From Methylopila sp. M107 (lineage in GTDB: Bacteria > Pseudomonadota > Alphaproteobacteria > Rhizobiales > Methylopilaceae), in the NCBI RefSeq assembly GCF_000384475.1, contig NZ_ARWB01000001.1:1282176-1346175 (forward strand): a stretch of DNA of 64,000 bases, read 5' to 3'. Shown here piece by piece: positions 1 to 64,000 of this stretch (positions are counted from its first letter, which is position 1; the number at the start of each line of letters is the position of its first letter). Both the position numbers and the translations under genes were made by a program. The notes beneath the pieces were generated by a model. It had not been told where the DNA came from. It searched no databases and saw nothing but the letters and a program-made list of their open reading frames with translations.

Positions 1-2
1 GC

Positions 3-698
3 CTGGGCGATCTCGGCCGCGCGCTCGGGACCATCGCCCGGACGATGCTCGCGGCGACCGGCGAGATGACGCAGCGCACCCTGCTGCTGGAATCTCAGCT
101 GGCGAGTTCGCAGGACGAGATGCAGGAGCTGCACAACACGCTCGAGGTGATCCGCGCGGAGTCGCTGACCGATCCGCTGACCGGCCTCGCCAACCGCAAG
201 TTCCTGCAGGGCACGCTCGACCGGTCGATCGCGGACGCGGCGAACGGCCAGCGCTTCTCGATGCTCGTCATCGACATCGACCACTTCAAGACGTTCAACG
301 ACACCTACGGCCACCTGACCGGCGACCAGGTGCTCCGTCTGGTCGCGCTGGCGTTGAAGCAGAACGTCAAGGGACAGGATCTCGCCTCGCGTTTCGGCGG
401 CGAGGAGTTCGCGATCATCCTTCCCGACACGGCGCTCTCGGGAGCCGCCGCCGTCGGCGACCGCATTCGTCGGGCCGTGATGGCGAAGGATCTGGTCAAG
501 CGCTCGACCGGCGAACATCTTGGACGCATCACCGTTTCGGTCGGCGTCGCGACCTGGCGTCGCGGCGACAGCGCCCAGACCGTGATCGACCGGGCCGACC
601 GCTGCATGTACGCGGCCAAGCGCGCCGGCCGGAACATGGTCGTCACCGAGGACGATCCTCGCGCTGCGGACCACGCGGTTGTCGGCAAGGTCGCCTGA
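3..698 (+). CDS. GGDEF diguanylate cyclase, 5' end cut off by the window
   Basis: The frame is open from the first bases of the window, so the N-terminal part of the gene lies outside it; 231 codons are visible. A short helical segment rich in Glu and Gln (about residues 20-50) leads into a complete GGDEF domain carrying the active-site motif GGEEF and the preceding signature DPLTGLANR. GGDEF domains condense two GTP into cyclic di-GMP, which controls motility, adhesion and biofilm. The intact GGEEF motif suggests an active cyclase rather than a degenerate receptor. The sensory input domain would be in the missing part. The gene converges on the old yellow enzyme gene and ends in a strong hairpin terminator. 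Domain assignment is secure; the signal sensed is unknown. Confidence 0.9.
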   Translation: MGDLGRALGTIARTMLAATGEMTQRTLLLESQLASSQDEMQELHNTLEVIRAESLTDPLTGLANRKFLQGTLDRSIADAANGQRFSMLVIDIDHFKTFNDTYGHLTGDQVLRLVALALKQNVKGQDLASRFGGEEFAIILPDTALSGAAAVGDRIRRAVMAKDLVKRSTGEHLGRITVSVGVATWRRGDSAQTVIDRADRCMYAAKRAGRNMVVTEDDPRAADHAVVGKVA

Positions 699-728
699 CC
701 CGAAGCGGGCTCAGGCGACCTCGTTTTT
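688..728 (+). terminator. Rho-independent terminator of the GGDEF gene
   Basis: An 11-bp inverted repeat (AGGTCGCCTGA at 688-698 and its complement at 711-721) is extended inward by a CCCG/CGGG stem and followed by CGTTTTTC. The stop codon of the GGDEF gene lies inside the left arm. The T-run is on the plus-strand side only, so it serves the diguanylate cyclase gene. Confidence 0.75.
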
Positions 729-738
729 CTTCAACGGT

Positions 739-1848
739 TCAGGCTGCCTTCTCGGCTTCCGACAGCGCGGGATAGTCAGTGTAGCCCTTGGCCCCGCCGC
801 CATAGAGCGTCGCCTTGTCGAGCTCCGCGAACGGCGCGCCGCGACGGATGCGCTCCACGAGATCCGGGTTCGAGATGAACGGGCGTCCGAACGCCACGGC
901 GTCCACCGCCCCGGACGACACCCGCTCGGCCGCGAGCGCCGCGTCATAGCCGTTGTTGCCGATATAGGCGCCCTTGAAGACCGAGCGCAGCACCGAGAGG
1001 TCGAACCCGCCCTCCGGCGCGCGCGCGCCTTGGGTCTCGCCCTCGATCAGGTGGATGTAAGCGACGCCGATCTCCTGAAGCCGCTCGACCGCCCTGGTGA
1101 ACAGCGGCTCGGGGTTTGAGTCGGCGATGTCGTTGAACGGGCTGAGCGGCGACAGGCGTACGCCGACCCGGTCCGCGCCGATGGCGTCGGCCGCGGCGGC
1201 GGTCGCCTCGGCAAGAAAGCGGGTGCGGTTCTCGACAGAGCCGCCATAGGCGTCGGCGCGCGTGTTCGTGCTGTCACGCAGGAACTGGTCGATCAGGTAG
1301 CCGTTCGCGGCATGCACCTCGACGCCGTCGAAACCCGCGGCCCTCGCGTTCGCGGCCGCCTTTCCGTATTGCGCGATCACGCCGGAAATCTCGTCGAGTT
1401 CGAGCGCGCGCGGCGTCACCATCGGCTTGAAGCCGTTTTCCGTGAACGCCTGCCCTTCGGGTTTAACGGCCGACGGCGCGACCGGCAGGACGCCGCCTGG
1501 CTGAAGATCCGGATGCGAGATGCGCCCGACATGCCAGAGCTGCAGCACGATGCGCCCGCCCTTGGCGTGAACGGCGTCGGTGACGAGCTTCCAACCGGCG
1601 ATCTGCTCGTCGGAGTAAACCCCCGGCGTCCAGGCGTAGCCCTGCCCCTCAGGCATGATCTGGGTCGCCTCGGCGATGATCAGGCCGGCCGAGGCGCGCT
1701 GGGCGTAGTAGTCCGCGTTCAGCTGGCGCGGCGCGAGCGTCTTGGCGTCGGCGCGCGAACGCGTGAGCGGCGCCATGACGATGCGGTTGGGAAGGTCAAG
1801 CGCGCCGATCTTGAGCGGCTCGAAGATGGCGTCGGCGGAATGCGACAT
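739..1848 (-). CDS. Old yellow enzyme family alkene reductase (NemA-like)
   Basis: A 369-residue FMN-dependent ene-reductase of the old yellow enzyme/NemA family, a TIM barrel that reduces activated C=C bonds (N-ethylmaleimide, enones, nitrate esters) with NAD(P)H. Visible landmarks are the N-terminal strand 'LPNRIVMAPLTRSRAD', the active-site segment VEVHAANGYLIDQFL with the substrate-binding His/Asn pair, and the C-terminal FMN phosphate-binding region around 'VDAVAFGRPFISNPDL'. The start at 1848 is chosen because a GGGAG ribosome site lies about ten bases upstream and the family begins there; an upstream extension to 1938 looks like read-through of the intergenic region. It stands alone on the minus strand. 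The natural substrate cannot be told from sequence. Confidence 0.9.
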   Translation of the reverse strand: MSHSADAIFEPLKIGALDLPNRIVMAPLTRSRADAKTLAPRQLNADYYAQRASAGLIIAEATQIMPEGQGYAWTPGVYSDEQIAGWKLVTDAVHAKGGRIVLQLWHVGRISHPDLQPGGVLPVAPSAVKPEGQAFTENGFKPMVTPRALELDEISGVIAQYGKAAANARAAGFDGVEVHAANGYLIDQFLRDSTNTRADAYGGSVENRTRFLAEATAAAADAIGADRVGVRLSPLSPFNDIADSNPEPLFTRAVERLQEIGVAYIHLIEGETQGARAPEGGFDLSVLRSVFKGAYIGNNGYDAALAAERVSSGAVDAVAFGRPFISNPDLVERIRRGAPFAELDKATLYGGGAKGYTDYPALSEAEKAA

Positions 1849-1986
1849 CAGGGTCAAACTCCCGAAAAGAAATGTGGTACAGGGCTGTCGCCCGTTCCGG
1901 TTCGGGAAATAGATAGGTCGGCGACCCCCGCGGCGCATCCTGGCCGCGCCGATATCGCGCGCAATCGCCGTCTTGCGCCGACGCCG

Positions 1987-2346
1987 TCAGCGAGAGGAGA
2001 CCGGGGCGCTCTTGCGTTTCTGCTTCTGTTTCGCCTGCGCGACGATCAGCGCCCTGCGGGCCCACTCCGCCATTTCGTCCGGATCCTCAAGCAGTCGCTC
2101 AGGCGCCCGGCGATAGGACATCACGACACGACGACCCTTGGCGCTCGCATAGGAGAAGGCTTCGCAGCCCTCGCGCTCGAAGTCCGGATCGGTCGTTGCG
2201 TCGGACTTCAGATAGAGCACGTCGCGCGCTTCGAGCGCGAACATCCGTCCGTCGACGAACACGCCGACGCCGCTGAACATCCGTTTTACGCGGACCGGGC
2301 CGAAGGCCGCGAAAATCTCGTCCGCCCGGTCCTGGTCGATCGCCAT
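1987..2346 (-). CDS. TfoX N-terminal domain protein
   Basis: A 119-residue protein made up of a TfoX-N type domain (motif 'VRVKRMFSGVGVFVDGRMFAL', cut here to its recognisable core RMFSGVGVF), followed by a basic Lys/Gln-rich tail. In gamma-proteobacteria TfoX/Sxy regulates competence, but stand-alone TfoX-N proteins in alphaproteobacteria have no established role. The start codon overlaps the stop codon of the upstream A-type iron-sulfur carrier gene by one base (TGATG), so the two are probably co-translated. Function unknown; no DNA-binding motif is obvious. Confidence 0.75.
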   Translation of the reverse strand: MAIDQDRADEIFAAFGPVRVKRMFSGVGVFVDGRMFALEARDVLYLKSDATTDPDFEREGCEAFSYASAKGRRVVMSYRRAPERLLEDPDEMAEWARRALIVAQAKQKQKRKSAPVSSR

Positions 2347-2732
2347 CAGGCGACCGGCTGGTAGCTTTCGGGAAGCGCGGGCGTGATGGAGACGGACTCG
2401 CCGCAGCCGCAGGCCGAAACCTGGTTCGGATTGTTGAACACGAAACGCTGGGTGAGCTTCTCGGTCACGAAATCCATCTCCGTGCCGAGCAGATAGAGCA
2501 CCGCCTTGGGGTCGATAAGCACGGTGACGCCCTTGTCCTCGACCACCTCGTCGAGCGGCTGGGCGGCGGCGGCGTAGTCGAGCGTGTACTCCATGCCGGC
2601 GCAGCCGCCGGTCTTGACGCCGATGCGGAGGCCCGCGATCGGCGTCTCGGAGCGCTCGACGATCGAGCGCACGCGGTTCGCGGCGCGATCGGTCAGCGTC
2701 ATCACCTTGGGGCGCGGTCGGCTTGCGGCCAT
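2346..2732 (-). CDS. sufA: A-type iron-sulfur cluster carrier (SufA/HesB family)
   Basis: A 128-residue A-type carrier that accepts [2Fe-2S]/[4Fe-4S] clusters from the SUF scaffold and passes them to target enzymes. The three conserved ligands are visible: Cys44 in KTGGCAGMEY and Cys108/Cys110 in SACGCGES near the C terminus. The start at 2732 (MAASRPRPK) is preceded by GGAG at good spacing; longer versions run through a non-coding stretch. It lies downstream of sufS and sufT on the same strand, separated by a VOC protein, as the distal part of a suf-type run. SufA and ErpA/IscA cannot be separated with certainty by sequence alone; context favours SufA. Confidence 0.88.
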   Translation of the reverse strand: MAASRPRPKVMTLTDRAANRVRSIVERSETPIAGLRIGVKTGGCAGMEYTLDYAAAAQPLDEVVEDKGVTVLIDPKAVLYLLGTEMDFVTEKLTQRFVFNNPNQVSACGCGESVSITPALPESYQPVA

Positions 2733-2827
2733 GGAATGCTCCTTCGAAGCGGGGTCGACGCGCTTCGAGCCGAAATATAGGCGCTCTTCAGGATGGATGC
2801 GAGGGGCCGGGACAAGACGGCGGCGGC

Positions 2828-3265
2828 TCAGTACGTGGCCCAGACCCTCGGCGTCACGAGCTCCAGCAAATTGCCGTCCGGATCGCGGAAATAGACCGAC
2901 AGGCCGCCGAGCGGCCACGTCATCCGACCCTCGACCGGGATCCCCTGCTCTTCCAGCTTGAGTTCCCAAGGCCCGAGCGCATCGGCCGCGATCGAGAACG
3001 CCATATGCAGCGGCCCATGGCCGTCATGGGCCGGAATGACGCCGCCCGGCAGCGCCTGCTCGCGGGACGAGCCACCGCGCTTGAAGAGCAGCAGGACGCT
3101 TCGGCCTGACACGTCGAGCGCGACGAGCGTCGGGCTCTCGATCAGATGCGGAAAACCGAACAGCCGGTCGTAGAAGGCGAGCGCGCGCTCGAAGTCGTCG
3201 ACATAGAGGGCCGTCTCCAGGACCGCCTCGACGCCGGGGCCCGCCCTGCCCGCTCCGCCCGTCAC
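2828..3265 (-). CDS. VOC/glyoxalase family protein
   Basis: A 145-residue protein with the paired beta-alpha-beta-beta-beta modules of the vicinal oxygen chelate superfamily: 'ALYVDDFERALAFYDRLFGF' opens the first module and 'VYFRDPDGNLLELVTP' closes the second. The Glu in NLLELVTP and the His in GPLHMAFSI are the usual metal ligands. VOC proteins include glyoxalase I, dioxygenases and resistance proteins; which reaction this one catalyses cannot be read from sequence. It sits between the A-type carrier and sufT on the same strand, a few bases from sufT, so it is probably co-transcribed with suf genes, though no functional link is known. Confidence 0.8.
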   Translation of the reverse strand: MTGGAGRAGPGVEAVLETALYVDDFERALAFYDRLFGFPHLIESPTLVALDVSGRSVLLLFKRGGSSREQALPGGVIPAHDGHGPLHMAFSIAADALGPWELKLEEQGIPVEGRMTWPLGGLSVYFRDPDGNLLELVTPRVWATY

Positions 3266-3272
3266 CGGCGTC

Positions 3273-3638
3273 TCACCACATGTCGAGCGCGACGCGGGCC
3301 TCGTCGGACATGCGGCTCTGGTCCCACGGCGGGTCGAAGGTCATGTTGACCTTGACGGCGTTGACGCCGGGCGCCGCGCTCACCGCGTTCTCGACCCAGC
3401 CCGGCATCTCGCCGGCGACCGGACAGCCCGGCGCCGTCAGCGTCATGTCGATGGTGACGTCGCGGTTGTCGGAGATGTCGATGCGGTAGACGAGGCCAAG
3501 CTCGTAGATGTCGACCGGGATCTCCGGATCGTACACGGTCTTCAGCGACGCGATGATGTCGTCGGTCAGCCGGTCGAGCTCTTCGGGCGGGATCGCGGAA
3601 GAAACGGCGGGCTTTTCGGCCGTCGCGGCGTCGGTCAT
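3273..3638 (-). CDS. sufT: SufT-type MIP18 (DUF59) iron-sulfur assembly protein
   Basis: A 121-residue MIP18/DUF59 protein. The family core is clear: 'LKTVYDPEIPVDIYELGLVY', then 'MTLTAPGCPVAGEMP' with the conserved Cys, and 'VNMTFDPPWDQSRMSDEAR'. SufT-type proteins assist maturation of iron-sulfur proteins, working with the SUF system; the conserved Cys in APGCP is the likely functional residue. The gene lies twelve bases after sufS on the same strand, the standard sufS-sufT order of alphaproteobacteria. PaaD and other DUF59 proteins are alternatives, but the sufS neighbour decides. Confidence 0.9.
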   Translation of the reverse strand: MTDAATAEKPAVSSAIPPEELDRLTDDIIASLKTVYDPEIPVDIYELGLVYRIDISDNRDVTIDMTLTAPGCPVAGEMPGWVENAVSAAPGVNAVKVNMTFDPPWDQSRMSDEARVALDMW

Positions 3639-3650
3639 TTCAGGCCTTTC

Positions 3651-4901
3651 TCACGCAAACAGCTGGCGGGCCTTGTCTAGGGCCTCGGCCAGACGATCGA
3701 CCTCATCGGTCGTGTTGTAAAGCGCGAAGGACGCCCGGCAGGTGGACGTCACCCCGAGCCGCTTCAGCAGCGGCTGGGCGCAATGTGTGCCGGCGCGCAC
3801 CGCGACGCCGGAGCGGTCGAGCACGGTCGCGACGTCGTGGGCGTGCGCACCTTCCAGGTTGAACGCGACGATCGCGCCCTTTCCCGGCGCGCTGCCGAAT
3901 ATCTTCAGCGCGTTGATCCGTCCGAGCCGCTCCTGCGCATAGGCGCCGAGCTTGGCCTCATGGGCCGCGATCGCCTCAAGCCCGACGCCGCGCATGTAGT
4001 CGAGCGCGGCGCCGAGGCCGATCGCCTGCACGATCGGCGGCGTGCCGGCCTCGAAGCGGTGGGGCGGGTCGCCATAGGTGACGTTGTCTTCGGTGACGTC
4101 GCGGATCATCTCGCCGCCGCCGTTGAACGGCGCCAGCGCGTCAAGCCGCGCCTTCTTGCCGTAGAGCACGCCGATGCCGGTCGGGCCGTACACCTTGTGG
4201 CCGGTGAAGGCGTAAAAGTCGCAATCGATGTCCCGGACGTCCGGCGCGAGATGCACAGCGCCCTGGCTGCCGTCGACCAGCACCGGCACGCCGCGCTCAT
4301 GCGCGAGCCGACAGACCTCTTTTACGGGCACGACCGTGCCGAGCACGTTCGACATATGCGTGACGGCGACAAACTTGGTCTTCTCGCTCAGCGCCTGCTC
4401 GAACAGGTCGATGTCGAACGAGCCGTCCTCGCGCACCTGCACCCACTTCAGCACCGCGCCATGGCGCTCGCGCAGGAAATGCCAGGGCACGACGTTCGAA
4501 TGGTGCTCCATGATGGTGAGCACGATCTCGTCGCCGGGTTTGATTCCTGCGAGCCCGACCCCGTTCGCGACGAGATTGATCGACTCGGTCGCCGAGCGCG
4601 TGAAGATGATCTCGTCGGTCGAGGCCGCGTTCAGGAAGCGGCGGACGCTTTCGCGGCCCGCCTCGAACCCTTCGGTCGCGGCGTTGGCGAGATAGTGCAG
4701 GCCGCGATGGACGTTCGAATATTCGCTCTCATAGGCCTGCCTGATCCGGTCCAGCACCTGGACGGGTTTTTGGGCCGAGGCGCCGTTGTCGAGATAGACC
4801 AGCGGCTTGCCGTGAATGGTCAGCGACAGCGCGGGAAAATCGGCGCGCAGGCGCTCGACGTCGTAAGGCGCGGCGGACGCGAGGGGTTCGGCGAGGGACA
4901 T
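3651..4901 (-). CDS. sufS: Cysteine desulfurase SufS
   Basis: A 416-residue PLP-dependent group II cysteine desulfurase that removes sulfur from cysteine for cluster assembly. The Schiff-base lysine is Lys236 in FTGHKVYGPTGIG and the persulfide-carrying cysteine is Cys374 in VRAGTHCAQPLLKR, on the long loop typical of SufS. Length fits the family. It is followed by sufT, a VOC gene and an A-type carrier. The scaffold genes sufB, sufC and sufD, usually directly upstream, are not here: the next upstream gene encodes an unrelated membrane protein, so they must lie elsewhere in the genome. Confidence 0.95.
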   Translation of the reverse strand: MSLAEPLASAAPYDVERLRADFPALSLTIHGKPLVYLDNGASAQKPVQVLDRIRQAYESEYSNVHRGLHYLANAATEGFEAGRESVRRFLNAASTDEIIFTRSATESINLVANGVGLAGIKPGDEIVLTIMEHHSNVVPWHFLRERHGAVLKWVQVREDGSFDIDLFEQALSEKTKFVAVTHMSNVLGTVVPVKEVCRLAHERGVPVLVDGSQGAVHLAPDVRDIDCDFYAFTGHKVYGPTGIGVLYGKKARLDALAPFNGGGEMIRDVTEDNVTYGDPPHRFEAGTPPIVQAIGLGAALDYMRGVGLEAIAAHEAKLGAYAQERLGRINALKIFGSAPGKGAIVAFNLEGAHAHDVATVLDRSGVAVRAGTHCAQPLLKRLGVTSTCRASFALYNTTDEVDRLAEALDKARQLFA

Positions 4902-4948
4902 GGACGTGACTTAAACGCTTTGTCGGCCGAGACAAGCGGCTCGACGCG

Positions 4949-5578
4949 TCAGACCGAACTGACGGCGAACCAAAGAAGCAGCGCAAAGATCAATCCCGGG
5001 CCAAGAAGCACCGCGAGAGTGGCCTTCCCCGTCGTCGTGTCGGCGACCACGGATATCGCCCAAGTCAGATAAAAGCAGCTCACGACGGCCATGATCGCCG
5101 TTTCGATGACGGTGTAGGTCGATCCGAACCGGACATTCGCGCCGAACGCATGCGCGACAACGAACGCGACGAAACAGGCCGCGCCGACGAAAAGCTGGGG
5201 AAGCTCGGACGCGAGGATAGCGACAGCCACGGTCCGCATCGAAGCTTTCACGCCGACGAGCCGCAAGCTGAGCCACTGCAGGGTTATCAACGCGCCGTAT
5301 ATGATTGCGAAACCGGCCAGCATGAAGCCGCAGTAAACAATCTCTCCTACGCCCGAACGGAACTGATCGTCTGGATCCGGCGCGATGGCGTCGCGGATAT
5401 ACTCGACCCCGAGCATGAGCGCGAAGATAGCCGCGAAACCGCCGACGACCGTTCGCATACGGATCGCCGAACCGGCGATCTCGGTCAGGACGGACTGAAA
5501 GCCGAAAGCAGAGCGCGGAATCGCCGAGAGCAGATCGGAAAAGTCGTATCTCTGCGATACCGAAACGACTGGCCTCAT
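4949..5578 (-). CDS. Multi-pass membrane protein of unknown function, coupled to lipA
   Basis: A 209-residue integral membrane protein with about five hydrophobic segments (near residues 40-60, 75-100, 115-140, 155-180 and 185-207) and a cytoplasmic-looking N-terminal 35 residues. The start at 5578 is supported by a four-base ATGA overlap with the lipA stop, which implies translational coupling. Its overall plan recalls Yip1-type small membrane proteins, but I could not identify a signature. It lies between lipA and sufS, two genes of cofactor maturation; whether it takes part in that is unknown. Confidence 0.7.
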
Positions 5579-6555
5579 CCGGCCGCCAGCGCTTGGCTCG
5601 GCCGCGCCTTCGCGGCGCGCGCGGCCTTGAGCTTCGCGAAGTCCTCCCCGGCATGGTGCGAGGAGCGCGTCAGCGGGCTCGCCGAGACCATGAGGAAGCC
5701 CTTGGCGTAGGCCATGGTCTCGAACGACTGGAACTCCGCCGGCGCCACGAAGCGCAGCACGGCGTGATGTTTTCGCGTCGGCTGCAGGTACTGGCCGACG
5801 GTGAGGAAGTCGACGTCGGCCGAGCGCAGGTCGTCCATCAGCTGGAGTATCTCGTTCCGCTCTTCGCCGAGGCCGACCATGATGCCGGACTTGGTGAACA
5901 TCGTCGGGTCGAGCTCCTTCACGCGCTGCAGCAGCCGCAGCGAATGGAAGTAGCGGGCGCCGGGACGGACCGTCAGGTAGAGCGAGGGCACACATTCGAG
6001 ATTGTGGTTGAACACGTCAGGCCGGGCTTCGACCACGACCTCGAGCGCGCCGTCCTTGCGCAGGAAGTCCGGCGTCAGGATCTCGATGGTGGTGCCCGGG
6101 CTCGACGCGCGGATCGCGCGGATCACGTCTGCGAAGTGCCTGGCGCCGCCGTCCTTCAGATCGTCGCGGTCGACCGAGGTGATGACGACATGGTGCAGGC
6201 CGAGCTTCGCCACCGCGTCGGCCACGCGGGCGGGCTCGTCGGCGTCGACCGCCTCGGGCATTCCGGTCTTCACGTTGCAGAACGCGCAGGCGCGCGTGCA
6301 CGTGTCGCCGAGGATCATGAAGGTGGCGTGCTTCTTCGACCAGCACTCGCCGATGTTCGGGCAGCCGGCCTCCTCGCAGACCGTCACCAGCTTGTTGGCG
6401 CGGACGATCTCGTTGGTCTCGCGCCAGACGGGCGAGCCCGGCGCGCGGACACGGATCCAGTCCGGCTTGCGCAGGACCTCTGTGTCGGGGCGCTTGGCCT
6501 TCTCGGGGTGGCGCGGGCCGGCGGCGGGCCGGGTGCGATCGAGGACGGTGACCAT
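5575..6555 (-). CDS. lipA: Lipoyl synthase LipA
   Basis: A 326-residue radical SAM enzyme that inserts two sulfur atoms into octanoyl groups on E2 and H-protein lipoyl domains. Both clusters are visible: the auxiliary cluster cysteines Cys60, Cys65 and Cys71 ([12 protein letters not shown]) and the radical SAM CxxxCxxC at Cys86, Cys90 and Cys93 (CTRACAFC). The start at 6555 (MVTVLDRT) matches the family; about 30 upstream codons are probably untranslated. Its position a few genes after lpdA and the pdh genes matches its job, since both E2 and E1 beta here carry lipoyl domains. Confidence 0.96.
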
Positions 6556-6733
6556 GTCGGCTGAGACGTCGCGATCCGAAGCAGGCGCCGCGTCGAAGGG
6601 CGGCGGGCAGGAAAAAGGGGAGAGCGGACGACATGCCCGCTCTCCCCTCAATGTAGACCACGCATTGCGCTCAGTCGAATGCCGGTTGAAGCCGCAAATC
6701 CGCTCCGCGCGCGACGCAGGGCTCGATGCGGTC

Positions 6734-6997
6734 TCAGACCGCGCGCGAGCGGCCCGTGAACAGGCGATACGCCGCGATCAGCAGACATGCGCCGATGACG
6801 GCGATCACCGACTGCCAGATCCAGCCGCCCGGCGGGATGATTCCGATCAGCTTCAGGATGGCGTTGAGCACCAGCGCGCCGACGATCCCGAGGATGATGT
6901 TCATGATCACGCCCATGTCGGACTTCATGATCTGTTCGGCGATCCATCCAGCGATGCCGCCAAGGATGATCGCCATGATCCAACCAACGCCTTCCAT
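6734..6997 (-). CDS. GlsB/YeaQ/YmgE family stress-response membrane protein
   Basis: An 87-residue protein with three hydrophobic segments and the glycine-rich family pattern '[17 protein letters not shown]' followed by '[16 protein letters not shown]'. Members (also called transglycosylase-associated proteins) are small inner-membrane proteins induced by general stress in several bacteria; the molecular function is not established. A purine-rich GAGGAG-like site precedes the start. It lies as a single gene between lipA and an exported protein gene. Confidence 0.85.
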
Positions 6998-7113
6998 TCA
7001 ATTCACTCCTCGAGAGACCCGTGCGCACAGAACTAGCGCCGCCGGGCCCGAGTTCCAGAAGCCTGGGAATAAATTACGCGATCGACCGCTGACGATCGCC
7101 CGTCCGGCGTCAG

Positions 7114-7527
7114 TCAGCACTGGTGGCTGTAGGTGAAGACCAGCCGGTCGAGTTTGGTGGCGCCGGTCGGTTCGCAGTTCTCGAAGACGTTCCGGGTCCC
7201 GCTCAGCACGATCTGCTGGTCGCCCGCGAAACCGCTGACCCGATAGGCGAGCGGCGGCGCGCCGGGACAGGAGGTTTCGTTGAAGATGTGCGCAGTGCCC
7301 TCATACTGGTCGCCGGTGCGGGTTCCCTCGAACAGCACGACGCCGCGCCGACCGCCGGCCGCCTCGATGCCGGGGCGCGGGGTCTCGTAGACGAGCTTGC
7401 GCGACGGCCCCTGCGCCACGAGCCGCATCAGCGAGCCGTTATGGCTCCAGCAGGAATCGGCGAGCGCCGCGGTCGAGCCGCTCGCTGCGACGCCTGCGGC
7501 GAGCGCCGCGCTGATCAGCAACCGCAT
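7114..7527 (-). CDS. Small exported protein, unknown function
   Basis: A 137-residue protein with a clear Sec signal peptide (hydrophobic core LLISAALAAGVAAS, likely cleavage after ALA at about residue 24). The mature part has four cysteines (near the new N terminus in DSCWSHNGS, in ETSCPGAPP, in ENCEPTG and the C-terminal residue) that could form two disulfides, and is rich in beta-prone residues. Two ATG codons are adjacent; the second (7527) has better spacing to AGGGG. I do not recognise the family; short periplasmic proteins with this cysteine spacing are common in Hyphomicrobiales. It lies just after lpdA. Confidence 0.65.
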   Translation of the reverse strand: MRLLISAALAAGVAASGSTAALADSCWSHNGSLMRLVAQGPSRKLVYETPRPGIEAAGGRRGVVLFEGTRTGDQYEGTAHIFNETSCPGAPPLAYRVSGFAGDQQIVLSGTRNVFENCEPTGATKLDRLVFTYSHQC

Positions 7528-7560
7528 CATGTCCCCTGCCCCCGCAGCGCTTGTCCCGGT

Positions 7561-9000
7561 TCAGGTGTGGATCACCCGCCCGTAAGCGTCGAGCACGCTT
7601 TCATGCATCATCTCCGACAGCGTCGGGTGCGGGAAGACGGCGTGCATCAGCTCCTCCTCGGTCGTCTCGAGGTTCATGGCGATGACGAAGCCCTGGATGA
7701 GTTCGGTGACTTCGGCCCCGACCATGTGCGCGCCGATCAGCTCGCCGGTCTCGGCGTCGAAGATCGTCTTGACGAGGCCGTCCGGTTCCCCGAGCGCGAT
7801 CGCCTTGCCGTTGCCCGAGAACGGGAAGCGGCCGACCTTGACCTTGCGGCCCTGCTCCTTCGCCTTTTTCTCGGTGAGTCCGACGGAGGCGATCTGCGGC
7901 TGACAATAGGTGCAGCCAGGGATCTTCGCCTTGTCCATCGGATGGGCGTTCAGCCCCTTGATCCCCTCGACGCAGATCACCCCCTCGTGCTCGGCCTTGT
8001 GGGCGAGCATGGGGGGACCTGCGACGTCGCCAATGGCGAAGATCCCCTTCACATTGGTGCGGCCGAGCCCGTCGGTGACGACGCAGCCGCGGTCGGTCTT
8101 CACGCCGAGCGCCTCGAGGCCGAGGTTTTCTATGTTGCCGACGACGCCGACGGCCGAGATGACGCGGTCGACCTTGATCTTCTCGGTCTTGCCGTCGGAC
8201 GTCTCGACCGTCGCGGCGACGTCGTCGGACCCCTTGTCGAGCTTCGTCACCTTCGCGCGGGTCAGGATGCGGACGCCCTGCTTCTCGAACCGCTTTCTGG
8301 CGTGCGCCGCGATCTCCTCGTCTTCGACGGGAAGGATCTGCGGGAGCACCTCGACCACCGTCACCTCCGCGCCCATCGTGCGGTAGAAGCTCGCGAACTC
8401 GATCCCGATCGCGCCGGACCCGACCACCAGCAGCGACTTCGGCATCTTCTCCGGGACCATCGCCTCGAAATAGGTCCAGACCAGCTTCTTGTCGCCTTCG
8501 AGCCCCGGAATGACCCGAGGCCGCGCGCCGGTCGCGATGATGACGTTCTTCGCCGAATAGGTTCCCTCCCCGAGCGCGCCCTTGGGCGCGGGCGCCGGCG
8601 GGCCCTGCACCGACTTCTTCGGTGCGACGACCTTCACCTCGCCGGGCTTGGCGATCGTCGCCTCGCCCCAGATCACGTCGACCTTGTTCTTCTTGAGGAG
8701 GAAGCCGACGCCGCCATTGAGCTGCGCCGAGACCCCGCGCGAACGCTTCACGACAGCCGCCACGTCCGCGGAGACATTCTCCGCCTTCAAACCATAGGCT
8801 TCGGGATGCTGCAGGTAATGAAAGACCTCGGCCGAGCGCAGCAGCGCCTTGGTCGGGATGCAGCCCCAGTTGAGGCAGATGCCGCCGAGGTGTTCGCGCT
8901 CGACCACCGCCGTCCTGAAGCCGAGTTGGGCGGAGCGGATCGCGGTGACATAGCCGCCCGGGCCTCCGCCGATGATGAGGACGTCGTAGGCGTCGGCCAT
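7561..9000 (-). CDS. lpdA: Dihydrolipoyl dehydrogenase (E3)
   Basis: A 479-residue flavoprotein that reoxidises dihydrolipoamide of the 2-oxo acid dehydrogenase complexes with NAD+. The FAD-binding GxGxxG (IIGGGPGGYV) is at the N terminus, the redox disulfide Cys42/Cys47 lies in GGICLNWGCIPTKALL, the second Rossmann motif is VVGSGAIGIEFASF, and the C-terminal active-site His-Glu pair is in HAVFPHPTLSEMMHE. The middle contains a short Ala/Pro-rich insertion (about residues 127-147) before 'TYSAKNVIIATGA'. A GGAG site precedes the start. It follows the pdhABC genes on the same strand, so it is probably the E3 of pyruvate dehydrogenase. Confidence 0.95.
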   Translation of the reverse strand: MADAYDVLIIGGGPGGYVTAIRSAQLGFRTAVVEREHLGGICLNWGCIPTKALLRSAEVFHYLQHPEAYGLKAENVSADVAAVVKRSRGVSAQLNGGVGFLLKKNKVDVIWGEATIAKPGEVKVVAPKKSVQGPPAPAPKGALGEGTYSAKNVIIATGARPRVIPGLEGDKKLVWTYFEAMVPEKMPKSLLVVGSGAIGIEFASFYRTMGAEVTVVEVLPQILPVEDEEIAAHARKRFEKQGVRILTRAKVTKLDKGSDDVAATVETSDGKTEKIKVDRVISAVGVVGNIENLGLEALGVKTDRGCVVTDGLGRTNVKGIFAIGDVAGPPMLAHKAEHEGVICVEGIKGLNAHPMDKAKIPGCTYCQPQIASVGLTEKKAKEQGRKVKVGRFPFSGNGKAIALGEPDGLVKTIFDAETGELIGAHMVGAEVTELIQGFVIAMNLETTEEELMHAVFPHPTLSEMMHESVLDAYGRVIHT

Positions 9001-9067
9001 GGGTGCGCTCCTTGAGGAGTTGTCGTTTGTCGCGAGGGCTGGCCGCAGCGCCGGCCACAGACATGCG

Positions 9068-9445
9068 TCAGGCGTACTGGGCGATCCCGTCGCCGAACGA
9101 CCAGTTCTCCTTCTTCACCTCGATGAGGTTGATGAACACGTTGCGCCGCTCGACGCCCGCCGCCTCGAACCGGTCGGCGATCGCCGTGTAGAGCGCCTTC
9201 TTGAGCTCGACCGAGCGGCCCTCGTTTGCGGTGATCTGGACGATGACGAGGCCGTTGTCGTGCTCGATGCCGAGATAGCTCTTGGCGTAGAGGAAATCGG
9301 CGCGGTCGTGCTCGTGGACGAGAACGAACTTGTCGTCGACGGGCACGTTGAAGGCTTCGCGCAAGGCCTCGTAGACGCCTTCGGTCATGGCGTGCTTCTG
9401 GGCCTCGTTCCAGCCTTTCAGCAGTGAAATGCGGGCGAGCGGCAT
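9068..9445 (-). CDS. Tautomerase family protein
   Basis: A 125-residue protein of the tautomerase superfamily, starting Met-Pro so that Pro2 could act as the catalytic base after methionine removal. The pattern 'PLARISLLKGWNEAQKHAM' at the start and 'GVERRNVFINLIEVKKENW' near the end fit the 4-oxalocrotonate tautomerase/MIF fold in its long two-module form. GGAAA stands before the start. It is the second small gene between pdhC and lpdA. Substrate unknown. Confidence 0.8.
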   Translation of the reverse strand: MPLARISLLKGWNEAQKHAMTEGVYEALREAFNVPVDDKFVLVHEHDRADFLYAKSYLGIEHDNGLVIVQITANEGRSVELKKALYTAIADRFEAAGVERRNVFINLIEVKKENWSFGDGIAQYA

Positions 9446-9456
9446 AGGGTTTCCTT

Positions 9457-10050
9457 TCAGAGCGACGCGGCGCCTGGGCCGGCGTCGATGGTTTGGCGCG
9501 CGACGAGCGCGCGCAAGCAGGTTTCGAACAGCGTGAGATCGGCAAGGTTTTTTGCCGTTCCGTCGCCGGGGATGAAGAACGCGCCGCCGGACGACGCAAT
9601 CGCTTCCTCGATCATGAGATTGTCGGCGAGGCCGAAATCCTCGATGGCCATCCCATCCGGATGAGCGACGCGCCCGTCCGGGAGCGCCTGCAGTTCGGCC
9701 CGGGGCAGACCAGTCGCGGTCCGATCGAACAAGGGTCGGGGGTCGTTCGAATAGCCGTAGATGGGTTTTCCGAGCCCGAACGCCATCCCGACTTCCCACA
9801 CGGTGCCGGCGTCGGCCCCGATCCCGCGGAACGGGGTGAGGTTCGCAACGACCGCGTCCGCGCGCCGGATCATCTCGACATTGGCCGCGAAGATCGTCGC
9901 CGCCAGAAGCTGCGGCGCGACGCCTTCGAGCTGCTGGTCGAACGGATAGAGCCCCTCGACGCCGAATCGACGGCAGATCGCCTTCTTGGCGACGCCGACC
10001 GCCGTGGCGTCCGCCAGGAAGACCTCCGGGCCTGCGAGATAGACCTTCAT
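9457..10050 (-). CDS. Nucleoside 2-deoxyribosyltransferase family protein
   Basis: A 197-residue protein with the fold signature of nucleoside 2-deoxyribosyltransferases: 'MKVYLAGPEVFLADA' at the N terminus, 'ADAVVANLTPFRGIGADAGT' in the middle with the catalytic-type Glu in VWEVGMAFGLGKPIYGY. Such enzymes exchange or hydrolyse bases on deoxyribonucleosides in salvage; related proteins cleave modified nucleotides. It is tucked between pdhC and the tautomerase gene on the same strand, spaced closely enough for co-transcription, with no known link to pyruvate dehydrogenase. Confidence 0.85.
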   Translation of the reverse strand: MKVYLAGPEVFLADATAVGVAKKAICRRFGVEGLYPFDQQLEGVAPQLLAATIFAANVEMIRRADAVVANLTPFRGIGADAGTVWEVGMAFGLGKPIYGYSNDPRPLFDRTATGLPRAELQALPDGRVAHPDGMAIEDFGLADNLMIEEAIASSGGAFFIPGDGTAKNLADLTLFETCLRALVARQTIDAGPGAASL

Positions 10051-10078
10051 GGCGTTCGCCCGCTCAGGCCGATCCCGC

Positions 10079-11437
10079 TCAGACCAGCATGCCCAGCGGG
10101 TTCTCGATCAGCTTCTTGACCGCCGCCAGCAAGGTCGCGCCGAGCGCGCCGTCGACGGCGCGGTGGTCGCAGGACAGCGTCAAGCTCATCACGGTCGCGA
10201 TCTTGATCTCGTCGCCCTTCACCACCGCGCGCTTCTCGCCGCCGCCAACCGCGAGGATCGTCGAGTGCGGCGGGTTGATCACCGCCGTAAACTCCTTGGT
10301 GCCGAACATGCCAAGGTTGGAGACGGCGGTCGTGCCGCCCTGATACTCCTCGGGCTTCAGCTTGCGGGCCTTGGCGCGGGCCGCGAAGTCCTTCATTTCC
10401 TTCGCGATTGTCGAGAGCGTCTTGGTTTCGACCGCGCGGATGATCGGCGTGATCAGGCCATTGTTCGGGAGCGCGACCGCGACGCCGACGTCGGCGTGCC
10501 TGTGCTTCAGCATCGCGCCTTCGGTCCATGTGACGTTGGCGTCCGGAACCTGCGCGAGCGCGACGCCGAGCGCCTTGATCACCATGTCGTTGACCGAGAC
10601 CTTCCAGGCCGGCTTGCCGTCCGTCTCGGGCGCGGCCGCGTTGACCTGGCCGCGCAGCTCCAGCAGCGCGTCGATCTCGCAGTCGACCGTCAGATAGAAT
10701 TGCGGGACGGTCTGGCGGGCCTCGGTCAGGCGGCGCGCGATCGTCTTGCGCATGCCGTCATGCGGGATCTCCTCGTAAGACCCCTCCGGAAACAGCTTCT
10801 TGGTCGCCTCGTCCGACGCGCCGGCGGGCGCCGGGGCCTTCGCCGCAGCAGCGTCAGGCGCCCTGGAGGAGGCCGAAGGCTTGCCGCCGCCGGACGACTT
10901 CGCGCTCTCGACGTCGGACTTCACGACGCGGCCATGCGGGCCGGAACCCGCGATCGCGCCGATGTCAATCCCCGCCTCCTTGGCGAGCCGGCGCGCGAGC
11001 GGCGAGGCGAAGACGCGCTCGCCTTTGTCATGGCCGTTGGAAGCTGGAGCGGGCGCAGACCCGGATTTCGGCGCCGCGTCATGCTTCGCCTCGCTCGGGC
11101 CGGCGGCCGCCTTCTCGGCTTTCGGCGCTTCGCTCTTGGCGGCTTCGGACGCGGACTTTGGCTTCGGCGCTGCGTCGAGCGCGGCCTTGTCCTCGCCCTC
11201 CTCGAGAAGGATCGCGATCAGCTCGTTGACGGGCACGTCCGTCGCGCCCTCCGCGATCACGATCTTGCCGATCGTGCCCTCGTCGACCGCCTCGACCTCC
11301 ATGGTCGCCTTGTCGGTCTCGATCTCGGCGATCACGTCGCCCGACTTCACCGCGTCGCCTTCCTTCACCAGCCACTTGGCGAGGTTGCCCTTCTCCATGG
11401 TGGGAGACAACGCGGGCATCAGAATGTTGGTGGGCAT
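10079..11437 (-). CDS. pdhC: Pyruvate dehydrogenase E2 (dihydrolipoamide acetyltransferase)
   Basis: A 452-residue E2 component. Residues 1-80 form a lipoyl domain with the modified lysine Lys43 in [12 protein letters not shown]. An Ala/Pro/Lys linker follows, then a peripheral subunit-binding domain (about 150-185, '[19 protein letters not shown]'), a second linker, and the catalytic domain with His425 and Asp429 in [10 protein letters not shown] near the C terminus. The start at 11437 is fixed by homology of the lipoyl domain ([10 protein letters not shown]); a longer frame upstream belongs to another gene's antisense. It is separated from pdhB by a DUF5076 gene and a Uma2 gene. Confidence 0.96.
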
Positions 11438-11441
11438 ATTC

Positions 11442-12044
11442 TCAGGCCTCTTCGGAAGGCTTTTCTTGCGACGCGGGCGCATCGAACGGGAACAGCGCGT
11501 CGAGCGGGAAGCCGATGGCGTCGAACGGCGCGACGCGGACCTCGTCGCCGGGCTGGAACGTCGCCTGCAGCAGCCATTGACCGCCCGCGAGCGCAAAGCA
11601 TTCGAGCTGACGTTCGGTCGGATCGAGCAGCCACAGGTAGGAGATCCCGCTCGCCGCATAAATGCGCCGCTTGGGACCACGATCGAGCCGTGAGGTCGAG
11701 GGAGAAAGGATTTCGCAGATCCAATCGGGCGGCGTTTCGATATAGGCCGTCTCGGGTTCCGTCGGCATTCGCTCCCGACGCCAGCCGGCAAGGTCAGGCA
11801 CGACGACATCGGAGCCGAGACGCAATTCGGGCTCAGGGATGAATATCCAGCCGCCTGGACCGTCCCGCCCGCGATCGAACGGACCAGTCAGCTCGTAGCC
11901 AAGCCGATTTGCCGCCCCGCCATGTCTGGCCCGCGGCCGCGGATGCGTTTCGAGCCGCCCGTCGATGATCTCCGCAACCAGATGCGGCGGAACCGCTTCC
12001 AGGTCCGCGTAGGTCGCTCGGCGAAGGGCGGGGTCTGCGTTCAC
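11442..12044 (-). CDS. Uma2 family (DUF820) restriction-endonuclease-like protein
   Basis: A 200-residue protein of the Uma2/DUF820 group, which shares the PD-(D/E)xK nuclease fold. The motif pieces are visible: '[14 protein letters not shown]' (the Asp) and '[20 protein letters not shown]' (Glu and Lys), followed by '[14 protein letters not shown]'. It is expected to start with GTG at 12044, five bases after AGGGA. Uma2 genes are abundant and mobile-looking in cyanobacteria and scattered elsewhere; biological role unknown. Here the gene sits inside the pdh operon, four bases before pdhC, which suggests a later insertion that kept the operon readable. Confidence 0.82.
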
Positions 12045-12052
12045 TAAAATCC

Positions 12053-12352
12053 CTACTGGATGGCGCTGGTGGTTCCGACGTCTGTCCCGTCGTCCCACTC
12101 GGCGTCGAGCGTGAACTTGATCTTGGCGAGCGCCTCGGCGGCGGTGCCGACGCCTTCCGTCTCGTAGATGCGGGAAACATGCCGCGCGATGTCGGTCAGC
12201 AGCACGCCCCACACCGCCGCGTCGTCAAAACCGCGCTGCAGCGAGACATGCAGCCCGTTGTCGACGATCCAGGCGCGCAGCACCTCGGTCGCCTCTTTCG
12301 ACTCATGAGCGGCGAACGGGATCGCCAGTTCCTTTGGTTTCGAGCCTGTCAT
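12053..12352 (-). CDS. DUF5076 domain protein
   Basis: A 99-residue soluble protein. It is recognised as DUF5076 by its size, its place directly after pdhB and the segments 'AHESKEATEVLRAWIVDNGL' and 'GVLLTDIARHVSRIYE'. The start codon overlaps the pdhB stop by one base (TGATG). This small gene accompanies pdhB/pdhC in many alphaproteobacteria, so a link with the pyruvate dehydrogenase complex is plausible, but no function has been shown to my knowledge. Confidence 0.75.
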   Translation of the reverse strand: MTGSKPKELAIPFAAHESKEATEVLRAWIVDNGLHVSLQRGFDDAAVWGVLLTDIARHVSRIYETEGVGTAAEALAKIKFTLDAEWDDGTDVGTTSAIQ

Positions 12353-13761
12353 CAGCGGTAACACACGGCCTTCGCCGCCTCCACGACATCGGCGACGCTC
12401 GGCAGCGCGAGCTTTTCGAGGTTCGCCGCATAGGGCATCGGCACGTCCTTGCCCGAAACGCGCGTTACCGGCGCGTCGAGCCAGTCGAAGGCCTGCTCGG
12501 TCACACGCGCCGAAATCTCGGCGCCGACGCCCGATTGCGCCCAGCCCTCCTCGATCGTCACGAGCCGCCCGGTCTTCTTGACGGATTCGATGATCGTCTC
12601 CGTGTCCATCGGGCGGATCGTGCGCAGGTCGATCACCTCGGCCTCGATCCCCTCCTCCGCGAGCTTTTCCGCAGCCTTCAGCGCGTAGGTCATGCCGATC
12701 GACCACGCGACCAGCGTCACGTCCTTGCCCGCCCGAACGACCTTGGCCTTGCCGATCGGCACGGTGAAATCGTCGAGCTTCGGCACCGGGAACGATTGGC
12801 CGTAGAGAATTTCGTTCTCGAGGAAGATCACCGTGTTGCCGTCCCGGATCGCGGACTTCAGCAGGCCCTTGGCGTCGGCCGCCGTATAGGGCGCGATCAC
12901 TGTGAGGCCGGGCACGTTCGAATACCAGGCGGCGTAATCCTGGCTGTGCTGGGCGCCGACGCGCGCCGCGGCCCCGTTCGCGCCGCGGAATACGATCGAG
13001 CAGCCCATCTGGCCGCCCGACATGTAGAGCGTCTTCGCCGCCGAATTGATGATGTGGTCGATCGCCTGCATGGCGAAGTTGAACGTCATGAACTCGACAA
13101 TGGGCTTCAGCCCCGCAAGCGCCGCGCCGACGCCGACGCCCGCAAATCCGTGCTCGGTGATCGGCGTGTCGATCACCCGCTCCGCGCCGAACTCGTCGAG
13201 CAGCCCCTGGGAGACCTTGTAGGCGCCCTGATATTCGGCGACCTCCTCTCCCATCAGGAAGACGCGGTCGTCCGCGCGCATCTCCTCAGCCATGGCGTCG
13301 CGCAGCGCCTCGCGCACGGTCTGCGTGATCATTTCCGTGCCCTCCGGCACGTCCGGCTCCGGCAGCGCCTTTGGCTTAGGCGGATTGGCGGCGGCGGAGT
13401 CGACCTTGGCGGGCGCGGGCTTGTCGTCGGATTTCGCCTCGACTTCGGCCTTCGCAGGCGCCTCTTCGGCCTTGGGCGCGGGCTTCGATCCGCCGTTCGC
13501 CAGCGCGGAAGAGTCCTCGCCGTCGCTCAGGATGATGGCGATCGGGGTGTTGACCTTGACGTCCTCGGTCCCCTCCTCGATCAGGATCTTTCCGAGCGCG
13601 CCCTCGTCGACCGCCTCGACCTCCATGGTCGCCTTGTCGGTCTCGATCTCGGCGATGACGTCGCCGGACTTGACCTGATCGCCTTCCTTCTTGAGCCATT
13701 TGGCGAGCTTGCCCGCCTCCATGGTCGGCGACAGCGCCGGCATGAGGACTTCGATCGGCAT
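12352..13761 (-). CDS. pdhB: Pyruvate dehydrogenase E1 beta subunit with N-terminal lipoyl domain
   Basis: A 469-residue protein: an N-terminal lipoyl domain (residues 1-80, Lys43 in [12 protein letters not shown], nearly identical to that of E2), an Ala/Lys/Pro linker to about 140, then the transketolase-type E1 beta fold ('[20 protein letters not shown]', '[20 protein letters not shown]') and the C-terminal domain. With E1 alpha it decarboxylates pyruvate using thiamine diphosphate. The lipoyl-E1 beta fusion is the usual alphaproteobacterial form. The first 48 residues match those of E2 almost exactly, so recombination or gene conversion between the two genes is possible. Confidence 0.96.
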
Positions 13762-13838
13762 GTTGGACGTATCCCTTGTCCTGACGTCTTCTTGGTAGCC
13801 CCGGACCCGGCGGATCGCGAGGCGGACATAGCGCGCCC

Positions 13839-14900
13839 TCAGCGCAAAATGTCGGTCCAGAGCTCGGACGGATCTGGCTCGGGGTCGTTGGTGGCGAATT
13901 CGGCGGCGGCGTTGACGATGTCGCGCACCTCCTTGTCGGCCGCCTTCAGGTCGTCCTCGGTCGCGATCTTTCCGTCGAGCAGGCGCTTGCGCACCATCTC
14001 GATCGGGTCATGCGTCTCCCGCATCTTCTGGACCTCCTCCTTGGACCGGTACTTCGCCGGATCCGACATGGAGTGGCCGCGATAGCGGTAGGTGACCATT
14101 TCGAGGATGTAGGGCCCGTCTCCGCCGCGCGCGTGGGCGACGGCGCGGTCGGCGGCCGCCTTCACGGCGCGCACGTCCATGCCGTCGACCTGCTCGCCCG
14201 GAATATCGAAGCTCGCGCCGCGCTGGCTGAGATTGGTGGTCGAGGAAGCGCGCTCGACCGAGGTGCCCATGCCGTATTTGTTGTTCTCGATGACGTAGAC
14301 GACCGGCAGCTTCCACAGCTTCGCCATGTTGAAGCTCTCGTAGACCTGGCCCTGGTTCGAGGCGCCGTCGCCGAAATAGGCGAGAGAGACCTTGCCGTTC
14401 TTCCGGTACTTGTTCGCGAAGGCGAGGCCGGTGCCGAGCGAGACCTGCGCGCCGACGATGCCATGGCCGCCGTAAAACTGCTTCTCCACGCTGAACATAT
14501 GCATGGAGCCGCCCTTGCCCTTGGAATAGCCGCCGCGACGCCCCGTGAGCTCCGCCATCACGCCCTTCGGGTCCATCTCGCAGGCGAGCATGTGGCCGTG
14601 GTCGCGGTAGCCGGTGATGACCTGGTCGCCCTGCTCCAGCGCCATCTGCATGCCGGTGACGACCGCTTCCTGGCCGATATAGAGGTGGCAGAAGCCGCCG
14701 ATCAGGCCCATGCCGTAGAGCTGGCCGGCCTTCTCCTCGAACCGGCGGATGAGCAGCATGTCGCGATGGGCGCGCAGCTCCTCGTCCTTGGTGAATTCGA
14801 GCGGCCCGTTCGACTTGGCCTTATCCGGCGCGGCGGCCTTGGTCGCCGAGGTTTTGACGGCGCGTTTGCGCGGCGTCGCCTTCGTGGCTGTGGCGGCCAT
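13839..14900 (-). CDS. pdhA: Pyruvate dehydrogenase E1 alpha subunit
   Basis: A 353-residue thiamine-diphosphate enzyme subunit. The ThDP motif [13 protein letters not shown]...NN is visible ('[18 protein letters not shown]' followed by [11 protein letters not shown]), as is the phosphorylation-loop-like segment '[19 protein letters not shown]'. An Ala/Lys-rich N-terminal tail of about 35 residues precedes the domain. A GTG at 14903 is also in frame, but AGGGG spacing favours the ATG at 14900. It heads the pdhA-pdhB-(DUF5076-Uma2)-pdhC operon, with an FtsB-like gene upstream. Confidence 0.96.
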
Positions 14901-15058
14901 CACGTCCCCTGGTTCGTTTCCACGTCTTCTTGTTGTCCCGAAGCTAAGGCGCCCTCGACGCGAAATCGAGGGACCAGGCCGCGGGCCGGAAGACTATTAT
15001 CGATCCAGATTGGACGAAAGTCGCACCCGGCGCATCACGCGCCGAACGCATGGCGGCG

Positions 15059-15370
15059 TCACTCGCGCTGCAGCACTCGGTCGTTCGGGCTTATCCAGCC
15101 GAGGTCGCCGCGCGACTGCTCGTCGAGAAGGTCAGGGTCGATGCGCTCGGTCGACAGCAGATCGATCCGGTGCTCGACCGCGGCGCGTTCGGCCTTGATG
15201 CCCGACAGCCTCGCCTCGAGCTGAGCGATCTCGGCCTCCATGGCGCGGCTCGCCACAAGTCCGTGATCGCCGACATAGGCCTGCTGGCTGAAATAGGTGA
15301 CCGCCCCGGCGGCCACGAGCCACAGGACGACTTGGGCGGCGACGACGCGCCATTTGGTGCGGACGATCAT
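15059..15370 (-). CDS. ftsB: FtsB/DivIC-type septum formation initiator
   Basis: A 103-residue bitopic membrane protein: a short cytoplasmic start, one membrane helix (about residues 10-28, VVAAQVVLWLVAAGAVTYF) and a coiled coil (about 43-75) with heptad-like Leu/Ile positions. This is the plan of FtsB/DivIC, which bridges FtsL and FtsQ in the divisome. Position upstream of pdhA is typical of alphaproteobacteria. Sequence identity in this family is low, so the call rests on topology and context. Confidence 0.8.
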   Translation of the reverse strand: MIVRTKWRVVAAQVVLWLVAAGAVTYFSQQAYVGDHGLVASRAMEAEIAQLEARLSGIKAERAAVEHRIDLLSTERIDPDLLDEQSRGDLGWISPNDRVLQRE

Positions 15371-15406
15371 GTCGCGAGCATCGGCCAGACATGGTTTCCA
15401 AACCGT

Positions 15407-17239
15407 TTAGGCGCCGATCCTCTTCCGGACCGCGGAGGCCGCGCGCCCGATCGCTCCTTGAGCAACCGGCAAGCCTTTCTTGGGCGCGGTGTCCTGCACG
15501 AGCGACGTGCCCTCGGGCGAGTCGGGATCGCCTTCGTCCTCGATCCGCAGGCCCGCGCGAACCACCTTGCCCTCGTCGACGGCTCTCGCGATGAGGGTCG
15601 CGGCGCCGAAGGCGAGCGTGTCGCCGACCGCCGGCTCGTTCTCGAACCGCGCTGCGAACACCTGCGCGACCGTGAGTTCGGCCTCCGAAGGCTCGACCTC
15701 GAGCCCGTACATGCCGACCAGCACGGCGAGCGCCGTCTCGCCGCGCAAGGGGAACTCGCCGAGCGAAGGCCGCGCACGTCCGGTCTCGGTCGAGGCGAAC
15801 AGGCCGTCGAGCTCGGCGACGCGCTCGGGGGCTGCAAGGAAATAGCCGTAGTCGCCGGGCTTCAGCGAGCCCGCCTGCAGCGGATCGAGAATCGTGGCGT
15901 CGCGCACCACGAAGACGGGCTTCGCCCATTTGGGGATCGAGTCGCGGAACAGGATCGGACAGTTGGGCGTCACCTGATAGCCGACCATCTCCTGCGCCAG
16001 CTGTCCCGGCAGGTCGATCTCGACGCGCTGGACGCTGCGTGCGGTCTGGCGAACCGCGAGGTTCAGGCGCTTGGCGAGCGGCGTCAGCGTCCATCCCTGC
16101 ACGATCAGCGAGACGATCACCACCACGAAGGCGACGTTGAAGATGACGTCGGCGTTAGGCGCCTTGGCGAGCGTCGGGATGGCGGCGAGGAAGATCGACA
16201 CCGCGCCGCGCAGGCCGACCCAGCCCGCGAAGCCAATCTCCTTCCAGGAGAAGCCGAAGGGATAGAGGCACAGCGCCACCGCGACCGGACGCGCGACGAA
16301 GATCAGGCCGATGGCGATCGCAAGCGCCGGAGCCAAGGTCGCGAGCATTTCGCTCGGCGTCACCAGAAGGCCGAGCACCATGAACATGACGATCTGGCAG
16401 AGCCACGTGACCGTGTCATGGAACGCGATGATGCTCGGAAGCGCGCGGACCTGTCGGTTGCCGACGATGATGCCCGCAATGTAGACCGCGAGAAATCCGG
16501 ACCCGTGCAGCACGGCCGCGAGCGCGAACAGCGCCACGACGCCGACCACGACAAACAGCGGGTGGAGGCCGGACGGAAGCTCCACCCGGTTCAGCACGAA
16601 CGCCAGCGCAAACCCGCCGGCGACGCCCGCCGCGGAGCCGATCACCGCCTCCTGCAGGAAATGGCCGAGGATCTGGCCGGCGGTGTCTCCGCTTTCGACG
16701 GTCAGCAATCCGACGATCATGACGGTCAGGAACACCGCCACGGGATCGTTGGTGCTCGATTCCATCTCGAGCGTCATGCCCACGCGGCGCTGCAGCTGCA
16801 GTCCGCTGGCGCGGATCAGGAAAAACACCGCGGCCGCGTCGGTGGACGCGATGGTCGCGCCGATCAGAAGCCCCTGAAGCCAGCTCAGCCCGAGAATCCA
16901 GGCGGCGAAACAGCCGATGAGCCCCGCCGTCACCACCACGCCGGCTGTCGCGAGCGAAACCGCAGGCCAGAGCGCTCCGGCCATGTGCGAGATTCGCGTT
17001 CTCAGGCCGCCGTCGAACAGGATGATGGCGAGCGCGATCGACCCGATCATGTAGGTGAGGCGGTAGTCTTCGAACTGGATGCCGCCCGGGCCGTCCTGTC
17101 CCGTCAGCATGCCGATCAGGAGGAACACCAGCAGCAGCGGCGCGCCGAAGCGGGAGGCGACAAGCGACGACAGAATTCCAACGAGCAGCAACGCGGCTCC
17201 GAACAGAACCACGGCGTTCGAGACTGCGATGCTTTCCAT
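15407..17239 (-). CDS. CPA1-type potassium/proton antiporter (CvrA/NhaP2-like)
   Basis: A 610-residue inner-membrane antiporter. The first 400 residues hold twelve or so membrane helices, with the conserved acidic segments 'LIGATIASTDAAAVFFLI' and 'EMESSTNDPVAVFLTVMI' (the ion-binding Asp residues). A cytoplasmic tail of about 200 residues follows, with a TrkA-C-like region ('GYQVTPNCPILFRDSIPKW') and a CorC/HlyC-like C-terminal domain. This layout is that of CvrA/NhaP2 proteins, which exchange K+ (or Na+) for H+ and help in volume and pH control. A GTG two codons upstream is an alternative start; no strong ribosome site separates the two. Confidence 0.88.
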   Translation of the reverse strand: MESIAVSNAVVLFGAALLLVGILSSLVASRFGAPLLLVFLLIGMLTGQDGPGGIQFEDYRLTYMIGSIALAIILFDGGLRTRISHMAGALWPAVSLATAGVVVTAGLIGCFAAWILGLSWLQGLLIGATIASTDAAAVFFLIRASGLQLQRRVGMTLEMESSTNDPVAVFLTVMIVGLLTVESGDTAGQILGHFLQEAVIGSAAGVAGGFALAFVLNRVELPSGLHPLFVVVGVVALFALAAVLHGSGFLAVYIAGIIVGNRQVRALPSIIAFHDTVTWLCQIVMFMVLGLLVTPSEMLATLAPALAIAIGLIFVARPVAVALCLYPFGFSWKEIGFAGWVGLRGAVSIFLAAIPTLAKAPNADVIFNVAFVVVIVSLIVQGWTLTPLAKRLNLAVRQTARSVQRVEIDLPGQLAQEMVGYQVTPNCPILFRDSIPKWAKPVFVVRDATILDPLQAGSLKPGDYGYFLAAPERVAELDGLFASTETGRARPSLGEFPLRGETALAVLVGMYGLEVEPSEAELTVAQVFAARFENEPAVGDTLAFGAATLIARAVDEGKVVRAGLRIEDEGDPDSPEGTSLVQDTAPKKGLPVAQGAIGRAASAVRKRIGA

Positions 17240-17383
17240 GCCCACCCGCGGCGCTCGGCCACGTCGATCCGGGCGCGCCCCGCATTGCCCACGTGGCGTG
17301 ATCCGAGCCCCGAGGCCTCAGAGAGAGCCGCAAATTCACCGAGGATTGGCGCTATATCAAGGCGAACTCACGCCGCCGAGAGC

Positions 17384-17779
17384 TTAAAGCGCTTTGTCGA
17401 GCAAAGCCGCGATCTTTTCCTCGCTCGTATCTCCGACCGAGCGTGCGACCTCCTTGCCTTTGGCGAACACCAGGATGGTCGAGCGGTCCGGCGCCGAAAG
17501 CTCCCGCATGACCGGCTTCTCGCTGTCGTAATCGACATAGAAGCCCTTGAAGCCGGCATACTTTCCGCCGGCGAGAAGCTTCGCCAGCACCGGCTTCTGC
17601 GCCTTGCAGGTCGGGCACCATGTCGCGTCGATATGGACGACGACCGGATCGCCGGCCTTGTTGGCGGCGGCGAAGTTGGCCGAGGCGAAACGGCCGATGG
17701 CGGCGGCGCTTGCGGTCTGGACCAAGGCGGCAGCCGCCATCGCGCAGATGGCGAGGACGACATGGCGACGAGCGAGCAT
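17384..17779 (-). CDS. Periplasmic thioredoxin-like protein
   Basis: A 131-residue protein with a signal peptide (cleavage likely near TASAAA, residue 26) and a thioredoxin fold carrying the redox motif CPTC at residues 55-58 in DATWCPTCKAQ, then the cis-proline region in DRSTILVFAKG. It is exported, so it probably reduces or isomerises disulfides in the periplasm or during cytochrome maturation. It stands alone, with an adjacent exported protein gene upstream on the same strand. Confidence 0.85.
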   Translation of the reverse strand: MLARRHVVLAICAMAAAALVQTASAAAIGRFASANFAAANKAGDPVVVHIDATWCPTCKAQKPVLAKLLAGGKYAGFKGFYVDYDSEKPVMRELSAPDRSTILVFAKGKEVARSVGDTSEEKIAALLDKAL

Positions 17780-17866
17780 GGGAAACCTCGTTGCGCGGTG
17801 TTGGCGTTCCGATGAGTACGCAGCGCGACGCCGATGAGTTTCACGGTTCCTATTGATGAGGGGCCA

Positions 17867-17900
17867 GCGCGGCCTTCCGAATGAAGTCGGGAGGCCGCGC
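17867..17900 (-). terminator. Hairpin between two exported-protein genes, possible terminator
   Basis: A 14-bp stem with a single mismatch (GCGCGGCCTTCCGA at 17867-17880, complement at 17887-17900) and a six-base loop lies downstream of the exported protein gene at 17954-18298. It has no T-run on the minus strand, so it may work with Rho or only protect the mRNA end. Confidence 0.4.
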
Positions 17901-17953
17901 GTCGTCTTTCGAACGGCAAGGGCGATCCGCTTGCGCGCTCTTCGCGCCGACCG

Positions 17954-18298
17954 TCAGTTGGTCTTCGATTTGCCCTTCTCGGCCTTGGAGTCCGACGCGC
18001 CGTCCGCGTAGGCCAACACGCCGTCCTTGATCGTCAGCTTGTCGCCGGGCTTCGCCGAAACGCCGTAGCTGTTCAGGTCGACGGCCCGGATTTCGCAGCC
18101 GTCCGGGCAGTCGACCTTCGCGGATTTGCCCGCCTCGATCTTGACCTTCGGCTCGGTCGCGCCGAGGTCGGCCGTGATTTCGAGCGCCTTGTCGGTCGGG
18201 TTGTTGACCGTGACGGCCAGGGCCGGCGCAGCCGCAAGAACCAAGGCGGCGAACCCAAGACCAGCCGCGCGCGCGAACGTCGTCGTATTCTTGTTCAT
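17954..18298 (-). CDS. Small exported protein, unknown function
   Basis: A 114-residue protein with a signal peptide (hydrophobic core LGFAALVLAAAPALA, cleavage near residue 28). The mature part of about 86 residues has a Cys pair in KVDCPDGCEIRAV, followed by a charged Lys/Ser tail (SKAEKGKSKTN). The two close cysteines might bind metal or form a loop disulfide. I do not recognise the family. It starts 5' of a thioredoxin-like gene on the same strand. Confidence 0.6.
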   Translation of the reverse strand: MNKNTTTFARAAGLGFAALVLAAAPALAVTVNNPTDKALEITADLGATEPKVKIEAGKSAKVDCPDGCEIRAVDLNSYGVSAKPGDKLTIKDGVLAYADGASDSKAEKGKSKTN

Positions 18299-18717
18299 CC
18301 CTACACTCTCCTTCGTGTTTCGATCCGCGACTGCAAATCTTTAGCTTCGGCGAAACGGTGTTCGCCGAGATAAATGCTCTGCATTGCCGGTCAGTATTTG
18401 TCTACGGCCGCCTAATCATCAATAGACTTTACATGCTTGTGACTAGTGGAACGCAACACCTGACGCGCCCGTGATTTATGCTTTATAAGATTCTCATGAG
18501 GAGGCGCGGCCATTGCGTTCGGCAAATCGAACGGTCGAGGAAATGTGGGATTTTCCACCCAAATCGAGCGATTCGTGCAGTTTAATCCTAGGACGCAAAT
18601 CTCTGCGGTGGCCGATCGCGCTTTCCGATGCGCTTTCCGACGCCTTGGCGGCCGGCATGCGAGCCAAGCCGACCGACTCGGGTTAGAAGCAGCGACCGCA
18701 AACCGGATCGAGAACGC
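18299..18717. other. Intergenic region, no gene found
   Basis: About 420 bp between the start of an exported protein gene (minus strand) and the RecD-like helicase gene (plus strand), so promoters for both should be here. The segment 18360-18560 is much richer in A+T than its surroundings. No convincing gene or RNA was seen; the long antisense frame that passes through here has no family resemblance. Confidence 0.5.
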
Positions 18718-19809
18718 ATGCGCTGGTCGCCCCAGCAGGACGCAGCCCTTGCGGCGGTCGCCGATTGGATCAAACGGCCCCGCGCCCAGATCTTCCGCTT
18801 GTTCGGCTACGCCGGCACGGGCAAGACGACGCTCGCGCGCCACCTCGCCGAAGACATCGACGGCGACGTCGTCTTCGGCGCCTATACGGGCAAGGCCGCG
18901 CTCGTCATGCGCGGCAAGGGCTGCGTCGGCGCGAGCACCATCCACGCCATGATCTACCGGCCGCGCGGCGGCGACGAGGAAGGTCCGTCCTTCGCCCTGA
19001 ACCGCTCCGGCGCGGCCGCCGAGGCCGACCTGATCGTGATCGACGAATGCTCGATGGTCGACGAGGAACTCGGGCGGGACCTCATGTCCTTCGGCAAGAA
19101 GGTGTTGGTTCTGGGCGATCCGGCTCAGCTTCCCCCGGTCAAAGGCGGCGGCTTTTTCACCGACGCCGAGCCGGACGCCATGCTGACCGAGGTCCATCGC
19201 CAGGCGGCCGACGACCCGATCATCCGCATGTCGCTCGACGTGCGGGAGGGCCGCGAACTGGCGCGAGGCCAGTATGGCGAAAGCCGCGTCGTCTCGCGGC
19301 GCGACATCGCCACCGAAGAGGTGACGGCGGCGGATCAGGTTCTGGTCGGCACCAACCGCACGCGCCGGCTCTACAACGGGCGCTTGCGTGAATTGAAGGG
19401 CCTCATCGATCCGATGCCGGCGGCCGGCGACAAGCTCGTCTGCCTGCGCAACGACAAGACCAAGGGCCTGTTCAACGGCGGGACATGGACCGTGCAGCGC
19501 CTGAAGGGATCCGACGCGACGCGGGTGAAGATGGACCTCCTGCCGGACGAGGAAGGCGCGCGGCGGTCCGTTTCCGTGTCGGTGCTCAAGTCCTTCTTCG
19601 AGGGCGACGTCGAGCAGATCCCGTTCGCGCAGCGGCGGCGGTCCGACGAGTTCGACTACGGCTACGCGCTGACGGTCCATAAGGCGCAAGGGTCCCAGTG
19701 GGACGACGTCATGCTGTTCGATGAAAGCTATGCGTTTCGCGAGAACAGCGCCCGCTGGCTCTATACGGGCCTGACGCGCGCGGCCAAGAAGATCACGGTC
19801 GTCCGATAG
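18718..19809 (+). CDS. RecD-like superfamily 1 DNA helicase
   Basis: A 363-residue ATP-dependent helicase of the RecD/TraA branch of superfamily 1. Walker A is GYAGTGKTTLA (residues 30-40), Walker B is LIVIDECSMVDEEL, motif III is LGDPAQLPPVKGGG, and the C-terminal UvrD-like motif is YALTVHKAQGSQWDDV. It lacks the long N-terminal region of RecD2, so it is a compact stand-alone form seen in many Hyphomicrobiales and in some phages. The start at 18718 (MRWSPQQDAAL) is chosen because the helicase fold begins there. It probably acts in repair or end processing; no partner gene is adjacent. Confidence 0.88.
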   Translation: MRWSPQQDAALAAVADWIKRPRAQIFRLFGYAGTGKTTLARHLAEDIDGDVVFGAYTGKAALVMRGKGCVGASTIHAMIYRPRGGDEEGPSFALNRSGAAAEADLIVIDECSMVDEELGRDLMSFGKKVLVLGDPAQLPPVKGGGFFTDAEPDAMLTEVHRQAADDPIIRMSLDVREGRELARGQYGESRVVSRRDIATEEVTAADQVLVGTNRTRRLYNGRLRELKGLIDPMPAAGDKLVCLRNDKTKGLFNGGTWTVQRLKGSDATRVKMDLLPDEEGARRSVSVSVLKSFFEGDVEQIPFAQRRRSDEFDYGYALTVHKAQGSQWDDVMLFDESYAFRENSARWLYTGLTRAAKKITVVR

Positions 19810-19826
19810 GCGCGCCGCCGATCGAT

Positions 19827-19856
19827 TTGCTTCAATCCCATTGCGCGCCGTATAAT
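19827..19856 (+). promoter_or_regulatory. Sigma70-like promoter for the SoxYZ-like gene
   Basis: TTGCTT (19827-19832) and a perfect TATAAT (19851-19856) are separated by 18 bp, about 70 bp before the SoxYZ-like start codon. In this GC-rich genome an exact TATAAT is rare, which supports the call. Confidence 0.45.
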
Positions 19857-19927
19857 TCCGATAACGACGGCAGCCTCGCCGGCTGGCTCGACGCGCCATC
19901 AAGAGCGCGCCTCACGGGAGATCGATC

Positions 19928-20809
19928 ATGGCCTCTTTTTCGAAGCGTTTCGCGCCTTCTCGCCGCGCGGTCGCGCTGACCCTCGCGCTCGGCGGCGCGT
20001 TCGCCGCGACCTCCGCCTTCGCGCAGGCGCCGCGGGAAAACACCGACAAGACGTTCGAGAGCTTCAAGACGGACGCGTTCGGCGACAAGCCGATCGAGGC
20101 GAACGCCGCCTTCATCAAGATCGACGGTCCCTACAGGGCCGAGGACGCAGCAGTCGTTCCGATCGACCTCGACGTCGCGCTGCCGAAGGGCGACGGGCGC
20201 TCGATTTCCAAGGTCACGCTGATCGTCGACGAGAACCCCTCGCCTGTCGCGGCCGCCTTCACGGTCGGTCAGAAGCGCAAGGAGTTCGGCGTCTCGACCC
20301 GGCTTCGCGTCAACGCCTATTCGACGATCCGCGCCGTGGTCGAGACCGACGACGGCAAGCTCTACATGAACGGCCGCTTCGTGAAGGCGAGCGGCGGCTG
20401 CTCGGCGCCGGCGCTGAAGGACCAGGACGAGGCGATCAACCGGATCGGCGCGACGCGGTTCCGCAACGTTTCCGCGCAGGGCGGCGAGCAGAAGGACGCG
20501 GCCGTACAGGCGAGCAAGTTCGACCGGGCGCAGCTGATGATCCGGCACCCGAACTATTCCGGCCTCCAGATGGACCAGGTGAAGCGCACCTACATCCCGG
20601 CCTGGTTCGTCAATCACATCGAAGTCAAGCAGGGCGACGACATGGTCTTCACCATGGACGGCGGCATCTCGCTCAGCGAAGACCCGATGATCCAGTTCAG
20701 CTACCACAAGAAGCCCGGCGCAAAGCTTGCGATGACCGGGACCGATACGCAGGGCCGCGCGTTCTCGGCCGATCTGCAGGAAAGCGCGGCGAAGGCCGAA
20801 GGTCTCTGA
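19928..20809 (+). CDS. Quinoprotein dehydrogenase-associated SoxYZ-like carrier
   Basis: A 293-residue exported protein with a signal peptide (cleavage near AFA-QAP, residue 33). The first half resembles SoxY and ends in a GGC motif (Cys158 in KASGGCSAP), like the swinging-arm cysteine of SoxY; the second half resembles SoxZ ('QLMIRHPNYSGLQMD', then 'FVNHIEVKQGDDMVF'). This fused family is known to occur with PQQ-dependent alcohol dehydrogenases rather than with thiosulfate oxidation genes. Its chemistry is not established; a carrier of a C1 or thiol-bound intermediate has been suggested by the family name. xoxF lies 18 kb away in the same window. A strong terminator follows. Confidence 0.85.
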   Translation: MASFSKRFAPSRRAVALTLALGGAFAATSAFAQAPRENTDKTFESFKTDAFGDKPIEANAAFIKIDGPYRAEDAAVVPIDLDVALPKGDGRSISKVTLIVDENPSPVAAAFTVGQKRKEFGVSTRLRVNAYSTIRAVVETDDGKLYMNGRFVKASGGCSAPALKDQDEAINRIGATRFRNVSAQGGEQKDAAVQASKFDRAQLMIRHPNYSGLQMDQVKRTYIPAWFVNHIEVKQGDDMVFTMDGGISLSEDPMIQFSYHKKPGAKLAMTGTDTQGRAFSADLQESAAKAEGL

Positions 20810-20838
20810 ACGATCCGAACTGTCTTCGCGCGAATGCG

Positions 20839-20868
20839 AAGGGCCGGTCTCGCGACCGGCCCTTTTTT
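20839..20868 (+). terminator. Rho-independent terminator after the SoxYZ-like gene
   Basis: A GC-rich stem (AAGGGCCGGTC and its complement, four-base loop TCGC) is followed directly by TTTTTT, 30 bp after the stop codon. It separates the SoxYZ-like gene from the convergent exported protein gene. Confidence 0.85.
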
Positions 20869-20902
20869 CATGTCGTTCCGGAACGGCCTGCGTCGGTCGC
20901 CG

Positions 20903-21277
20903 TCAGTTGAAGCACTTGATCTCGGCTTCGGCCTGCGCGCGGCGCATGTTGGAGACCTTGTCGCGCAGATCGCCGCTTGAGCGGAACAGTTCGGACGACT
21001 GGCCGGCGACGCGGTTCATCCGCAGCACAGTCTCGGCCTCTTCATATTCGGAGTAAGGCAAAAGCGTCGCGATCGTGTCGATCGAGCACGAGCAGCGCTC
21101 CAGCGACTCGCGGGTCTGACCGTTCGCGGCCATGCAGCCGAAGACGTAGTCGGCGCGTTCGGCGGTCGGATAATCCGAGCCGACCTGTGACTGCGCGCCG
21201 GCGGGGCCGGCCGCCGCCAGCGATCCGGCGATTAGCACGGCGCCAAAAAACCCTTTAGATTTCAGAGGCTTGATCAC
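20903..21277 (-). CDS. Small exported cysteine-containing protein, unknown function
   Basis: A 124-residue protein with a signal peptide (cleavage near AGA-QSQ, residue 28). The mature part is helical and has four cysteines: Cys48, Cys62 and Cys64 (ERCSCS) and Cys122 near the end, enough for two disulfides or a metal site. The start overlaps the stop of the preceding exported protein gene by four bases (ATGA), so the two are translated together. It converges on the SoxYZ-like gene. The family is not one I can name; its association with the quinoprotein carrier is by position only. Confidence 0.65.
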   Translation of the reverse strand: MIKPLKSKGFFGAVLIAGSLAAAGPAGAQSQVGSDYPTAERADYVFGCMAANGQTRESLERCSCSIDTIATLLPYSEYEEAETVLRMNRVAGQSSELFRSSGDLRDKVSNMRRAQAEAEIKCFN

Positions 21278-21975
21278 TTTGCGGGCTCCGCGGCGGAGGG
21301 GCTTTCCGCGACCGTGAGCTCTTCCGACAGCAACGTGCCGGCGCCGCCCGCCTTCGGCGTCACGGTCTTCAGCGCGTATAGTCCGCCCGGGACCGCGTCA
21401 GAGAAGGTGAATTCGTAAGTCCTCTCCGCGAACTCGCGAAGCTTTCCGCGGTTGGAGCCGTCGTCGAGGAAAGGTTTGATCGAGACTTTCCAGCCGTCGA
21501 CGGTCTTGCCGCCATACTGGAACTGTATCGGCTCGGCCGGCGTATCTGCGGAGATGGCTTGGCGGAGGCGGTTGCGGAAGTAGAACGGGCTGCCGCCGAG
21601 CGCCTTGCCCATGTCCTTCACGTCCTGCTCGAGCAGCGCGACGATCACCGGATTGCCGGACTTCGACATGTTCGGCAAGTTGACGGCGCGATTTCCCGTG
21701 AACAGATCGACCGTCACGGAGCTTTCGGCGCCGGTCGGCCCGACCTTGATCTTAACCACGTCTTCGAAAGACGGCTCGAGTTTCGGATCGTCGGACTTCC
21801 GCACGAATTTGTACGAGATGACGCTGCCGTTCTCGAGCTTTTCGAAGTGCGGCGCATAGAATACGAGATCGACCGCGGCGGGGGCCGCCTGCACGGCGAC
21901 GCCGGAGACGGCCAAGGCCGCGACGGACGCAGCGGTCAACGCCGCCATGCGCAAGCGGCTGAAACTGAACGACAT
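21274..21975 (-). CDS. Exported protein, unknown function
   Basis: A 233-residue protein starting MSFSFSRLR after GAGGAAGG at good spacing. A signal peptide ends near VQAAPA (about residue 32). The mature part is beta-rich ('VDLVFYAPHFEKLENGSVI', 'IQFQYGGKTVDGWKVSIKPF', 'YEFTFSDAVPGGLYALKTV') and looks like a soluble periplasmic domain with no cysteine. It is translationally coupled to the four-cysteine exported protein downstream. No family recognised. Upstream of it lies an unusual GGCC-rich segment, and beyond that a two-component system on the same strand. Confidence 0.6.
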   Translation of the reverse strand: MSFSFSRLRMAALTAASVAALAVSGVAVQAAPAAVDLVFYAPHFEKLENGSVISYKFVRKSDDPKLEPSFEDVVKIKVGPTGAESSVTVDLFTGNRAVNLPNMSKSGNPVIVALLEQDVKDMGKALGGSPFYFRNRLRQAISADTPAEPIQFQYGGKTVDGWKVSIKPFLDDGSNRGKLREFAERTYEFTFSDAVPGGLYALKTVTPKAGGAGTLLSEELTVAESPSAAEPAK

Positions 21976-21997
21976 TTTGACGCCTTCCTCACATTCG

Positions 21998-22194
21998 GGC
22001 CGTTGACGGCCGCCCGTGGCCACTGGCCACTGGCCATGGCCGCAGACCGCGCCGGCCCTTCTCTTATCGCCCCATTATGTACCGTCCGGGCCGAGAACGC
22101 CAAGGCCCGGCGTCATGGCCGCCCCCATGGCCAGGACTGCGGCCGGTCCGGCCAGCAGGCCTCAGGCCCTGGCCATTCGGGCCATGCTCAGGCC
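21998..22194. repeat. GGCC-tetranucleotide cluster in an intergenic region
   Basis: Eighteen GGCC tetranucleotides occur in 197 bp (first at 21998, last at 22191), several as TGGCCA or TGGCCG units spaced 6-13 bp apart. A random sequence of this composition would hold two or three. A 30-bp A+T-richer piece (22058-22088) interrupts the array. It lies between the response regulator stop and the start of an exported-protein operon, so it would sit in that operon's leader or promoter. Confidence 0.7.
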
Positions 22195-22871
22195 GGCTGG
22201 TACATAAAGCCCCTGCCCCGCACCGTCACGATCAGCCGTCCGCCGTCCGCGATCGCCTCGCCGAGCTTGTGGCGCAGATAGCCGATATAGACGTCGACCA
22301 CGTTGAGCGACGCGCCGCCATGGCCGGCCCAGAGCGCGGAGAAGATGTCGGCGCGGCTGAGCGGCTCGCCGGCATGGCGCATCAGCAGCGCCAGCAGGTC
22401 GACCTCGCGCTCGGTGAGGCGGACGGAGCCCGCCTCGGTCGAAACGGTGCGGGTTTCGAGGTCGAGATCGAGCGGGGGCACGATGAGGTGTCGCTGGTCG
22501 CCTTCGGAATTCTCGCGCTTCAGCTCCTGCACGCGCACGCGCGCGAGCAGCTCCTCGAAGTCGAACGGCTTCACCATATAGTCGTCGGCGCCCGCCATCA
22601 GCCCCTCGGTCCGCTCGGACACGGAGGAGCGCGCCGACAGCATGATGATCGGCGCGGTCTGTCCGGCCGCCCGCAGCGCCTTGCAGACCTCGAGCCCCGA
22701 GCGGCCCGGCAGCATGACGTCGAGGATGATGGCGCAGAGCGGCTTGTCGGTCGCGACCGCAAGCGCCTGCTCGCCGTCGCCGACCAGTTCGACCTCATAT
22801 TCCTCGGCCGCGAAGCCGCGGCGCAGGACCGAGCCGATGTCGGCGTCGTCTTCGACGATGAGGATGGTCAT
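22188..22871 (-). CDS. OmpR-family response regulator
   Basis: A 227-residue regulator: receiver domain (1-120) with phospho-acceptor Asp51 in IILDVMLPGRSG, acidic pocket EDD at residues 7-9 and the conserved Lys in DDYMVKPFD, followed by a winged-helix DNA-binding domain ('LTEREVDLLALLMRHAGE', 'VDVYIGYLRHKLGEA'). The start at 22871 overlaps the stop of the histidine kinase gene by four bases, so the pair is translationally coupled. A role in controlling the nearby quinoprotein and methanol genes is possible (methylotrophs use two-component pairs for this), but the sequence does not show it. Confidence 0.93.
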   Translation of the reverse strand: MTILIVEDDADIGSVLRRGFAAEEYEVELVGDGEQALAVATDKPLCAIILDVMLPGRSGLEVCKALRAAGQTAPIIMLSARSSVSERTEGLMAGADDYMVKPFDFEELLARVRVQELKRENSEGDQRHLIVPPLDLDLETRTVSTEAGSVRLTEREVDLLALLMRHAGEPLSRADIFSALWAGHGGASLNVVDVYIGYLRHKLGEAIADGGRLIVTVRGRGFMYQPA

Positions 22872-24526
22872 TGGCCAGTTCCCATTGCGAGGCGCGGCGT
22901 CAGCGAAGGCAGGGCGATCGTGACGCTCGTTCCGGATTTGACGCCCGGCGATGCGGTGCGGCTGTCGATTGTGATGCGGCCGCCATGGCGCTCGACGATC
23001 CAGCGCGCGAGCGAGAGGCCGATGCCGAAGCCGGACCCCTCCTTCTCGCTGACGCCGCGATAGAAGCGCTCGAAGACGTGCGGCAGGTCGGCGGCCGGGA
23101 TGCCCTCGCCGTCGTCCGCCACGGTGACGGTCGCGGCGCCCTGCGCGTCGGACGCGACGTCGAGCCGGACGAGGCCGCCGGCGCTCGAATGGCGGACGGC
23201 GTTTGCGATCAGGCCCTCGATCACCTGCCGCAGCCATTCGGCGTCGGCCTCGACGAAAAGGTCGTCCGGCATGTCGCCCGCCGTTAGCGTCAGCCCGTGC
23301 GCCTTGGCGGTCGGGTTCACGCCCTCGCGGGCGAGGTCGACGAGGCCGGCGAGCGCGATCGGCTCGAATTCGAGGTCGAGCTGGCCGCTTTCGGACCGCG
23401 CGACCCGCAGCAGGTCCTCGACCCTGCGGTGCAGCCGCTTCGCCCGCGCACGGATGGTCGCGAGCGCCCCGGCGAGATCCTCCTGCTTTGGCCTGCCGCG
23501 CAGCGTGACGTCGACTTCGCCCAGAATGACGGTGAGCGGCGTCCGCAATTCGTGGCTGACGTCGGTGAAGAACCGCCGCCGCGCCTTGTCGATGTCGGAC
23601 AGCCGCTCGTTCGCGCCGCGGAGTTCCGCCGTGCGGGCGTCGACGATCTCCTGCAGCTGGCTCTGCGCCGCGAGCAGGCGTCGTTCGCGCCGCGCAAGGC
23701 TGATCGCCATCCGGTTGAACCGCATGGTCAGAAGGCCGAATTCGTCGTGGCCGCCGGGGGCGAGGCGGATGTCGGTCCGTCCCCGGGTCACGTCGGCCGC
23801 GGCGCTCGCCACCTCCGACATCCGGCGCAGCAGCGGCAGGGCGATCGACCGGTAGAGCAGCAGCGCGAACAGCACCGCGATCGCGACCGCAAGCGCCGCC
23901 ATCGGCGCGAAGCGCGATCTGAGCTTGGCCATCTGCGCCTCGGCCTCGCGGGCCGCGACGCGCTCGTTCGCGATGGCCTGGCCAAGCGCCGGCCCAAAAC
24001 TGCCGGCGAAGAAGTCGATCGACGCCCTCACCTTCTCCTCGGCGGCCTGCTGGGCGTCCACGCCGCCGCCGCGGCCCTCCCGGATCGCCTGCATCACGTC
24101 GCGGTCGAGCATCCCGAACCGCGCCTTCATGAAGGCCAGCGCGCGGCCGCGGGAGGATTCGATCTCACGCGCCTGCTTCGACCCGAGCCTCGCGACGTCG
24201 GCCTCGATATCCTTGCGGAAGCGCTCGAACGCCTCCTGGATGTTCTTGCGCGGAAGCGACAGCCTGTCGGTCTGGAGTTCGTGGGACTCCGTGGTCTGCA
24301 GGGCCGCGAGCGCGTAGTCGCCGACGCGGCTCGACGCGGTCGACAGGTCCTCGAGCCGACGCTGCGCCGAGGACAGCTCCGCCACATTGTCGTTGGTGAT
24401 CGACAACGCCCAGGCGAAGACGAGCGCGGCCGCGACCGTCGTCACCACGACGGCCGCAACCAGGATCGCCAACCTGATCCTGAGTGATCTCAGCTTGTGG
24501 CGCAGCATTGCGCGGGCTCTCTTCAT
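22868..24526 (-). CDS. Sensor histidine kinase
   Basis: A 552-residue membrane kinase: one membrane helix near residues 18-40, a long periplasmic helical region (about 45-205, rich in Ala, Arg and Glu, coiled-coil-like), a second helix (about 207-230), HAMP linker, HisKA with His325 in FFTDVSHELRTPL, and a C-terminal HATPase ('LIANAVRHSSAGG', 'VADDGEGIPAADLPHVFERF', 'GFGIGLSLARWIVE'). The start is uncertain: in-frame GTG at 24541 and ATG at 24508 are alternatives. It pairs with the downstream OmpR-type regulator. The sensed signal is unknown. Confidence 0.9.
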   Translation of the reverse strand: MKRARAMLRHKLRSLRIRLAILVAAVVVTTVAAALVFAWALSITNDNVAELSSAQRRLEDLSTASSRVGDYALAALQTTESHELQTDRLSLPRKNIQEAFERFRKDIEADVARLGSKQAREIESSRGRALAFMKARFGMLDRDVMQAIREGRGGGVDAQQAAEEKVRASIDFFAGSFGPALGQAIANERVAAREAEAQMAKLRSRFAPMAALAVAIAVLFALLLYRSIALPLLRRMSEVASAAADVTRGRTDIRLAPGGHDEFGLLTMRFNRMAISLARRERRLLAAQSQLQEIVDARTAELRGANERLSDIDKARRRFFTDVSHELRTPLTVILGEVDVTLRGRPKQEDLAGALATIRARAKRLHRRVEDLLRVARSESGQLDLEFEPIALAGLVDLAREGVNPTAKAHGLTLTAGDMPDDLFVEADAEWLRQVIEGLIANAVRHSSAGGLVRLDVASDAQGAATVTVADDGEGIPAADLPHVFERFYRGVSEKEGSGFGIGLSLARWIVERHGGRITIDSRTASPGVKSGTSVTIALPSLTPRLAMGTGQ

Positions 24527-24562
24527 TCCGGACGCCGCCACGTCACGCCGGGCGGCAAGCCA

Positions 24563-24862
24563 TTATTTCTTGAGCGCCTTCTTCGCGTCTTCGACCGCGT
24601 CGAGGCACTCGTCATATTCCTTCTCGCCTTTTTCGCGTTTGGCGACCCTGAGCGCGGTCTTCAACGCGTCGGCGGTGGCCTTGGGATGCTGCTTGGCGCT
24701 CTCGGCCGAGATCATCTCGATGCCGGCGTCGCATTCGGCGGCGTCATCGGCCGAAGCCGGGCTTGCGGCGAAGAGCGACAGGCCGACCAGAGCCGGCGCG
24801 AGGCTGAGAGGGTTCATCGCGAGGGCGATGCGGCGGGAGGCTGAGGGGCGATGAGTTGTCAT
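24563..24862 (-). CDS. Small exported helical protein, unknown function
   Basis: A 99-residue protein whose hydrophobic segment (about residues 17-36, ending ASPASA) looks like a signal peptide preceded by a basic N terminus. The mature part of about 60 residues is helical, with two cysteines (Cys44, Cys86) placed to pin two helices together, and a Lys-rich end. The start at 24862 overlaps the stop of the upstream gene by four bases; a second ATG at 24817 would give a more standard signal peptide. Unknown family. Confidence 0.55.
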   Translation of the reverse strand: MTTHRPSASRRIALAMNPLSLAPALVGLSLFAASPASADDAAECDAGIEMISAESAKQHPKATADALKTALRVAKREKGEKEYDECLDAVEDAKKALKK

Positions 24863-25293
24863 TTGGAGGTGATCGTCCCTGTCATGCCGCGCGACTCGAG
24901 GCCGTCGATCCACCATTTGAACGAGCCCGGCCGGATCACGACGAATTCGAGCCGGATCGCGCCCGCGTCATCCCATTCGAGATGATGGGGCGAGCCCGGG
25001 CCATGAATCTCGAGATGGTTGATCACGATCTGGTTGATCCAGATGTTGCGAAAGAATTCAGGCGCGAAGAATTTGTATTCCTTGCCGCCTTTGGAGATGA
25101 TGTCGATCTGGTAGGCCTTGCCGGACTCCAGTTCGAAGTCCTTCTGGCTGACCGCGTAATCGTCTCCGCCGTCGCCGCCGAGCGCCAGATCGGGCAGCGT
25201 CTGACGTCCCTTGGCGAGGTCGACGGCGCCGGCCGGCGCGGCTAGGAGACATGCGGCCGCCAATGCGAGCGGCCGTGCGAAACGTCTGAACAT
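24859..25293 (-). CDS. Exported protein with cupredoxin-like pattern, unknown function
   Basis: A 144-residue protein with a signal peptide (cleavage near AGA-VDL, residue 23). The mature part is predicted beta-sandwich, with the order 'FELESGKAYQIDIIS', 'FFAPEFFRN' and 'IRPGSFKWWIDG', which resembles the strands of cupredoxin-like domains. It has no cysteine in the mature part, so a type 1 copper site cannot form; His93, His97, His103 and His104 cluster in one segment (INHLEIHGPGSPHHLEW) and might bind a metal. It is coupled by ATGA to the small helical protein downstream. The fold call is an inference from pattern only. Confidence 0.55.
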   Translation of the reverse strand: MFRRFARPLALAAACLLAAPAGAVDLAKGRQTLPDLALGGDGGDDYAVSQKDFELESGKAYQIDIISKGGKEYKFFAPEFFRNIWINQIVINHLEIHGPGSPHHLEWDDAGAIRLEFVVIRPGSFKWWIDGLESRGMTGTITSK

Positions 25294-25619
25294 ACGTCTT
25301 CTCCCTAAACGAGCGCCCATTTCGGGTCTTCTCGCAGAACCGAACGGCCGCCGCGGCAGTGACCGCCACGGGGCCCAACCGTCAAGCCGTTCGAACGGAC
25401 GACGAAGGCGGACTTCGATGCGAAGCGCCGCGCATCCTGCACGGCGGCTCCGATCGGACCCGGCGCCGAGCTTTACCGCGCCGACGTCCCGAATGTCTTC
25501 CCGCGCCGTTCCAGCCCTCGGCATATGCGAACGCGCCGAAGACTAATTGGACGGCGTTTCGCCGTCTATATTATGAAGTATTTATTCTTTTCTTATAATC
25601 GCATTCTTAAGTCGCAACG
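25294..25619. other. Intergenic region with A+T-rich block
   Basis: A 326-bp stretch upstream of the cupredoxin-like gene (minus strand). The right end (about 25560-25612) is strongly A+T rich in an otherwise GC-rich region and could hold a promoter reading leftward. No gene was recognised. Confidence 0.45.
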
Positions 25620-25835
25620 TCAGTTGAAGTTTCGGGTCAGGCGGGACGAGCCGGAATCGCCGCATTTCCAGCGGTTCACCTGATATTCCGGGTGGCCGCC
25701 GCTCCATTCCGCGATGATCGGCACGGCGGCCATCATGCAGGCGCGGGAGTCGGTCGTTTGGTATGAGACGGCGACGCGCTCCTCACGGCAGTCCTGCGGC
25801 GAAGAAATCAGGCAGACAAGCAGCACGAGGTCCAT
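25620..25835 (-). CDS. Small conserved-looking protein, unknown function
   Basis: A 71-residue protein starting MDLVLLVCLIS after GGAG at eight bases. The first 12 residues are hydrophobic; the rest has four cysteines (Cys8, Cys16, Cys33, Cys57) and the segment 'SRACMMAAVPIIAEWSGGHP'. Short proteins of this pattern, with a Cys-rich core and a Trp-Lys-Cys near the C terminus, are frequent in Hyphomicrobiales, with no known function. The frame extends further upstream but without a ribosome site. Confidence 0.6.
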   Translation of the reverse strand: MDLVLLVCLISSPQDCREERVAVSYQTTDSRACMMAAVPIIAEWSGGHPEYQVNRWKCGDSGSSRLTRNFN

Positions 25836-26214
25836 GATCGGCTCCTGAACAAGCCGCGGCGCGGGAGAGCGCCGCCAAGCGGCCCCGCGCCCCATGCACA
25901 GGGCCGAATCAAAGGCTACGCCGCTTTTTGTGCACCGCAACAGAAAAATGTTGCGACGCATATTTCCCTTTCGGGCGTAGCGCATGCGCCACTTTGGCGC
26001 TCACTGGGCGCTATGGTCGCCCTAAGAAGCGCTTGCGATTTGCTGCGGGTCCCGAATAGGGTGCGCGCCGCATGTCCTTGCAATGCGCTATCCGGTCAAC
26101 CGGTTCGGCTCCCAACCGAACGCAGACGCAACGATAGAGTTTGGGCATCGGCCGAACGGCGCTATTTCCGCGTCGGCGGTGACACCATGGAACAACCTGG
26201 GAGGATGCTTATTT
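25836..26214. promoter_or_regulatory. Divergent intergenic region upstream of fae
   Basis: A 379-bp region between a small minus-strand gene and fae, so it should hold the fae promoter and leader. A short inverted repeat built on GGTTCGG/CCGAACC-like halves is visible at about 26101-26121, and the segment 26199-26204 (GGGAGG) is the fae ribosome site, ten bases from the ATG. No classical -35/-10 pair stands out. Confidence 0.4.
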
Positions 26215-26727
26215 ATGGCGAAGATCACCAAGACCCTCATCGGCGAGTCGCTTGTCGGCGACGGCAACGAAGTCGCTCACATCGACCTCATCATTGGCCC
26301 GCGCGGCTCCACGGCTGAGTCGGCGTTCGTGAACGCCCTCACCAACAACAAGGACGGCTTCACCTCGCTTCTCGCGGTCGTGGCGCCGAACCTCCTCGCG
26401 AAGCCGAACACGATCCTGTTCAACAAGGTCACCATCAAGGACGCCCGTCAGGCCGTCCAGATGTTTGGCCCGGCGCAGTACGGCGTCGCCAAGGCTGTGG
26501 TCGACTCGGTCGCCGACGGCACCATCCCGGAAGACGAAGCCGACGACCTGTTCATCTCGGTCGGCGTGTTCATCCACTGGGAAGCGGCCGACGACGCCAA
26601 GATCCAGCAGTACAACTACGAAGCCACGAAGGAAGCCCTCAAGCGCGCCGTCGCCGGTGAGCCCAAGGCCAAGGACGTGGTTGCGCAGTCGGCGACCGCG
26701 AAGCACCCCTTCGCCGCCAACGCGTAG
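26215..26727 (+). CDS. fae: Formaldehyde-activating enzyme
   Basis: A 170-residue enzyme that condenses formaldehyde with tetrahydromethanopterin to methylene-H4MPT, the entry to the H4MPT formaldehyde oxidation path. The N-terminal motif is intact, with the catalytic-type His22 in [12 protein letters not shown], followed by '[20 protein letters not shown]' and '[16 protein letters not shown]'. Length and sequence are those of true Fae rather than Fae-like paralogues. Codon use is strongly biased to C-ending codons, as for a highly expressed gene. It stands alone with its own promoter region and a strong terminator, 15 kb from the rest of the H4MPT genes in this window. Confidence 0.97.
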
Positions 26728-26825
26728 AGCGGAAACCACCCTGGACAGGACACTCCGGCGGCGAAGCCCCCGGGGCTGCTCCAGCGGTTGGCCGCCATCT
26801 TATTCGGTAAGTAAGAGTGTCGGCG

Positions 26826-26860
26826 ACGGCCCGAAGCGCAAGCTTCGGGCCGTTACCTTT
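26826..26860 (+). terminator. Rho-independent terminator of fae
   Basis: A perfect 12-bp stem (ACGGCCCGAAGC at 26826-26837, complement at 26842-26853) with a GCAA loop, followed by TACCTTTT. It lies about 100 bp after the fae stop codon. Confidence 0.85.
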
Positions 26861-26883
26861 TGGGGGTGGGAGATTGAGGCGTC

Positions 26884-26913
26884 TGTCCCCCTCCCCTTGC
26901 GGGGAGGGGGACA
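26884..26913. repeat. Short palindromic repeat (half of repeat family A)
   Basis: A perfect 13-bp inverted repeat around TTGC, of the C-run/G-run kind. The same core with TTGCGGGGAGGGG recurs as the arm ends of the longer repeats at 53045-53186 and 55644-55780, so this is a short member of that family. Confidence 0.7.
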
Positions 26914-26926
26914 GTGAAGGCGACCC

Positions 26927-27157
26927 CTACCCTTTTGGCGGCTTGCCGCCATGCTTCAGCACCGCGACGATCGCCATCGCGTGGCCGCGTCCGAGGTCGA
27001 AATCCGCTTTCAGCCAGTCGACGATCTGGCCAGCCTTGACGCCCGGCTTGAGCGCGCCGCTCTCGGCGAAGCCCTTCTCCTCCGCGAGGCGGCGGAAATC
27101 CTCGGCGGTCTTGCCGGTCTTGGCCTCGATGTTGTCGAGATAGGCTTGGAACGACAT
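26927..27157 (-). CDS. DUF4287 domain protein
   Basis: A 76-residue protein with the DUF4287 pattern: 'MSFQAYLDNIEAKTGKTAED', 'KAGQIVDWLKADFDLGRGHA' and 'AIVAVLK'. The fold is a small helical bundle; the family often occurs as a domain or a stand-alone protein near DUF5655 or SRPBCC proteins, with no defined function. It begins at 27157 by homology; the longer frame lacks support. It lies downstream of an ABC importer operon on the same strand and converges on fae. Confidence 0.82.
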   Translation of the reverse strand: MSFQAYLDNIEAKTGKTAEDFRRLAEEKGFAESGALKPGVKAGQIVDWLKADFDLGRGHAMAIVAVLKHGGKPPKG

Positions 27158-27227
27158 CGGCGCGGCCTCCGTGCGGCACTGTCGCGCCGGAGCGGCGAGC
27201 CGGGCAACTGTCCGATGGGCGGAGGCG

Positions 27228-27956
27228 TCAGCCGCCCGCGGCCGGCGACGCGAGTTCTGCGCGCACCCGCTCGATCTCGCGCGGGTCGAGCCGGCCCTCG
27301 GGCGACAGCGCGACCTGCACGTCGCGCTCGATCCGGACCGGCGGCCCCGCCAGCACCACCACCCGGTCGGCGAGCCGCACCGCCTCGCGGCTGTCATGCG
27401 TCACGAACAGCACGGTCGCGGGATGGCGCCGGATCAGCTCGGCCAGCAGGTCGCGCAGGCGGTCCGCCGTCTGCTCGTCGAGCGACACGAACGGCTCGTC
27501 CATCAGCAGCAGGTCCGGCTCCAGCGCGAAGGCGCGTGCGAGCGCGACGCGACGCTGCATGCCGAGCGACAGCCGCTCGGGAAACACGTGGCTGGCGTCG
27601 GCGAGGCCCATTTCGGCGAGCACCGACTTCGCGCGCGCGACATGGGCCTCGCCCTTCGGGAGCGCGAGCGTCACATTGTCGAGCACGGTGCGCCAGGGCA
27701 GCAGGCGCGGGCTCTGGAACGCGTAGCCGATCCGGGGTTTTTCGACGGCGCCGAACGTCGCCCTGCCCTTGAAGTCTCGGTCGACGCCCGCGACCATGTT
27801 GAGCAGCGTCGTCTTGCCGAGGCCGGAGGGGCCGAGCAGCGCGACAAAACTCTTGTCCGCGACCTCGAGCCGGAAGTCGTGATAGAGCGCCCGCTCCGGC
27901 GCGCCGCCGGTCGCGGGAAAGATCTTCTCCGCGACGTCGATCCGGACCGAGGTCAT
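27228..27956 (-). CDS. ABC importer ATP-binding protein (SsuB/TauB-like)
   Basis: A 242-residue ATPase: Walker A GPSGLGKTT (Leu where the family usually has Cys), Q-loop YAFQSPRLLPWRTV, signature LSLGMQRRVALARA (relaxed from LSGGQ), Walker B LLLMDEPFVSLDE and switch His in VTHDSREAVRLAD. The overall pattern is that of nitrate/sulfonate/taurine-type importers. The start at 27956 overlaps the permease stop by four bases. Together with the permease and the binding protein upstream it makes a full importer; the substrate is not shown. Confidence 0.9.
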   Translation of the reverse strand: MTSVRIDVAEKIFPATGGAPERALYHDFRLEVADKSFVALLGPSGLGKTTLLNMVAGVDRDFKGRATFGAVEKPRIGYAFQSPRLLPWRTVLDNVTLALPKGEAHVARAKSVLAEMGLADASHVFPERLSLGMQRRVALARAFALEPDLLLMDEPFVSLDEQTADRLRDLLAELIRRHPATVLFVTHDSREAVRLADRVVVLAGPPVRIERDVQVALSPEGRLDPREIERVRAELASPAAGG

Positions 27957-28705
27957 CGCCGCCACCTGTTGGCCGCGCGCTCCCAGGGCTGCAGCACGCA
28001 GAGCTCGATCGCCTGCACGATCAGCCCGAAGGCGAGCGCGTAAGCGAGAATCGTCGCGACGTCCCACAGCGAAAACGCAGTCTGCAGCTCGAATCCGACG
28101 CCGTTCGGGCGGCCGAGCAGCTCGACGACGAGCACGATCTTCCAGACCAACGCGAGGCCGGAGCGCGCGGCGGCCGCGAAATAGGGCGCGAGCTGCGGGA
28201 GAATCACATGGCGCAGCGTCTTCCAGCGGCCGAAGCGGTAGATTGCGGACATTTCCGCGAGATCACGGCTGAGCGCCGCCGCGCCCTCGCGCAAGGTCAC
28301 GGCGACGTTCGGGATCTTGTTGATCGCGACTGCCGCGACCGCGGCCGATTCGATCAGCCCGAACCAGACGTAGCAGAGCATGATGATGACGAGCGCCGGC
28401 AGGTTGAGGAACAGCACGATCCACGGCCCGAGCAACCGGTCGGCGGTCGGCGACATGCCGAGCAGGATGCCGAGCGCCGAGCCGATCGTCATGGCGAGCA
28501 GGAAGCTCGCGGCGACGCGCGCCAGCGTGATGAAGAGGTTCTTGAACAGCGCGCCGGTCTTCGCGGCCGCGACGAGCGCGTCGAGCACCAGCGGGGGCGT
28601 CGGCAGCAGCTTCGGATCGCCGTAGATCAGCGCAGCGATCCACCACACGGCCACGAACGCGCCGAGCGACAGCGCCCACCAGCCAAGCCGAGACATGACC
28701 TGCAT
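27953..28705 (-). CDS. ABC importer permease (SsuC/TauC-like)
   Basis: A 250-residue inner-membrane permease with about six membrane helices and the BPD-type EAA loop ('GAAALSRDLAEMSAIYRFGRW', with the preceding Ala-Ile-Asn-Lys-Ile-Pro segment). It belongs to the permeases of nitrate, sulfonate, taurine and related importers. The start at 28705 follows the binding protein stop by 14 bases; a second ATG at 28696 is possible. It is coupled to the ATPase gene downstream by an ATGA overlap. Confidence 0.9.
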   Translation of the reverse strand: MQVMSRLGWWALSLGAFVAVWWIAALIYGDPKLLPTPPLVLDALVAAAKTGALFKNLFITLARVAASFLLAMTIGSALGILLGMSPTADRLLGPWIVLFLNLPALVIIMLCYVWFGLIESAAVAAVAINKIPNVAVTLREGAAALSRDLAEMSAIYRFGRWKTLRHVILPQLAPYFAAAARSGLALVWKIVLVVELLGRPNGVGFELQTAFSLWDVATILAYALAFGLIVQAIELCVLQPWERAANRWRR

Positions 28706-28719
28706 CGCCGGAAAACGCC

Positions 28720-29766
28720 TCAGACCTTCGGCGACCAGAACAGTCCGGGATCGAACCGCGGATTGGGCCCGACGAACTCCTGCCCGCCGAGTTCCGCGAG
28801 CAACCCGTAGAGTTTCTTAGAGGAGGCGAGCTCCGCCTCGCTCCAGGGGCCGGGCACGCCGGCGCGGAAATAGTCGCGGAGCCGCGTAAACTCGGCGTCG
28901 GACTGCAGCTGCATCGACGGTTTCAGCCGCTCCCAGGCCTCGTCCGAGGTCTTCAGCGTCTCGTTCGCGGCCCGGACCGCGTGGAAGAAGGCGTCGAGTT
29001 CGCTGCCCTTGGTCTCGCCCAGCTGGTCGCGCCAGACGAAGCCGACGAGCGGCGGCGGCGGCTCGAGGCCGAGGCGCTTCATCACCTCCGACACGTCGAT
29101 CACCCGCCTGTAACCCTGCGCGTCGAGCCGGGCCGCGAAATTCCAGAAGGTCAGCACGGCGTCGATCCGCCCGAGGCGGAGCTGCTCGTTGAGCAGCGGC
29201 GGGGCGCCGAAGACAGGCTCGACCATGGTGGCGATGTCGCCGTCGACCTCCTTCTGGGCGTAGGCGCGCAGCAGCAGCCAGCTCTTGTCGATGGGACCGC
29301 CGGCGACGCCGACCTTCTTGCCCTTGAGATCGGCGAGCTTTTCGATTTTTGCGTCCTTGCCGGCCATCAGCGCGCCGAGCGCGGAGGAGTACGGCGCGAA
29401 GCGGAACGTCTCGCCCTCGATCCGGCGGCGCATCGCCCAGGGCCAGTCGCTGACCGCGAGATCGGCCTGACCGGCCTGCAGCGCGACGGTGAGCGCCTGC
29501 GTGGAAGCGAGCTCGATCCGCTCGAACGGGGCGGCCGCGCCCGCCTTCCCGGCCTCGGCCTTGATGGTGTCGAGCAGCCAGTTGACGGTGCCAAATTTCA
29601 GCGTGGCGATCGTGAGCGGCTGAGCCGCGCGCGCGCGCGGCAGCGAGGCGGCCAGCGCCAGCATCGCGCCGGCGCCGAGCACGACGCGGCGGTTCGGAGC
29701 CAGTCGATCAACCACGCCGGGCGTCAAACCCGCGGCGGGCGGCGTCGTTCCGAACGACGAACCCAT
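28720..29766 (-). CDS. ABC importer substrate-binding protein (SsuA/NMT1-like)
   Basis: A 348-residue periplasmic binding protein with a twin-arginine-type leader (NRRVVLGAGAMLALAASL at about residues 25-42, cleaved near ARA-AQP). The mature protein follows the SsuA/TauA/NMT1 pattern: 'TLKFGTVNWLLDTIKAEAG', 'QAGQADLAVSDWPWAMRRR', 'LKGKKVGVAGGPIDKSW' and 'LRLGRIDAVLTFWNFAARL'. A GGGAG site precedes the start. Tat export suggests folding in the cytoplasm before transport. Substrate unknown; sulfonates or a methylotrophy-related ligand are both possible, since the operon stands between fae and the quinoprotein ABC system. Confidence 0.88.
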   Translation of the reverse strand: MGSSFGTTPPAAGLTPGVVDRLAPNRRVVLGAGAMLALAASLPRARAAQPLTIATLKFGTVNWLLDTIKAEAGKAGAAAPFERIELASTQALTVALQAGQADLAVSDWPWAMRRRIEGETFRFAPYSSALGALMAGKDAKIEKLADLKGKKVGVAGGPIDKSWLLLRAYAQKEVDGDIATMVEPVFGAPPLLNEQLRLGRIDAVLTFWNFAARLDAQGYRRVIDVSEVMKRLGLEPPPPLVGFVWRDQLGETKGSELDAFFHAVRAANETLKTSDEAWERLKPSMQLQSDAEFTRLRDYFRAGVPGPWSEAELASSKKLYGLLAELGGQEFVGPNPRFDPGLFWSPKV

Positions 29767-30128
29767 CCCAATCTCCCTGAAGTCGCCTTCTTATCATTTA
29801 TCGGCATACGTAGCCCGGGCGACATCAGTCCACCACGCATATCCGACGGTCGTTTGCAAATCGATCACGCGGTGTTCAAGCAATCATTACAACTTATTAA
29901 TTTCTTATGCATTGCTTTCACTTATCAGGCGCCGTGAGTTCTCCGGCAAGAATAGTGGATGCGGGTTGTTTCGCCAGTCTGGCTGTTCGGGCTTTCGGCC
30001 AAGGGAGGGCTCGCCCTCGCCGCGGCAGGGCCTAGAACAGGCCGCGACGGGCGCGAAGATCCGCACCGAGAGAACGAGGAACGCCCCACGATGTCTGGAC
30101 AGATCGGCCGCCATCGGAGCCTGACGCG
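29767..30128. promoter_or_regulatory. Divergent promoter region between two ABC systems
   Basis: A 362-bp region between the start of the SsuA-like gene (minus) and the start of the quinoprotein-associated binding protein (plus). The part at 29860-29935 is strongly A+T rich against its surroundings and is the best place for promoters. No recognisable small gene. Confidence 0.45.
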
Positions 30129-31394
30129 GTGAGGCTCGTGAGGATCGGCGCGGTCGCCGTCGTCGCGCTGTTTGCGCTGTCTGCGCAGAGCCCGGCGCCA
30201 GAGTCCCCTGCCCCGCAGGCCCCCGCCCCTCAGGCGCCCGCCCCGGCCGCTCCCGCGCCGAAGAACGCGCGACCGGTGATGGACTTCGCCTTCGGGGCGC
30301 TCAGGCAGTTTCCACCGAACCCGCCGTGGTGGAACAATCTCGTGAGCATCCCGCCGGCCGACGAGGGCGTCGCGGGCGCCGAGCTTGGCATCGAGGACAA
30401 CAACTCGGCCGGTCAGTTCCTCAAGCAGAACTACAAGCTGGTCGCCAAGGAGGTCGTGCCGTTCGAGGCCGACCCGATGCCGGCCTTCCAGCGCATCCTG
30501 GACGCCGGCGCGAAGTTCATCGTGCTCGACGTCCCGGCCGACACGCTGCTGAAAATCGCGGACGCCGCCAAGGGCAAGGACGTCATCCTGTTCAACGCCG
30601 GCGCCACCGACGACCGGCTGCGCCAGCAGGACTGCCGCCCGAACCTCCTGCACACCGCGCCGAACCGCGCGATGCTGGCCGACGCGCTTGCCCAGTACCT
30701 CGTCTCCAAGCGCTGGGCGAACTGGTTCCTGATCGTCGGCCGCCGCCCCGAAGACAGGCTCTACGCCGATGCGATCAAGCGCGCCGCGCGCAAGTTTGGC
30801 GGCAAGATCATCGAGGAGAAGACCTGGAACTTCGGGCCGGACGTCCGCGAGACCGGGGCAGACGTCATCCCGGTGTTCACGCAAGGGGCGAGCAAGGCCG
30901 ACGTCATCGTCGTGGCGGACGAGCTGAAGGAGTTCGGCGACCTGATCGGCTGGCGGTCCTGGGACCCGAAGCTCGTCGTCGGCACCGCGGGGCTGACGCC
31001 TGCGACATGGCACGTCACGGTCGACAGCTGGGGCGCGGCGCAGGTCCAGAACCGGTTCTTCCGCCTCGCCAAGCGCGGAATGCGGCCGCTGGACTTCCAG
31101 TTCTGGCTCGCCATGCGTACGATCGGCGAGACGACCGCGCGGGTCAGGTCGACGGACTCCAAGACGATCCTCGACTACGTCTTCGGCCCGCGGTTCGAGC
31201 TCGCAGGCTTCAAGGGCCAGTCGTTCTCGTATCGGCCGTGGGACCACCAGCTCCGGCAGCCGATCGTGCTGGCGCAGCCCACCGCGCTGGTCGCGACATC
31301 GCCGCAGGAAGGCTTCCTGCACCAGAACAATCCGCTCGACTCGCTCGGTTTCGACAAGCCGGAGAGCCAGTGCAAGTTCCCTGCGGCGCAGTGA
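30129..31394 (+). CDS. PQQ-dependent dehydrogenase-associated ABC substrate-binding protein
   Basis: A 421-residue periplasmic protein of the branched-chain-amino-acid-binding fold, matching the family annotated as ABC substrate-binding proteins of the PQQ-dependent alcohol dehydrogenase system. It starts with GTG (30129), has a signal peptide of about 20 residues, then a Pro/Ala/Gln linker (about 21-46, APAPQ-type repeats), then the binding domain ('ELGIEDNNSAGQFLKQNYKL', 'DVPADTLLKIADAAKGKDVI', 'KRWANWFLIVGRRPEDRLYA'). It heads an operon with a beta-propeller, an ATPase and a permease. From memory, the lanthanide-uptake protein LutA of Methylobacterium is of this type; I infer a related role, unverified. 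Confidence 0.88.
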   Translation: MRLVRIGAVAVVALFALSAQSPAPESPAPQAPAPQAPAPAAPAPKNARPVMDFAFGALRQFPPNPPWWNNLVSIPPADEGVAGAELGIEDNNSAGQFLKQNYKLVAKEVVPFEADPMPAFQRILDAGAKFIVLDVPADTLLKIADAAKGKDVILFNAGATDDRLRQQDCRPNLLHTAPNRAMLADALAQYLVSKRWANWFLIVGRRPEDRLYADAIKRAARKFGGKIIEEKTWNFGPDVRETGADVIPVFTQGASKADVIVVADELKEFGDLIGWRSWDPKLVVGTAGLTPATWHVTVDSWGAAQVQNRFFRLAKRGMRPLDFQFWLAMRTIGETTARVRSTDSKTILDYVFGPRFELAGFKGQSFSYRPWDHQLRQPIVLAQPTALVATSPQEGFLHQNNPLDSLGFDKPESQCKFPAAQ

Positions 31395-31459
31395 AACGCC
31401 GCCGCGACACCAGATCCAACGACGCGGCCACGAAGCCGCGCGCCCGGGAGACCGCCGCA

Positions 31460-32446
31460 ATGCCCATGACGTCCCGCCTCGCACTCCCGCTCGCCGCAGG
31501 CGTCGCGCTGCTCGCGTTGACCGCAGCAGGTCCCGCGTTCGCCGGAAAGCTGTTCGTGACGAACGAGAAGGACCACACCATGACGGTGCTGGACACCGAC
31601 TCGCTCGAGGTCGTCGACACGATCAAGACCGGCCGGCGGCCGCGCGGCGTGCTCGCCAGCCCCGACAACAAGCTGATCTATGTCTGCGCGAGCGACGACA
31701 ACCGCGTCGAGGTCTACGACGCCCAGACCAACAAGCTGGTCCGGACGCTGCCTTCAGGCCCCGATCCCGAGCTGTTCATCCTGCATCCGAGCGGCAATCC
31801 GCTCTACGTCGCGAACGAGGACGACGCGCTCGTCACCATCGTCGACACCAAGACCGGCCAGGTGCTCTCGGAAATCCCGGTCGGGAAGGAGCCGGAGGGC
31901 ATGGGCATCAGCCCGGACGGCAAGACGCTGATCGCGACCTCCGAAACCAACAACATGGCGCATTTCATCGACACGGAGACGAAGCAGAACGTCGAGAACG
32001 TGCTCGTCGACAGCCGGCCGCGCTTCGCCGAGTTCACGCCCGACGGCAAGTTCGCATGGGTCTCGGCCGAGGTCGGCGGCACGGTCTCGGTCATCGACAC
32101 CAAGACCCATGAGGTGGTGAAGCGGATCGAGTTCCCGATTCCCGGCGTCAACGAGCAGTCTGTGCAGCCCGTCGGCGTGCGCATCACCAAGGACGGGACG
32201 CTCGCCTTCATCGCGCTCGGACCGGCCAACCGCGTCGCGATCGTCGACGTGAAGACCTACGAGATCAAGAAGATGCTTCTGGTCGGTCAGCGCGTCTGGC
32301 AGCTCGCCTTCTCGCCCGACGAGAAGACGCTCTACTCGACGAACGGCGTCTCGAACGACGTTTCGGTCATCGACGTCGCGGCGGAGAAGGTCAGGAAGTC
32401 CGTCACGGTCGGCATGGCGCCGTGGGGCGTGGTGGCGGTTCCCTGA
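31460..32446 (+). CDS. PQQ-dependent catabolism-associated beta-propeller protein
   Basis: A 328-residue exported protein with a signal peptide (cleavage near AFA-GKL, residue 28) and seven YVTN-type beta-propeller repeats, for example 'GKLFVTNEKDHTMTVLDTD', 'NKLIYVCASDDNRVEVYDA', 'GNPLYVANEDDALVTIVDT' and 'EKTLYSTNGVSNDVSVIDV'. The family is found next to PQQ-dependent alcohol dehydrogenase genes; no enzymatic activity is known and it may bind a partner or ligand in the periplasm. The start at 31460 follows GGGAG at nine bases. It lies between the binding protein and the ATPase genes, followed by a repeat element. Confidence 0.9.
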   Translation: MPMTSRLALPLAAGVALLALTAAGPAFAGKLFVTNEKDHTMTVLDTDSLEVVDTIKTGRRPRGVLASPDNKLIYVCASDDNRVEVYDAQTNKLVRTLPSGPDPELFILHPSGNPLYVANEDDALVTIVDTKTGQVLSEIPVGKEPEGMGISPDGKTLIATSETNNMAHFIDTETKQNVENVLVDSRPRFAEFTPDGKFAWVSAEVGGTVSVIDTKTHEVVKRIEFPIPGVNEQSVQPVGVRITKDGTLAFIALGPANRVAIVDVKTYEIKKMLLVGQRVWQLAFSPDEKTLYSTNGVSNDVSVIDVAAEKVRKSVTVGMAPWGVVAVP

Positions 32447-32460
32447 GCGGGGAGCGGCGG

Positions 32461-32631
32461 TTCCTCCCCTGCGCAGCGGGGGAGGGGGACCATGGCGAAA
32501 GCCATGGTGGAGGGGGCCTCGTTTCAGGATGAGGCTCGAGCCGAAACGCGAGCGCTCGACGCCCCGCCCCCTCCACCGCCTTCGGCGGTCCTCCTCCCCC
32601 GTGCGTTCCGCACGGAGGAGGATCAAGAAGC
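32461..32631. repeat. Interspersed repeat, family B
   Basis: A palindromic element of about 170 bp: a left block GCGGGGGAGGGGGACCATGG with the complement-type right block (CCCCCTCCACCGCCTTCGGC and GGAGGAGGATCAAGAAG). Close copies are at 44939-45150, 53229-53361 and 53561-53620. Here it fills the gap between the beta-propeller and ATPase genes of one operon and could act as an mRNA processing or attenuation hairpin. Confidence 0.8.
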
Positions 32632-32756
32632 GCCTGCAGCAGCGGGGCGATCCTCCGATCGCTGGACTGCGTAGGAAGATGCGATAGATGTGACGTCCCG
32701 GCCCCGACCCGCCGGGACGAGGGAGCGTCGGCCCCGGGCCGGGAGCGCAAAATCCA

Positions 32757-33530
32757 GTGACAGACGCCTCATCGACGGCCGCCGCGCTCAGCGTCGAATC
32801 CGTCACGCACGCATTCGGACCGAAGAAGGCGCTCGACGACGTGTCGCTCATCGCGCCGGCCGGTTCGTTCACCGCGCTCGTCGGCCAGAACGGCGCGGGC
32901 AAGACCACGCTGTTTTCGCTGATCACGCGGCTCTACGACAATCGTTCCGGCTCGATCCAGGTGCTCGGGCACGACGTCCGCAAGCAGCCCGCCAAGGCGT
33001 TGTCGCAGCTCGGCGTCGTGTTCCAGGCCCGCACCCTCGATCTCGAACTCTCGGTGATCCAGAACCTGCTCTACCACGCGGCGCTGCACGGCATCGGCCG
33101 GCGCGAGGCGAAGACGCGGGCGGAAGCCGCGCTCGGCCGCGTCGGGCTCGAGGCCCGCGCGAAGGACAAGGTGCGGGCGCTGTCGGGCGGCCAGATGCGG
33201 CGCGTCGAGATCGCGCGCGCGCTGTTGCACGGGCCGAGCTTCCTGCTGCTCGACGAGCCGACGACCGGTCTCGACATCGGCTCGCGCCGCACCCTGCTCG
33301 AAGAAGTGCGCCGGCTCATCAAGGAGGACGGCATCGGCGTCCTTTGGGCCACGCACCTGACCGACGAGATCGCGGCCGCCGACCGGGTCGTGGTGCTGCA
33401 CAAGGGGCGGGTGATGGCGAACGGCGCGCCGCAGGAGCTCTGCGCGCGGGCCAAGACCGACGACGTCGGCGCAGCCTTTATGGCGATCGTGGGCGAGGAC
33501 GCCGCCGAGCCCCGAAAGGTTCCGGCATGA
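32757..33530 (+). CDS. ABC transporter ATP-binding protein, PQQ-dependent dehydrogenase system
   Basis: A 257-residue ATPase with Walker A GQNGAGKTTLF, Q-loop VVFQARTLDLEL, signature LSGGQMRRVEIARAL, Walker B FLLLDEPTTGLDIG and switch His in LWATHLTDEIAAAD. This is the ABC-2/DrrA-type pattern, not that of amino acid importers, which makes the pairing with a periplasmic binding protein unusual but typical of this quinoprotein-associated system. It starts with GTG at 32757, eleven bases after GGGAG, and overlaps the permease start by four bases. Confidence 0.92.
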   Translation: MTDASSTAAALSVESVTHAFGPKKALDDVSLIAPAGSFTALVGQNGAGKTTLFSLITRLYDNRSGSIQVLGHDVRKQPAKALSQLGVVFQARTLDLELSVIQNLLYHAALHGIGRREAKTRAEAALGRVGLEARAKDKVRALSGGQMRRVEIARALLHGPSFLLLDEPTTGLDIGSRRTLLEEVRRLIKEDGIGVLWATHLTDEIAAADRVVVLHKGRVMANGAPQELCARAKTDDVGAAFMAIVGEDAAEPRKVPA

Positions 33531-34387
33531 GCGCCGTCGCCGACGCCCCGATCCGCCCCGTGCGCGACGTCAGCCCGAAGGGCTACCTCGTCTGCCTGAC
33601 CGGCATCGTCTGGCGCGAGGGGCTGCGCTTCCTGCACCAGAGGGGGCGGTTCCTGTCCGCGCTGGTCCGGCCGCTGGTCTGGCTGTTCATCTTCGCGGCG
33701 GGCTTTCGCGCCACGCTCGGCGTGTCGATCATCCCGCCTTACGAGACCTACATCCTCTACGAGGTCTATATCGCGCCCGGCCTGATGGCGATGATCCAGC
33801 TGTTCAACGGGCTGCAGTCGTCGCTCTCGATGGTCTACGACCGTGAGGTCGGCGCCATGCGCATCCTGCTGGTGAGCCCCTACCCGCGCTGGTTCCTGCT
33901 GGTGTCGAAGCTCGTCGCCGGCATCGCGGTGTCGCTGCTGCAGGTCTACGCCTTCCTGTTCGTCGCCTATTTCTGGGACGTCCAGCCGGACAACCCGATG
34001 GGCTACCTGACGGTGCTGCCGGCGCTCGTCCTGACCGGCTTCATGCTGGGCGCGATGGGGCTTGCGATGTCGTCGGTGTTCAAGCAGCTCGAGAACTTTG
34101 CGAGCGTGATGAACTTCGTGATCTTCCCGATGTTCTTCGCCTCCTCCGCGCTGTACCCGCTGTGGCGGATCCAGCAGTCGAGCGAGCTGCTCTTCGCCAT
34201 CTGCAGGTACAATCCGTTCACCTATGCGGTCGAGCTGATCCGCTTCGCGCTCTACGGCCAGCTCGACTGGACCTCGCTCGCGGTCGTATCCGGCTGTTCG
34301 GCGGTCTTCCTGCTCGCCGCGGTCCTGGCGTACGATCCCTCGGCGGGCCTCACCGCGCGACGCGGCGGTCCGGACGCCGCGAAATGA
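33527..34387 (+). CDS. ABC-2 type permease, PQQ-dependent dehydrogenase system
   Basis: A 286-residue membrane protein with about six membrane helices and the ABC-2 pattern: 'RFLSALVRPLVWLFIFAAG' in helix 1, 'YEVYIAPGLMAMIQLFNGLQ', 'SMVYDREVGAMRILLVSPYP' (coupling region) and 'PTYP'-like end 'RYNPFTYAVELIRFALYG'. It pairs with the upstream ATPase (ATGA overlap). ABC-2 permeases generally export; with an upstream binding protein the direction of transport is not clear. Its stop overlaps a 34-codon reading frame that leads into the next gene. Confidence 0.9.
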   Translation: MSAVADAPIRPVRDVSPKGYLVCLTGIVWREGLRFLHQRGRFLSALVRPLVWLFIFAAGFRATLGVSIIPPYETYILYEVYIAPGLMAMIQLFNGLQSSLSMVYDREVGAMRILLVSPYPRWFLLVSKLVAGIAVSLLQVYAFLFVAYFWDVQPDNPMGYLTVLPALVLTGFMLGAMGLAMSSVFKQLENFASVMNFVIFPMFFASSALYPLWRIQQSSELLFAICRYNPFTYAVELIRFALYGQLDWTSLAVVSGCSAVFLLAAVLAYDPSAGLTARRGGPDAAK

Positions 34388-34488
34388 CCGAGACGCGGGC
34401 CGAAGCGGCGGTCCGCGCGCCACAACAGACGGCGGCTGCGCGCAGGCGCTGCAACGCCGCGACCGTTCGGGAGAGCCCCTTCGCATGA
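34384..34488 (+). CDS. Possible 34-residue coupling peptide
   Basis: A short frame whose ATG overlaps the permease stop (ATGA at 34384-34387) and whose stop overlaps the start of the next gene (ATGA at 34485-34488). The product would be Arg/Ala-rich with one cysteine and no recognisable domain. It could be a real small protein or a translational relay keeping ribosomes on the message; equally it may be chance. No separate ribosome site is needed or seen. Confidence 0.3.
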   Translation: MTETRAEAAVRAPQQTAAARRRCNAATVRESPFA

Positions 34489-35396
34489 CGACCCGTTTCA
34501 ACCCGACCTTCCGCTGTCTCGTCGCGGCGACCGTCCTGCTCGGCGCGGCCTCGGCCGCGGGCGCGCAAGGCGGCGTCCCGGGAGGCGGTCAGGGCGGCGG
34601 AGGCCAGGGCGGCCTCAGCCCCGACACGCCCGTGCTCGCGCCGACGCCGCCGGGTCCCAGCACGGGCGCCCAGCCGGCGGCGCCGGCCCCCGAGCAGCCT
34701 GCGGCCGGCGCAGGGCCCAAGACGCCCCTCCCCCCGCGCGACGGGCCGAAGACGCCATTGCCCGCGCGCGACGGGCCCAAGACCCCGCTGCCGGACCGCG
34801 ACGGACCGCGCGCGCCCCAGCCCGGCCAGCGCACTGCGGCTGCGCCCGATCCCGACTGGCCCTGCGTGCAGGTGAAGGTGCCGACGCTGAGCTATGGCCA
34901 GATGTGGGCGGGCCCCGCGCTCGACGACGCGCTGAAGAGCTGGCGCGAGGACAAGCGGGTCGCGGAACTCGTCGGCACGATCGCGGCGCGACGCACCAAG
35001 ATCGCCGACGTGAAGCAGGAGGTCGCCGAGTTCGCAAAGGACGCGGGACCGGAGGCCGACAGGAAGCTGACCCTGCTGTTCGCCGGGGCGTTCGACGAGC
35101 TGAACGGCCAGCGGTCCCAGATCATGGCCGGCATCCAGCGCTATTCGCGCAAGCAGCGCGAACTCGCCGACGCCATCAAGGAGGAGAGCCTCAGGATCGC
35201 CAAGATGCCGCAGGACATGGCGAGCCAGAACTCGCCCGAGGCGCTGAAGGAGCAGGAGACGCTGAACTGGCGGACGCGGATCTATGAGGAGCGCACGCAG
35301 AGCCTCACCTATGTCTGCGAGACGCCGGTCCTGATCGAGCAGCGGGTGTTCGAGCTCGGCCGGCTGATCCAGACGCATCTCAGCCAGGCGCAATGA
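34485..35396 (+). CDS. Exported protein with Gly/Pro repeats, quinoprotein ABC operon
   Basis: A 303-residue protein: signal peptide (cleavage near AGA-QGG, residue 27), a Gly/Gln then Pro-rich low-complexity region (28-120) with tandem ten-residue repeats GPKTPLPxRD, and a helical C-terminal domain (about 125-303; 'WPCVQVKVPTLSYGQMWAG' opens it, and 'NGQRSQIMAGIQRYSRKQRE' lies in a coiled-coil-like stretch). Two cysteines are in the C-terminal domain. The domain is not one I can name, but its place in the ABC operon suggests it works with that system in the periplasm. GGGAG precedes the start. Confidence 0.75.
   Translation: MTTRFNPTFRCLVAATVLLGAASAAGAQGGVPGGGQGGGGQGGLSPDTPVLAPTPPGPSTGAQPAAPAPEQPAAGAGPKTPLPPRDGPKTPLPARDGPKTPLPDRDGPRAPQPGQRTAAAPDPDWPCVQVKVPTLSYGQMWAGPALDDALKSWREDKRVAELVGTIAARRTKIADVKQEVAEFAKDAGPEADRKLTLLFAGAFDELNGQRSQIMAGIQRYSRKQRELADAIKEESLRIAKMPQDMASQNSPEALKEQETLNWRTRIYEERTQSLTYVCETPVLIEQRVFELGRLIQTHLSQAQ
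34713..34832 (+). repeat. Tandem 30-bp coding repeat
   Basis: Three full copies and one degenerate copy of a 30-bp unit encode GPKTPLPxRD decapeptides (residues 77-116 of the exported protein). They form an extended, charged linker between signal peptide and folded domain. Such repeats change copy number readily. Confidence 0.75.
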
Positions 35397-36370
35397 GCCG
35401 GCCGTCGGGCCTCGCGCCGACACGGCGCCGGGTCGCGGCCGGACTCGCGGCCGGCTTAAGCGCCGCGGCGATCGGACGGCCTGCCTTCGCGCAGATCGCG
35501 GGGCTCGAGGTCGTCGCGCCCGGCGCGCCGGGCGACGGCCAGGACCAGCTCGCCCGCGCGATCGCCGAGGGGCTCGCGCTGACCAAGCTCACGCCGCGCG
35601 CCATGGCCGTGACCGAGCCGCGCGAGGTCGACGCGGTCTCGGACTTCGCCGGCGGCAAGCGCTCGCGCGCCGCGCTGATGGTGGTGGGCCTCTCCACGCT
35701 CGGCGTGCTGAACCGGGCCGGCGCCGCGGGCCGGATCGACGATCTGCGGCCCCTCGCGCGCATTCTGGGCGAGCATCTGCCGCTCGTCGTGCCGGCCGGC
35801 TCCAAGATCAAGTCGGTCGCCCGGCTGATGGACCAGATCCGCGCCGACGCCTCCGCCGTGACATGGTCCGGTAGGCCGCTCGGCAGCGCCGACCACATGC
35901 TGTGCCTGCAGGTGACGAAGGCCGCGGGCGGCGACCTTTCGCGCGTCGCCTACCGGCCGTTCGCGACCTCGGCGGAAGCCTCGAACGTCGCGCTCAAGGG
36001 CGAGGTGATGGTGGGCGTCGGCGCGCTGACCGAGTTCATGCAGCAGATCCGCGGCGGCACGCTGACAGCGCTCGCGGTCGCGTCCCCCGAACGTGTGCCG
36101 GACCTCGACGCGCCGACGCTGCGGGAGCTCGGCGTCGACGTCGCGCAGCTGAACTGGCGCGGCGTCGTGACCCGCGAGTCTGTCGGCCGCGCGCTGATCG
36201 ACCGTTACGCCGACGCCGTCGGCCGCGTGGTGCGCACGCCCGGCTGGGGCGAGCTGATGAAGGCGCGCCATTGGGTGGACATGTACCAGCAGGGCCCGGA
36301 GTTCGGGCGGTTCCTCACCGAGGAACGCCGCCGGGTCGCCGCGCTGATGTCCGCCGCCGGGACGCGCTGA
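35393..36370 (+). CDS. TctC/Bug-type periplasmic binding protein
   Basis: A 325-residue protein with a Tat-like leader (TRRRVAAGLAAGLSAAAIG) and a binding domain resembling the tripartite tricarboxylate transporter receptors: 'LEVVAPGAPGDGQDQLARAI', 'VTWSGRPLGSADHMLCLQV', 'DLSRVAYRPFATSAEASNVAL' and 'LAVASPERVPDLDAPTLREL'. No TctA/TctB membrane genes are present, so it probably serves another system or acts as a sensor/carrier. It overlaps the preceding gene by ATGA and ends six bases before a convergent gene. A second, extra binding protein in the quinoprotein ABC operon is notable. Confidence 0.82.
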   Translation: MSRPSGLAPTRRRVAAGLAAGLSAAAIGRPAFAQIAGLEVVAPGAPGDGQDQLARAIAEGLALTKLTPRAMAVTEPREVDAVSDFAGGKRSRAALMVVGLSTLGVLNRAGAAGRIDDLRPLARILGEHLPLVVPAGSKIKSVARLMDQIRADASAVTWSGRPLGSADHMLCLQVTKAAGGDLSRVAYRPFATSAEASNVALKGEVMVGVGALTEFMQQIRGGTLTALAVASPERVPDLDAPTLRELGVDVAQLNWRGVVTRESVGRALIDRYADAVGRVVRTPGWGELMKARHWVDMYQQGPEFGRFLTEERRRVAALMSAAGTR

Positions 36371-36376
36371 CGGATT

Positions 36377-37000
36377 TTAGGGGGCGACGTTTTTCGGCAG
36401 CTCATAGGGCTTCGCCGGCTCGAGCGACAATCCGGCCTCGGCCCAGCCGTCCGATCCGTCCGGATACCAGACGACGTCCGAATAGCCCCATTCCATGGCG
36501 CGCTTCGCCGCGTTCCACGACATCCAGCAATCGGCCCGGCAGTAGAACAGCAGGGTCCGCGCCTTGTCGCCGCCGCTCAGCGCATCGAGGCTCGAACGGA
36601 AATAGCCGGTGATCTCGGGGCTCGTCTCGCCATAGCCCACATTGGCGAGCCAGGCGCTGCCCGGAACATGGTCGCGCGGCCTGTCGCGCCACACCGTGCC
36701 GGCCGGCAGGTTCGCCGGCTTCACGTCGCGCGGCATGGTGTCGATGAACACCGCGCGCCTGTCGCGCCAGAGCGCCTCGGCCTCCGGCGTCCCCACCACG
36801 CGCGCGCCTTTCAGCGTCAGCGGCGTCGGCGAGCGGTAGTCCTCCATCCGGTAACCCGCAGGCTCCGGCGGCGGCGCGCCCCTCGGCGCTTCGCCCTCCC
36901 CGGCCGCGGCGGGGAACCCGGCCAGAAAGCAGGTCGCAAGGCCCGCCAAGAAAGCGAAGCCGAAGATCGGCCTCGCCGCCCGGCTGGCCCCGGAGATCAC
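36377..37000 (-). CDS. PQQ-dependent catabolism-associated CXXCW-motif protein
   Basis: A 207-residue exported protein with a rhodanese-like fold. The hallmark motif is present as FYCRADCWMSWNAAKRA (Cys154, Cys158, Trp159), and 'GTVWRDRPRDHVPGSAWLAN' precedes it. The family accompanies PQQ-dependent alcohol dehydrogenases. The two cysteines could be redox-active or carry sulfur; its reaction is unknown. The gene starts with GTG, which overlaps the stop of the upstream xoxJ-like gene by four bases (GTGA). Confidence 0.92.
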   Translation of the reverse strand: MISGASRAARPIFGFAFLAGLATCFLAGFPAAAGEGEAPRGAPPPEPAGYRMEDYRSPTPLTLKGARVVGTPEAEALWRDRRAVFIDTMPRDVKPANLPAGTVWRDRPRDHVPGSAWLANVGYGETSPEITGYFRSSLDALSGGDKARTLLFYCRADCWMSWNAAKRAMEWGYSDVVWYPDGSDGWAEAGLSLEPAKPYELPKNVAP

Positions 37001-37848
37001 TGGCTCACCGCGATCGGCTTGTCCTGCTCGTCGACCAGGGGGACGTTGTATTCGGCCAGGATCTTGTTGATCTCATCCTGGTTCTTCGAGATGAAGTCGT
37101 TCAGCCTGTGCTTCCAGTGGTCTTCGCCGGGCCGGACGCCGAAGGTGAAGCGATAGATCATCGCCGGGCCGCCCTTTTCCTTGACGAGCGGGACGGTCGC
37201 TATGTCGCCGGCCTGCTTGGCGTAGTAGCCGGCGATCGGGCCCCAGAAGACGCCGGCGTCGATCTCGCCGGACTTGATGTCCTTGATCATCTCCTCCGCG
37301 GGCGAGTAATGGCGCCGGTCGACGAACAGGTTGTAGGGCCGCGCCGTGCCCATCAGCCCGTTCTTGAGAAGATAGTCGGCCGGCGGCGTGCCAGCGACGA
37401 CGCCGATCTTCTTGTCCTTCAGGCGTTCGTCCGAAAGGCTGTCGACGCCCTCGAGCGGCCCGCCTTTCTTGGTCATCAGCACCGAGGTGGAGCGCATGAA
37501 GGCGTTGGTGTTGAGGAAGGGGTCGGCCCCTTGGGTGACGCCGAGCTTCACGTCGCAGCGCTTGATGCCGAGCGTCATGCGATAAAAGCCGGTCGAATCC
37601 GGAAACCAGGTGTAGGTGACCGGGATGCCGAGATCCTTGCCGAGCAGATCGGCGATCTTGTTCTCGAAGCCCTCGCCTTTTTCGTTCGACAGCGGCATGT
37701 CGGCCGGATCGGCGCAGACACGCAGAGTCGCGCGGTCGACCAGGTCCGATGTCTGCGCCGCGGCGGCGCCTGAGAACAGCGCCGAGGCGAGCGCGCCTGC
37801 GAGCGCGGCCCGGAACAGGCCTGCGCGGCGTTCGATGTTCGTGGACAT
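36997..37848 (-). CDS. xoxJ: Quinoprotein dehydrogenase-associated periplasmic binding protein (XoxJ-like)
   Basis: A 283-residue periplasmic protein: signal peptide (cleavage near AAA-QTS, residue 32) and a type 2 solute-binding fold ('LRVCADPADMPLSNEKGEG', 'KIADLLGKDLGIPVTYTWF', 'GVTQGADPFLNTNAFMRST', 'IKSGEIDAGVFWGPIAGYY'). It belongs to the MxaJ/XoxJ family of periplasmic proteins required for methanol dehydrogenase activity, thought to help in enzyme maturation or PQQ/metal insertion. GGAAGAGGG precedes the start. It lies downstream of xoxF on the same strand; the cytochrome gene xoxG, usual between the two, is absent. Confidence 0.9.
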   Translation of the reverse strand: MSTNIERRAGLFRAALAGALASALFSGAAAAQTSDLVDRATLRVCADPADMPLSNEKGEGFENKIADLLGKDLGIPVTYTWFPDSTGFYRMTLGIKRCDVKLGVTQGADPFLNTNAFMRSTSVLMTKKGGPLEGVDSLSDERLKDKKIGVVAGTPPADYLLKNGLMGTARPYNLFVDRRHYSPAEEMIKDIKSGEIDAGVFWGPIAGYYAKQAGDIATVPLVKEKGGPAMIYRFTFGVRPGEDHWKHRLNDFISKNQDEINKILAEYNVPLVDEQDKPIAVSQ

Positions 37849-38220
37849 TCCAATCCCTCTTCCTGTCCCGTTCAAATGGCCGTTTCGGCTCTCGGGACTT
37901 TAGGTTCGTTTGACGGGCCCCGACGCGCGGGGCTTCGCCGCCCGACGATCGTATGGCCTATCTAGGGCGTCGCCGCTCCGCGTCGAAGCAGGCTTTGCGC
38001 GGCCGGCCATCGGCTCCCGCCGGGGCGCCAGACCGTCACCGTCGCAGCTCCGAAGACCGGGGGCGCGTCGCCCCAGGTTCCGGGCGGTCAGGGCTATCGA
38101 GGACATCCCGACCCAAGCTCGGCTTACGAAAAAGCCCGGCGCTCGGATGAACCGAATGCCGGGCTTTCGAAAGTATCGGCGGGCGCTGTCCTTTGGACCG
38201 CGCCCGCTCGAAGCGTCAGA
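37849..38220. other. Intergenic region between xoxF and xoxJ
   Basis: A 372-bp region holding the xoxF terminator near its right end. No cytochrome c (CxxCH) frame is found. Since xoxF is terminated, xoxJ probably has its own promoter here, but no clear -35/-10 pair stands out. Confidence 0.55.
38129..38167 (-). terminator. Terminator downstream of xoxF
   Basis: Ten-base arms AAAGCCCGGC/GCCGGGCTTT at 38131-38140 and 38158-38167, with an inner TCGG/CCGA pair, are followed on the minus strand by TTTTT. It lies about 55 bp after the xoxF stop codon. Confidence 0.85.
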
Positions 38221-40029
38221 TCAGTTCGCGGGGAGCGAGAAGACCGTCAGCTGACCGCCGAGAGCGGTGTACTGGGCGAGGGAGGCGTAGCCGCCGACCG
38301 CGCCGAGGCCGTCGGCCGAGTTGGTCAGACCGGCCGCGAGGCCGATGCCGGCCCAGCCGCCGACGCCCGAGAGCACGCCGACATACTGCTTGCCCTTGTG
38401 CTCATAGGTCATGACGTTGCCGATGATGCCGGACGGGGTCTTGAACTTGTAGAGTTCCTTGCCCGACTTGGCGTCGACGGCCTTCAGGTAGCCTTCGAGC
38501 GTCCCGTAGAACACCACGCCGCCAGCGGTCGCGAGAGCGCCCGACCACACGGAGAACTGTTCCTTGTTCGACCAGACGATCTTACCCTTCTTGCCGTCCC
38601 AGGCGATGAAGTTGCCCATGCCGCCATGGCTGTTCGGCGCAGGGTACATCGCGAGGGTCGCGCCGACGAAGGGCTGACCAGCGGTGTACGAGACGCGGAA
38701 CGGCTCGTAGTCCATGCAGACGTGGTTGGTGGGCACGTAGAACAGCTCGGTCTCCGGCGAGTAGGCCGCAGGCTGCTGGTCCTTGGTGCCGAGCGCCGCC
38801 GGGCAGATGCCCTTCGAGTTGACGTCTTCACCGTTCTGCTCGGTCGAGTACTTGGCCACGACCAGCGGACGACCGTAGGTCTTGCTGTCCTTGTCCATGT
38901 CGACCTTGGAGGCCCAGTTCACGACCGGGTCGTACTTCTCGGCGACGAGAAGGGCGCCCGTTTCGCGGTTCAGCGTGTAGCCGAAGCCGTTACGGTCGAA
39001 GTGCGTCAGCAGGGGCTGCTTCTTGCCGTCAATGGTCTGATCCGTGAGGATCATCTCGTTGATGCCGTCGTAGTCCCACTCGTCATGCGGGGTCATCTGG
39101 TAGACCCACTTGGCGACGCCGGTGTCGACGTCACGCGCCCAAATGGTCATGGACCACTTGTTGTCGCCGGGACGCTGCTTCGGGTTCCAGGTCGAGGGGT
39201 TGCCCGAGCCGTAGTATACGAGGTTCAGCTTCGGATCGTAGGAGTACCAGCCCCAGGTCGCCCCGCCGCCGGTCTTCCACTGGTCGCCTTCCCAGGTCTT
39301 GATCGAGGAGTCCTTGCCGATCGGCTTGCCGAGTTCGGTGGTCTTCTCCGCGTCGACGAGCAGCTGGTCGTCGGTGCCGACCGAGTAGCCGCGCCACACG
39401 AGCTTGCCGTCGGCGAGGTTGTAGGCCGTCACGTGCGACTGCACGCCGAACTCGCCGCCCGAGATGCCGACGATGACCTTGTCCTTGACCGGAAGAACGG
39501 TCGCGGTGTTGGTCTCGCCCTTCTTCGGGTCGCCGTTCACGACGGACCACTTCTTCTGGCCGGTCTTGGCGTCGAGCGCGACGAGCGTGGTGTCGGCCTG
39601 ATGCAGGAGGATCGTGCCGTCAGCGTAAGCGAGGCCGCGGTTGACGGTGTCGCAGCACATCACCGGGATGACCGACGGGTCCTGCTTCGGCTCGTACTTC
39701 CAGATGATCTTGCCGCCCTCGTCGAGGTTCAGCGCGAACACGTTGTTCGGGAAGGGCGTGTGGACGTACATGATGTTGCCGATGACGAGCGGCGCGCCTT
39801 CATGGCCACGAAGAACGCCGGTCGAGAACGTCCAGGCGACCTGGAGCTTCTTGACGTTGGTGGCGTTGATTTCGTCGAGCTTGGAGTAGCGCGTGTTGGC
39901 GTAGTCGCCCGTCTGGATGCCCCACTGCTTGGGGTCCTTGATGACGCTGGTGACGCTGTCGTTAGCGAACACCGGCATCACGAATGCCGCGGCGCCCATC
40001 AGGCCCGCGGCAATTGCGAGTTTGCGCAT
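38221..40029 (-). CDS. xoxF: Lanthanide-dependent methanol dehydrogenase XoxF
   Basis: A 602-residue PQQ enzyme that oxidises methanol (often on to formaldehyde or formate) in the periplasm. A signal peptide ends at residue 22 (VFA-ND). The eight-bladed propeller has the vicinal disulfide Cys125-Cys126 (MCCDTVNRG). The metal site shows Glu193, Asn277 (YYGSGNPS), Asp319 and, two residues on, Asp321 in [11 protein letters not shown]. This second Asp coordinates the lanthanide in XoxF; calcium-type MxaF has Ala there. No mxaF is in the window. Strong GGGAG and heavily optimised codons suggest high expression. GTG at 40050 is a weaker start. Confidence 0.98.
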
Positions 40030-40335
40030 TCGTAGTTCTCCCTCTTTCACGCAGTCCTTAGTCAGCTTCCCGAGCGTTGCCCTTGATGGGAAGCGGAGCG
40101 TTTATTGTTGGACCTGCGTCTTCCGCCTCGTGTCACGGTTTGCCGGCAAACCCGTCGCAGGAGCGACGCCCTTAACAAACCTCCGAACCGGCCAGAACCC
40201 TTACGGGACCTAGACGTAGCAGCCGAAGACTGGGCGGAAGTTAGACCGCTTCCCTACCCCGTGCAACAGGACTTTAAGATATAAGAGCGTTATTATGATT
40301 TTGCTGCAGTTGCTAACTTATTATAGTGCGCTGCA
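40030..40335. promoter_or_regulatory. xoxF upstream region
   Basis: A 306-bp region between xoxF and the metallohydrolase gene, both on the minus strand. The part at 40270-40330 is A+T rich with CATAAT- and TATATC-like hexamers on the minus strand. The xoxF leader is therefore about 200 bp or more. No riboswitch-like conserved element could be recognised by eye. Confidence 0.45.
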
Positions 40336-41259
40336 CTATCTCCATTCGGCCTCGCGATAGGCCTCGATGGCGTTGCGCGCGTTGAATTCGTCGAACAGCG
40401 CCCACGCCTCCCGCTCCGACAGCCCCGCCTTTTCGGACGCCTCTCGCAAGGGCGCGCCCTTCTCCACGAGCGCGTCGACGTCGGCCCGTAGCCTGTCGAA
40501 GTATCTTTGTTGCGGGGCCAAGGCGTCCGGCCATTTTGCGGACGCCGGACCGTGGCCCGGCACCACCCGGGCGGCCGTCCTGTCGCGCAATCCGGTCATC
40601 AGTTTCACCCAGCCCTCGAACGAGCCGTCGATGCTCGGCAGGTGACCCATGAACAGCAGGTCGCCGAGGAACCAGGTGTCCGTTTCCACGTCGCGCACGG
40701 TGAGGTCGTTGTCGGTGTGCGCGGTCTTCATCGCCTCGAGTTCGAGCGTCCGCCCGCCGAGGTCGAGCGTCGCCTTGTCGGCGACAGTTACGTCCGGCAG
40801 CACGATGTCCTCGACCTTGCCCTGATAGGCGTCGCCCAGCGCGCGCTTGGCGCCGTCGACATAGGCCTGGGCGCGCGCCTGCAGCGCGCGGGCGAACTTG
40901 GCGTGCGCGACGAACTTCGCGCCGGTCTCCTTGAACGCGACGTCGCCCATCGCGTGGTCGGGATGCATGTGGGTGTTGACGACATAGCGGATCGGCAGGT
41001 CGGTGCGCGCCCGCACGGCGGCGAGCAGCCGCTCGCCGGATTGGCGCGTGTTGCCGGTGTCGACGACCGCGACGCCCTCCTTGCCGACGATGAAGCCGAC
41101 ATTCGCGATGGCGCCGTCGTTCGAGGGCGCGAGCAGCTGATAGGGCGCCTGATAGACGAAGACGCCGGGCGCGATCTCGGTGGTCGGCAGCGGCTCGGCC
41201 GCATGGGCCGCGCCGAGCGACGTCGCCCACCCCAGGGCGGCAAGCATCAAAACTCTCAT
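40336..41259 (-). CDS. Periplasmic zinc metallohydrolase of the quinoprotein relay type
   Basis: A 307-residue exported metallo-beta-lactamase-fold protein (signal peptide to AHA, residue 20). The zinc motif HxHxDH is THMHPDHAMGD (His97, His99, Asp101, His102), followed by ligands in MKTAHTDNDLTV and VVPGHGPAS. Its family is annotated as 'quinoprotein relay system zinc metallohydrolase', seen with PQQ-dependent dehydrogenases, SoxYZ-like carriers and binding proteins. The reaction is unknown; hydrolysis of a carrier-bound thioester would fit the presence of the SoxYZ-like protein. It lies immediately upstream of xoxF on the same strand. Confidence 0.9.
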   Translation of the reverse strand: MRVLMLAALGWATSLGAAHAAEPLPTTEIAPGVFVYQAPYQLLAPSNDGAIANVGFIVGKEGVAVVDTGNTRQSGERLLAAVRARTDLPIRYVVNTHMHPDHAMGDVAFKETGAKFVAHAKFARALQARAQAYVDGAKRALGDAYQGKVEDIVLPDVTVADKATLDLGGRTLELEAMKTAHTDNDLTVRDVETDTWFLGDLLFMGHLPSIDGSFEGWVKLMTGLRDRTAARVVPGHGPASAKWPDALAPQQRYFDRLRADVDALVEKGAPLREASEKAGLSEREAWALFDEFNARNAIEAYREAEWR

Positions 41260-41658
41260 GCGGACGCTCTTCCCTCAGGGGCGGCTCTTTTGGCGGCCGA
41301 CACTCCCGGAGACAGCAATAGCGCGCGGGGGGCCTGTCGTCGAACGTCCTGTCTCGCCGCGGGCGGGCTCGAAAAGCGTGACCGATCAAGCGGGGAGCTC
41401 GGCTCTTCACCTCTCCCTGTGGGGAGAGGTTGCGAGGCGAAGCCGCGCGGGTGAGCGGGATCGGAGCTCTCCGGACAACGCGGCGCCCCCTCACCCGGCG
41501 CTTCGCGCCGCCCTCTTTCCGCCGGGGAGAGGTGAAGGACGGCGTCCCATAAGTCACGAGATCGCCGTGACATCGGACCGCCGAAGTTGGATTGCGCCTG
41601 CGCGGCTGATAGCTTCGCGCCCCCGCGCGGGTGGCGCGCATTCGGAGAACGGCGCGGC
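41260..41658. other. Divergent intergenic region containing repeat family C
   Basis: A 399-bp region between the metallohydrolase start (minus) and the MfnE-like kinase start (plus). A palindromic repeat occupies 41404-41537. The remaining sequence should contain promoters in both directions; none is obvious. Confidence 0.5.
41404..41537. repeat. Interspersed repeat, family C
   Basis: A palindromic element of 134 bp: ends TTCACCTCTCC and GGAGAGGTGAA, with inner blocks GGTGAGCGGG/CCCCTCACCC and GCGCTTCGCGC. A close copy is at 48555-48685 between fhcA and fhcB, and a more distant one at 53396-53549. Confidence 0.85.
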
Positions 41659-42252
41659 GTGAGCGGTCCTGTGGTTGTGAAATTCGGCGGCAGCCTGCTC
41701 GAGCGGCCCGAGCGCGCCGCCCTGCTCGCCTGCGCGCTCGCGGCCGGGGCGATCGTCGTTCCCGGCGGCGGACGATTCGCCGACGCGGTGCGCCGCGCGC
41801 AGGCGGCGGACGGGTTTTCGGACGAGGCCGCGCACGCCGAAGCGATCCGTGCGATGGACCGGACCGCGCAGGCGCTCCACGACGACGCCCCGGCCTCCCC
41901 GCTTTGCGCGACGCGTGAGGCACTCGCGGCCGCTTTGGCGCGGAACACCGGCGCGATCTGGCGGCCCTCGCCGATGGCGCTCGCCGCGGACCTGCCGGCC
42001 TCATGGGACGTGACCTCCGACAGCATCGCGCTGTGGCTCGCGATCACGCTCAGTGCGCGCCGCCTGGTCGTGCTGAAGGCGGCGGCGGTCGATTCCTCGT
42101 CCGACATCGAAAGCCTCGCCGCGGACGGGATCGTCGACCCCTACATGCCGGCGCTCGCGACGCGCTTTGCCGGAGAGATCGCGGTCGTTGGGCCCGCTGC
42201 GCCCGCGCTGCTCGAACGCGCTCTCGATCCGTCCGCTCGGCGCGCCGCGTGA
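41659..42252 (+). CDS. Amino-acid-kinase-fold protein of the H4MPT/methylofuran cluster (MfnE-like)
   Basis: A 197-residue kinase of the aspartate/glutamate/uridylate kinase fold: N-terminal 'VVKFGGSLL' phosphate-binding strand-loop and 'AIVVPGGGRFADAVR' glycine loop, then 'VTSDSIALWLAITL'. In methanogens the homologue MfnE phosphorylates the aminomethylfuran alcohol in methanofuran synthesis; in methylotrophs this gene ('orf5' type) lies in the H4MPT cluster, as here. It starts with GTG at 41659, and its stop overlaps the next start (GTGA). I infer a role in methylofuran synthesis. Confidence 0.85.
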   Translation: MSGPVVVKFGGSLLERPERAALLACALAAGAIVVPGGGRFADAVRRAQAADGFSDEAAHAEAIRAMDRTAQALHDDAPASPLCATREALAAALARNTGAIWRPSPMALAADLPASWDVTSDSIALWLAITLSARRLVVLKAAAVDSSSDIESLAADGIVDPYMPALATRFAGEIAVVGPAAPALLERALDPSARRAA

Positions 42253-43691
42253 GCGCCGAGACCGTCGCGCTCATCACCGGCTCGCTCGCCGAGGCGCGGC
42301 TCCAGAAGCTCGCCGACGAGCTGCGCAGCGACGCGCTCGACCCGGTCGTGGTCAATGTCGGGGTCAAGGTCGCGGCGCTGATGACGACCGACATCCTCGA
42401 CAGGCGGCTGAAGCTGCCCGAGACCGTCGGCCGCGCGATCCTGCCGGGCCGGTTCCGCGGCGACCTCGAAAAGCTGGCGGACCGGTTCGGCGTGAAGTTC
42501 GAGCGCGGGCCGGAAGAGCTCGCCGACCTGCCGCAATTCTTCGGGCGCGGCGGCGTCGAGCCGGACCTTTCGCGCCACGACTGCACGATCTTCGCCGAGA
42601 TCGTCGACGCGACGACGCTGTCGCTCGACGAACTCGTCGCCAAGGCGCAAGGGCTCAAGGCCGAGGGCGCCGACGTCATCGACATCGGCTGCATGCCCGA
42701 CACCGAGTTCCCGCATCTGGAGGACGCGATCGCGGCGCTGCATGCGGCGGGGATCCGGGTCAGCGTCGATTCGGCGAACGACGACGAGCTGGCGCGCGCG
42801 AACCGCGCCGGCGCCGACCACCTGCTGAGCCTGAGCGAAAAGAACCTCTGGATCGCCGACGAGGGCGGCGCGACGCCGATCCTGGTGCCGGCGACCCAAG
42901 GCGACATGGCCTCGCTCTACCGCGCCGTCGACGCGATGGAGTCGAAGGGCCGGCCCTACTTCGCCGACCCGATTCTCGACCCGATCCATTTCGGCTTCAC
43001 CGATTCGGTCGTGCGCTACGCCGAGTTCCGGCGGGAACGGCCCGACGCCCCGATGCTGATGGGCATCGGCAACGTGACCGAGCTCACCGACGCCGACACC
43101 ACGGGGATCAACGCGATCCTGATGGGGATGATTTCGGAGCTGAAGATTACGGCTGTGCTCGCCGTGCAGGTCTCGCCGCATTGCCGCACCGCCGTCCGCG
43201 AGTTCGACCGCGCCAGGCGGGAATATTTCGCGGCGCGGGAGGACGGCGCGTTGCCGAAGGACTATGGCGGCGGGCTGATGGGACTGCGCGACCGCAAGCC
43301 GGTGGCGTCGAGCGCGGAAGACGTCGCGGCGCTGGCGGCGGAGATCAAGGACCGCAACTTCCGGATCGAGGTCTCGGAGGCCGGAGTCCACATCTTCAAC
43401 CGCGACGGCCTGCGCACGGCGGTCGACCCGTTCGCGCTGTTTCCCGAGCTGAAGGTCGATGACGACGCGGCGCACGCTTTCTATCTAGGGGTCGAGCTTG
43501 CGCGCGCGGAGATCGCCTATCGGCTCGGCAAGCGCTATGCGCAGGACGAAGGGCTGAAGTTCGGCGTGGCGGGCGAAACGGCCGAGAGCGCCGAGGAGGC
43601 GCATCGGCTGGAGTTCAAGAAGGCCGGCTCGACGCTGGCGAAAAAAGCCGAACGGCGGGATGCGCCGGTCGGCGACGAGGACAAGACGTGA
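42249..43691 (+). CDS. Dihydropteroate synthase-like protein of the H4MPT cluster (DUF6513)
   Basis: A 480-residue protein with an N-terminal region ('VALITGSLAEARLQKLADEL') and a central TIM-barrel related to dihydropteroate synthase ('FAEIVDATTLSLDELVAKA', 'GADVIDIGCMPDTEFPHLED', 'FADPILDPIHFGFTDSVVRY'), then a C-terminal domain of about 100 residues. It is the 'orf7' type of the methylotroph H4MPT cluster, thought to take part in dihydromethanopterin synthesis by analogy with archaeal MJ0107-like proteins. Starts with GTG overlapping the kinase stop and ends with GTGA overlapping the DUF447 gene, so the four-gene operon is tightly coupled. Confidence 0.87.
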   Translation: MSAETVALITGSLAEARLQKLADELRSDALDPVVVNVGVKVAALMTTDILDRRLKLPETVGRAILPGRFRGDLEKLADRFGVKFERGPEELADLPQFFGRGGVEPDLSRHDCTIFAEIVDATTLSLDELVAKAQGLKAEGADVIDIGCMPDTEFPHLEDAIAALHAAGIRVSVDSANDDELARANRAGADHLLSLSEKNLWIADEGGATPILVPATQGDMASLYRAVDAMESKGRPYFADPILDPIHFGFTDSVVRYAEFRRERPDAPMLMGIGNVTELTDADTTGINAILMGMISELKITAVLAVQVSPHCRTAVREFDRARREYFAAREDGALPKDYGGGLMGLRDRKPVASSAEDVAALAAEIKDRNFRIEVSEAGVHIFNRDGLRTAVDPFALFPELKVDDDAAHAFYLGVELARAEIAYRLGKRYAQDEGLKFGVAGETAESAEEAHRLEFKKAGSTLAKKAERRDAPVGDEDKT

Positions 43692-44254
43692 TCCGCGAAA
43701 CCATTGTGACGACCGTGTCCGGCGACGGGGTCCCCCACATCGCCCCGATGGGCGCGACGCCGATCGAGGGTGGCTGGCTGCTGCAGCCGTTCCGCCCCTC
43801 GACCACGCTCGACAATTTTCTGAAGACCCGCTGCGGCGTCGTCAATTTCACCGACGACGCACGTGTTTTCGCCGGCTGCGTGACCAAGCGCAAGACCGAC
43901 TGGCCGACCGTGAAGGCCGATCTCGTCGATTCGGTTCGGCTCGAGACAGCGCTCGCGCATCACGAGGTGCGGGTCGAGCGGGTCGAGGAGGACGGCCAGC
44001 GCCCGAAACTGCACTGCGCGATCGTCCACCGCGCCAACAACAAGGCGTTTCCGGGCCTCAACCGCGCGGTCGCGGCGGTGCTGGAGGGGGCCGTGCTGGT
44101 CAGCCGGCTCCACATGCTCTCGCGCGAAAAAATCGATCAGGAATTCGGCTACCTGCAGATCGCGATCGACAAGACCGCAGGCCCTCACGAGACCGAAGCC
44201 TGGAGCTGGCTCACGGACGCGGTCTTGGCGCATCGCGAACAGGGCGCGTCATGA
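43688..44254 (+). CDS. DUF447 flavin-reductase-like protein of the H4MPT cluster
   Basis: A 188-residue protein with an FMN-binding split-barrel pattern: 'IRETIVTTVSGDGVPHIAPM', 'FLKTRCGVVNFTDDARVFAG' and 'LHCAIVHRANNKAFPGLNRA'. DUF447 proteins are found in methanogens and in methylotroph H4MPT clusters ('orf9' type), and are needed for H4MPT-linked formaldehyde oxidation in Methylobacterium by gene-cluster studies; the reaction is not defined. GTG start overlaps the previous stop, and the stop overlaps the mfnB start. Confidence 0.87.
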   Translation: MIRETIVTTVSGDGVPHIAPMGATPIEGGWLLQPFRPSTTLDNFLKTRCGVVNFTDDARVFAGCVTKRKTDWPTVKADLVDSVRLETALAHHEVRVERVEEDGQRPKLHCAIVHRANNKAFPGLNRAVAAVLEGAVLVSRLHMLSREKIDQEFGYLQIAIDKTAGPHETEAWSWLTDAVLAHREQGAS

Positions 44255-44931
44255 CCGGGTTCCTGGCGAGCGTCGCGACGCTCGACGAGATGGAGGTGGC
44301 GCGCGCCGGCCGCGCCGACATCGTCGACTTGAAGGACCCGACCAAGGGCGCGCTCGGCGCCTGGGACATTCTCGCCGTCCAGAAGGCCGTGACGCTGTGG
44401 TGGTCGTGGCCCGAACCGAAGCCGCTTCTGAGCGCCACGATCGGCGACTTGGCCCTCGAGCCCGAATCTGTATTCGCGGCGGTGGAGCGGCTCGCCTCGA
44501 AGGGCGTTCCGATGATCAAGATCGGACTGTTCCCGGACGGCGATGTGATCGGCACGCTCGACGCGCTGCGGCCTCTGTCCGAGCGGGCCGAGCTGATCGC
44601 GGTGTTCCTCGCCGACCGCGCGCCCGATTTTGACCTGCTGCCCGAGCTTGCGGCGAACGGGTTTTCGGGCGCGATGATCGACACCGCCGAAAAGACGCGC
44701 GGAAGCGTGCGCAAGGTCCTGAGCGACGACGAGCTCGGCGCCTTCGTGAAGCGGGCGGCGGCGCTCGGGCTGCGGACCGGGCTCGCCGGCTCCCTCAAGC
44801 TCACCGACGTGGGCGCGCTCGCGGCGCTGCGGCCGGACTATCTCGGCTTTCGCGGCGCGCTCTGCGCCGGCGCGCGGACAGGGCGCATGGACCCCGCGGC
44901 GCTCGCGCGGGTGCGGACTGCGCTCGGCTGA
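44251..44931 (+). CDS. mfnB: (5-formylfuran-3-yl)methyl phosphate synthase (MfnB/DUF556)
   Basis: A 226-residue TIM-barrel enzyme that makes the furan ring of methanofuran/methylofuran from two glyceraldehyde-3-phosphate. Signature segments: 'ADIVDLKDPTKGALGAWDI' with the Schiff-base-type Lys, 'PMIKIGLFPDG' and 'GFSGAMIDTAEKTRGSV', and 'RTGLAGSLKLTDVGALAAL'. The gene is the last of the plus-strand kinase-DUF6513-DUF447-mfnB operon (ATGA overlap). A repeat element follows, then the convergent fhc operon. Confidence 0.93.
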   Translation: MTGFLASVATLDEMEVARAGRADIVDLKDPTKGALGAWDILAVQKAVTLWWSWPEPKPLLSATIGDLALEPESVFAAVERLASKGVPMIKIGLFPDGDVIGTLDALRPLSERAELIAVFLADRAPDFDLLPELAANGFSGAMIDTAEKTRGSVRKVLSDDELGAFVKRAAALGLRTGLAGSLKLTDVGALAALRPDYLGFRGALCAGARTGRMDPAALARVRTALG

Positions 44932-44938
44932 AGACTTG

Positions 44939-45150
44939 GATCCTCCTCCGCGAAGCGGGGGAGGGGGACCATGCGAAGCATGGTGGAGGGGGCGGGCTCG
45001 CTCCGCCGTTTCATCGACAGGCGCGATTCTATAGTCAGCGCGCGGGGCGCGGGGGGATTTTGACCGTTGCGCTCTACGCCCGCCCCCTCCACTGCGCGTT
45101 CCGCGCGGTCCCCCTCCCCCATGCTGACGCATGGAGGAGGATCAAGAAGC
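44939..45150. repeat. Interspersed repeat, family B
   Basis: A 212-bp palindromic element: outer ends GGATCCTCCTCCGCG and GGAGGAGGATCAAGAAG, inner blocks GGTGGAGGGGGCGGG and CCGCCCCCTCCA. It fills the gap between the convergent mfnB and fhcC genes and might serve both as a bidirectional terminator-like structure. Confidence 0.85.
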
Positions 45151-45182
45151 GTCGCTACCGCCCAATACGACGACCGCCCCCG

Positions 45183-45977
45183 TCATCTTGAGACGATCAG
45201 CGCCTCGCCCTTTCCGCCGATGGTGAGGTCGCCCGCGAAACGGCGCGCCGAGATCGGCTTGTCGCCGTCGCCGAGGAACGCGGCGAGCTCCGGAGAGCGC
45301 CGCGCCAGCACGCGGAGGAAGACGAGGTCGTGCGGGCCGGCGTCGGCGAAGCCGGCCGAGAGCCCGTCGGAAGACGTCGCGAACAGCGTGCCGCGCTTCA
45401 TGCCGCGCCCGGCGTTTCGCCCGAGCTTGCCCAGCACCGCAAGCGTGCCGGCGATCATCGAGGTCCCCGCCCCGTCGCCCGCGTCGCCCTTGATCACCAC
45501 GACGCCGCCGCGAAGGCGCTCACCGGCGCGAGCGCCGGCGGAGCCGCCGACCACGACCGCGCCGCCGCTCATGCCGCGCTTCGAACCGTCGCCGGCCGCG
45601 CCGAGACGCGCGCCGACATCGCCGACGATCGCGATCTTGCCGCCCGAAAGTTCGCTCGCCGCATAATCGCCGGCAGAGCCCTTCACGGAGATCGCGCCGC
45701 CCGTCATGCGCAGGCCGAGGCCTGAGCCCACATCGCCATCGACGACGATCTCGCCCTCGGCGAGGCCCGCGCCGACGCGGTCGAGCGCGCCGCTGCCGCC
45801 CTCGATCGTCAGACGTCCGTTCGGCGCGCCGGAAACCGAGAACAGCTCGCCGAGTTCGACGCGCGAAACGCCGTAGCCGACTTTAAGCTTCGCGAGGTCC
45901 TTCGCGGAAGGCAGCGCGCCGGTCAGGTCGACCCGCGCCTCGAAATCCTGCCTGGGGGTGAGAACAAGCCCGGTCAC
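45183..45977 (-). CDS. fhcC: Formyltransferase/hydrolase complex subunit C
   Basis: A 264-residue protein whose C-terminal two thirds are a right-handed beta-helix of the FwdC/glutamate-synthase-C type, with repeated GxxGxxxG turns ('GGKIAIVGDVGARLGAAGDG', 'GGAVVVGGSAGARAGERLR'). In the Fhc complex, subunit C holds the complex together and helps bind the polyglutamyl methylofuran. The ATG overlaps the fhcD stop (ATGA). It is the last gene of fhcBADC, the order known from Methylobacterium. Confidence 0.95.
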   Translation of the reverse strand: MTGLVLTPRQDFEARVDLTGALPSAKDLAKLKVGYGVSRVELGELFSVSGAPNGRLTIEGGSGALDRVGAGLAEGEIVVDGDVGSGLGLRMTGGAISVKGSAGDYAASELSGGKIAIVGDVGARLGAAGDGSKRGMSGGAVVVGGSAGARAGERLRGGVVVIKGDAGDGAGTSMIAGTLAVLGKLGRNAGRGMKRGTLFATSSDGLSAGFADAGPHDLVFLRVLARRSPELAAFLGDGDKPISARRFAGDLTIGGKGEALIVSR

Positions 45978-46870
45978 GCCATGATCTCCCGGAGCTTGAA
46001 GTGGAAGGGCCCGAGATTGCCGCCGTAATTGCCGGCATCGATCGCGACCACGCCTTTGTCACGGCCGAGCTTCACCAGCGCCTCGATGCCGGCGCGGGTG
46101 CAGTCCGACACCGCCTTCTCGGAGACGCCGTCGATGACGATCTCCATGACGGATGCGACTTCCGGCGGCAGCGCCGTCGGGCCCTGCGCGCGCAGCGTCG
46201 GGCAGTAGGCGTTGTTCGAGGAGGCGAACATGCCCTTGTACTTGGAGCCGACCTTGGAGCCGGACCGCACGATGCCGCCCGGGAATGGCAGGATGCAGCC
46301 GGGCGTCTTGGCCATGGCTTCCGCCGCGACTTCCGCGGCTTCAAGCGCCTCGCGGCGGGACGTGCCGAGAATGAGAATGTTGCCGCCGCCGACGCCGGTG
46401 ACGGTGCCGCTTTCATGGTCGCAGACGAACTCGCCTTCCATCACCGGGATGCGCCAGATGCGCCGGCCGTCGACGTTCTTGGCGATCTGCCAGCCGTCGC
46501 CGAAATAGCGCAGCGCTTTGCCGATCGAGACCGGCTTGCCGCCCTCCATGCCGGCATAGCAGGCGGAGGTCGGCGAGGTCAGCACGCACTGGCCGATGCG
46601 GTTCGGCACCACGGCCTTGAGGCTATTGTAGTCCATCGCGAAGATCAGGGTGGAGACGCCCGGACGGCCGTCCGGCGTCTCCTCGGCCGGCACCTCGCGC
46701 TCGACGCCGGCCTCACAGCCGCAGCCGATCACCGAGGTCGCAAAACCCGTCATGGTCTTGGCCGCGATCATGGCCCATTTGGCCGTGTCGGCCGTGATGA
46801 TCAGCCGCGTGCCGACCATCGGAAAAGCTTCCGCGAAGCTGTCGCGGATCTCGACGCCGTTGAGGATCAT
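45974..46870 (-). CDS. fhcD: Formylmethanofuran:H4MPT formyltransferase, Fhc subunit D
   Basis: A 298-residue formyltransferase that transfers the formyl group from formyl-H4MPT to methylofuran. Family segments: 'GVEIRDSFAEAFPMVGTRL' at the N terminus, 'SVIGCGCEAGVEREVPAEET', 'TLIFAMDYNSLKAVVPNRIG' and 'VVAIDAGNYGGNLGPFHFKL' at the end. Overlaps fhcA upstream and fhcC downstream by four bases each, as expected for subunits made in fixed ratio. Confidence 0.96.
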   Translation of the reverse strand: MILNGVEIRDSFAEAFPMVGTRLIITADTAKWAMIAAKTMTGFATSVIGCGCEAGVEREVPAEETPDGRPGVSTLIFAMDYNSLKAVVPNRIGQCVLTSPTSACYAGMEGGKPVSIGKALRYFGDGWQIAKNVDGRRIWRIPVMEGEFVCDHESGTVTGVGGGNILILGTSRREALEAAEVAAEAMAKTPGCILPFPGGIVRSGSKVGSKYKGMFASSNNAYCPTLRAQGPTALPPEVASVMEIVIDGVSEKAVSDCTRAGIEALVKLGRDKGVVAIDAGNYGGNLGPFHFKLREIMA

Positions 46871-48525
46871 GACGCCCTCGCGGTCGTGTGCTTGACGGAG
46901 CCCTGCCCGCCCCGGATCTCGTCGTCCGAGACCTTGAAGGTCTTCGCCTTGTAGCCGATCGTGTCATCGAACCAGCGGTCCATCTTGGCCTCGATCGACG
47001 TGTCGTAGTCGGGCGTGACCTGATGGGTGCGGCCGTAGACCAGGTCGACGATTTCGCCGTCCTTCACGATGGTCTTGCCGTCCTTCAGCACATAGGCCGC
47101 GCGGGCGAACATTTTTTCGCGGTCGGCGTCCTCGTTGTAGACCACCACGTCGCCGACGCCGCCGACGCCGAGATGGCCGCGGTCGGTGAGGCCCAGAATC
47201 TTGGCCGGCGCCGCGCGGGTGACGATGGCGATCTCTTCCAGCGTGTATTCGCGCTTGATCTCGAGCAGGTTCGTATGTTTGCGCGCCGACTTCGTCAGCT
47301 TCGCGAACTGTTCTTCGCGGAACGAGCGGTCCATCAGCAGCTTGATGAGGTGCGGATAGGTCGTGAACGGGCCGCCGTTCGGATGATCGGTCGTGAGGAA
47401 GATCCGCCAGGGATCCTCCACCAGCAGGAAGAGCTCCAGCCCGATCGCCCACTGCAGGGCGTTCACGAAGCTCTTTTCCTTGTACTCGAAGGGCACGATC
47501 CCGCAGGCCGCGTCCATCTCCATGTCCATGCCGATGAACCGCTTCGGCGAGGCGATCGCGCTGTTGCGGTACTGGGTCATGAAGTCGGCCGAGGCCGTCA
47601 CGGTCTGGCCGAACATGACCTGGCCGACGTCGACCGAGATGTTCGGGTTCTTGTTGACCGCTTCCGCGATCCTGGCCGCGCCGGACGAGAACTTCTTGTC
47701 GCCCTCGGTCCCGTAGGAGTGAAACTGCACATGCGTCAGGTGCAGCGGCCTGCCCTCCGCCGCCGCGATGGTCGCGAGCGTGGTGGCGTCGTTGCCCGGA
47801 ATGCCGAGGTTGCAGCCGTGCAGGTGGATCGGATGGGCGAGACCGAGCTCGCTCACCGCCCGGATCAGGGTCGTGAGAACCTTGCGGGCCGTGACGTCGT
47901 AGCGCGGATTGGTCTCGTCGAGGTCCATCGTGCGCTGGTTGAACTTGAACGCGTTGATGCCGCCCGGATTGACGATCTTGATCGCCATCGTCTTGGTCGC
48001 GTTCAGCATCCAGGCGACGTAGTCGTTGATCGCCTTCTGCTCGGCCCCGCTGCCGATCAGGTCGAGAATGTAGTCGTCGTTGCCGAGGACGAGGTAGCCG
48101 CCGGTGTCGAGGAACGGGATGTCGGCCATCTCGGCGTGCATGTGGCGCGCGTTCGCGGCCACCATCGCGGGCTCGAACACGGAGGTGTAGCCCATCTCGG
48201 CGTAGCGGCAGCCGACGGCGTGCGCCGTCATCGTCGAGAGGCCGCCGCCGCAGCCGCAGAACGGGCCTTCCGGCTCGCGGATGTCGCGCTGCTCTTCCGA
48301 CATCAGCAGGCGGGCGATGTTCGACTTGCCGCCGGCGATGTGGCTGTGGATGTCGATGGCGCCGGCCATCACGATCCCACCCTTGGCGTCGATCGTCTCG
48401 ACCGAGCCGGTCACGGCGTCGGCGGAAGCGATCCGTCCGTCGACCACGACGACGTCGCGCGCGACGCCGGCCTCGCCATTCGCGGGATCAAGAACCTTGC
48501 CGTTGGTGATGCGCACCGCGCTCAT
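46867..48525 (-). CDS. fhcA: Formyltransferase/hydrolase complex subunit A
   Basis: A 552-residue amidohydrolase-fold subunit that hydrolyses formyl-methylofuran to formate. The zinc-binding HxH is in GAIDIHSHIAGGKSN (about residues 58-64), with further ligands in 'HPIHLHGCNLGIPGNDATT' and 'LHLTHVQFHSYGTEG' and the catalytic-type Asp near 'RIFLTTDHPNGGPFT'. The start at 48525 (MSAVRITNGKVL) follows GTGGAG; an in-frame GTG at 48540 is an alternative. It lies after fhcB but is separated from it by a palindromic repeat. Confidence 0.96.
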   Translation of the reverse strand: MSAVRITNGKVLDPANGEAGVARDVVVVDGRIASADAVTGSVETIDAKGGIVMAGAIDIHSHIAGGKSNIARLLMSEEQRDIREPEGPFCGCGGGLSTMTAHAVGCRYAEMGYTSVFEPAMVAANARHMHAEMADIPFLDTGGYLVLGNDDYILDLIGSGAEQKAINDYVAWMLNATKTMAIKIVNPGGINAFKFNQRTMDLDETNPRYDVTARKVLTTLIRAVSELGLAHPIHLHGCNLGIPGNDATTLATIAAAEGRPLHLTHVQFHSYGTEGDKKFSSGAARIAEAVNKNPNISVDVGQVMFGQTVTASADFMTQYRNSAIASPKRFIGMDMEMDAACGIVPFEYKEKSFVNALQWAIGLELFLLVEDPWRIFLTTDHPNGGPFTTYPHLIKLLMDRSFREEQFAKLTKSARKHTNLLEIKREYTLEEIAIVTRAAPAKILGLTDRGHLGVGGVGDVVVYNEDADREKMFARAAYVLKDGKTIVKDGEIVDLVYGRTHQVTPDYDTSIEAKMDRWFDDTIGYKAKTFKVSDDEIRGGQGSVKHTTARAS

Positions 48526-48554
48526 GGTTCGCGTCTCCACACGGGCGCGGCCTT

Positions 48555-48685
48555 CTTCACCTCTCCCCAGCGGGGAGAGGTCGGCGCGAAGCGACGGGTG
48601 AGGGGGAGCTGGGCTTTGAGGACAAAGAGCCCCCTCACCCGCTCGGCTGCGCCTCGCGACCTCTCCCCGCTGGGGAGAGGTGAAG
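48555..48685. repeat. Interspersed repeat, family C, inside the fhc operon
   Basis: A 131-bp palindromic element with ends CTTCACCTCTCCCC and GGGGAGAGGTGAAG and inner GGGTGAGGGG/CCCCCTCACCC blocks, very like 41404-41537. It fills almost the entire gap between fhcB and fhcA, genes that are usually nearly adjacent. Confidence 0.9.
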
Positions 48686-48694
48686 ATGCGACGC

Positions 48695-49939
48695 TCATGG
48701 CCTGGCCTCCGCGATGAGCTTCACGATCTCGGCCACGCTCTTCAGTCCTGCGTCACGATAGGTGTCGAGCCAGAGCCCAACCGTCGAATCGGCCCGGAAT
48801 ACGAGGCCCGAATGGTCGAGGCCGGGCTGGCCGACGGGTATGAAAACTTCCGGCTCGCGCTCGAATTCGGTCGAGGGATGCGCGAGCGCGATCAGCTGCG
48901 CCTCGGAGGCCGGCGGCCTTTCGGGACGGAACGAGGAGCTCCAGACCAGCACGTCGGCGGTCTCGATCGCGGTTTCGGTCGAAAACGCCGACTGGTCGTG
49001 GGACGAGACGCCGTCGCGGAACCCGACCCGGAGCGGAAAGCCCGTGGTCCAGAGCGAGACGTGATAGGCGCCCGTCAGATTGTCCTTGCCCGATAGCGGC
49101 AGGCAGGCGGCGCGGCTTTCCTTGTTGAGCGCGTCGACCACGCCGACCGCGCGCTCGATCACGAGATCCCCGTCCTCGTCGAGCGAGGAGGCGCTCCATG
49201 CGAGCACGGCGTATTTCGCGGCCTTCAGCGCCTCAGCGAGCGGCTTCAGGTCCGGACCGCTCTCGGGCGGCGTGCCGCCAGAGACGAGCGACTGCAGGCG
49301 CGACACCGCTTCGACAAGCTGGCCTTCGGGCACCGCGATGGTCTCGACGGTCGAGCCTTCGAGCTGCGCCCTGGCTTCAGCGGTCGGCTCCCCGCCGAGG
49401 AACACGATTTTCCGCGCGCCCTCGAAGAAGCGGCCGGTCTTCGGCGTCACACGCGCATAAAGCTGGTGGAACGCCTTGGAGGGGTCCGGGCCGACCACGA
49501 CGAAGAGGTCGCAGTGGTTGCGCACCTCCGCGAAGGTGGTGGCGATCCAGCCCTTGCGCTGCGAGGTCGCAAGATTTCGGTACAGGCCGGGCGTCGCGTA
49601 ATGGTCGACGCTGCCGCCTGTCTTCGAGGCGAGCTTCAGCGTCGAGCGGACGCCGTCGACGTCCGCGGCGAGGCCCGCATAGACGGGCGCCTTGGCGTGC
49701 GCCAGCAGTTCGGCGGCGGCGAGGATCGCGACCTCGAGCGTCGCGTCGCGCCCGTTGACGCGCGGCGACGGCGCGGCTTCGGGTCCGCGGCGGAACAGCG
49801 CGGCGGCGCGTCCGCAGACGCCCTCGCCCGCCTCGACCGACGCGCCCTTGACGGTCAGCGACACGTCATCGCAGCCGAGCCCGCAGAACGGGCAGATGAC
49901 GTCCTTATGCGTCGAGCCGCCGCCCGACACGTCAGTCAT
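48695..49939 (-). CDS. fhcB: Formyltransferase/hydrolase complex subunit B
   Basis: A 414-residue relative of the tungsten/molybdenum subunit FwdB/FmdB of formylmethanofuran dehydrogenase. In the bacterial Fhc complex it has no redox role and is structural. The N-terminal cysteine motif ICPFCGLGCDD with a later Cys in GEGVCGRAAALF is still visible, though the family is said to lack the metallopterin. Other segments: 'CDLFVVVGPDPSKAFHQLY' and 'VSSHDQSAFSTETAIETADV'. It overlaps the upstream dehydratase-like gene by eight bases. Confidence 0.94.
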   Translation of the reverse strand: MTDVSGGGSTHKDVICPFCGLGCDDVSLTVKGASVEAGEGVCGRAAALFRRGPEAAPSPRVNGRDATLEVAILAAAELLAHAKAPVYAGLAADVDGVRSTLKLASKTGGSVDHYATPGLYRNLATSQRKGWIATTFAEVRNHCDLFVVVGPDPSKAFHQLYARVTPKTGRFFEGARKIVFLGGEPTAEARAQLEGSTVETIAVPEGQLVEAVSRLQSLVSGGTPPESGPDLKPLAEALKAAKYAVLAWSASSLDEDGDLVIERAVGVVDALNKESRAACLPLSGKDNLTGAYHVSLWTTGFPLRVGFRDGVSSHDQSAFSTETAIETADVLVWSSSFRPERPPASEAQLIALAHPSTEFEREPEVFIPVGQPGLDHSGLVFRADSTVGLWLDTYRDAGLKSVAEIVKLIAEARP

Positions 49940-50312
49940 ACTTCACATAGGCGAAGCGCATGTCGCCCTGCGGCGTGCCCTCGAGGCCGACGCCTTCCTC
50001 GCCCGGCTGCCACTGGATCACCTCTTCGATCTTCTTCGCGAGCGAGAAGTCGCGGTCGGTGATTCCCTTGGCGTCGTGCGAAACGAGCCGCACCTCGACC
50101 CAGGCGTAGGACGCCGTGATGTCGGGGTGGTGCCATGCGGCCTCGGCGAGGTGGCCGACGGTGTTGATCACCATCAGCGTGCTCTTCCAGCTCGCGGTCT
50201 TGTAGGTCCGGCGGATCCAGCCGTCCTCGAGCCGCCACTTGGGCAGCTCGGCGGCGAGCCGCGCCTTGACCTGATCTTCGGGAATGACGGTTGTGGCTTT
50301 TTCACCAGCCAT
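49932..50312 (-). CDS. Pterin-4a-carbinolamine dehydratase-like protein
   Basis: A 126-residue protein of the PCD/DCoH fold, with the family motif spread over 'MVINTVGHLAEAAWHHPDIT' (the His-His pair of the active site) and 'VEVRLVSHDAKGITDRDFSL'. Such genes are a regular member of methylotroph H4MPT clusters, where the protein may recycle or process an oxidised pterin. It is the first gene of the fhc operon on the minus strand, overlapping fhcB, and divergent from the beta-RFAP synthase gene. Enzymatic role in H4MPT metabolism is inferred. Confidence 0.9.
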   Translation of the reverse strand: MAGEKATTVIPEDQVKARLAAELPKWRLEDGWIRRTYKTASWKSTLMVINTVGHLAEAAWHHPDITASYAWVEVRLVSHDAKGITDRDFSLAKKIEEVIQWQPGEEGVGLEGTPQGDMRFAYVKYD

Positions 50313-50464
50313 GGCGGGCGCGCCCCCTTCGTGGTTTTGGCGAGGCTTACACAGGCCGCGATTGCGGCGCAACGCGACGCTTGGCGACCTTGATTAAGGA
50401 GTTAGACGCATAGAGGCAGTTGGCGAGGCGTCGCGGCTTTGCCTAAGGTGCGCCCGGAAACGCC

Positions 50465-51499
50465 ATGACATCGACCTCCCCAGACCCGCGGGCGAACCGC
50501 CGATACCGGACGCCCCGCGCCCTTCGCGTCACCGCGCCCGGCCGCCTGCACATCGGATTCCTCGACCTCAACGGCTCCGTCGGCCGCCGCTTCGGCAGCC
50601 TCGGCCTCGCGCTCGAGAACCCGACGACGTCGCTGCTGCTTGAGACCGCCGAGAAGCTCACGGCCGAGGGCCCCGACGCAGAGCGCGCGCTGGAGGCGGT
50701 CGAGCGGCTGGCCGAGGCCGACTTCTCGATCGACGAGCGCATCCGCATCGTGGTCGAGAAGGCGCTGCCTCCGCATTCCGGCCTCGGCTCCGGCACCCAG
50801 CTCGGGCTTGCGGCCGGCGTCGCGGCCAGCATTCTCTCGGGGCGCGCGCTGCCTCCCGCAAAGGTCGCGGCGCTGCTCGGGCGCGGCATGCGCTCCTCGA
50901 TCGGGCTCGGCGCCTTCGAGGGCGGCGGCGTCCTGCTCGACGGCGGCCAGCCGGTCGGGACCGCTCGCAACGAGCATCGCCCGCCGCCGCTTCTGTCGCG
51001 CGTGCCCATCCCCGAGAGCTGGCGCATCCTGCTGATCTACGACCCCGCCCGCAGCGGCCTCAGCGGCGAGGCCGAGACCAAGGCGATGCAGGGCCTGCCC
51101 GAATTCCCCGAGGCGCTGTCGGAAAAACTCTGCCGGCTGACGCTGATGGCCGCGATGCCGGCCGCCGCCGAAGGCGACGCCGACGGCTTCGGGCGCGCGG
51201 TCGGCGAGATCCAGCGCCGGCTCGGCGACCATTTCGCGCAGTTCCAGGGCGGCCGCTTCACGAGCCCCGACGTCGCGGAAGCGCTCGCGCTGATCGAGGC
51301 GGACGGCGTGCCGGGCGTCGGCCAGAGTTCCTGGGGGCCGACCGGCTTCGCCGTGTTCGGCAAGGCGCAAGCGGCCGAAGAGGCGGCCGAGGCGCTGTCG
51401 CGGCGTTTCGCCGCCAGCACGGGTCTGGTGTTCGACGTCGTCCGCGGCAACAACCACGGCGCGACCATCCAGGACGTCGTCCATTCGGAAGAAGAATAG
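50465..51499 (+). CDS. Beta-ribofuranosylaminobenzene 5'-phosphate synthase (MptG-like)
   Basis: A 344-residue GHMP-kinase-fold enzyme that condenses p-aminobenzoate (or hydroxybenzoate) with PRPP, the first committed step of the methanopterin side chain. Markers: 'VTAPGRLHIGFLDLNGSVGR' at the N terminus, the glycine-rich 'ALPPHSGLGSGTQLGLAAGV' and 'GMRSSIGLGAFEGGGVLLDG', and the C-terminal 'GVPGVGQSSWGPTGFAVFG'. It is the classical H4MPT marker gene in methylotrophs. It is divergent from the dehydratase-like gene and leads a plus-strand run that includes mtdB, though a 200-bp gap with a repeat separates it from mtdB. Confidence 0.95.
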   Translation: MTSTSPDPRANRRYRTPRALRVTAPGRLHIGFLDLNGSVGRRFGSLGLALENPTTSLLLETAEKLTAEGPDAERALEAVERLAEADFSIDERIRIVVEKALPPHSGLGSGTQLGLAAGVAASILSGRALPPAKVAALLGRGMRSSIGLGAFEGGGVLLDGGQPVGTARNEHRPPPLLSRVPIPESWRILLIYDPARSGLSGEAETKAMQGLPEFPEALSEKLCRLTLMAAMPAAAEGDADGFGRAVGEIQRRLGDHFAQFQGGRFTSPDVAEALALIEADGVPGVGQSSWGPTGFAVFGKAQAAEEAAEALSRRFAASTGLVFDVVRGNNHGATIQDVVHSEEE

Positions 51500-51550
51500 G
51501 CCGGCCGCGCCCTCGCCTTTAGAAGTTGTCCGGATCAATCAGTATCGCCG

Positions 51551-51595
51551 CGTCATTCCGGCTGAAGCGAAGCGCAAGGCCGGAATCCAGAAACA
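51551..51595. repeat. Interspersed repeat, family D (short)
   Basis: CGTCATTCCGGC... and GCCGGAATCCAGAAAC form an imperfect inverted repeat between mptG and mtdB. The same ends occur at 55508-55606 in perfect form. Confidence 0.7.
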
Positions 51596-51698
51596 CGAAC
51601 GTTCCAGGACATCGCCGCGACGGTGATGGCTCTGGCGACCGGCCCAACGGCCGGAACGACGTTCTCAATTGAAGCGGCGACGCTTCCAGGAGCCACGC

Positions 51699-52592
51699 AT
51701 GTCCGACGCCGAACCGATCCTCCACATGTTCACGCCGCTCGGCAAGACGAGCCCGTTCGACGTGAACATGGCGGTCGACGCGGGCTTCAAGACCATCGCC
51801 TACTACACGGGCGTCGAGCTGAAGGACGTCGTGCCGCTGACCCAGGACGCGATGTTCTCGCGCTCGCCGGACGACGCCAAGCGCACCGTTCTGTTCTTCG
51901 GCGGCAAGGACGCGAGCCTCGCGCTCGACCAGATGGCGGCGGCGGCGAGCGCGCTGTTCCCGCCCTTCGAGATTTCGCTGTTCGCCGACCCCTCGGGCGC
52001 CTTCACCACCGCCGCCGCCATGATCGCCGAGGTCGAGCAGGAACTGCGGAAGACGCGGCCCGACGGCCTCAAGGGCGTGAAGGTCCAGGTCTACGGCGCG
52101 ACCGGCATCATCGGCGGCATCGCGGCCGTGATCGCGGCGCAGGCCGGCGCCGAAGTGACGATCGTCAGCCACCTCGTCATCGAGGACGTCGAGGCCAAGG
52201 CGATCGATTCGAAGAAGCGTTTTGGGGTGAAGCTCCACTGCGCTGTTGCGAAGAACGACGAGGAGAAGAAGGCGCTCGTCGCGGACGTCGAGGTGATCCT
52301 CACCTGCGCGTCCGCCGGCATCGAGGTGATCTCGACCGCCGTGCTGGAAGCCGCGACGAAGCTTTTGGTCGCGGCCGACATCAACGCCGTGCCGCCGAAC
52401 GGCGTCTCGGGCGTCGATTCGCATGCGGACGGCGTGAAGCTGCCGCATGGCGTCGGCATCGGGGCGCTGACGATCGGCCAGACCAAGTACCAGGTGCAGC
52501 ACCAGATCCTGAAGCGCATCCGCGACAGCGACAAAGCCCTCCAGGTCGGCATCATCGAGGCCTATGAGCTCGCCCGACAGCTCACGGCCTGA
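51699..52592 (+). CDS. mtdB: NAD(P)-dependent methylene-H4MPT dehydrogenase
   Basis: A 297-residue dehydrogenase that oxidises methylene-H4MPT to methenyl-H4MPT with NAD(P)+. N-terminal 'HMFTPLGKTSPFDVNMAVDA' and the Rossmann motif 'VQVYGATGIIGGIAAVIAAQ' are typical of MtdB; 'INAVPPNGVSGVDSHADGVK' follows. Length fits MtdB rather than the shorter MtdA of the serine/folate route. AGGAG precedes the ATG at 51699. Its 3' end overlaps the next gene by 29 bases, so the pair is co-translated. Confidence 0.96.
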   Translation: MSDAEPILHMFTPLGKTSPFDVNMAVDAGFKTIAYYTGVELKDVVPLTQDAMFSRSPDDAKRTVLFFGGKDASLALDQMAAAASALFPPFEISLFADPSGAFTTAAAMIAEVEQELRKTRPDGLKGVKVQVYGATGIIGGIAAVIAAQAGAEVTIVSHLVIEDVEAKAIDSKKRFGVKLHCAVAKNDEEKKALVADVEVILTCASAGIEVISTAVLEAATKLLVAADINAVPPNGVSGVDSHADGVKLPHGVGIGALTIGQTKYQVQHQILKRIRDSDKALQVGIIEAYELARQLTA

Positions 52593-54477
52593 AGCCTTCG
52601 ACCTCGCGGTCGTCGCGCTGTCGGCCCGGGCGCTTGCGGCTTCCGCCCGGCGGGCCGGGCTGAGGGCGCTTAGCGTCGACCTGTTCGCGGACGCCGACAC
52701 GCGGGAGCACGCCGCGCTCGCGGTGCGGGCCGACGCCAGCCGGCGAGGATTGGGATTCGACCGGAAATCGCTGATCGAAACGCTTGCGACGCACGCGCCG
52801 GCGGGGCTGCCGGTCGTGCTCGGCGCGGGCTTCGAGCATGCCCCGGCGCTGATGCGCGCGATCGCGGCGCGCAACCCGATTTTGGGCGCCACGCCCGATC
52901 AGGTGAAGCGGCTGAAGGACCCGTTCGCCTTCGCAGGCCTGCTGGGGGAGCTCGGCGTTCCGCATCCGCATATCCTGCGAACTTGTCTTCCCGGTTCCTC
53001 CTCCGCCAAGCGTGGGCTCTGCGAACGTCTCCGACCTGCCGTGTTCCCCTCCCCCTTGCGGGGAGGGGTTAGGGGTGGGGGTGGTTCAGAACTTGGCTCG
53101 CCGAGCGAAGCTGCTCTACGCCGAACCGGAGCGCTTCATCCTGAGGGACCCCCACCCCTAACCCCTCCCCGCAAGGGGGAGGGGGACGCCAGCGCGCCCT
53201 TTCTCGGAGACCTCGCGAAAAGGGAGGGTGGGACCATGGCGCGAGCCATGGCGGACGACGTCCCGCTCCAGGATGAGCGTCGGCCCAGAACGCAGGCGCT
53301 CTACGCCCTGCCCCCTCCACCGCCTTCGGCGGTCCCCCTCCCCCACTTCGCCGAGGAGGAAACGGGCGCCGCCTCCGCAGCGGCGCGTCTCCTTTCTTCC
53401 CCCTCTCCCCTCGCGGGAGAGGGTCGGGGTGAGGGGGCGCTTCAGGATGCGGCGCTAGCTGCGGCGTCGAGCTCGATCCTGAGCCGCCCCCTCATCCGAC
53501 CGGCGGCTGACGCCGCCAGCCACCTTCTCCCGCAAGGGGAGAAGGAAGAAGAGCTCTACGCCCTGCCCCCTCCACCGCCTTCGGCGGTCCCCCTCCCCCG
53601 CTTCGCGGAGGAGGATCAGGAAGAGCCCGATCAGTTCGCTCCGATCCACAACCGTCATGCCCGCGCTTGCGCGGGTATCCACGACTTGGGCGTAGGGCTT
53701 CACGATCCCGGAAAGTCGTGGATACCCAGCTCCGCCGGGCATGACAGCGTGTGGCTCTCCAAGCGCGCCGGCGCGTCGGGCGGCGCGCATATCCGGTCCG
53801 GAGACCGCATCCCGCCGACCAAAGGCCGCTACCTGCAGGCCTTCGTCCCCGGCCGCGCCGTCTCGGCGCTGTTCCTCGCGGACGGTCGCTCAGCCCGCAT
53901 CGTCGGCTTCTCCGAGCAATGGGCCGACCACACCCATCGCGCGCCCTTCCGCTACGGCGGCGCCGTCGGTCCGATCGCCCTTCCCGCCCCGCTTGGCGAA
54001 ACCATCGCGTCGGCGCTCGACCGGATCGTCGCGGCGACCGCCCTCACCGGCCTCGCCAGCGCCGACATGATCGTCTCCGACGACGGCGCCTCGTTCCACC
54101 TGCTCGAGATCAACCCCCGCCCGGGCGCGACGCTCGACGTGTTCGACCACGACGAGACCTCCCTGCTCCGCCTCCACATCGAGGCCTGCGCCGGCCGCCT
54201 GCCCGCCGCCCTGCCCTCGCCTGCCGAGGCGCGCGCGGCGGCGGTGGTCTACGCCGAACGCCCGGTCCAGATCGTCACGCTACGAAGGCCGCTCTGGACG
54301 GCGGATTGGCCTTCGTGCGACGAGACGCTTCCCGCCGGCGCGCCGGTCTGCACGGCGCTGGCCTCTGCGCCGACGCCGGCTGAGGCCTACGCGCGTGTCA
54401 CGGAGCGCCGCGCCGCGCTCCTCGCCTCCCTTCGCGACCTTGCGAGGTCGCCCACGAACGCCATGGTGCCCGCATGA
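52564..54477 (+). CDS. ATP-grasp protein of the H4MPT cluster, interrupted in frame by repeats
   Basis: A 637-codon frame. Residues 1-140 and about 395-637 match an ATP-grasp protein of methylotroph H4MPT clusters: N-terminal pre-ATP-grasp ('VVALSARALAASARRAG', 'GATPDQVKRLKDPFAFAGLL'), then the lysine/glycine loop 'WLSKRAGASGGAHIR' and the C-terminal metal-binding 'FHLLEINPRPGATLDVFDHD'. Between them about 255 codons (roughly 52983-53748) are made wholly of interspersed palindromic repeats translated as Pro/Arg/Ala-rich sequence with no stop. Without it the protein would be about 380 residues, normal for the family. The stop overlaps the mch start (ATGA). It may still fold with a disordered loop, or be inactive; substrate probably a pterin or furan cofactor intermediate. 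Confidence 0.85.
   Translation: MSSPDSSRPEAFDLAVVALSARALAASARRAGLRALSVDLFADADTREHAALAVRADASRRGLGFDRKSLIETLATHAPAGLPVVLGAGFEHAPALMRAIAARNPILGATPDQVKRLKDPFAFAGLLGELGVPHPHILRTCLPGSSSAKRGLCERLRPAVFPSPLRGGVRGGGGSELGSPSEAALRRTGALHPEGPPPLTPPRKGEGDASAPFLGDLAKREGGTMARAMADDVPLQDERRPRTQALYALPPPPPSAVPLPHFAEEETGAASAAARLLSSPSPLAGEGRGEGALQDAALAAASSSILSRPLIRPAADAASHLLPQGEKEEELYALPPPPPSAVPLPRFAEEDQEEPDQFAPIHNRHARACAGIHDLGVGLHDPGKSWIPSSAGHDSVWLSKRAGASGGAHIRSGDRIPPTKGRYLQAFVPGRAVSALFLADGRSARIVGFSEQWADHTHRAPFRYGGAVGPIALPAPLGETIASALDRIVAATALTGLASADMIVSDDGASFHLLEINPRPGATLDVFDHDETSLLRLHIEACAGRLPAALPSPAEARAAAVVYAERPVQIVTLRRPLWTADWPSCDETLPAGAPVCTALASAPTPAEAYARVTERRAALLASLRDLARSPTNAMVPA
53045..53186. repeat. Interspersed repeat, family A, inside a coding frame
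   Basis: A 142-bp element with nearly perfect 38-bp inverted terminal arms (53045-53082 and 53149-53186, differing by one inserted G) around a 66-bp centre. A close copy is at 55644-55780. The layout is that of a small non-autonomous mobile or REP-like element. Confidence 0.9.
53229..53361. repeat. Interspersed repeat, family B, inside a coding frame
   Basis: Matches the inner and right part of the family B elements at 32461-32631 and 44939-45150 (GGGACCATGGCGCGAGCCAT, CCCCCTCCACCGCCTTCGGC, CGCCGAGGAGGA). Confidence 0.8.
53396..53549. repeat. Interspersed repeat, family C variant, inside a coding frame
   Basis: Palindromic element with ends CTTCCCCCTCTCCCC / GGGGAGAAGGAAG and inner GGGGTGAGGGGGC / GCCCCCTCATCC, related to but distinct from the copies at 41404 and 48555. 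Confidence 0.75.
53561..53620. repeat. Interspersed repeat, family B fragment, inside a coding frame
   Basis: A 60-bp right-end fragment of family B (CTCTACGCCCTGCCCCCTCC through CGCGGAGGAGGATC), nearly identical to 53300-53361, so it looks like a second insertion or a duplication. Confidence 0.8.
53652..53748. repeat. Interspersed repeat, family D variant, inside a coding frame
   Basis: GTCATGCCCGCGCTTGCGCG...ATCCACGACT and its rough complement GTGGATACCC...CCGGGCATGAC form a palindrome ending at 53748, the exact point where the ATP-grasp coding sequence resumes. Confidence 0.8.
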
Positions 54478-55436
54478 CCGCAAGACCCAGCGTCGGAACC
54501 CTCTCCGCGCCCCTCGTCGAAGCGCTGGTGCGCGACGCCGACGTGCTGCGCCTCGGAATCGAAAAGACCTCGACCGGCGCCACCATCGTCGACGGCGGCA
54601 TCAACGTCCGCGGCGGCCTCGAAGCCGGCCGGCGCATCACGGAAATCTGCCTCGGCGGCCTCGGCGCCGCGAATTTCGTTTCCGACTCGCGCTTCCCCGG
54701 CTGGACGACGGCGATCCAGATCACCACCAAGGACCCGGTGACGGCGTGCCTCGGCAGCCAGTACGCCGGGTGGAGCCTTTCGGAAGGCGACTTCTTTGCG
54801 CTCGGCTCCGGCCCCGCCCGCGCGCTCTGGGCCAAGGAAGAGCTCTTCGGCGAGCTCGGCTACAAGGATTCGTCCGCGACGACCGCGGCGCTGGTGCTCG
54901 AGACGGACAAGCGCCCGCCGGACACGCTGGTCGCGTTTATCGCCAAGGAACTCGGGATTTCCGAGGACAAGCTCACCCTGATTCTCACCCCCACCACGAG
55001 CCTCGCCGGCTCCGTGCAGGTCGTCGGGCGGGTGCTCGAAGTCGCGCTGCACAAGGCGCATGCGCTGCACTTCCCGCTCGACCGCATCGTCGACGGCACG
55101 GGCCTCGCACCGGTCGCCCCGCCGGCCGCCGACTTCCTCGGCGGCATGGGCCGGACCAACGACGCGGTGCTCTATGGCGGCCAGATTTCGCTCTACGTGG
55201 AAGGCCCCGAGGACGAGGCGAAGAAGCTCGCCGAAGGCCTGCCCTCCTCCACCTCGCGCGACCACGGCCGCCCGTTCGGCGAGGTGTTCGCCGGTTACAA
55301 CTACGATTTCTACGCCTGCGACGCCGGGCTGTTCTCGCCCGCCAAGGTCGCGGTGACGGCGCTTTCGACGGGCAAGACGTTCTTCGCCGGCGAATACGAG
55401 CCGGCGCTGATCGAGAAGTCGTTCTCGGGCGCGTGA
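54474..55436 (+). CDS. mch: Methenyl-H4MPT cyclohydrolase
   Basis: A 320-residue enzyme that hydrolyses methenyl-H4MPT to formyl-H4MPT. Family segments: 'GTLSAPLVEALVRDADVLRL', 'TTKDPVTACLGSQYAGWSLS', 'AVLVLETDKRPPD'-like 'AALVLETDKRPPDTLVAFIA', 'MGRTNDAVLYGGQISLYVEG' and 'PFGEVFAGYNYDFYACDAGL'. Length fits. The start codon overlaps the stop of the repeat-bearing ATP-grasp gene by four bases, so its translation probably depends on ribosomes that finish that gene. A 419-bp repeat-filled gap follows. Confidence 0.96.
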   Translation: MTARPSVGTLSAPLVEALVRDADVLRLGIEKTSTGATIVDGGINVRGGLEAGRRITEICLGGLGAANFVSDSRFPGWTTAIQITTKDPVTACLGSQYAGWSLSEGDFFALGSGPARALWAKEELFGELGYKDSSATTAALVLETDKRPPDTLVAFIAKELGISEDKLTLILTPTTSLAGSVQVVGRVLEVALHKAHALHFPLDRIVDGTGLAPVAPPAADFLGGMGRTNDAVLYGGQISLYVEGPEDEAKKLAEGLPSSTSRDHGRPFGEVFAGYNYDFYACDAGLFSPAKVAVTALSTGKTFFAGEYEPALIEKSFSGA

Positions 55437-55507
55437 GGTCGGGGATCAGCGAACTGCGTGCATCGAGACGGCCCGCAGAACATCTCTGGATCAAGCGAAA
55501 TCAAACC

Positions 55508-55606
55508 GTCATTCCGGCCGAAGGGCCGGAATCCAGAAACTCAAACGCTCCTGAGCGTAGTCGAGACCGCAGTGGATCTGGATTCCGGCCCTTCGGCCGG
55601 AATGAC
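55508..55606. repeat. Interspersed repeat, family D
   Basis: Perfect 28-bp inverted arms (55508-55535 and 55579-55606) around a 43-bp centre; each arm itself contains the small palindrome CCGGCCGAAGGGCCGG. Confidence 0.9.
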
Positions 55607-55643
55607 AGTTTTGCTCGAAGAGGTCGCGCTCGGCCCTTCCTGT

Positions 55644-55780
55644 TCCCCTCTCCCTTGCGGGGAGGGGTTAGGGGTGGGGGTGGTTCAGAACATGGCGCCG
55701 AGGGCTACGCTGCTCTGCGCCGCCGGCAAGCGCTTCATCCTGAGGGACCCCCACCCCTAACCCCTCCCCGCAAGGGGGAC
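55644..55780. repeat. Interspersed repeat, family A
   Basis: A 137-bp copy of the element at 53045-53186, with arms TTGCGGGGAGGGGTTAGGGG and its complement and the shared centre end AGCGCTTCATCCTGAGGGAC. Confidence 0.9.
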
Positions 55781-55802
55781 AGCGACAGCGCTCCTTCCGG
55801 AA

Positions 55803-55846
55803 GACGATCCCGGATCGGCCTTTCGGCCGTCCGGGATGACGACTAA
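55803..55846. repeat. Short D-like palindrome before the RimK-like gene
   Basis: CCCGGATCGGCC TTTCG GGCCGTCCGGG-type hairpin ending with GATGACGAC, ten bases before the ATG of the RimK-like gene. Confidence 0.6.
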
Positions 55847-55855
55847 GAAACGCCG

Positions 55856-56767
55856 ATGATCCTCGAAGACGCCGTCGTCATCTTCACCGAAATGGCCGAC
55901 TGGCACTCCAAGGGCCTCGCGGCCGCCTGCGCGCGCGAGGGGCTGCGACCGCAGATCCTCTCGATGAACGACTGCGGCTTCGACCTTGCGACGGGCCGCC
56001 CCGGTCTGATCTTTCCGGGCCTCGACGGCCGCCATCCCGGCGCGATCTTCGTGCGCCTCATCGCGGATGGGACGACCGAGCAGATCACCGCCCGTCTCGG
56101 CCTGCTCCACGCCGCCCGCGCTCTCGGAATCGAGGTGGTGAACGACGCCCGCGCCATCGAGGTCTGCGTCGACAAGTCGATGACGACCTTCTGCCTCGCG
56201 CAGGCGGGGCTGCCGACGCCCGCGAGCTTCGTGGTCGAGAAGCGCGACGTCGCGCAGGCCCGCTTCGACGCGTTCGGACGCGACGCCGTGCTGAAGCCGC
56301 TCTTCGGCGCTCAGGGCAAAGGGCTGGTGCGCTTGAAACCCGGCGACAGGATGCCGGAGCCGGAGGCCGTCGACGGCGTCTATTACGTGCAGGAGTTCGT
56401 CGAGAGCCGCGGATCGCGGAAGAACGGCGGCGCGCATGACTGGCGGGTGTTCGTGCTCGACGGCCGGCCGCTCGCGGCCATGATCCGCCGTTCCGACGGC
56501 TGGGTGACGAACATTTTTCAGGGCGCCGAAGGCGAAGCCGCGGACGTCTCGGGCGAAGCCGGCGCGCTCGGCGTGCGCGCCGCGGCGGCGGTCGGCGCGG
56601 CGTATGCCGGCGTCGACCTGATCGAGGACGAGGACGGCCGCTTCCTCGTGCTCGAAGTGAACTCCATGCCCGCCTGGAAGGGCCTTCAGAAGGCGAACGG
56701 GATCGACGTCGCGGCGGCGCTCGCGCGCGACCTCGCCCGCCGGCTCGCCCGCGCCGATGCCGCGTAA
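55856..56767 (+). CDS. RimK/MptN-like ATP-grasp glutamate ligase of the H4MPT cluster
   Basis: A 303-residue ATP-grasp ligase of the RimK branch: 'ARAIEVCVDKSMTTFCLAQA', the Lys-binding 'DAVLKPLFGAQGKGLVRLK', 'YYVQEFVESRG' and the metal-binding 'EDEDGRFLVLEVNSMPAWKG'. In methanogens MptN adds alpha-linked glutamate to tetrahydromethanopterin; the methylotroph homologue in this place of the cluster probably glutamylates the bacterial cofactor. Its last 11 bases overlap the CitG-like gene. Confidence 0.88.
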   Translation: MILEDAVVIFTEMADWHSKGLAAACAREGLRPQILSMNDCGFDLATGRPGLIFPGLDGRHPGAIFVRLIADGTTEQITARLGLLHAARALGIEVVNDARAIEVCVDKSMTTFCLAQAGLPTPASFVVEKRDVAQARFDAFGRDAVLKPLFGAQGKGLVRLKPGDRMPEPEAVDGVYYVQEFVESRGSRKNGGAHDWRVFVLDGRPLAAMIRRSDGWVTNIFQGAEGEAADVSGEAGALGVRAAAAVGAAYAGVDLIEDEDGRFLVLEVNSMPAWKGLQKANGIDVAAALARDLARRLARADAA

Positions 56768-57617
56768 ACCCCGCAGGAGCTGGGATCTCGCGGGCGTCGC
56801 GACGGCGTTCCGGGCGGCGTGCCGGGCGGAGCTCAACGCGCTGAAGCCGGGCAATGTCCACGTGTTCCGCGAAGGCCACGGCATGACGGTCGCGACCTTC
56901 GAGCGCGCCGCGGAGGTCTCCGCCGTGCGGCTCGTGGCGGGCGCGACTGTCGGCGAGCGCATCGAAGGCTCGGTGAAGGCCTCGCTCGGCGCCGTCGGGC
57001 TCAACGCCAATCTCGGCATCCTGCTGCTCTGCGCCCCGCTGACGGAGGCTGCGCTCAACGGCACGCCGGGTCGGATGCGGCCGTCCCTGCAGCGCGTGCT
57101 GGACCGCCTCACCGTCGCGGACGCGGAAGCCGCCTATCGCGCGATCGCGGCGGCGAGCCCCGGAGGGCTCGGGCGCGCGGAAAAACACGACGTCGCGGAG
57201 CCGCCGAAGGTCACGCTCAAGGCGGCCATGGCGGCGGCGGCCGAGCGCGACCGGATCGCGCTGCAATACGTCACCGGCTTCGAGGACGTGTTCGCCGCCG
57301 CCGAGACCTATTCGGCCCGTATGGCCGACGGAGATGGCCGGTCGGCCGTCGAGGACGTCTATCTCGGCCTGCTCGGCCTGTTCCCGGACAGCCATGTCGC
57401 TCGCAAGTTCGGGATTGTATGCGCCGAGACGTTGCAGCGTGAGGCGGCGGCCTTCTCGGAAGGCCTCGACGACCGTCCGGACCGCGAGAGAGCGTTGGAC
57501 GCGTTCGATATTCACCTGAAGGCGCAAGGGCTGAACCCCGGCACGACGGCGGACCTGACGGTCGCCGCCGTGTTCGCCGCTAAGCTTCAAGCAGGGCCTG
57601 AAGCTCTTTCGGGCTGA
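56757..57617 (+). CDS. CitG-like triphosphoribosyl-dephospho-CoA synthase family protein
   Basis: A 286-residue all-helical protein of the CitG/MdcB family: 'CRAELNALKPGNVHVFREGH' (the conserved ELNALKPGNVH), 'GLNANLGILLLCAPLTEAAL' and 'LGLLGLFPDSHVARKFG'. CitG makes the prosthetic-group precursor of citrate lyase; in methylotroph H4MPT clusters a homologue is always present, probably acting in methylofuran or H4MPT synthesis (a nucleotide- or phosphoribosyl-transfer step), not in citrate lyase. Its C-terminal 38 bases are also the C-terminal codons of the convergent HisA-like gene. Confidence 0.88.
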   Translation: MPRKPRRSWDLAGVATAFRAACRAELNALKPGNVHVFREGHGMTVATFERAAEVSAVRLVAGATVGERIEGSVKASLGAVGLNANLGILLLCAPLTEAALNGTPGRMRPSLQRVLDRLTVADAEAAYRAIAAASPGGLGRAEKHDVAEPPKVTLKAAMAAAAERDRIALQYVTGFEDVFAAAETYSARMADGDGRSAVEDVYLGLLGLFPDSHVARKFGIVCAETLQREAAAFSEGLDDRPDRERALDAFDIHLKAQGLNPGTTADLTVAAVFAAKLQAGPEALSG

Positions 57618-58278
57618 TCCGGCCGTCGTGCAGCGCGCTCGCGACCAGCGCGCCGGCGACGCCCATAGCGGCCAGCATGGCCAGGTCGGCCGGCCCGCGG
57701 ACCCCGCCGGCCGCATAGACCTCCCTGCCGCCGGCCTTCGCGACGATTTCCGCCAGGCGCGCGACGTCGGGCCCCTCGCCCGCCCCGACGCGGGCCAGCG
57801 TCATCACGATGACCCGGCGCGGCCAGAGCGACGGATCGCGATGGATTTCCTGCGGACCGATCGGCTCGGCGGCGTCGTGGTCGAGCGAGAGCACGCCGCC
57901 GGAGGCTCTCAGCGCATGCGACAAAGTCCTTGAGTCTTCAAAGGATTCCGTGCCGATCACCGAGGTCTCGCCGTCGGCGCGGCGGTCCGTGAGCGACTCG
58001 ACGTCGGTCTCGCCGCGGTCGACCCAGATCTCGACGTCCGGATGCGCCGCCTGGATCGCCTGGATCGTCCCGTCATGTCCGCGCCCGCCGCGGATCGCGT
58101 CGATGTCGGCGACGTAGAGCCGCCGGAACGGCGCGAGCCCCATCAGCGCCCCGACAATCGCGAGCGGGCCGGAACCTGTTGCAATTCTTGACTGAATCGG
58201 CGCGTAGGCGGCGCGCTCGCCCTTGCGGGCATGCACCACCTCGCCGCCCATCAGGTCGATGACCGGAATGACGTCCAC
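57580..58278 (-). CDS. HisA/HisF-like TIM-barrel protein of the H4MPT cluster
   Basis: A 232-residue half-barrel-duplicated TIM barrel related to HisA: 'VIPVIDLMGGEVVHARKGER' at the N terminus, 'RLYVADIDAIRGGRGHDGTI', 'VEIWVDRGETDV' and 'EVYAAGGVRGPADLAMLAAM'. True HisA is usually beside hisH/hisF, which are absent; this variant belongs to the methylotroph H4MPT cluster and probably takes part in cofactor synthesis. GTG at 58278 is the likely start, about nine bases after GGAGA. It converges on and overlaps the CitG-like gene. Confidence 0.87.
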   Translation of the reverse strand: MDVIPVIDLMGGEVVHARKGERAAYAPIQSRIATGSGPLAIVGALMGLAPFRRLYVADIDAIRGGRGHDGTIQAIQAAHPDVEIWVDRGETDVESLTDRRADGETSVIGTESFEDSRTLSHALRASGGVLSLDHDAAEPIGPQEIHRDPSLWPRRVIVMTLARVGAGEGPDVARLAEIVAKAGGREVYAAGGVRGPADLAMLAAMGVAGALVASALHDGRISPKELQALLEA

Positions 58279-58386
58279 GCGAAAACTCTCCGGGCCGAAA
58301 CGATAAGGGTTCGCGCGCGCCGACGCTTGCGCTAAAGGCGGGCGCGCGGGGTGAGCCATAGCTCGCGAGGCTCCGGGGGGCCAGAT

Positions 58387-59340
58387 TTGCGCGTCTTCGT
58401 CTGTGAGTTCGTGACCGGCGGCGGCCTGTGCGACGAGCCGCTGCCGCCCTCGCTGTCGCGCGAGGGCCAGCTGATGCGCGACGCGCTGGTTCACGACCTC
58501 TGCGATCTCGGGCTCGAGGTCCTGACGACCCATGACGTTCGCACGCGCCCGCCATTCGGCGCGGACAGCCTGCCGGTCACGGCGGGCGACGACGTCTGGT
58601 CGATATGGGCGGGCGTCGCCGCGACCGCGGATGTCGCATGGCTGATCGCGCCGGAGACCGCGGGACTGCTCGCGCGGCTGACGCGACTCGCGCGCGGGGC
58701 CGGCGCGACGGTCGTCGGGCCCGATGACGACACGATCCGCATCGCTTCGTCCAAATCCGCGACCGTCTCGAAGCTCGCGCCCTTCGTGCTGACCCCGGCG
58801 ACATGGGCGCCGGGCGCCGTTCCGCGCAGGACCGCCGGCCCGTTCGTCGCGAAGCCCGACTGCGGGGCCGGCTGCGAGGCGACGCTTCTGTTCGACGCTG
58901 TCCCGAAGAAATCGGAGCTTCCGAAAGGCCACATCGTCCAGCGCTTCGTCGCGGGCGAGCCCGCGAGCCTGACGGTGCTGCGCGCCAACGGACGCACGCG
59001 GCTGCTTTGCGCCAACCGGCAGCGCGTCGTGGTCGAGAACGGCGTGTTCCGCTTCCGCGGCGTCGGCGTCGCCGCCGTCAAGGACCAGGACGGCCGGCTG
59101 GCCGCGACAGCCGAGGCCGTCGTCGCCGCGTTGCCCGGCCTCGCCGGCATCTTCGGGATCGACATCGTGCTCGGGGCTGACGGCCCGGTCGTGATCGAGG
59201 TCAACCCGCGCCTGACCACGGCTTATGCGGGCCTCCGCGACGCGCTCGGCCTCAATCCGGCGTCGCTCGCCCCGCCCTTCGCGCCGGCGACCGCAGCCTC
59301 GCCCTCGCTTGTCCCGCGCCACGTCGAGATCGCGTTGTGA
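58387..59340 (+). CDS. MfnD-like ATP-grasp ligase (tyramine-glutamate ligase type)
   Basis: A 317-residue ATP-grasp protein: 'LRVFVCEFVTGGGLCDEPLP' at the N terminus, 'GPFVAKPDCGAGCEATLLF' (ATP loop), 'HIVQRFVAGEPASLTVLRAN' and 'VLGADGPVVIEVNPRLTTAY' (metal-binding Glu/Asn). In methanogens MfnD joins tyramine to glutamate in methanofuran synthesis, and this homologue sits directly before a MfnF-like gene. The family begins near the TTG at 58387, which I prefer; an in-frame GTG at 58351 would add twelve residues. Stop overlaps the next start (GTGA). Confidence 0.87.
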   Translation: MRVFVCEFVTGGGLCDEPLPPSLSREGQLMRDALVHDLCDLGLEVLTTHDVRTRPPFGADSLPVTAGDDVWSIWAGVAATADVAWLIAPETAGLLARLTRLARGAGATVVGPDDDTIRIASSKSATVSKLAPFVLTPATWAPGAVPRRTAGPFVAKPDCGAGCEATLLFDAVPKKSELPKGHIVQRFVAGEPASLTVLRANGRTRLLCANRQRVVVENGVFRFRGVGVAAVKDQDGRLAATAEAVVAALPGLAGIFGIDIVLGADGPVVIEVNPRLTTAYAGLRDALGLNPASLAPPFAPATAASPSLVPRHVEIAL

Positions 59341-60362
59341 CGCGTGCCATCCTCGGCTGGGACGTCGGCGGCGCGCATCTGAAGGCCGCGCGGTTGGGCG
59401 AAGACGGCCGGCTCGAAGCCGCGCGCATCGCGCCCTGCGCTCTCTGGAAGGGCCTCGACCAGCTCGACGCCGCGCTTGACGCGCTCGCCGAACCCGGCTG
59501 TGCGTCCGCCGTCACCATGACGGGCGAACTGGTCGACCTCTTCCCCGACCGCGCCGCCGGCGTCGCCGCGCTCGTCGAACGGCTTTCGACGAGGCTCGGC
59601 GGCGACACGGCCTTTTACGCCGGCGGCGCTGGCTTCCTGGCCTCGGACTTGGTTTCCGCGCAATGGCGCGACGTCGCCTCGGCGAACTGGCGCGCGACCG
59701 CGGAGGCGCTGGCTCTGGAGGGCGACGGCCTGTTGGTCGACGTCGGTTCGACGACGAGCGACATCGTCCCGTTTCTCTCCGGCCACGTGAGCGCGCTCGG
59801 CGCGACGGACGCGGGACGGATGGCCTGCGACGAACTCGTCTATCTCGGCGTCGCCCGGACGCCCGTGATGGCGATCGCCCCGCGGGTTCCGTTCGGCGGC
59901 GGCTGGATCGCCCCGATGGCCGAACACTTCGCGACCAGCGCGGACGTCTTCCGCCTGACCGGCGAACTGCCGGACGGCGCCGACCTGCACGCGGCGGCCG
60001 ACGGCGGGCCGAAGACCGTGGAGGCGAGCGCGCGCCGCCTGCTCAGAATGGTCGGCGTGGATCTTTCCGAGGGAAGCCGGGCCGACGCGCGCGCCCTCGC
60101 CTCATGGCTATCCGAAGCGGTGTTGCGGCGGCTCGCCGACGCCGTCGCGCTGGTGCTGTCCCGCGACGGCGCGGCCGGCGCCCCGACGATATACGGAGCC
60201 GGCGTCGGACGTTTTCTGGCCGCCGCAGTGGCGCGCAGGCTCGGGCTCATGTATCGCGACGTCGGCGAGGTCTGGTCGGACGATCCGGCGCTTGCGGCGG
60301 CCGCAGCGAACGCGGCGCCGGCCGTGGCCGTCGCCCGACTGTTCGCGGCGCGTCAGGGCTGA
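59337..60362 (+). CDS. MfnF-like hydantoinase/oxoprolinase-fold protein (methylofuran synthesis)
   Basis: A 341-residue protein of the acetate/sugar-kinase superfamily, hydantoinase-A type: 'AILGWDVGGAHLKAARLGED', 'DGLLVDVGSTTSDIVPFLSG' (phosphate loops) and 'APTIYGAGVGRFLAAAVARR'. In methanogens MfnF couples the aminomethylfuran phosphate with gamma-glutamyl-tyramine; this homologue sits after the MfnD-like gene. It begins with GTG overlapping the MfnD-like stop by four bases. I infer methylofuran assembly. Confidence 0.88.
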   Translation: MTRAILGWDVGGAHLKAARLGEDGRLEAARIAPCALWKGLDQLDAALDALAEPGCASAVTMTGELVDLFPDRAAGVAALVERLSTRLGGDTAFYAGGAGFLASDLVSAQWRDVASANWRATAEALALEGDGLLVDVGSTTSDIVPFLSGHVSALGATDAGRMACDELVYLGVARTPVMAIAPRVPFGGGWIAPMAEHFATSADVFRLTGELPDGADLHAAADGGPKTVEASARRLLRMVGVDLSEGSRADARALASWLSEAVLRRLADAVALVLSRDGAAGAPTIYGAGVGRFLAAAVARRLGLMYRDVGEVWSDDPALAAAAANAAPAVAVARLFAARQG

Positions 60363-60404
60363 CGGCGCCGAAACCTTTTCCCACCCTTGGCGGTTTCTTC
60401 GAAC

Positions 60405-60776
60405 ATGAGCGATCGCATCTTCATACGCGGCATTCAGGTTCACGCGTATCATGGCGTCTTCGAAGAAGAAAATCGCCTTGGTCAGAAGTTTCACTTCGAC
60501 GTCGACTATTGGGTCGACGCGCAGCCTTACGCGCAGACCGACGACTACAGCCACGCCGTCTCCTACGCCGACGTCCACGACGCGGTGATCGAGGTCGCCA
60601 AGGGGCCGATCATCAAGCTCATCGAGACGCTGGCGGAGCGCATCGCGGCGCTGCTGCTCGAGCGCTTTCCGTCGATCAGCCAGGTGCGGGTCGAGGTCCA
60701 CAAGCCCGGCGCGCCGATCATCGGCGTGTTCTCCGACGTCGGGGTCGAGATCATCCGCCGCCGGGCCGGGACCTGA
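60405..60776 (+). CDS. folB: Dihydroneopterin aldolase
   Basis: A 123-residue aldolase that cleaves dihydroneopterin to hydroxymethyl-dihydropterin. Motifs: 'IFIRGIQVHAYHGVFEEENR' with the catalytic Glu, and 'VRVEVHKPGAPIIGVFSDVG' with the catalytic Lys. FolB of this cluster could supply the pterin for H4MPT, folate or both. ATG at 60405 is preferred to a TTG at 60387. folK follows one base after the stop codon. Confidence 0.92.
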   Translation: MSDRIFIRGIQVHAYHGVFEEENRLGQKFHFDVDYWVDAQPYAQTDDYSHAVSYADVHDAVIEVAKGPIIKLIETLAERIAALLLERFPSISQVRVEVHKPGAPIIGVFSDVGVEIIRRRAGT

Positions 60777-60777
60777 G

Positions 60778-61278
60778 ATGCGCGAGATCGGTCTCGGCTT
60801 CGGCAGCAATGTCGGCGACAAGGTCGATAACGTCCGCCGCGCGATCGCCCGCGTGTTCGCTGGACCGGAGTTCGAGTTCGTCGTCGCCTCGTCGATCTGG
60901 CGCACCGCGCCATGGGGCTATCTCGACCAGGACTGGTTCGCCAACGCCTGCGCGGTCGGGCGCACGTCGCTGACGCCCGAGGACGCTTTGACCTTCACGC
61001 AGAGCGTCGAGGAAGAGCTCGGCCGCGAACAGACGTTCCGCTGGGGGCCGCGCGTGATCGACGTCGACATCCTCTATCTCGGCGAGACCAGGCTGTCCTC
61101 CGAGCGGCTGATCATCCCGCACAAGGAAATGATGAACCGCGCATTCGTGCTGGCGCCGTTGGCCGAGGTCCGCCCGGACCTCGTCTTCGACGACCGATCC
61201 GTGCGGGAGGCCGCGGAAGCGATGGGCGAACAGGGATTCTCCAGGCTCGCCCCGCCGTGGCGTCCGGATCAAGGCTGA
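60778..61278 (+). CDS. folK: Hydroxymethyldihydropterin pyrophosphokinase
   Basis: A 166-residue HPPK that pyrophosphorylates hydroxymethyl-dihydropterin. Motifs: 'IGLGFGSNVGDKVDNVRRAI', 'WRTAPWGYLDQDWFANAC' and the metal-binding 'RWGPRVIDVDILYLGE'. It is directly behind folB. folP is not here; the dihydropteroate-synthase-like protein at 42249-43691 may be the functional partner for the methanopterin branch. Confidence 0.93.
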   Translation: MREIGLGFGSNVGDKVDNVRRAIARVFAGPEFEFVVASSIWRTAPWGYLDQDWFANACAVGRTSLTPEDALTFTQSVEEELGREQTFRWGPRVIDVDILYLGETRLSSERLIIPHKEMMNRAFVLAPLAEVRPDLVFDDRSVREAAEAMGEQGFSRLAPPWRPDQG

Positions 61279-61317
61279 CGGTCGCCCGGCCGGGCGGCGA
61301 CCGACCTCGGCGCCGCG

Positions 61318-61680
61318 TCAGTTCGCCTCGCCGTCCGCCTCGCGCGCCAGGGCTTCGAGCTGCTGTGTAATCTCACGTGCGGCAAAGGGCTTTGGCACGA
61401 GCCGCTCTTCGGCAAGGCCGTCAGGCGCGTCGTCCCGGTTCGCGCCCGAGACGAAGACGAACGGCACGTGCCGCAGGCGAAGCTCCAGCGCGAGCGAATA
61501 GGTCTTGCCGTCCGCGACGTCGATGTCGAGAAACGCCAGCGACACGGTGTCGTCGATCACCTCGAAGGCCGCCTTGACCGACGTCGCGATGCTGATCTCG
61601 GCGTCCGGCAGCCGATCGAGCACGATCGCCTCGATTTCGAGCGCGATCACCGGTTCGTCCTCGACGATGAGTATACGCAT
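61318..61680 (-). CDS. Stand-alone response regulator receiver protein
   Basis: A 120-residue receiver domain with no output domain: 'MRILIVEDEPVIALEIEAIV' (acidic pocket Glu8, Asp9), phospho-acceptor Asp in VSLAFLDIDVADGKTYSL, and Lys in EERLVPKPFAAREI. Short receivers of this sort act as phosphotransfer or sink proteins. No kinase lies next to it. Its place between folK and cbbR does not show a partner. Confidence 0.88.
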   Translation of the reverse strand: MRILIVEDEPVIALEIEAIVLDRLPDAEISIATSVKAAFEVIDDTVSLAFLDIDVADGKTYSLALELRLRHVPFVFVSGANRDDAPDGLAEERLVPKPFAAREITQQLEALAREADGEAN

Positions 61681-61742
61681 ACAGGCGACAGGCTCCGCCG
61701 CCGGCCCGGCCATGTGGCCGAACGGGCGTCAAGGCTAGACGC

Positions 61743-62693
61743 TCAGGATGTCGATACGGTTCCGGATTTCTTCTCGATGCGCGGCAGGAACTCCGCGCCG
61801 CGCTCGGAGAGGAAGGAACTCATCGCGGCCGCAGGCGGCGTCAGCCGCTTCCCGGCGCGGCGCACGACATGCCATTGCCGCATGATCGGCAGGCGCTCGA
61901 CGTCGAGCTGCGTGAGGCGGCCGTCCGCGATTTCGGCCGCGACGGTGTGGGCGGAGAGGAACGCCAGGCCGAGGCCCGCGATCACCGCCTGCTTGATCGT
62001 CTCGTTGGAGCCGATCTCCATGCCGATCTTCGGGAGGACCCCTTCTTCGGCGAACAGCCGTTCCATCAAAGCGCGGGTGCCGGACCCCTGCTCGCGCATG
62101 AGGAAGGTGTGGCCGGACAATGCCTGCGGCGCGAGCGTCTGGCCGACCAACGGGTGGTCCGGCGGCGCGACGACGATGTGCGGGTGATCGCCGATCACTG
62201 TCCGCACCGTCTCGATGTCCTCCGGCGGGCGGCCCATGATGGCGACGTCCACCTGGTCGCCCCGCAGGTGGTTCAGCACCTCCATGCGGTTCCCGACCAC
62301 GAGCGCGAGCTCGACCTTGGGGTGGGCGCGGGCGAACGCCCCGAGCGCCATCGGAGCGAAATACTTGGCCGTCGAGACGATCGCGACCGCGACCCGGCCG
62401 CCCTCGAGGCCCTTCATGGCCTCCAGCGCCGCGACGCAGTCGCGGATCGCCGATTCGATGCGCGTGACGGCCTCGACGACCTCGCGGCCGGCGTCCGTCG
62501 GGCGGAACTTGTCGCCGGAGCGGTCGAGCAAGGGCAGCGCCGTCGCGGCTTCGAGCAGTTGCACCTGCATGGTCACGGCGGGCGGCGTGACGCCGAGCCT
62601 GCGCGCGGCCGCGCTCACCGCCCCGCTGTCCGCGACGGCGGCGAGCGCGCGCAGCTGCTTGATGGTCAGGGAGCGGATCAGGTCTTCAGACAT
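61743..62693 (-). CDS. cbbR: LysR-type regulator of the Calvin cycle genes
   Basis: A 316-residue LysR-family regulator: N-terminal helix-turn-helix ('IRSLTIKQLRALAAVADSGA', 'SAAARRLGVTPPAVTMQVQL') and an effector-binding domain ('FAPMALGAFARAHPKVELAL', 'PPDHPLVGQTLAPQALSGH', 'NETIKQAVIAGLGLAFLSAH'). It is divergent from fbp and prk, the standard place of CbbR, which activates Calvin cycle genes in response to RuBP or PEP-type effectors. The start at 62693 lacks a good ribosome site but matches the family. Confidence 0.92.
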   Translation of the reverse strand: MSEDLIRSLTIKQLRALAAVADSGAVSAAARRLGVTPPAVTMQVQLLEAATALPLLDRSGDKFRPTDAGREVVEAVTRIESAIRDCVAALEAMKGLEGGRVAVAIVSTAKYFAPMALGAFARAHPKVELALVVGNRMEVLNHLRGDQVDVAIMGRPPEDIETVRTVIGDHPHIVVAPPDHPLVGQTLAPQALSGHTFLMREQGSGTRALMERLFAEEGVLPKIGMEIGSNETIKQAVIAGLGLAFLSAHTVAAEIADGRLTQLDVERLPIMRQWHVVRRAGKRLTPPAAAMSSFLSERGAEFLPRIEKKSGTVSTS

Positions 62694-62842
62694 CCTGAAT
62701 GCAGCGTTTAGGCCTTTTGTGTTTCCTGAGCAATCACGCTTACGACGATCTGTTGCGTGGCGGGCGCGATCTGTGGCCTGTATCGAGGCGACGCGCAGGC
62801 GCACAGTCGCGCCCGCACAAGACGACTGATGGAGAAGACGCC
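62694..62842. promoter_or_regulatory. cbbR-fbp divergent regulatory region
   Basis: A 149-bp region between two divergent genes, expected to hold CbbR sites and both promoters. A+T-richer parts are at 62697-62760. No exact TNA-N7-TNA pair could be fixed by eye. GGAGAAG at 62831-62837 is the fbp ribosome site. Confidence 0.5.
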
Positions 62843-63871
62843 TTGGCCGAGCCCTTGACCCTCGAGGCCTATCTCGACCAGTGGGCCGCCGGCGACGCCG
62901 CACGCGGCGATGTCGGGAAGACCGTTCTGGCGATGTGCGTGGCCGCGCGCGAGATCGCCGCGATCGTCGGACGCGGCGCGCTCGAAGGCGACATGGCCGC
63001 CGCGATCGGCGGCAACGCCGGCGGAGACACCCAGAAGGCGCTCGACCTGCGCACCCACGACATCACGATCGAGGCGCTGAAGGCCGCGCCGGTCGCGCGT
63101 GTCGGCTCCGAGGAGGCCGACGACGTCGCGGTGCTGGACGAGGCCGCGCCGCTCGCGGTCGCGATGGACCCGCTCGACGGCTCGTCGAACATCGAGACCA
63201 ACGTGTCGATCGGCACCCTGTTCGGCGTGCTGCCGCATGTCGGCGAGGACACCTTCCTGCAGCCGGGCTCGAAACAGCTCGCCGCCGGCTTCGTGGTCTA
63301 CGGGCCCGCGACCGCGCTGGTGCTGACTGTCGGGGCCGGCACGCAGATCTTCATGCTGGAGCGTGGCTCCGACCGGTTCCTGCGCACCCATGCCGACGTC
63401 AGGATCGCCGAGACCACCAAGGAATACGCCATCAACCAGTCGAACGTCCGGCACTGGGACGCCGCCACCAAGGGCTATATCGACGACTGCCTCGCCGGCG
63501 AGACCGGGCCGCGGTCCAAGAACTTCAACATGCGCTGGGTCGGCTCGCTGGTGGCGGACGTGTTCCGCATCCTGATCCGCGGCGGCGTGTATCTCTACCC
63601 CGGCGACCGCCGCGAGGGTTACGGCTCGGGCCGCCTCCGGCTGGTCTACGAGTGCAATCCGATCGCCATGGTCGCCGAGCAGGCCGGCGGCAAGGCGACC
63701 GACGGCAAGACCCGCATCCTCGATCTCACGCCCCAGAAGCTGCACGCCCGCTGCGCGCTGGTCGTCGGATCGGCCGAGGAGGTCGACCGTTTCGGCGGCT
63801 ATTACGGCAAGCCCGCCTCGAAGGGCGGCTCCTCGCCGCTGTTCGCGAAGCGCGGGCTGTTCCTGGCCTGA
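62843..63871 (+). CDS. fbp: Fructose-1,6-bisphosphatase, class I
   Basis: A 342-residue class I enzyme removing phosphate 1 from fructose-1,6-bisphosphate. Motifs: 'PLAVAMDPLDGSSNIETNVS' (metal-binding DPLDGSSN), 'GGVYLYPGDRREGYGSGRLR' and 'RLVYECNPIAMVAEQAGGKA'. The gene has a TTG start at 62843, eight bases after GGAG, where the family begins; no ATG or GTG in the right place is present. It is followed by prk, so it is probably CbbF of a Calvin cycle operon. Confidence 0.94.
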   Translation: MAEPLTLEAYLDQWAAGDAARGDVGKTVLAMCVAAREIAAIVGRGALEGDMAAAIGGNAGGDTQKALDLRTHDITIEALKAAPVARVGSEEADDVAVLDEAAPLAVAMDPLDGSSNIETNVSIGTLFGVLPHVGEDTFLQPGSKQLAAGFVVYGPATALVLTVGAGTQIFMLERGSDRFLRTHADVRIAETTKEYAINQSNVRHWDAATKGYIDDCLAGETGPRSKNFNMRWVGSLVADVFRILIRGGVYLYPGDRREGYGSGRLRLVYECNPIAMVAEQAGGKATDGKTRILDLTPQKLHARCALVVGSAEEVDRFGGYYGKPASKGGSSPLFAKRGLFLA

Positions 63872-63885
63872 CGGCGGAGCGACCG

Positions 63886-64000
63886 ATGTCGATCCGCCAC
63901 CCGATCATCTCGGTCACCGGCTCGTCCGGCTCCGGCACGACGTCGGTGCGCACCACCTTCGAGCAGATTTTTCGGCGCGAGAAGATCAAGGCGGCCTTCA
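63886..64000 (+). CDS. prk: Phosphoribulokinase, cut off by the window end
   Basis: The first 38 codons of a phosphoribulokinase: 'HPIISVTGSSGSGTTSVRTT' is the class I PRK P-loop (GSSGSGTT), followed by 'FEQIFRREKIKAAF'. It makes ribulose-1,5-bisphosphate in the Calvin cycle. A GGCGGAGCG ribosome site precedes the ATG 14 bases after fbp. The remaining gene and any RuBisCO genes lie outside the window. Confidence 0.93.
   Translation, partial: MSIRHPIISVTGSSGSGTTSVRTTFEQIFRREKIKAAF

Follow-up and report, generated by a model that had tools for sequence, protein, structure and literature searches.

How can a gene take up about 0.77 kb of palindromic repeats and still be read as a single protein? 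The question is raised by a ligase gene next to mch in Methylopila sp. M107, within a 64,000-nt stretch of DNA referred to here as the window. An earlier note had described a 637-codon frame running intact through these repeats. The window sequence and its ORF translation bear this out, with one open frame spanning 52564-54477 (plus strand) and no internal stops. The features, all on the plus strand, are as follows.

52564..54477, +: ATP-grasp_3 ligase gene, probable myfA/orfY, including the repeat insert (frame, domain, and alignment; name from gene order, ATP-grasp_3, and PMC8141765)
52564..52982, +: host N-terminal part, conserved in 14/14 aligned relatives
~52991..53016, +: left-end B fragment (score of 40 against the intact L065 copy; RNA pairing)
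53042..53188, +: A element, an inverted repeat with 47-nt arms that are 91% complementary (stacked blastn)
~53222..53360, +: B element, left edge perhaps at ~53199 (stacked blastn)
53395..53551, +: C element, palindromic (stacked blastn)
53553..53617, +: right half of a B element, its end pairing with the 52991-53016 fragment (blastn, RNA fold)
53651..53748, +: D element, resembling a head-to-head dimer of CGTC-tagged REPs (blastn; definition from the available text of PMC3733652)
53749..54477, +: host C-terminal part with the ATP-grasp_3 core
54474..55436, +: mch, its start codon overlapping the ligase stop (ATGA)

The host gene

What does the interrupted gene encode? Its product scores above the cut-off for the ATP-grasp_3 profile, and its C-terminal part matches one place in the genome, making it a single-copy gene (18/18 candidates scored). 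The neighborhood runs beta-RFAP synthase family, mtdB, repeat-bearing gene, mch, MptN-like ligase; judged from the predicted genes, this is the order of the formaldehyde-oxidation cofactor cluster. According to the available text of PMC8141765, MyfB/Orf5 is 33% identical to MptN, and part of MyfA/OrfY resembles MfnD. Here, the MptN-like (MyfB-like) gene is the one after mch (55856-56764), whose best NCBIfam match is MptN_Meth at 199 bits (below the cut-off of 350) and which exceeds the cut-off for the RimK family. The repeat-bearing gene gave no MptN- or RimK-type match above cut-off in the profile search. The name myfB/orf5 was therefore ruled out for it, and it is probably myfA/orfY, a predicted methylofuran glutamate ligase named by gene order, domain, and published description. 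MyfA/OrfY is the enzyme assigned to attachment of the second glutamate of methylofuran. MfnD_Meth was not among the window protein's own NCBIfam matches, all of which fell below cut-off, and a relative (L034) gave a very weak trace of it (E 0.078, 12.4 bits, cut-off 400). A PDB search with the ligase returned one weak match only (3df7, E 0.0046), and an AlphaFold model from a four-row alignment was too poor (mean pLDDT, 37.8) to show the loop. PMC8141765 reports that a myfA deletion proved unobtainable in one organism and describes an orfY deletion strain of M. flagellatus.

Does the gene still look like one that works? A homologue search of 41 genomes matched 16 (our own and 15 others), and 14 of the 15 have a continuous frame. 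In the alignment, codons 140-395 have no counterpart in the relatives. Subtracting the insert leaves 381 codons, compared with 365-409 aa in the 14 relatives, so the family size of about 380 residues given earlier was right. From the HP (or RP) motif to the LSKR-type strand there are 10-15 residues in all 14 continuous-frame relatives versus 262 in the window (hand-counted from the alignment: G003, 13; G007, G010, and G012, 10 each; G027, 12). At columns invariant in 11 genus relatives, the repeat-bearing gene keeps 114/117 residues (39/39 in the N half and 75/78 in the C half), and of the residues invariant in all 14 relatives it keeps 60/61 (19/19 and 41/42). The three altered genus-invariant residues of the C half count against our preferred explanation. 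When each of the 11 other genus members is left out in turn, it loses 0-3 such residues in the N half and 0-4 in the C half; these losses being comparable, the gene is not decaying faster. The insert was correctly placed by the earlier note in a linker before the ATP-binding strand of a gene that still looks functional.

The homologue of Hansschlegelia zhihuaiae (G001, L032) was excluded from this alignment and has a run of Ns in this very linker (L032 4459-4582). The sequence to the left of the run is 98% identical over 44 nt to a palindromic family, E, of the window's genome, and so in a second species this ligase linker is occupied by another repeat family. The earlier note had named an unrelated insert at the same place in a homologue as evidence against its account, and H. 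zhihuaiae goes part of the way, with a family-E repeat that runs into an assembly gap. We read it as a reused permissive site and not as evidence against insertion.

Could the window's gene instead be a pseudogene, or two halves that are started separately? An in-frame GTG, read from the sequence at 53749, immediately precedes the C part and could serve as a start codon for it. The two halves of the H. zhihuaiae ligase lie in different frames across the N-run, though a gap of indefinite length makes this uninformative. Conserved residues are retained on both sides of the insert, and all 765 nt of it are free of stops, an open link that two separate halves would not need. We consider this alternative very unlikely.

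Anatomy of the insert

Element edges were defined by stacked blastn matches in 864 kb of the genome itself, consisting of the window plus 40 segments of 20 kb (19% of the genome). The insert proves to hold six repeat pieces from four palindromic families. The earlier count of five elements from four families was right as to families; the additional piece is the B fragment at 52991-53016, and two of the six are probably one interrupted B. Nor do the elements lie strictly end to end. The cluster has four gaps (53017-53041, 53189-53221, 53361-53394, and 53618-53650) that have no repeat of their own in the 864 kb, save for one 26-nt match of 53361-53394 in L038. The small B fragment scores 40 against the intact B copy in L065 and 24-35 against four others, the best of 200 shuffles reaching 27, and in the predicted RNA structure it is base-paired to the right-hand end of 53553-53617. 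On the simplest reading, both B fragments probably belong to a single outer B that was split by A, an inner B, and C, and D adjoins it. Because the middle of the outer B is missing, we infer this nesting from its ends. At the other edge, host sequence resumes at the end of D, as had been claimed: D matches mostly stop at 53745-53748, and the conserved WLSKR strand comes next.

The left half of D reads CGTC + ATGCCCGCG + CTTG + CGCGGGTAT + CCA, with one G-T pair in the stem. It has the tag, the 8-9 bp stem with A-T first pairs, the 4-5 nt loop, and the 3-nt tail near CCA that PMC3733652 gives for CGTC-tagged REPs. The right half, in reverse complement, begins with TGTCATGCCC and ends with GGGTATCCA; the layout is the same, with the tag TGTC and a less regular stem. 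A, B, and C (139-157 nt) do not have the form of a tagged REP unit of 20-40 bp, as none has an end with GTAG and CGTC is present at one A end only, where the edge is uncertain.

What would such a sequence encode? The loop had been described as rich in Pro and Arg. Pro is indeed abundant (15%), but Arg is not (8%); Ala makes up 15%, Leu 11%, and Gly 11%, and the net charge is -7. Of the six frames of the insert, only the one in use is free of stops, the other five having 2, 4, 4, 6, and 8. Taken singly, the elements are open in one frame (A and C), three (D), four (B), or five (the B half). The insert scores -0.02 for host codon bias, versus 0.19 and 0.27 for the flanks; lacking that bias, it was noncoding earlier and is now kept open. 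Is the frame a property of the repeats themselves? Among near-full A copies elsewhere, the used frame is open in 7/11, and other genes use other frames. The used frame is thus not special to the repeats, which is a point against our preferred explanation. A single A-repeat frame shared by polA, ileS, and the ligase was considered and rejected, since the frame of the ligase recurs only in the left arm in polA and in one A copy within the dnaE2 ORF; ileS and glyS use a different one.

The predicted fold of the insert RNA has an energy of -465 kcal/mol (z, -14.8), a value reached by 0/20 shuffles; an Rfam search gave no match. Could ribosomes hop over these hairpins, leaving the insert in the mRNA and a protein of normal length? 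There is a precedent in the palindromic inserts of Magnusiomyces mitochondrial genes, which are bypassed (PMC6649704), and the very strong fold would suit such a process. Bypassing, however, needs no stop-free frame, and this insert is stop-free in one of six; nor would it require that inserts in other genes be in frame, as described below. We regard it as highly unlikely.

Repeats in other genes of the genome

Is the ligase an isolated case, as the earlier note supposed when it called it rare? A codon-model scan of the 864 kb found 62 palindromic clusters, and 5/62 are flanked on either side by one and the same gene, in frame: the repeat-bearing ligase, polA (L046), ileS (L072), a sulfur-transport gene (L039), and a citG-like gene (L053, with weaker flank scores). 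A cluster due to an ABC-transporter motif (L039:3786-3894) had also cleared the palindrome filter and was removed before the count of 62, and 1/158 random intervals of matched length passed the palindrome threshold. The ligase cluster, at 712 bp, is the longest of the 62 (median, 155 bp). Twenty further loci were chosen nonrandomly, since their repeat matches tended toward long frames; among them, glyS (L141) has two inserts and dnaE2 (L137) contains a B element. Such repeats thus occur in no fewer than six conserved genes of this genome besides the ligase (polA, ileS, glyS, dnaE2, the sulfur transporter, and the citG-like gene), and the description as rare does not hold. With 19% of the genome sampled, these counts are not extended genome-wide.

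Several candidates were not scored as intragenic: (i) a repeat in L051 linking the frame of an ABC permease with that of the following ATPase; (ii) in the citG-like ORF, one D copy close to the start and one cluster of repeats close to the end; and (iii) an A copy spanning codons 161-209 in the dnaE2 ORF, which precedes the profile match starting at residue 216. The insert at the dnaE2 site is absent from the 12 other genus genomes. About 25 residues past that site, an N-run in G001 adjoins repeat-like sequence, after which the frame is lost, and the linkers of G003 and G008 are longer.

What keeps the ligase frame open? The earlier note pointed to the ATGA by which the stop is overlapped by the mch start, reasoning that loss of frame would stop mch translation. 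The overlap is real, being present in the window and in 14/15 relatives (the exception is G008). The explanation built on it is not borne out: polA, ileS, glyS, and the sulfur transporter carry in-frame repeats and have no ATGA overlap at the gene end, so a frame can be retained without coupling to mch. For the ligase, selection acting on its catalytic C-terminal half suffices to keep the frame, and the mch overlap may add a penalty for its loss. At the citG-like gene, an ATG lies 4 nt past the stop.

The same overlap, together with the strong RNA fold, might suggest that the insert has been co-opted, with the loop or the RNA hairpins altering the enzyme or tuning mch expression. This insert is found in no relative, the inserts of other genes differ between sister species, and codon adaptation is absent from the insert, all of which argue against a role of this kind and make it very improbable.

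Site reuse across the genus

The ileS site and the second glyS site each hold a repeat in 7/13 genus genomes, as follows (G000 is the window's own genome; glyS families were assigned visually, using the translated motif).

ileS site (between VAFP and SVVIW), A-type palindromes: G000, G009, G010, G011 (the G009 and G011 contigs end inside)
ileS site, CGTC/D-type: G002, G005, G007
ileS site, longer nonpalindromic linker: G001
ileS site, short linkers: G003, G004, G006, G008, G012
glyS site 2, A-type: G000, G002, G006, G010
glyS site 2, E-type: G001, G004, G007
glyS site 2, none: G003, G005, G008, G009, G011, G012

In the IleRS tree, G010 and G007 form a sister pair (97/95) whose repeat families differ at both sites, and the next branch, G012 (86/85), has both sites empty. 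The minimum number of state changes, with gains, losses, and exchanges pooled, is five for ileS (12 genomes, without G001) and seven for glyS (12 genomes, without G003). How far does this extend beyond the genus? A wider-order ileS search covered 61 genomes, of which 59 lie outside the genus, and the 16 with a one-block match through the site were read. None of the 16 has a palindrome there; they have 35-53 residues between the anchors and self-complement scores of 6-12. Complete ileS inserts score 26-36, and the short genus loops, at 24 residues, score 6-8. Palindromes in the ileS loop were thus seen only in this genus among the genomes read, and the loop tolerates changes in length, given the 35-53 residues without a palindrome in those 16. 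Filled and empty ileS sites compared by eye show no evident target-site duplication, the linker being too variable. The polA linkers of G001, G003, and G007 resemble decayed A copies by eye, and the G009 contigs stop at the polA linker.

Might the ligase insert be an assembly artefact of a repeat-rich stretch? Other assemblies do break or carry N-runs at such sites (G009, G011, and G001). The genome in question is a single 4.45-Mb contig, full inserts of this class are present at ileS and glyS in independent assemblies, and a misjoin would rarely keep one frame open over 765 nt. We judge an artefact to be extremely unlikely.

How the insert may have arisen

Observed directly are the repeats, a frame without stops, flanks that are conserved, empty sites in relatives, and a like pattern at other genes and in other species. 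From these, the best reading, to which we assign a probability of about 0.83, is that these are tolerated, translated repeat insertions in permissive loops, like the RPEs of Rickettsia and intragenic REPs. Short palindromic repeats without a transposase of their own would spread through the genome, and some would hit the length-tolerant loop of the ligase. Insertion is presumably widespread, with events that break the frame or bring in a stop purged by selection on the catalytic C-terminal half. Insertions that keep the frame would survive and be translated as a flexible segment rich in Ala, Pro, and Gly. A B element probably came first and would then have been a neutral landing place for A, for C, and for a further B, while D would have settled alongside; an occupied loop being a more neutral target, the nested pile would be explained. 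We infer production of an active protein, an unfolded loop, and this order of arrival. What moves the repeats? A search for the Y1 (RAYT) transposase (PF01797) found none in G000 and one among the 13 genus genomes (in G008); 5/14 control genomes were positive.

Comparison with known systems

The kind of event is already known, though little studied, as translated palindromic repeats have been described as RPEs and as intragenic REPs; the ligase is an extreme example of it. RPEs (Ogata 2000, 2002; Abergel 2006) are in frame and tolerated in conserved genes, and gmk bearing an insert is still translated into an active product (as related in PMC2229807, PMC6649704, and PMC3733652). The ligase, too, has dispersed palindromic repeats in frame in a conserved gene whose homologues lack them. 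By these descriptions, the RPEs are likewise palindromic elements of ~100-150 bp, but they have other sequences, obligate intracellular hosts, and usually one element per site, unlike the four families in ~256 codons seen here. Intragenic REPs come closer in some respects. In the available text of PMC3733652, GTAG/CGTC REPs hit polA, dnaE2, and tRNA synthetases in other bacteria, their clusters encode 43-82 residues, one same-site case is given (recB of two Xanthomonas), and CGTC REPs are mostly alphaproteobacterial and have no known transposase. Free-living hosts, overlapping targets, a same-site case, and the CGTC-like form of D are shared; A, B, and C differ as longer inverted repeats without the tagged 20-40 bp form, and neither nesting nor different families at one site in sister species figure in that description.

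Two further systems bear some likeness. Bacterial MITEs are small, noncoding inverted-repeat elements that also form in-frame ORF fusions (PMC2229807), but they have terminal inverted repeats and usually target duplications, such as were not evident by eye at the ileS sites. The coding palindromes of Nematomorpha mitochondria are long inverted repeats in functioning genes; they differ in being perfect and in lying in the genes' own coding sequence rather than being added copies of a dispersed family (PMC6649704). The palindromes of PMC3794950 were rejected as a parallel, since those in its available text are CRISPR or oriC. No report of in-gene repeats in this genus was found in the open-licence PMC literature.

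Implications

What, then, is new? It is the ~256-codon compound insert of four families, several-fold longer than the 43-82 aa given in PMC3733652; its probable nesting; a C1-coenzyme gene as the host; and the reuse of sites in two synthetases by different families in sister species. One practical consequence is that short-read assemblies break within essential genes at such repeat sites. A methylotroph-type genus also gains translated palindromic repeats with a comparative series of filled and empty sites and of family swaps between sisters. The enzymes can be assayed, which opens three matters to testing: the way in which functional proteins accommodate selfish DNA, the movement of repeats in genomes lacking a RAYT, and the possible conversion of the segments into useful linkers. 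More broadly, and at somewhat less than even odds, a few protein loops in this genus could be landing pads: having tolerated one palindrome, they would go on to receive, exchange, and nest unrelated families without a RAYT, at a pace that leaves even sister species different, so that IleRS, GlyRS, Pol I, and a coenzyme ligase would gain species-specific segments of ~30-256 residues, some of them decaying into ordinary linkers.

Repeats within tRNA synthetase and DNA polymerase genes

Repeats are also carried by genes elsewhere in the genome, at the following sampled loci:

L072:203-328, in-frame palindrome in ileS
L141:3015-3113 and L141:3850-3965, two in-frame repeats in glyS
L046:16005-16154, element of palindromic family A in polA, in the linker C-terminal to the 5'-nuclease part
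L137:347-518, in-frame element of palindromic family B in dnaE2

How widely are these sites occupied in the genus? The ileS site was compared across loci L106-L120: among the 13 genomes of the genus, the window's own included, seven have an in-frame palindrome at this single position, and two families are represented. The second glyS site is likewise occupied in seven of the 13. One genome of the ileS comparison, G011, has a contig (L120) that terminates within the ileS repeat, and the sequence at this contig end resembles a sequencing adapter. At the dnaE2 site, no such B element was present in any of the 12 other genomes of the genus. The polA linkers of three relatives look like decayed copies of the A element.

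Repeats at other loci and around the ligase gene

In a citG-like open reading frame (L053:4321-6018), repeat clusters lie at three places: near the start, in the middle, and near the end. Around the probable myfA/orfY ligase gene itself, the start of the gene shares a 29-nt overlap with the end of mtdB (window 52564-52592), and farther downstream a 337-bp palindromic repeat cluster (window 55505-55841) separates mch from the MptN-like gene, probably myfB. At L051:12259-15360, an ABC permease frame is joined to the next ATPase frame via a palindromic repeat with no stop between them, possibly a gene fusion.
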